Assembly: GCA_903930515.1 (NCBI GenBank)
Contig: CAIYYW010000028.1
Location: forward strand, 1 to 12,779
Origin: an uncultured delta proteobacterium
GTDB taxonomy: Bacteria > RBG-13-61-14 > DRUE01
Length of the DNA: 12,779 nucleotides
Direction: 5' to 3'
Below are positions 1-12,779 of the stretch, piece after piece (positions within the stretch are counted from its first letter, which is position 1; each line of letters starts with the position of its first letter). The notes below the pieces were generated by a model. It ran no database searches, had not been told where the DNA came from, and saw only the letters and a program-made list of their open reading frames with translations. Made by a program: the position numbers and the translations under genes.

Positions 1-3000
1 ACTCCCATTGTTGAAAACAAAATCTATTTTATTCACTTTACTGCCATTCGGCGGGGCGAATCTATAGGTAAATTTCCAATTCTCGTTACCTTCCTTCTCC
101 ATAGGGCAGCCCGGCTCCTTGGTCCATTTGCTACCATCGTTAAAATGGATATGAGGTGTTTTCCATGCCGAGTGATAATGAATTGTTATATGATCATAAA
201 TTGACCGCGATTTATTTATATTTGGTATAATGGAGAATAGCATGCTTCCAAGCTTTTTTATAACCGTTTCTTCCGAATGGTCGAACATGCCAGCAACTGA
301 ATTATTGAGCTCTTCGATAATGGGTTCAGCTTCTTTCTCAAATCCTTCAAAGGCGTCTTTCTTTTTTAATCCTTCAATAAGATCGTCCATTGGATTGGAG
401 TATTCTGCGCACTTTCGCTTTAAACGCTTATCCACCCAATTAAGACCCCAATGATCGGATTCTTGGAATTCAATTTTTATTTTTTCAATATCTTCCAGCA
501 AATCTCTCAAGGCTATCTTTTTCGTCTCGCGCTCTTTCTCGCTCCTATTTTCGTTTTTGAGTTGATCTTTTGCACTGTTTATCACATTCTCAATTGTGGA
601 CCGTGTGTTCTCCACATGGGAAAGGTAAACTGGCAGTTGCTGGTCCATGAGATAATGGCTGACAGTCTGTCGCATCTCGTCAAATTCCGGGTCGTGGCCC
701 TTAACCGCCTCGATGAAAAACACTTTAGGATCTTTAATGCCAATAGATTTAAGCTGTTGAGAGACGTGCTTTTGAATTTCATCTTGATCCTTCTTATCTT
801 TGAATAAGGCTTTCCTTGTAATAGTAAAAAATAGCTTGCGATCACGTTCCTTCTTATCCAAGCTATAACGCTTAAGAATTAAGAGGTTTTCATGGTCTTC
901 CCTCCCAGCCGCCTGCTGGGAGAGAAAACAATAAAGTATCGGACTAGAACGGTACTGAAGAAAGTCCCGTGCCATTTGGCGATGATGCGGAATTGGCGAG
1001 TCCGTTCCGGGCGTATCAATAAAGGAGATATGCTTTAAGAGGGGGTGGTTGAAACCAACCGTCACCATGTTGAGGCGTAGGGCAATTTCTGGTTTTTTAA
1101 TCGTGGCAAACAGTTCAGGCAAAGGCATACCAGGAATCAGTTCTGGAGGCTTCTTTGCAAAACGCCTGATCACCACTCGTTCGGGTACCTCCTTTGTTAT
1201 ACGCACTTTCTCGACCTTGACGGTTGATCCATTGGGGGTCATTGGAGAAAATCCAGGTTCTCCAAAATACAAATAGTCTATCTTTCGGCCTTTTATCAAG
1301 GAACGAAGATTATCTAAAAGCCCGCTATCGGTCGTTTCCCTAAACGTTATCGGTTTTGATAAAAGGCCGCGTGCGGTGTCAGGCTTCAAAGTGTATAGTT
1401 CACAATCAGCAAGATTAACATGACCGGTATCCAACAACCATACATCAAATGCCTCAATCTCCTGATGGTGGACCTTAAAGGCATCTTTTCCCAATGATGG
1501 AGCCGGGCTTAAAAATGTCAACTCCACTTCGTCCTGCCAGTCTGCTTTTAAAAGCATCTGTTTCTCAGCATAGACTATTCGGTTGACTGTGGACGTCTCT
1601 GGCTTGACACCGGTAGGCAGAAATTCGGATTTTTTGTCATCAGTGGGAACCTCTAAAAGAGCGTTTATAACCGCCGATTTGCCTGAGCTAAACATGCCCA
1701 AAAGGGCAATTTCACTTCGACCGTCTTTAACACTATTGCTGATTGACTCAAGGACCTTGACCTGGGTGGCGGTAAAATCTAACTTTTTTTTCTGATTTAA
1801 AAGGCTGTATATTATTTGTTGAAGGTCGTCTCGAGCTTTCGCCAATTCTGACGCGAATGCGATTTTTTTATCTTCAGGAGGGGAATTGTCCGATTTCGTT
1901 CCTTTTGGCGGCTCGGCTTTGGCACACTCTATATTATATAAATCAATCAAATTCTGGACATTTTTCTCTAATTCGGCTTCATCCTCATACTTCTTGTTTA
2001 TCCCTTGATTGCATAAGCGATTGATGCGGCAGCAACGATCAATTAGATCAGTGATCCTTTTTTCCAGCTCGATGATGTTTTGCTTCTCGTTTTCATTACC
2101 AGTGACAAACCATTTCTCCAATACAACCAGTAGCCTGAGGGCCTCAAGGCGCTCGTCGATCAAGGTGCCTTTTGCCGCCAAATTCAAGGCCTTGTGAAAG
2201 GCCTGCCAGCCGCTTTCGGCTAACCCCTGCTTTCTTTGCTCCAGGAGACGACCAATTTCGGATAACAGATCAGCGATCTGGCGGCGGCGAAGGATGGCTA
2301 ATGCACAGAGCAGAACTCCACTCTCTGGGCTGGCGGGGATAGCCAATGATTTAATATTCATCTGCAGGGATACGGGAAGGGCCGCTTGGGGTAATTTCCA
2401 GTATTCAAGCTCTAATGCTGAGCGTGTGGGCGAAAGCTCCTCCTTGCGGATGTTGAGCATTAGCACGGACGGGTAGTTTCGGCAAGCCTCTAACGTCAGT
2501 TGGTCAGCATCGGATAGGCCGCGCGAATGGCAAAGATAGAAAATGACGGTGTGTTCGTCCAGGCTGCTCTTGACCATCCACCAGTTTTTATGGTCAGGAG
2601 TTAGGCTGGGCATGTCAATAAAACGCAGATTCCAGGATTTTAGTAGAGGGTGGGGAAGCTGGATGGACAGCCGGGCCACCTCTTGCCCTCTGGTTATTCT
2701 GACCACCTCGTCATAAAGCCGCCAGATGGAGTCCTTTTGGGTCGGCTGAAGCGTAATAATCTTTGTTGTTGCTCCGCCCCCGTTCCCCAAGGTGGCGAAA
2801 GCCTCAAGGTGTTTACCATAACGCAACTCAATGGGATAAACAGTGTCCGGCCCGGCCTTTTCTGGGAACCGTGCTAGGCCGTGTTTTTCCAGATCGAGCA
2901 GTGCATTAATCAACGCCGTTTTGCCGGAATCGGAAGGACCGAGCAGGGCGATGACCAATGGAGGAGGTTTAATCGGGTTTGAGACCCGAACATCTAAGTT

Positions 3001-3081
3001 TCGCAACATAAAGCGGTAATCAGCCTCTATGTCATCGAGATTAGAAGCGAGAGTTAATATCTCTTCAGGCTGACAAATCAA
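1..3081 (-). CDS. Tandem dynamin-like GTPase with C-terminal CBM25-like module (3' end cut by window)
   Basis: The frame is open from the TTG at 3081 to base 1: 1,027 codons with no stop. GTPase domain 1 has the P-loop GPSDSGKT (residues 48-55), a switch-I threonine at T80 before a YPIELRYG stretch, DMPS (156-159) where DTPG is usual, and NIRK (210-213) where NKxD is usual. A helical, coiled-coil-like region and a charged linker rich in Lys, Pro and Asp (about 380-420) follow. GTPase domain 2 has GMFSSGKS (462-469), LPTGVKPETST (488-498), a true DTPG (689-692) and a weak G4, TRKA (755-758). After more helical sequence, residues 964-1027 resemble a CBM25 starch-binding module: HYHSAWKTPHIHF, KWTKEPG and FVFNNGS. 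No membrane hairpin is visible. TTG was chosen because it overlaps the preceding stop (TTGA) and keeps the amphipathic helix before domain 1; the ATG at 3009 is the alternative. It is the last visible gene of the dynamin operon. The family call is firm; the function is unknown. Confidence 0.88.
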   Translation of the reverse strand, partial: MICQPEEILTLASNLDDIEADYRFMLRNLDVRVSNPIKPPPLVIALLGPSDSGKTALINALLDLEKHGLARFPEKAGPDTVYPIELRYGKHLEAFATLGNGGGATTKIITLQPTQKDSIWRLYDEVVRITRGQEVARLSIQLPHPLLKSWNLRFIDMPSLTPDHKNWWMVKSSLDEHTVIFYLCHSRGLSDADQLTLEACRNYPSVLMLNIRKEELSPTRSALELEYWKLPQAALPVSLQMNIKSLAIPASPESGVLLCALAILRRRQIADLLSEIGRLLEQRKQGLAESGWQAFHKALNLAAKGTLIDERLEALRLLVVLEKWFVTGNENEKQNIIELEKRITDLIDRCCRINRLCNQGINKKYEDEAELEKNVQNLIDLYNIECAKAEPPKGTKSDNSPPEDKKIAFASELAKARDDLQQIIYSLLNQKKKLDFTATQVKVLESISNSVKDGRSEIALLGMFSSGKSAVINALLEVPTDDKKSEFLPTGVKPETSTVNRIVYAEKQMLLKADWQDEVELTFLSPAPSLGKDAFKVHHQEIEAFDVWLLDTGHVNLADCELYTLKPDTARGLLSKPITFRETTDSGLLDNLRSLIKGRKIDYLYFGEPGFSPMTPNGSTVKVEKVRITKEVPERVVIRRFAKKPPELIPGMPLPELFATIKKPEIALRLNMVTVGFNHPLLKHISFIDTPGTDSPIPHHRQMARDFLQYRSSPILYCFLSQQAAGREDHENLLILKRYSLDKKERDRKLFFTITRKALFKDKKDQDEIQKHVSQQLKSIGIKDPKVFFIEAVKGHDPEFDEMRQTVSHYLMDQQLPVYLSHVENTRSTIENVINSAKDQLKNENRSEKERETKKIALRDLLEDIEKIKIEFQESDHWGLNWVDKRLKRKCAEYSNPMDDLIEGLKKKDAFEGFEKEAEPIIEELNNSVAGMFDHSEETVIKKLGSMLFSIIPNINKSRSIYDHITIHYHSAWKTPHIHFNDGSKWTKEPGCPMEKEGNENWKFTYRFAPPNGSKVNKIDFVFNNGS

Positions 3082-4541
3082 TATTTTCGGCGTTCCTTAT
3101 CTACAACATCAATTAGGGTTAAGAGGTCTGCGTATGTCCCCTGCCAGTTATATTTCTTCTCATAATTTTTCCGTACAGCCTCAATACGCTTTTTGAACTC
3201 AGTGATAAATACTTCATTGGAGAAGGGGATTTGTTGGGTTATGTCCTCACTAATCACTTCAATTAAGCGTTCCAGGCGAGGGCCAATCATGGTTTCGATA
3301 GCGAAATAAAGAGTTGTTTCGATGCGCGCCTGCGGTGTCTTGCCTTGAAGATCGTCTAGCTTCTGGCGCAACCGTTTTTTCCAATCATCAATAGTGGATG
3401 ATGATTCCAACTTTTGGTTGACGCCAGCATTGTGCTCGGTTTCTTTTAAAGCGCTCAAGGCTTCGTTTTTTGCCGCATCCAGAACTATCTGTATATCAGT
3501 CTCGCGCATATGATCTGCGGCTTCGCGAGTCTTTTCAGACAGCCAATCGGGGTTAATGGCAACTGCCGCTGGATACTCGATACTGATGGATCTGGCCATT
3601 TCGTCCAGTTTGCGGTGAATGGCCTCAGCTTCATTCCGGTAAATGCAGGCTGGTTGGTTTAGCACTTCGTCAAGCTCGGCTACGAATGTGCGCCAAGTGT
3701 CCAGGAACGGCCACAGAGCGTCATCGATATCACCCACACCTTTTCTGGAAATCCAGCCGGAAAGGCCAAATGCGGTCTTCTGGGCGGCGCTGTCGAAACG
3801 CATGCGCCATTCGCGCAGGCTGTCTCGCACCGTTAATAGGGCATTGTTCGCAATGTGGTGAATATGGGTGGCCGCTTGTCCAAAAAGCGCTTCGCTGTTT
3901 TGGATGGTTTGGGCGGCTTTGCTACGTTCACGCTCAGCCTCTTGCATTGATGCCTTGGCCTTTTCAAGAACCAAAACAAGAACCTCAAGGAAAGCTCCAG
4001 TATGAAGCATAATTTCTGCTTGTTGAAATATGCTCCTCAAAAAATCGGCAAGTTTTTTAGGAGCATCATTACGCCAAAAAAGCCATTCGACTCCATGGGG
4101 CTTCAGTCCTCGCAATAGCCGCAGGTTTTCAATCTCTTTTATTGCGGTTTTTTGATCATCCTCGCCCCCCATGACTTCAAGTTCGGTCACAACCAGCCTT
4201 GCCGGGCGACCGGCTTTTATAAGCTTAATAAGAGCCTCCGCTTCTTCTTTTGCTAGCGCCGCATAGGCAGGGGTCGCCACGATCACTACATCTGCCAGAA
4301 CCGCTGGTGAGACCATTTCCAAAGGCATCTGCACCACCGTACAAAGGTGTTTTTCATCAATCTCATGGCTGATGACCTCGATGCCCTTTTTCGATATGCC
4401 TGTCATCGCACAGATGGGTGGACCACTTAAAAACGCCTCCATCCGATCAAAGTCCGATGAAAAATCGATCCCGAGTGCCGCGATGGTCCGGCGAGCTGAG
4501 GCAATCATCATTAACGGGTCGGAAAAGGCTTTGCCGCTCAT
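3078..4541 (-). CDS. Degenerate dynamin-like protein (probable pseudo-GTPase), 487 aa
   Basis: The protein has the layout of a small bacterial dynamin: a short alpha/beta N-terminal domain, then a long helical stalk-like part (about 170-487). The positions where GTP motifs belong can be placed but are not functional. The P-loop position reads TGISKKGI (47-54) instead of GxxxxGKS. QMPL (71-74) replaces DTPG. TELE (119-122) replaces NKxD after a normal ADVVIVATPAYAAL strand and helix. Only about 17 residues separate the first two motifs, so the switch-I part is essentially missing. No clear membrane segment is seen. The ATG overlaps the stop of the upstream GTPase gene (ATGA) and has AAGGAG 7 bases upstream; its own stop overlaps the next start. 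By analogy with paired dynamins, I infer a non-hydrolysing partner or scaffold for the two neighbouring GTPases. The homology is inferred from motif order and context, and an unrelated helical protein is the alternative. Confidence 0.8.
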   Translation of the reverse strand: MSGKAFSDPLMMIASARRTIAALGIDFSSDFDRMEAFLSGPPICAMTGISKKGIEVISHEIDEKHLCTVVQMPLEMVSPAVLADVVIVATPAYAALAKEEAEALIKLIKAGRPARLVVTELEVMGGEDDQKTAIKEIENLRLLRGLKPHGVEWLFWRNDAPKKLADFLRSIFQQAEIMLHTGAFLEVLVLVLEKAKASMQEAERERSKAAQTIQNSEALFGQAATHIHHIANNALLTVRDSLREWRMRFDSAAQKTAFGLSGWISRKGVGDIDDALWPFLDTWRTFVAELDEVLNQPACIYRNEAEAIHRKLDEMARSISIEYPAAVAINPDWLSEKTREAADHMRETDIQIVLDAAKNEALSALKETEHNAGVNQKLESSSTIDDWKKRLRQKLDDLQGKTPQARIETTLYFAIETMIGPRLERLIEVISEDITQQIPFSNEVFITEFKKRIEAVRKNYEKKYNWQGTYADLLTLIDVVDKERRKY

Positions 4542-6394
4542 GCCGCGACTCCTTTGCTTTCATCACTGATCAAATTCTCTAGGTTCTTAAGAGTGTCATG
4601 TGCCTGGTTCCAGCTTTGAACTAAGTCAATTAAACGGCTCTTTTCGACTTCTTTTTCATCGTTTCCTTCACGGAGCCGATTCTTTATTGAATCGAATATC
4701 TGCTGATTAACCTTTTTAAAATGATCGGAAAGTTCCATGACCAACTTTTTTCTCTCGGTGCGAATACGCATGCGGGTTTCTCTTTTAATACGGTTGATTC
4801 GTGCGTCCAATTTGCCCATGAATCCGCCAACACCGAACAGGCTAGAAATAAGAAGAACGGCGTCCACAAAGGCGCCTCCTGGAATGAAGGCCAAGGCAAT
4901 GAAGGATGCAATTGTTGCTGCAAGACCTAAGGTTAGTTCGACCATTAAATTGCTCAGTTGGCGATTGATGGCCTCAGTATTAAATGGTGCGCCATCCTTG
5001 GCTTGATTTATCTCAGCACCAATCTCTTGCCATTCAATTTGTAAAAGGCTTTGGACGTTATCTTTAAGTCTGGTTACTAAAAATTCATAATGGGTTTTAG
5101 GAAATAGATCCTCAAATTCTCGTTTCCATTTATCAAGGTTACGCTGGCTCTGTTTTTCGCTGACTTTTCCTAGAAGAGCCTTAATGCCCTCCCCCAGAGA
5201 TTCCAAAGATATATCGGCGCGTCGGTCTATGAAAACATCCACTGCGTCATTGAGATCGTTGATGAACTCCCCAACATGCAGGTCCACCGCATCACTTATC
5301 TTTTCATCAAGAAATGGCTTTTTGGGAGCCATGACTTTATTAATTATCCGATCAGCCTCCGATAAATCTTCCTTTATAGCTTTGACTTTGGTTTCCGCAC
5401 GACCTAGTTCTTCGCGTACTCCGCCGCGCAGTTTCTCTAACAGGTCATTGATGCCTTTCTGGGTTGCAACAACCCGTTGTTCCGCTGCTTTGCCGCTTCC
5501 AAGCAGATATTCCTGCAAAAGGGCTTGGCGGAATGGGGCATATCCCCAGTGGTCAAGTTCCTTGGTGACGGCTTCAAAATTTTCCTCTCCGGAGTTTTGT
5601 AGTGCTTCTAGCAACTGACGAACTTTAACAGCACTGAAGGTGATGGGGGCGTTTTCTATTACATCGCCGAAAAGTTGGCGGGCCTCATCTAAAGCCTTTT
5701 CCAATTCGCCTTCCGAAACACGGTCTGCGTTGGAAACGATACAAAACATCTTCTTACCCGTAGTCCGGAGCCGTTCGGCTAACTCCACGGCCCGCTCGCC
5801 ACCAGGCTTGAGAGCGTTGATTACCAGAATCGCCACGTCGGCGATGTGGAGGGAATTAAGAGTCACCTGATCGTCTTGGGCGTTGGCGCCCAATCCGGGA
5901 GTGTCAATAATTATCATATTTTTAAGGAGCTCGTTGTTCACGTGCAACACCACCCGAGCACCCTTGCCCGAAACCGAGCGGCCTTGCTCTGTACGTTGAT
6001 CAGTATATTTAGCAGCGTCCACAAGTGACCCGGCAAAGACGGTTTTTGCCTTTTCGCCATCACCCACGACTACCTCGCCTCTCTCCTCTTCACTCCACCA
6101 TAATTCAGTAACGGCTCCCGTTGTGGGTGTGACTCCCTCGACGACGATGTCTTTGCCACCAAGAATGGCGTTGATAAAGGCGCTTTTCCCAGCCTTGAAA
6201 TCGCCAACAACGGAGATGCGGAACGGCTCGTCGTATCGCCTGCGAATGTCAGCTACCTTGCTGGCAATGCTAGTGCATGTATAAAGAGTGGACTCGCTTC
6301 GCACATTATCAAGTCGCTCCAACCCCTTGATGGTCTTTTCGGTGTACTCAAGAGTATCCATCCATTCTCTGCGGACCGCTGAGGAAACATACAT
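4538..6394 (-). CDS. Dynamin-like GTPase with C-terminal membrane hairpin, 618 aa
   Basis: This is a canonical bacterial dynamin-like protein: a large GTPase that self-assembles on membranes and remodels them. Visible motifs are the P-loop GDFKAGKS (64-71), TPTT (89-92) for switch I, IIIDTPGLG around 161-169 for G3, and SNAD (221-224) at the NKxD position, where only the Asp is kept. Helical stalk sequence with heptad-like stretches follows. A hydrophobic hairpin at about 486-527 has two apolar stretches around FIPGGAF, where related proteins insert in or dip into the bilayer. A basic helical tail ends the protein. I chose the ATG at 6394 because AAGGGGG sits about 6 bases upstream. The frame stays open up to a TTG at 6508, but that 38-residue extension has no family features. 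It is the first gene of the operon and overlaps the next by 4 bp. The GTPase call is firm; the cellular role (repair, vesiculation or defence) is open. Confidence 0.92.
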   Translation of the reverse strand: MYVSSAVRREWMDTLEYTEKTIKGLERLDNVRSESTLYTCTSIASKVADIRRRYDEPFRISVVGDFKAGKSAFINAILGGKDIVVEGVTPTTGAVTELWWSEEERGEVVVGDGEKAKTVFAGSLVDAAKYTDQRTEQGRSVSGKGARVVLHVNNELLKNMIIIDTPGLGANAQDDQVTLNSLHIADVAILVINALKPGGERAVELAERLRTTGKKMFCIVSNADRVSEGELEKALDEARQLFGDVIENAPITFSAVKVRQLLEALQNSGEENFEAVTKELDHWGYAPFRQALLQEYLLGSGKAAEQRVVATQKGINDLLEKLRGGVREELGRAETKVKAIKEDLSEADRIINKVMAPKKPFLDEKISDAVDLHVGEFINDLNDAVDVFIDRRADISLESLGEGIKALLGKVSEKQSQRNLDKWKREFEDLFPKTHYEFLVTRLKDNVQSLLQIEWQEIGAEINQAKDGAPFNTEAINRQLSNLMVELTLGLAATIASFIALAFIPGGAFVDAVLLISSLFGVGGFMGKLDARINRIKRETRMRIRTERKKLVMELSDHFKKVNQQIFDSIKNRLREGNDEKEVEKSRLIDLVQSWNQAHDTLKNLENLISDESKGVAA

Positions 6395-6402
6395 TTTTAG
6401 CC

Positions 6403-6409
6403 CCCTTCT
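6403..6409 (-). promoter_or_regulatory. Ribosome binding site that fixes the start of dynamin gene 1
   Basis: A purine block, GAAGGGGGC, precedes CTAAAA-ATG on the minus strand. It supports initiation at 6394 rather than at the TTG at 6508, which has only a distant GAGGGG block. Confidence 0.6.
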
Positions 6410-6427
6410 TTTTCCTTTAGTATAACC

Positions 6428-6451
6428 CCGGTCAATGTCAGATCCGGTCAA
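6428..6451. repeat. Direct repeat pair CCGGTCAA-N8-CCGGTCAA in the dynamin leader
   Basis: Two identical 8-base units (6428-6435 and 6444-6451) are spaced 16 bp start to start, in the predicted leader about 95-115 bp downstream of the predicted transcription start. The arrangement fits a regulator binding site, but no regulator gene is nearby and chance is possible. A TATACT box close by lacks a good -35. Confidence 0.35.
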
Positions 6452-6549
6452 TACCGGCGTATTTTTTCCAGAGTTTCGGAGGGTGGGGCAAGCAATCGGC
6501 ATATCCAAAACAAACCCCTCAACTTCTTCACCCCTTGATACTGGTTGCA

Positions 6550-6578
6550 GTTGTATCAGGATTCCATACCAATGTCAA
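6550..6578 (-). promoter_or_regulatory. Sigma70-like promoter of the dynamin operon
   Basis: On the minus strand TTGACA (6578-6573, perfect -35) is followed by a 17-base spacer and TACAAC (6555-6550, 4 of 6 to TATAAT). It points at the first dynamin gene and would give a leader of about 150 nt before the ATG at 6394. It is the best promoter match in this gap. Confidence 0.6.
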
Positions 6579-6643
6579 GTAAAAAATGCAATTCCCAATT
6601 TGGGGACGGGGTGTGTATGGACAGAGGTCGGGTACCCCTATCC

Positions 6644-6695
6644 AGCTAAAAAGAGGGCCTGGATGCGCCCTCTTGATTGGCTGTCAGGAAGGACT
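6644..6695. repeat. 52-bp intergenic repeat, copy A
   Basis: It matches 9997-10048 at 47 of 52 positions without gaps, in the same orientation. Both copies lie 3' of a minus-strand gene. Copy A holds a perfect hairpin and T tract and so doubles as a terminator. Confidence 0.85.
6648..6674 (-). terminator. Rho-independent terminator of the thiolase-DUF35 operon
   Basis: On the minus strand a perfect 8-bp stem, AAGAGGGC / GCCCTCTT (6674-6667 and 6658-6651), with the 8-base loop GCATCCAG runs into a five-T tract ending at 6648. It lies about 85 bp past the DUF35 stop and upstream of the dynamin promoter, so it should insulate the two units. Confidence 0.7.
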
Positions 6696-6759
6696 CTGAT
6701 CCGGAAAAAGTCAACCAACGGGCGGCGTTGCCATATCCTCCCCAGGATCATTCGTAAAA

Positions 6760-7335
6760 TTAGAGATGGAATCCCTTGGGCGGTTTTTTGGTGTCGGCCG
6801 TGACCCAGGCCAGGTCTGTTATGGTGTATGTGGGCTTAACTCGGAAGACCGGCTTTACTCGCTGTCCGATCTCCGGCTCTCCCACCAGCAGATAGCTTTT
6901 GAGGATTGTGGACACGCCCTCAAACTCCAAGTCAATGAAGCGGATGGGGGTTTCCAAGGTGTTAAAAGCGCCGGTGCGCGAGGTCACCACATACGAATAA
7001 ATGCGCGCGGTCTTGCGGGCCTTGGCGGTGAGGTCCACGATTTTCATTTTGGCCAGGCAGTCCGGGCAGAAGATGCGGAAGGGGATATAGATTGATCCTT
7101 TGTATTCGCACTTGTTGTTCACGCACTGTGTCCCCAGTAGCCTGCCCTGGGCCAGCCCCTCAAAGAAAGGGGCCTCTCCTCCGTAGGAATGCATATGCAC
7201 CAGCCGGCGGGGGTTGGTCACCCCGCAGAGCTTGCCGTCCTTGCGCCGGATCGGCGTGTTCGGTTCGGGGGTGGAGAACTCTCCCTTGATTTTGTAAGCT
7301 CCCTTTTCAATCCAAACTTTGGCTTGATTATTCAT
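6760..7335 (-). CDS. DUF35 Zn-ribbon/OB-fold protein, thiolase partner, 191 aa
   Basis: This is a member of the DUF35 family of small acyl-CoA-associated proteins, which form complexes with thiolases. Known examples are the archaeal thiolase/HMG-CoA synthase complex, where the DUF35 protein bridges two enzymes, and BbsA, the partner of the BbsB thiolase in anaerobic toluene degradation. A rubredoxin-like zinc knuckle is visible as C71-x4-C76 and C90-x2-C93. The beta-rich OB-fold part follows (about 105-175), starting at the ARIYSYVVTSR strand. The N-terminal 60 residues are longer than in the smallest family members. The start is one base after the thiolase stop, and its ribosome site (AAGGAGGAG) lies within the last thiolase codons, so the two are co-translated. 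Its likely job is substrate channelling or stabilisation for the thiolase-like protein. The substrate is unknown. Confidence 0.88.
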   Translation of the reverse strand: MNNQAKVWIEKGAYKIKGEFSTPEPNTPIRRKDGKLCGVTNPRRLVHMHSYGGEAPFFEGLAQGRLLGTQCVNNKCEYKGSIYIPFRIFCPDCLAKMKIVDLTAKARKTARIYSYVVTSRTGAFNTLETPIRFIDLEFEGVSTILKSYLLVGEPEIGQRVKPVFRVKPTYTITDLAWVTADTKKPPKGFHL

Positions 7336-7336
7336 C

Positions 7337-8758
7337 TTACTCCTCCTTTAACAGATGGTCGGGGTGCATCAGAATGGTGCAGGTTACGTGTGAACCCACG
7401 CCGGCATGGCTGATGGCCAGGCCGCGGCGGGCGTTGGGGACCTGGACATCAACCCAGTTTTTGGGTTTCTGCTTGCCGAACGATTTCCAGAGCTTGGGAT
7501 TGCCGTGGATCTCGGCGTGCCTATTCCAGATGTGGAGCGCGCACTCCACCACCTGCATGATACCGGTCGCGCCCACGGCGTGCATGCATCCGATCAGTCC
7601 TCCCGACAGGTTGGCCGGAAGTTTGCCCTGCTTGCCGGTGCGGGGGTTGACCAGGTAGCAATCGCCGGACTCCACATAATCGCGGCCGCGTCCGTAGGGA
7701 CGGATGCCGATGTCCTCGTAGGTCTGGATGTCGGAGATGGTGAAGGCGTCGTGCAGTTCTACAAAGTCCAGGTCCTCGGTCGGGTCCTTCACGCCGGCCA
7801 TCCGGTATGCGTACCACGCGCACATCCTCGCGGCGAGGAACCCGGTAAAGCCGGGGTAGCGATGCCCGCCGGGGAAGACCTCGTCCAGGTCCTGATACTG
7901 GTCGGGCGTTTCGTTGGGCAGGAGCGGAATCTCCATATCGCGGCGGTCCGCCACCCTGAGGCTGTGCGAGCCGGCCGCGATGTAGAGCCGGAGCGGGTTC
8001 TTGCACATCTTGAACGCGGTCTCCTCGTCCGCCACGATCACGCAGGCCGCGCCCACGCTCATCAGGCAGCAGTCCAAAACGCGGAGCGGATACGCCACCA
8101 CCGGAGACTTGAGCACATCTTCCACCGTGATGTCCATCGGCGACTGCGCAAACGGGTTCCAGCGCGCGTAGCCGTGGTTCTTGACCGAGATTTCGGCCAT
8201 GGTCCGGCGGAAGCTGTCCTGGCTCTTGCCGAACACCTGCCAGTAGCGCTGCGCCATGGTCGCGTAATAACCGGTGTAGATATGTCCCAGCGGCGTTTCC
8301 CAGTCCTTGTCCGCGGCGCAGGCGATGTAGTTGTTGCCCTCGTCCGTGGGAACCTCGTCCATCCGCTCCCAGCCCATGGCCAGCGCGCAATCGGAATAGC
8401 CCGAGGCCACGGCCTTGGCCGCCTCCCAGATGGTGGAGCCGCCGGTGGCGCCGCCGGTTTTCACGCCGATGTTGCCCAGCGGGTCAAGCCCCAACCGGTC
8501 GTGGATCACGGACTCGCCCAGAAGCTGGTCGCCGAAGTGGTCCGCGAAATGGCCGTAGTAGCAGGTGTGGATGTAGCCCTTGAGCTCGGCCGGACTCATG
8601 CCGATGAACTCCGCGGCCATGGTCAGGGCGTCAATGCACAACTCCTCGGTGCGCTTCTCCGGAAAGGCGCGCGCGTACTGGCTCTGGCCCCCTGTTACCA
8701 GGTAAACCGGCCGCATGAAACGAGGCACTTTCAACTGCCGTTCCGTGAATTTTATCAT
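7337..8758 (-). CDS. Thiolase-superfamily protein lacking the nucleophilic cysteine, 473 aa
   Basis: Thiolases cleave or form the C-C bond of beta-ketoacyl-CoA using a nucleophilic Cys and two further catalytic residues. This protein has the SCPx/archaeal-type thiolase layout: ELHDAFT (335-341), GGLIGCMHAVGATG (386-399, H393 in the GHPxGATG position) and the C-terminal ISHAGVGSH (449-457). At the expected nucleophile position the motif reads GVKTGGATGGST (98-109), so Gly103 stands where Cys is expected in the usual (N/A)-C-A-(S/T)-G. The length (473) exceeds typical thiolases (about 390), with extra sequence around 270-300. AAGGAG lies 7 bases before the ATG. It forms an operon with the DUF35 gene and shares its terminator. 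It could be a non-thiolytic acyl-CoA enzyme, a scaffold, or a thiolase with a relocated nucleophile. The superfamily is certain; the reaction is not. Confidence 0.87.
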   Translation of the reverse strand: MIKFTERQLKVPRFMRPVYLVTGGQSQYARAFPEKRTEELCIDALTMAAEFIGMSPAELKGYIHTCYYGHFADHFGDQLLGESVIHDRLGLDPLGNIGVKTGGATGGSTIWEAAKAVASGYSDCALAMGWERMDEVPTDEGNNYIACAADKDWETPLGHIYTGYYATMAQRYWQVFGKSQDSFRRTMAEISVKNHGYARWNPFAQSPMDITVEDVLKSPVVAYPLRVLDCCLMSVGAACVIVADEETAFKMCKNPLRLYIAAGSHSLRVADRRDMEIPLLPNETPDQYQDLDEVFPGGHRYPGFTGFLAARMCAWYAYRMAGVKDPTEDLDFVELHDAFTISDIQTYEDIGIRPYGRGRDYVESGDCYLVNPRTGKQGKLPANLSGGLIGCMHAVGATGIMQVVECALHIWNRHAEIHGNPKLWKSFGKQKPKNWVDVQVPNARRGLAISHAGVGSHVTCTILMHPDHLLKEE

Positions 8759-8952
8759 TCAACTTCTCCTTCTTTTTTATTGTTAAGCCCCTCTTTATAA
8801 CTGCTTGACGCTTTTGATAACCGCAAAAAAAACAGCAGTAGGGATTGACGCGGTCGGGAGCCCTTGGGAGTTGAGCCGAGTCGCTCACTCAGCCGGACTG
8901 ACTCCCCAGCCCAATCCCCTGAGCCTGCGCCCACTACTCCCTGTCAGCCCGG
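8759..8952 (-). promoter_or_regulatory. Upstream region of the thiolase operon
   Basis: On the minus strand this 194-bp gap has a TATAAA box (8799-8794) without a convincing -35, an A/T-rich stretch with a T8 run (8832-8825), and an inverted repeat ACTGCT/AGCAGT (8800-8805 and 8834-8839) around it. A promoter is expected here, but none is clear by eye. Confidence 0.3.
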
Positions 8953-9747
8953 TTAATCTTTATCTCGTTTCGCAATGTATGCGAACCGGTATTTTTTGCT
9001 GATTGCCTTTATTTTTCCCAGCGCGACTTGAGCTTTTTCCCGGGTGGCGTATGAGCCGGCAAACACGACAAATTTCCCGGCATCTGAGATGTTTTTATAA
9101 ACGGGAATACCCCGGGCCCTTAACTCGTCGGCGATAACATTAGCATCCGCTCTGGTAGGGAAGACCCCCACTTTAACGACAAAAAAATCAGTGGGCTGAG
9201 CGGTCTTAGCGGGCTGAGCGGGCGGAGTGGTCCCAGGGGCCGCTGGCGGTTGGACCGGCTCAACCGGTTGCAGCGCATCCTGCGCCGCCTGGATTTTTTC
9301 CTGAACCCCGGGCTCCTTGGATTTGCTGTAATTGTCTATCGCGGCTTGATAGTCGCCTTTGGCAAAATACTCCTCGCCCAGGTTGAAATAACATTTGCTG
9401 GTCTTGTTCTGCGAATCCACATTCTGGGACTGCGAATAAAAATTTATCGCGTCCGTCCAATTCTGGGAAGTAAACGCCTTCTCCCCCAGGTTGTAATATG
9501 AATCGCTGATCTTATTCTTGACCAGCCCGATCTTGCTCTCGGAAGGCTTGTCCGCCAGGTATGCCTGATACAGGTTGATCGCATTCTCATAGTTTCCGGC
9601 CAGGAATTGATTGTCCGCATCCTTCAGGGTGGATGGGCACCAGGGCAGATCCGATTTCAGGGCGCAGGACATCTTCTCGCAGGAAAAATTAAGCGCGGAA
9701 AGAACCACCAGGGAAACCACCAGAGCCAAACCGAAATGTTTTTTCAT
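8953..9747 (-). CDS. TPR-SPOR envelope protein, 264 aa
   Basis: The protein has a hydrophobic export signal (residues 4-22) ending at NFS-C23. The cysteine suggests a lipoprotein, but Asn at -3 is a poor lipobox, so ordinary signal peptidase cleavage is possible. Three TPR-like helical pairs follow: about 40-67 (GNYENAINLYQAYL), 76-110 (QNWTDAINFYSQS) and 118-145 (GDYQAAIDNYSKS). Then comes a Pro/Ala/Gln-rich linker (160-186) and a C-terminal SPOR domain (187-264), with the typical FFVVKVGVFPTRADAN and FVVFAGSYATREKAQ repeats. SPOR domains bind denuded peptidoglycan, often at division sites, so this is probably a periplasmic cell-wall protein. The ATG at 9747 was chosen over the one at 9774 because AGGAGG sits 6 bases upstream. 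It is a single-gene unit with its own promoter. Its partners are unknown. Confidence 0.86.
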   Translation of the reverse strand: MKKHFGLALVVSLVVLSALNFSCEKMSCALKSDLPWCPSTLKDADNQFLAGNYENAINLYQAYLADKPSESKIGLVKNKISDSYYNLGEKAFTSQNWTDAINFYSQSQNVDSQNKTSKCYFNLGEEYFAKGDYQAAIDNYSKSKEPGVQEKIQAAQDALQPVEPVQPPAAPGTTPPAQPAKTAQPTDFFVVKVGVFPTRADANVIADELRARGIPVYKNISDAGKFVVFAGSYATREKAQVALGKIKAISKKYRFAYIAKRDKD

Positions 9748-9879
9748 CAAAGTCCTCCTTTTAAAGTTAATCAATTATATAAAAATTGGGAACCCATCAA
9801 CCATTTAATCCATATCTTGCCTGAAATTTCTCCAGCGCGCAACACCGGTGGCAACTCAAAATTTGGATATCCCCTCAAA

Positions 9880-9893
9880 ACGATCCTGATCGT
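9880..9893. promoter_or_regulatory. Inverted repeat overlapping the SPOR-gene -10 box (possible operator)
   Basis: ACGATC-CT-GATCGT is a perfect 6-bp inverted repeat around two bases. It covers most of the -10 box and the predicted transcription start, which is where a repressor would act. No regulator is identified, and the short length leaves room for chance. Confidence 0.3.
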
Positions 9894-9917
9894 ATTTCTT
9901 TCCGCTAACCTTGTCAA
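9889..9917 (-). promoter_or_regulatory. Sigma70-like promoter of the SPOR gene
   Basis: On the minus strand TTGACA (9917-9912) is followed by exactly 17 bases and TACGAT (9894-9889, 4 of 6). It faces the SPOR gene and predicts a leader of about 135 nt. Confidence 0.55.
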
Positions 9918-9996
9918 ATGAGGATAACCTCGGATCTCGGGTAGCGAGGAATCGCCAGGCAGTGGATGGGCCTGGGTTTGGGGAATCCACCCGATC

Positions 9997-10048
9997 AGCT
10001 AAAAATAGGTCCTGGATGCGCCCTCTTGAATGGCTGTCCGGCAGGACT
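9997..10048. repeat. 52-bp intergenic repeat, copy B
   Basis: It is 90% identical to copy A (five mismatches in 52, no gaps). Two of the mismatches fall in one hairpin arm, leaving AAGAGGGC opposite GACCTATT, so the stem is weakened although the T5 tract on the minus strand is kept. It lies about 150 bp past the MBL gene stop and may be a weakened terminator of that operon. Confidence 0.8.
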
Positions 10049-10199
10049 TTGGCACAGGCCCGTTTGGGCTAGGGCGTTTTCACCGTGGAAAATCCAACCT
10101 GAAGCGCCTCTCGCCCAAGGGAACTTTTAAATTATCAAGTTGAGTGACATTTTGAATTTTCCCTTTTGCGAATCGAATAAACAGATGATCAAGATTATT

Positions 10200-11276
10200 T
10201 CAGGCCTTGACCTCCAAGCCGTCTCTGCCGACCACGATCGGGCCTTGATAGATGCTACCCATACCTTGGGTGAACATGCTCTCGAGCGCGGAGTTTTCGG
10301 GCAGGGCCGGGGCGAGATGGGTAAGGACCAGTTTTTTCACCCCGGCGTCGCGGGCAATCTCAGCGGCCTCCTCGGTCATGGTGTGATAGGTAAGCATCTC
10401 CTCGGCCATGGCGGCGATGCGCTCGTTGGCCGGACTGGCATTGGCTCTCATATACTTAATAGCCATCTCGGTCATCGCGCGGCTGGCGGCCTCGTGTACG
10501 AGAATGTCCGCGCCCTTGGCCATCTCAACCATCTTCGCGCACTTCTTGGTGTCGCCTGAAACAACCACCGATTGCCCCCTGTAATCAAAGCGGTAGCCCA
10601 CGGCCGGCTGAACGGGCGGATGGTCCACCTCGAACATGGTGATTTTCACGCCATCTGTCTCGCACACCACTCCCGGCGCCTTTTCCGCAAGCTCGGCCCG
10701 CATGGCGAACTCTGACCACTTCACGCCGTGGTGGTCCTTGCGGTACTTGTTATCCAGCGCATAGGCCGCGAGCAAAGAGCCGATCACATCCTTGACCCCG
10801 GCCGGGCCGATCACGGGCAGGGGCTGGTCGGCGCCGGCTATGCCGCGATTGACCATTAGCTCGCCGAACTCGCCGAAGTGGTCAGAGTGGAAGTGGGTGA
10901 ACAGGACCATGGAGACATTGTTCAGGCCGGCGCCTGCGAGGCGGGTGAGGAACCCCCGGCCGGTGTCCACCAGAAAAGTCTTGTCCCCTGCACTGACCAG
11001 GGTCGCGGCACAGGCCCGCTCAGGATTGGGGATGGGAGTGCCTGTGCCGAGGAGGACCACGGAGAGTCCGGCGTTCGGGTCAAGCTTGCGCTCCTTAAAA
11101 GCTGCTTTTGGATTGAGGCCCTGCAAACCGGCTCCTCTGGACTCACCCGGCTTCATCAACATCCCGCCCGCAAGCAGCATGCTGCCCGCGCCCGCGGCCT
11201 TGAGCCACGACCTCCGATTAAAAAGACTTGAATTCAACCTTGACCGACCTTTCTTTACTCCCTCGGTTTTTTTCAT
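10200..11276 (-). CDS. Tat-exported metallo-beta-lactamase-fold hydrolase, 358 aa
   Basis: The N-terminus carries a twin-arginine signal, FNRRSWLK (19-26), before a hydrophobic stretch (27-41), so the folded metalloprotein should reach the periplasm. The MBL core begins at LSVVLLGTGTP (71-81) and has HFHSDH (128-133) for the zinc ligands, VDHP (H219), SGDT (D242) and LTHLAP (H320). The pattern and the GTGTP start match the RNase Z-like/arylsulfatase-like branch. Exported members of this branch are not tRNA processors, so ester or sulfate-ester hydrolysis is more likely, with the substrate unknown. AGGAG sits 6 bases before the ATG. It follows the SRPBCC gene by 20 bp and is the last gene of that operon. 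Confidence 0.88.
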   Translation of the reverse strand: MKKTEGVKKGRSRLNSSLFNRRSWLKAAGAGSMLLAGGMLMKPGESRGAGLQGLNPKAAFKERKLDPNAGLSVVLLGTGTPIPNPERACAATLVSAGDKTFLVDTGRGFLTRLAGAGLNNVSMVLFTHFHSDHFGEFGELMVNRGIAGADQPLPVIGPAGVKDVIGSLLAAYALDNKYRKDHHGVKWSEFAMRAELAEKAPGVVCETDGVKITMFEVDHPPVQPAVGYRFDYRGQSVVVSGDTKKCAKMVEMAKGADILVHEAASRAMTEMAIKYMRANASPANERIAAMAEEMLTYHTMTEEAAEIARDAGVKKLVLTHLAPALPENSALESMFTQGMGSIYQGPIVVGRDGLEVKA

Positions 11277-11296
11277 CGCTTACTCCTTTCTCCTGA

Positions 11297-11806
11297 TTAC
11301 TTATCTGATTCCAGCTTCTTCTTGGCGGATTCCACCCAGGCGCGGTGCTCCTGGTCCAGACCGTCTTGGCCATACATTTTTAGGAAGAGCTTGACCCCCG
11401 GTCCGCTTATGGTCTCATAGCTGGTGAACACGCTCGCTCCGTCCTTCTCCTCGATCTTCAATCCAAAGGTGATGTCCATTCCCGGCTGGCTGCCTTGGTA
11501 TTCAAGCAGGTGATTTGGCTCGGATTTTATCAAAACCAGTTTGATGTTTGTTGGAGATTTCTTGCCCACGATTATGGGCCGGAACCTGACCTCGCTGTTT
11601 GGAGCCTGGCCGTCGCCCTTGACCAGTTCGGCCTTCTCCACCGCAGGGCACCACACGGACCATTGGTTGACATCCACGAGTAACGCCCAAGTCTTGTCTG
11701 GAGAGGTTTTGATCCCCTCGCTTTGGGTCGTGCTGATCTGATCCGCGGCGATGAGTGCCGAGGCCGCAACCAGGATAATGGACAGAACAATGACAGTGCG
11801 TTTCAT
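11297..11806 (-). CDS. Exported SRPBCC-family protein, 169 aa
   Basis: It has a Sec signal peptide (MKRTVIVLSIILVAASALIAA, cleavage probably near residue 21) and a START/polyketide-cyclase-like body. The body shows the KTWALLVDVNQWSVWCPAVE segment early on, alternating beta strands (VRFRP, IKLVLI, LLEYQG, ITFGLKIEE) and a long C-terminal helix (HRAWVESAKKKLE). SRPBCC proteins bind small hydrophobic ligands in a deep pocket. The ATG at 11806 is preferred over the far upstream one at 11944 because it starts the signal peptide, has a GGAAGGGGGAAG purine block just before it, and avoids overlapping the upstream gene. It sits between a QueG-like gene (22 bp before) and an exported hydrolase (20 bp after), so it may bind the substrate or product of that hydrolase. 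Confidence 0.8.
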   Translation of the reverse strand: MKRTVIVLSIILVAASALIAADQISTTQSEGIKTSPDKTWALLVDVNQWSVWCPAVEKAELVKGDGQAPNSEVRFRPIIVGKKSPTNIKLVLIKSEPNHLLEYQGSQPGMDITFGLKIEEKDGASVFTSYETISGPGVKLFLKMYGQDGLDQEHRAWVESAKKKLESDK

Positions 11807-11828
11807 TATTATCTTCCCCCTTCCATAG

Positions 11829-12779
11829 TTAAACCGGGCTCTCTTGGGAGCACGGCGTATTGGCGGAACAGAGACCGCATCCGTAAATATTGATCCGGTA
11901 TTTGACCTGGTTGCGGGGCCAACTTGAAACCACATTCTTTCCACATTTGTTCTTGTCGTGTCCCACCCCGGAGATCGCGCCCACCGGACAGCGGCGGGCG
12001 CATTCCAGGCAGCCTCCGGTCCGGTGGTGAAGGCAATGATGACGGTAGTGCGGGGCTTGGTCGCGGTTGGGTTTCAGCGGCAAAGCCACGGCCACCGCAC
12101 CACAGCGATGGGCCGTTCCCTTTTCCGAGATGAAGAGGTCGCTCATGCCAAAGCTACCCAGACCTGCGGCAAAGGCCAGGTGACGGAAAGACCAGTTGGA
12201 GGCATAGCCCACCGGCGTATTCTTGCTGGTCTTGAATTCCGGCATCATATCCGGGGCCGCGGCCAGGATGCCGTAGCGGGCAAGTTCCTTAACCAGGGCC
12301 ATCTCCACTTTCTGGGTGAATAATCCGCCCAGCAGACGGGCCTGTGCCCAGCGGGACGAGCACCAGCGCGTTTCCGCGGCGTTGGATTCCACAATCGGGT
12401 CGGCGAAGGGCAGGATGAAGGAAACCACGCCGATCTGATCGGAAGGCGGAGTCTTTACCCCCTGTCTGCGGGCAGCTATGGTCATAGCTTCGGCCGGGGT
12501 CAGATGAAAGGGGCCGATGATCTTTTTGTATTCAAGGAACAAAGGGTCCGGGCCTGCGGAGAAACCAACCAGGGCGTCCTTGTAAATCTTCTCGCCCGGG
12601 AACTTGGCCTCCATCGAGTTGCCGGGATCGTTCTTCACAAACGCGGTGATGAAATCCGAGATCCACCGCTCATCTATCCCGGCCCCGTTTTCCCGGCCCA
12701 GCGGCGGAAGCGGTTTGGCGGAGAACTTGCCGGAAAGCTCCCCGAAGGTGGACTCGTATCCCCGGCGGTCGAGTGCGGC
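11829..12779 (-). CDS. QueG-like double [4Fe-4S] oxidoreductase (5' end cut by window)
   Basis: The frame is open to the window edge (316 residues visible), so the GTG at 12638 is unlikely to be the start. The middle part has LAFAAGLGSFGMSDLFISEKG and a basic Arg before CGAVAVALPL, which fits the cobalamin-binding reductase fold shared by epoxyqueuosine reductase QueG and reductive dehalogenases. The C-terminus carries ferredoxin-type cysteines: C-x2-C-x3-CP with an extra Cys just before (about 11988-12035), then a lone Cys and GCGLCSANTPC (about 11850-11945), enough for two [4Fe-4S] clusters. The length and the RFxxGLG-like pattern suit the QueG-related group often annotated as 4Fe-4S binding protein. 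A real tRNA-modifying role is doubtful, because the gene is co-oriented at 22 bp with two exported proteins. No Tat signal can be judged, as the N-terminus is missing. Confidence 0.75.
   Translation of the reverse strand, partial: AALDRRGYESTFGELSGKFSAKPLPPLGRENGAGIDERWISDFITAFVKNDPGNSMEAKFPGEKIYKDALVGFSAGPDPLFLEYKKIIGPFHLTPAEAMTIAARRQGVKTPPSDQIGVVSFILPFADPIVESNAAETRWCSSRWAQARLLGGLFTQKVEMALVKELARYGILAAAPDMMPEFKTSKNTPVGYASNWSFRHLAFAAGLGSFGMSDLFISEKGTAHRCGAVAVALPLKPNRDQAPHYRHHCLHHRTGGCLECARRCPVGAISGVGHDKNKCGKNVVSSWPRNQVKYRINIYGCGLCSANTPCSQESPV

Follow-up and report, generated by a model that had tools for sequence, protein, structure and literature searches.

The incomplete gene at the end of a bacterial contig encodes a dynamin-like protein with two G domains, which continues in the same open frame into a module of the CBM25 type. 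CBM25 modules are otherwise found on starch-digesting enzymes, and the architecture appears to be new: bacterial dynamin operons of this kind are known, and the recognition module is the novelty. Our preferred reading, to which we assign a probability of roughly 35%, is that the protein is a cytoplasmic tandem dynamin, in which the CBM25-type module has replaced, or was added to, the lipid-binding tip, and which would form a hetero-oligomer with the product of gene A (and possibly gene B) serving as a tether between a glucan and a membrane. Of this proposal, the operon, the module and both dynamin G domains are established.

Genomic setting of the operon

The window, i.e., the whole stretch of DNA analyzed, is one entire contig of 12,779 nt; its source genome (401 contigs, 93% complete) is fragmented and probably metagenome-derived. 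Its minus strand carries an operon of three genes, A, B and C in this order, which overlap one another:

1..3081, minus strand: gene C, tandem-G-domain dynamin-like protein with a CBM25-like module, 3' end incomplete (open frame to the contig end)
3078..4541, minus strand: gene B, orphan of 487 residues overlapping both neighbors by a few bases (no notable match in Pfam, NCBIfam or PADLOC)
4538..6508, minus strand: gene A, LeoBC-like bacterial dynamin of 656 residues with a complete G domain (Dynamin_N, E = 2.8e-20; PADLOC LeoBC, E = 4e-15)

Gene C starts with a TTG codon at 3079-3081, which overlaps the stop of gene B, and its open frame leaves the contig at window base 1, so that a fragment of 1027 residues is encoded, in the same frame as stated in the initial annotation. 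No DNA overlap by which the missing end could be recovered was found elsewhere in the same genome. The GC content is 48-49% in genes A and B and falls to 39-40% at the end of gene C, compared with 51-63% in the neighboring genes, and searches of the other two genomes that represent this phylum in our sample (three in total) retrieved no counterpart of the operon. Its low GC content and the negative result in these two genomes suggest that it was acquired as an accessory operon. The GC-rich pair of genes lying beside it (window 6760-8758) encodes a thiolase close to PRK06365 and an OB-fold ChsH2-like protein.

Identification of the CBM25-type module

The following parts of gene C were delineated, from the N-terminus of the protein onward:

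2212..3006, minus strand: first dynamin-type G domain, residues ~26-290 (strongest part of the MMR_HSR1 match, which has E = 4.3e-10 for the entire protein)
619..1824, minus strand: second dynamin-type G domain, residues ~420-821 (Dynamin_N, E = 1.6e-20 over the entire protein, best stretch here)
193..618, minus strand: short helical arm, residues 822-963, with two to three predicted helices (AF2 model residues 410-469 and 475-552)
1..192, minus strand: CBM25-like module, residues 964-1027, the first ~60% to two thirds of the domain (HMM, 2c3v, Foldseek)
145..147, minus strand: H979, corresponding to H26 in the ligand site of the Bacillus halodurans CBM25 (HMMER alignment, codon check)
124..126, minus strand: W986, corresponding to W34 in the same ligand site (HMMER alignment, codon check)

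That the tail of the protein (residues 964-1027, HITIHYHSAWKTPHIHFNDGSKWTKEPGCPMEKEGNENWKFTYRFAPPNGSKVNKIDFVFNNGS) resembles CBM25 had been noticed in the initial annotation, and the comparison with known modules bore this out. An HMM built from 19 amylase CBM25s, with the gene C tail left out of the profile, gave the tail 47.0 bits, whereas the top score among 5000 shuffled tails was 11.0 bits; with the entire protein the score was 40.5 bits and the match covered exactly residues 964-1027. The top phmmer match of the tail in the PDB (E = 3.3e-6) was 2c3v, which is the CBM25 of amylase G-6 from B. halodurans; the same entry was retrieved with the full-length protein (E = 2e-4). As the full-length search also matched SynDLP (675-753) and IniA (26-159), three modules in one chain emerged from a single search. 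The nearest BLAST matches were CBM25s in amylase-like proteins of Brevinematales (identities of 46% and 52%, with per-genome E-values of 8e-6 and 2e-7). Pfam searches with the isolated tail returned CBM26 (E = 5e-4, 20.5 bits, cut-off 28.1) and CBM_25 (E = 0.0096, 16.7 bits, cut-off 27.3), both under the curated cut-offs, a shortfall that truncation of the domain to ~60% of its length would produce.

The immunoglobulin-like beta-sandwich anticipated for such a module was also the predicted fold. The AF2 model of the tail is all-beta across the module (block means of pLDDT ~66-85), and the first six Foldseek matches of this model were CBM25 chains with a probability of 1.00 and E-values of only 0.01-0.1; this match depends on the sequence match, since the AF2 input alignment contained CBM25s. 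VIA-align placed CBM56 and CBM25 among its top ranks with Z below 8 and hence adds little. Taken together, sequence, profile and predicted fold support the assignment of the module to the CBM25 type.

Putative ligand site and alpha-glucan metabolism

The maltotetraose site of 2c3v is formed by W34, W74, H26, D81 and N76 (PMC4625611). Two of these five ligand residues are visible in gene C, as H979 and W986, and the motifs around them, PHIHF and WTxxPG, are kept; the equivalents of W74, N76 and D81 fall beyond the contig end. A WDNN motif had been expected to follow the terminal FVFNNG, which is consistent with the closest amylase modules (FVFNNGSGTWDNN): there FVFNNGS is followed by GTWDNN, which would place the W74 equivalent just a few residues further on.

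A gene for the glycogen synthase GlgA is present in the genome (536 bits with TIGR02095, cut-off 328) and adjoins a GT4-type glycosyltransferase on a contig also carrying GldF/GldG-like ABC transporter genes. Two strong GH57 matches were found in the genome and no GH13 enzyme; any glycogen pathway would therefore have to rely on GH57 enzymes. The presence of GlgA and GH57 enzymes makes a cytoplasmic alpha-glucan plausible and, with the H26 and W34 equivalents kept, so is recruitment of the protein to glycogen or another alpha-glucan, as judged from sequence.

The module might also have kept the CBM25 fold but bind no sugar, serving instead in protein-protein contacts or in assembly of the dynamin trunk. 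Such a role would agree with the fact that no more than two of the five ligand residues are open to inspection and that a single CBM25 module alone binds starch weakly, with a Kd of about 30 μM (PMC3398936). However, H979, W986, PHIHF and WTxxPG are all kept, although nothing would prevent their loss from a module that does not bind sugar, and we consider this explanation unlikely.

Dynamin body of gene C

The initial annotation had described the host protein as a dynamin GTPase. It does carry dynamin-type G domains, two rather than one, and is LeoA/DynA/IniA-like. The first G domain, which matched a dynamin profile with an hhalign probability of 97.4%, has the P-loop GPSDSGKT at residue 48 and DMPS in place of DxxG, a replacement that may allow nucleotide binding without normal hydrolysis. 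The second has the P-loop GMFSSGKS at 462 and DTPG at 689, and the best Foldseek matches of its predicted structure were the Campylobacter jejuni DLP1/2 pair 5owv/5oxf (E ~4e-10). In the second domain, an insertion of ~125 residues (~518-644, window 1150-1530), predicted with low confidence, separates switch I from DTPG. The canonical NKxD was absent from its expected place in both G domains. The gene C protein is probably cytoplasmic, the one basis for this being that it has no obvious N-terminal export signal.

The helix predicted, with low to middling confidence, between the second G domain and the module amounts to ~140 residues, whereas ~340 residues follow the G domain of the gene A protein, a length sufficient for a neck and trunk. 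The lipid-binding domain of dynamins sits at the tip of the trunk and varies between members (PMC6104087), which, given the short arm, makes it possible that the module occupies this tip. The module could thus equally be a trunk-tip domain, whose return helices were lost at the contig end, or a true C-terminal domain. Of the original description, which put a CBM25 on the C-terminus of the dynamin, the module stands; its C-terminal place is unproven, as the contig ends at window base 1.

Partner proteins and a possible alternative role in defense

In the gene A protein the PADLOC LeoBC match spans residues 82-645 and includes a segment reminiscent of a dynamin paddle:

4784..4951, minus strand: hydrophobic paddle-like segment of gene A, residues ~520-575, the strongest hydrophobic stretch among the three proteins

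No stretch of the gene C protein is as hydrophobic as this segment. For gene B no convincing homolog was found among 386 genomes; its interpretation as a degenerate G domain was unsupported (hhalign probability 0.5%).

The ligands known so far for CBM25 modules are starch-type alpha-glucans and not glycans of phages or LPS. This counts against another explanation, in which the operon is a phage-defense system of the LeoA/LeoBC (Eleos) type, whose CBM25-like module senses a glycan or a glycosylated component during infection or envelope damage. Such a role would agree with the LeoBC match along the length of gene A, with the match of the PADLOC LeoA model to gene C, and with the operon being GC-poor and not detected in the two other genomes of the phylum. 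Eleos is described as a dynamin-like defense system (PMC11811056), and DynA of Bacillus subtilis is reported to give phage resistance (PMC8844932). On the other side, no further defense gene was recognized in the window, the other flank being lost at the contig end. Somewhat improbable when taken singly, the defense role is nearly as good an explanation as the glucan tether.

Search for a second dynamin-CBM25 gene

With the entire gene C as a query, no second dynamin-CBM25 gene was found in 98 and then in 386 genomes. None of the 14 PF03423 matches in the 386 genomes was a dynamin, as judged by eye from the translations; they occurred in glycoside-hydrolase-like or other large secreted-type proteins. 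CBM25-like modules were seen in similar large secreted-type proteins of different sampled genomes, several of them with a terminal short domain resembling a sorting signal. Genes A and B as queries against the 386 genomes, and comparison of the neighborhoods of 22 dynamin loci, revealed no operon like A-B-C. A limited pattern scan of ~85,000 genomes, which would miss a divergent relative as it used few peptide patterns, gave only 17 loci, from Brevinematales, from Paenibacillus and from relatives; in each of them the match was confined to the CBM tail, and none encoded a dynamin-CBM25 protein. Nor was such a gene found among viral contigs, plasmids and phages. The literature search retrieved no publication mentioning dynamin together with CBM25 and, judged by titles and abstracts, none on a fusion of a bacterial dynamin-like protein with a starch-binding module. 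The earlier remark that no system with this fusion had been described is thus consistent with these non-exhaustive literature and genome searches.

The lack of a second example keeps alive the explanation that the contig is an assembly chimera, whose last bases come from a foreign amylase gene joined in frame to a dynamin gene. The module indeed occupies the extreme end of its contig, the genome is fragmented, and the closest relatives of the module are in amylases. However, strand and frame are unbroken across the junction, whose position coincides with a domain boundary; the GC content of the tail (40%) and of the adjoining helical arm (39%) reveals no break in composition at the join; and the nearest amylase modules are only ~50% identical. 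Considering these facts, we regard a chimera as improbable.

Proposed function

According to the glucan-tether reading, the products of genes A and C, and possibly B, would form a hetero-oligomeric complex, in which protein A would hold the inner membrane through its paddle and protein C would hold an alpha-1,4-glucan, most likely the cell's own glycogen-like polymer, through its CBM; the GTPase cycle of the A/C assembly could then tether or deform the membrane beside the glucan. Bacterial dynamins usually occur as operon pairs, whose hetero-oligomers tether membranes (PMC6104087), and the tether reading is supported by this pairing, by the overlap of the genes, and by the presence of a paddle-like segment in A and of none comparable in C. 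Against the tether, the operon, GC-poor and not found in the two other genomes sampled from the phylum, is more like an acquired accessory or defense operon than one with a housekeeping function in glycogen metabolism; three of the five ligand positions (W74, N76, D81), with the rest of the module, lie beyond the contig end; and the genome has no GH13 match.

Dynamins are known to be directed to their targets by tips or domains that bind lipids. If a sugar-binding module occupied the lipid-binding tip, this would represent a novel means of targeting a membrane-remodeling GTPase, and it would link bacterial dynamins either to storage polysaccharide or to the sensing of glycans. The specific arrangement, in which a starch-binding module replaces the membrane-binding trunk tip of a bacterial dynamin, so that one partner grips the glucan and the other the inner membrane, is put forward as a tentative possibility; if true, a fission or fusion dynamin would handle glycogen bodies or a glucan-marked target.

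Comparison with known systems

The module of gene C is like the CBM25 of B. halodurans amylase G-6 (2c3v/2c3w/2c3x) in its motifs, its predicted beta-sandwich and its equivalents of H26 and W34. The B. halodurans module belongs to a secreted amylase, whereas that of gene C is attached to a dynamin, probably a cytoplasmic one, and is cut at the contig end.

The LeoA/LeoBC (Eleos) system is likewise a dynamin operon: protein A is similar to LeoBC along its length, and the second half of protein C to LeoA. Compared with Eleos, the present operon adds the orphan gene B and, in gene C, a second G domain, a short trunk and the CBM25-like module. The PADLOC models of LeoA and LeoBC both match here, remotely, and the architecture of gene C differs.

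The paired dynamins DLP1 and DLP2 of C. jejuni (5owv, 5oxf), which are encoded in one operon and which the predicted structure of gene C resembles most closely, have a canonical long neck and trunk and no carbohydrate module, unlike gene C. DynA of B. subtilis, reported to protect against phages, has two dynamin units per chain, as does gene C; gene C was rejected as a DynA equivalog, scoring 57 bits with NF052648 against a cut-off of 1600. Each unit of DynA is an entire dynamin-like protein and no CBM is present, whereas in gene C the DxxG motif of the first G domain is degenerate.
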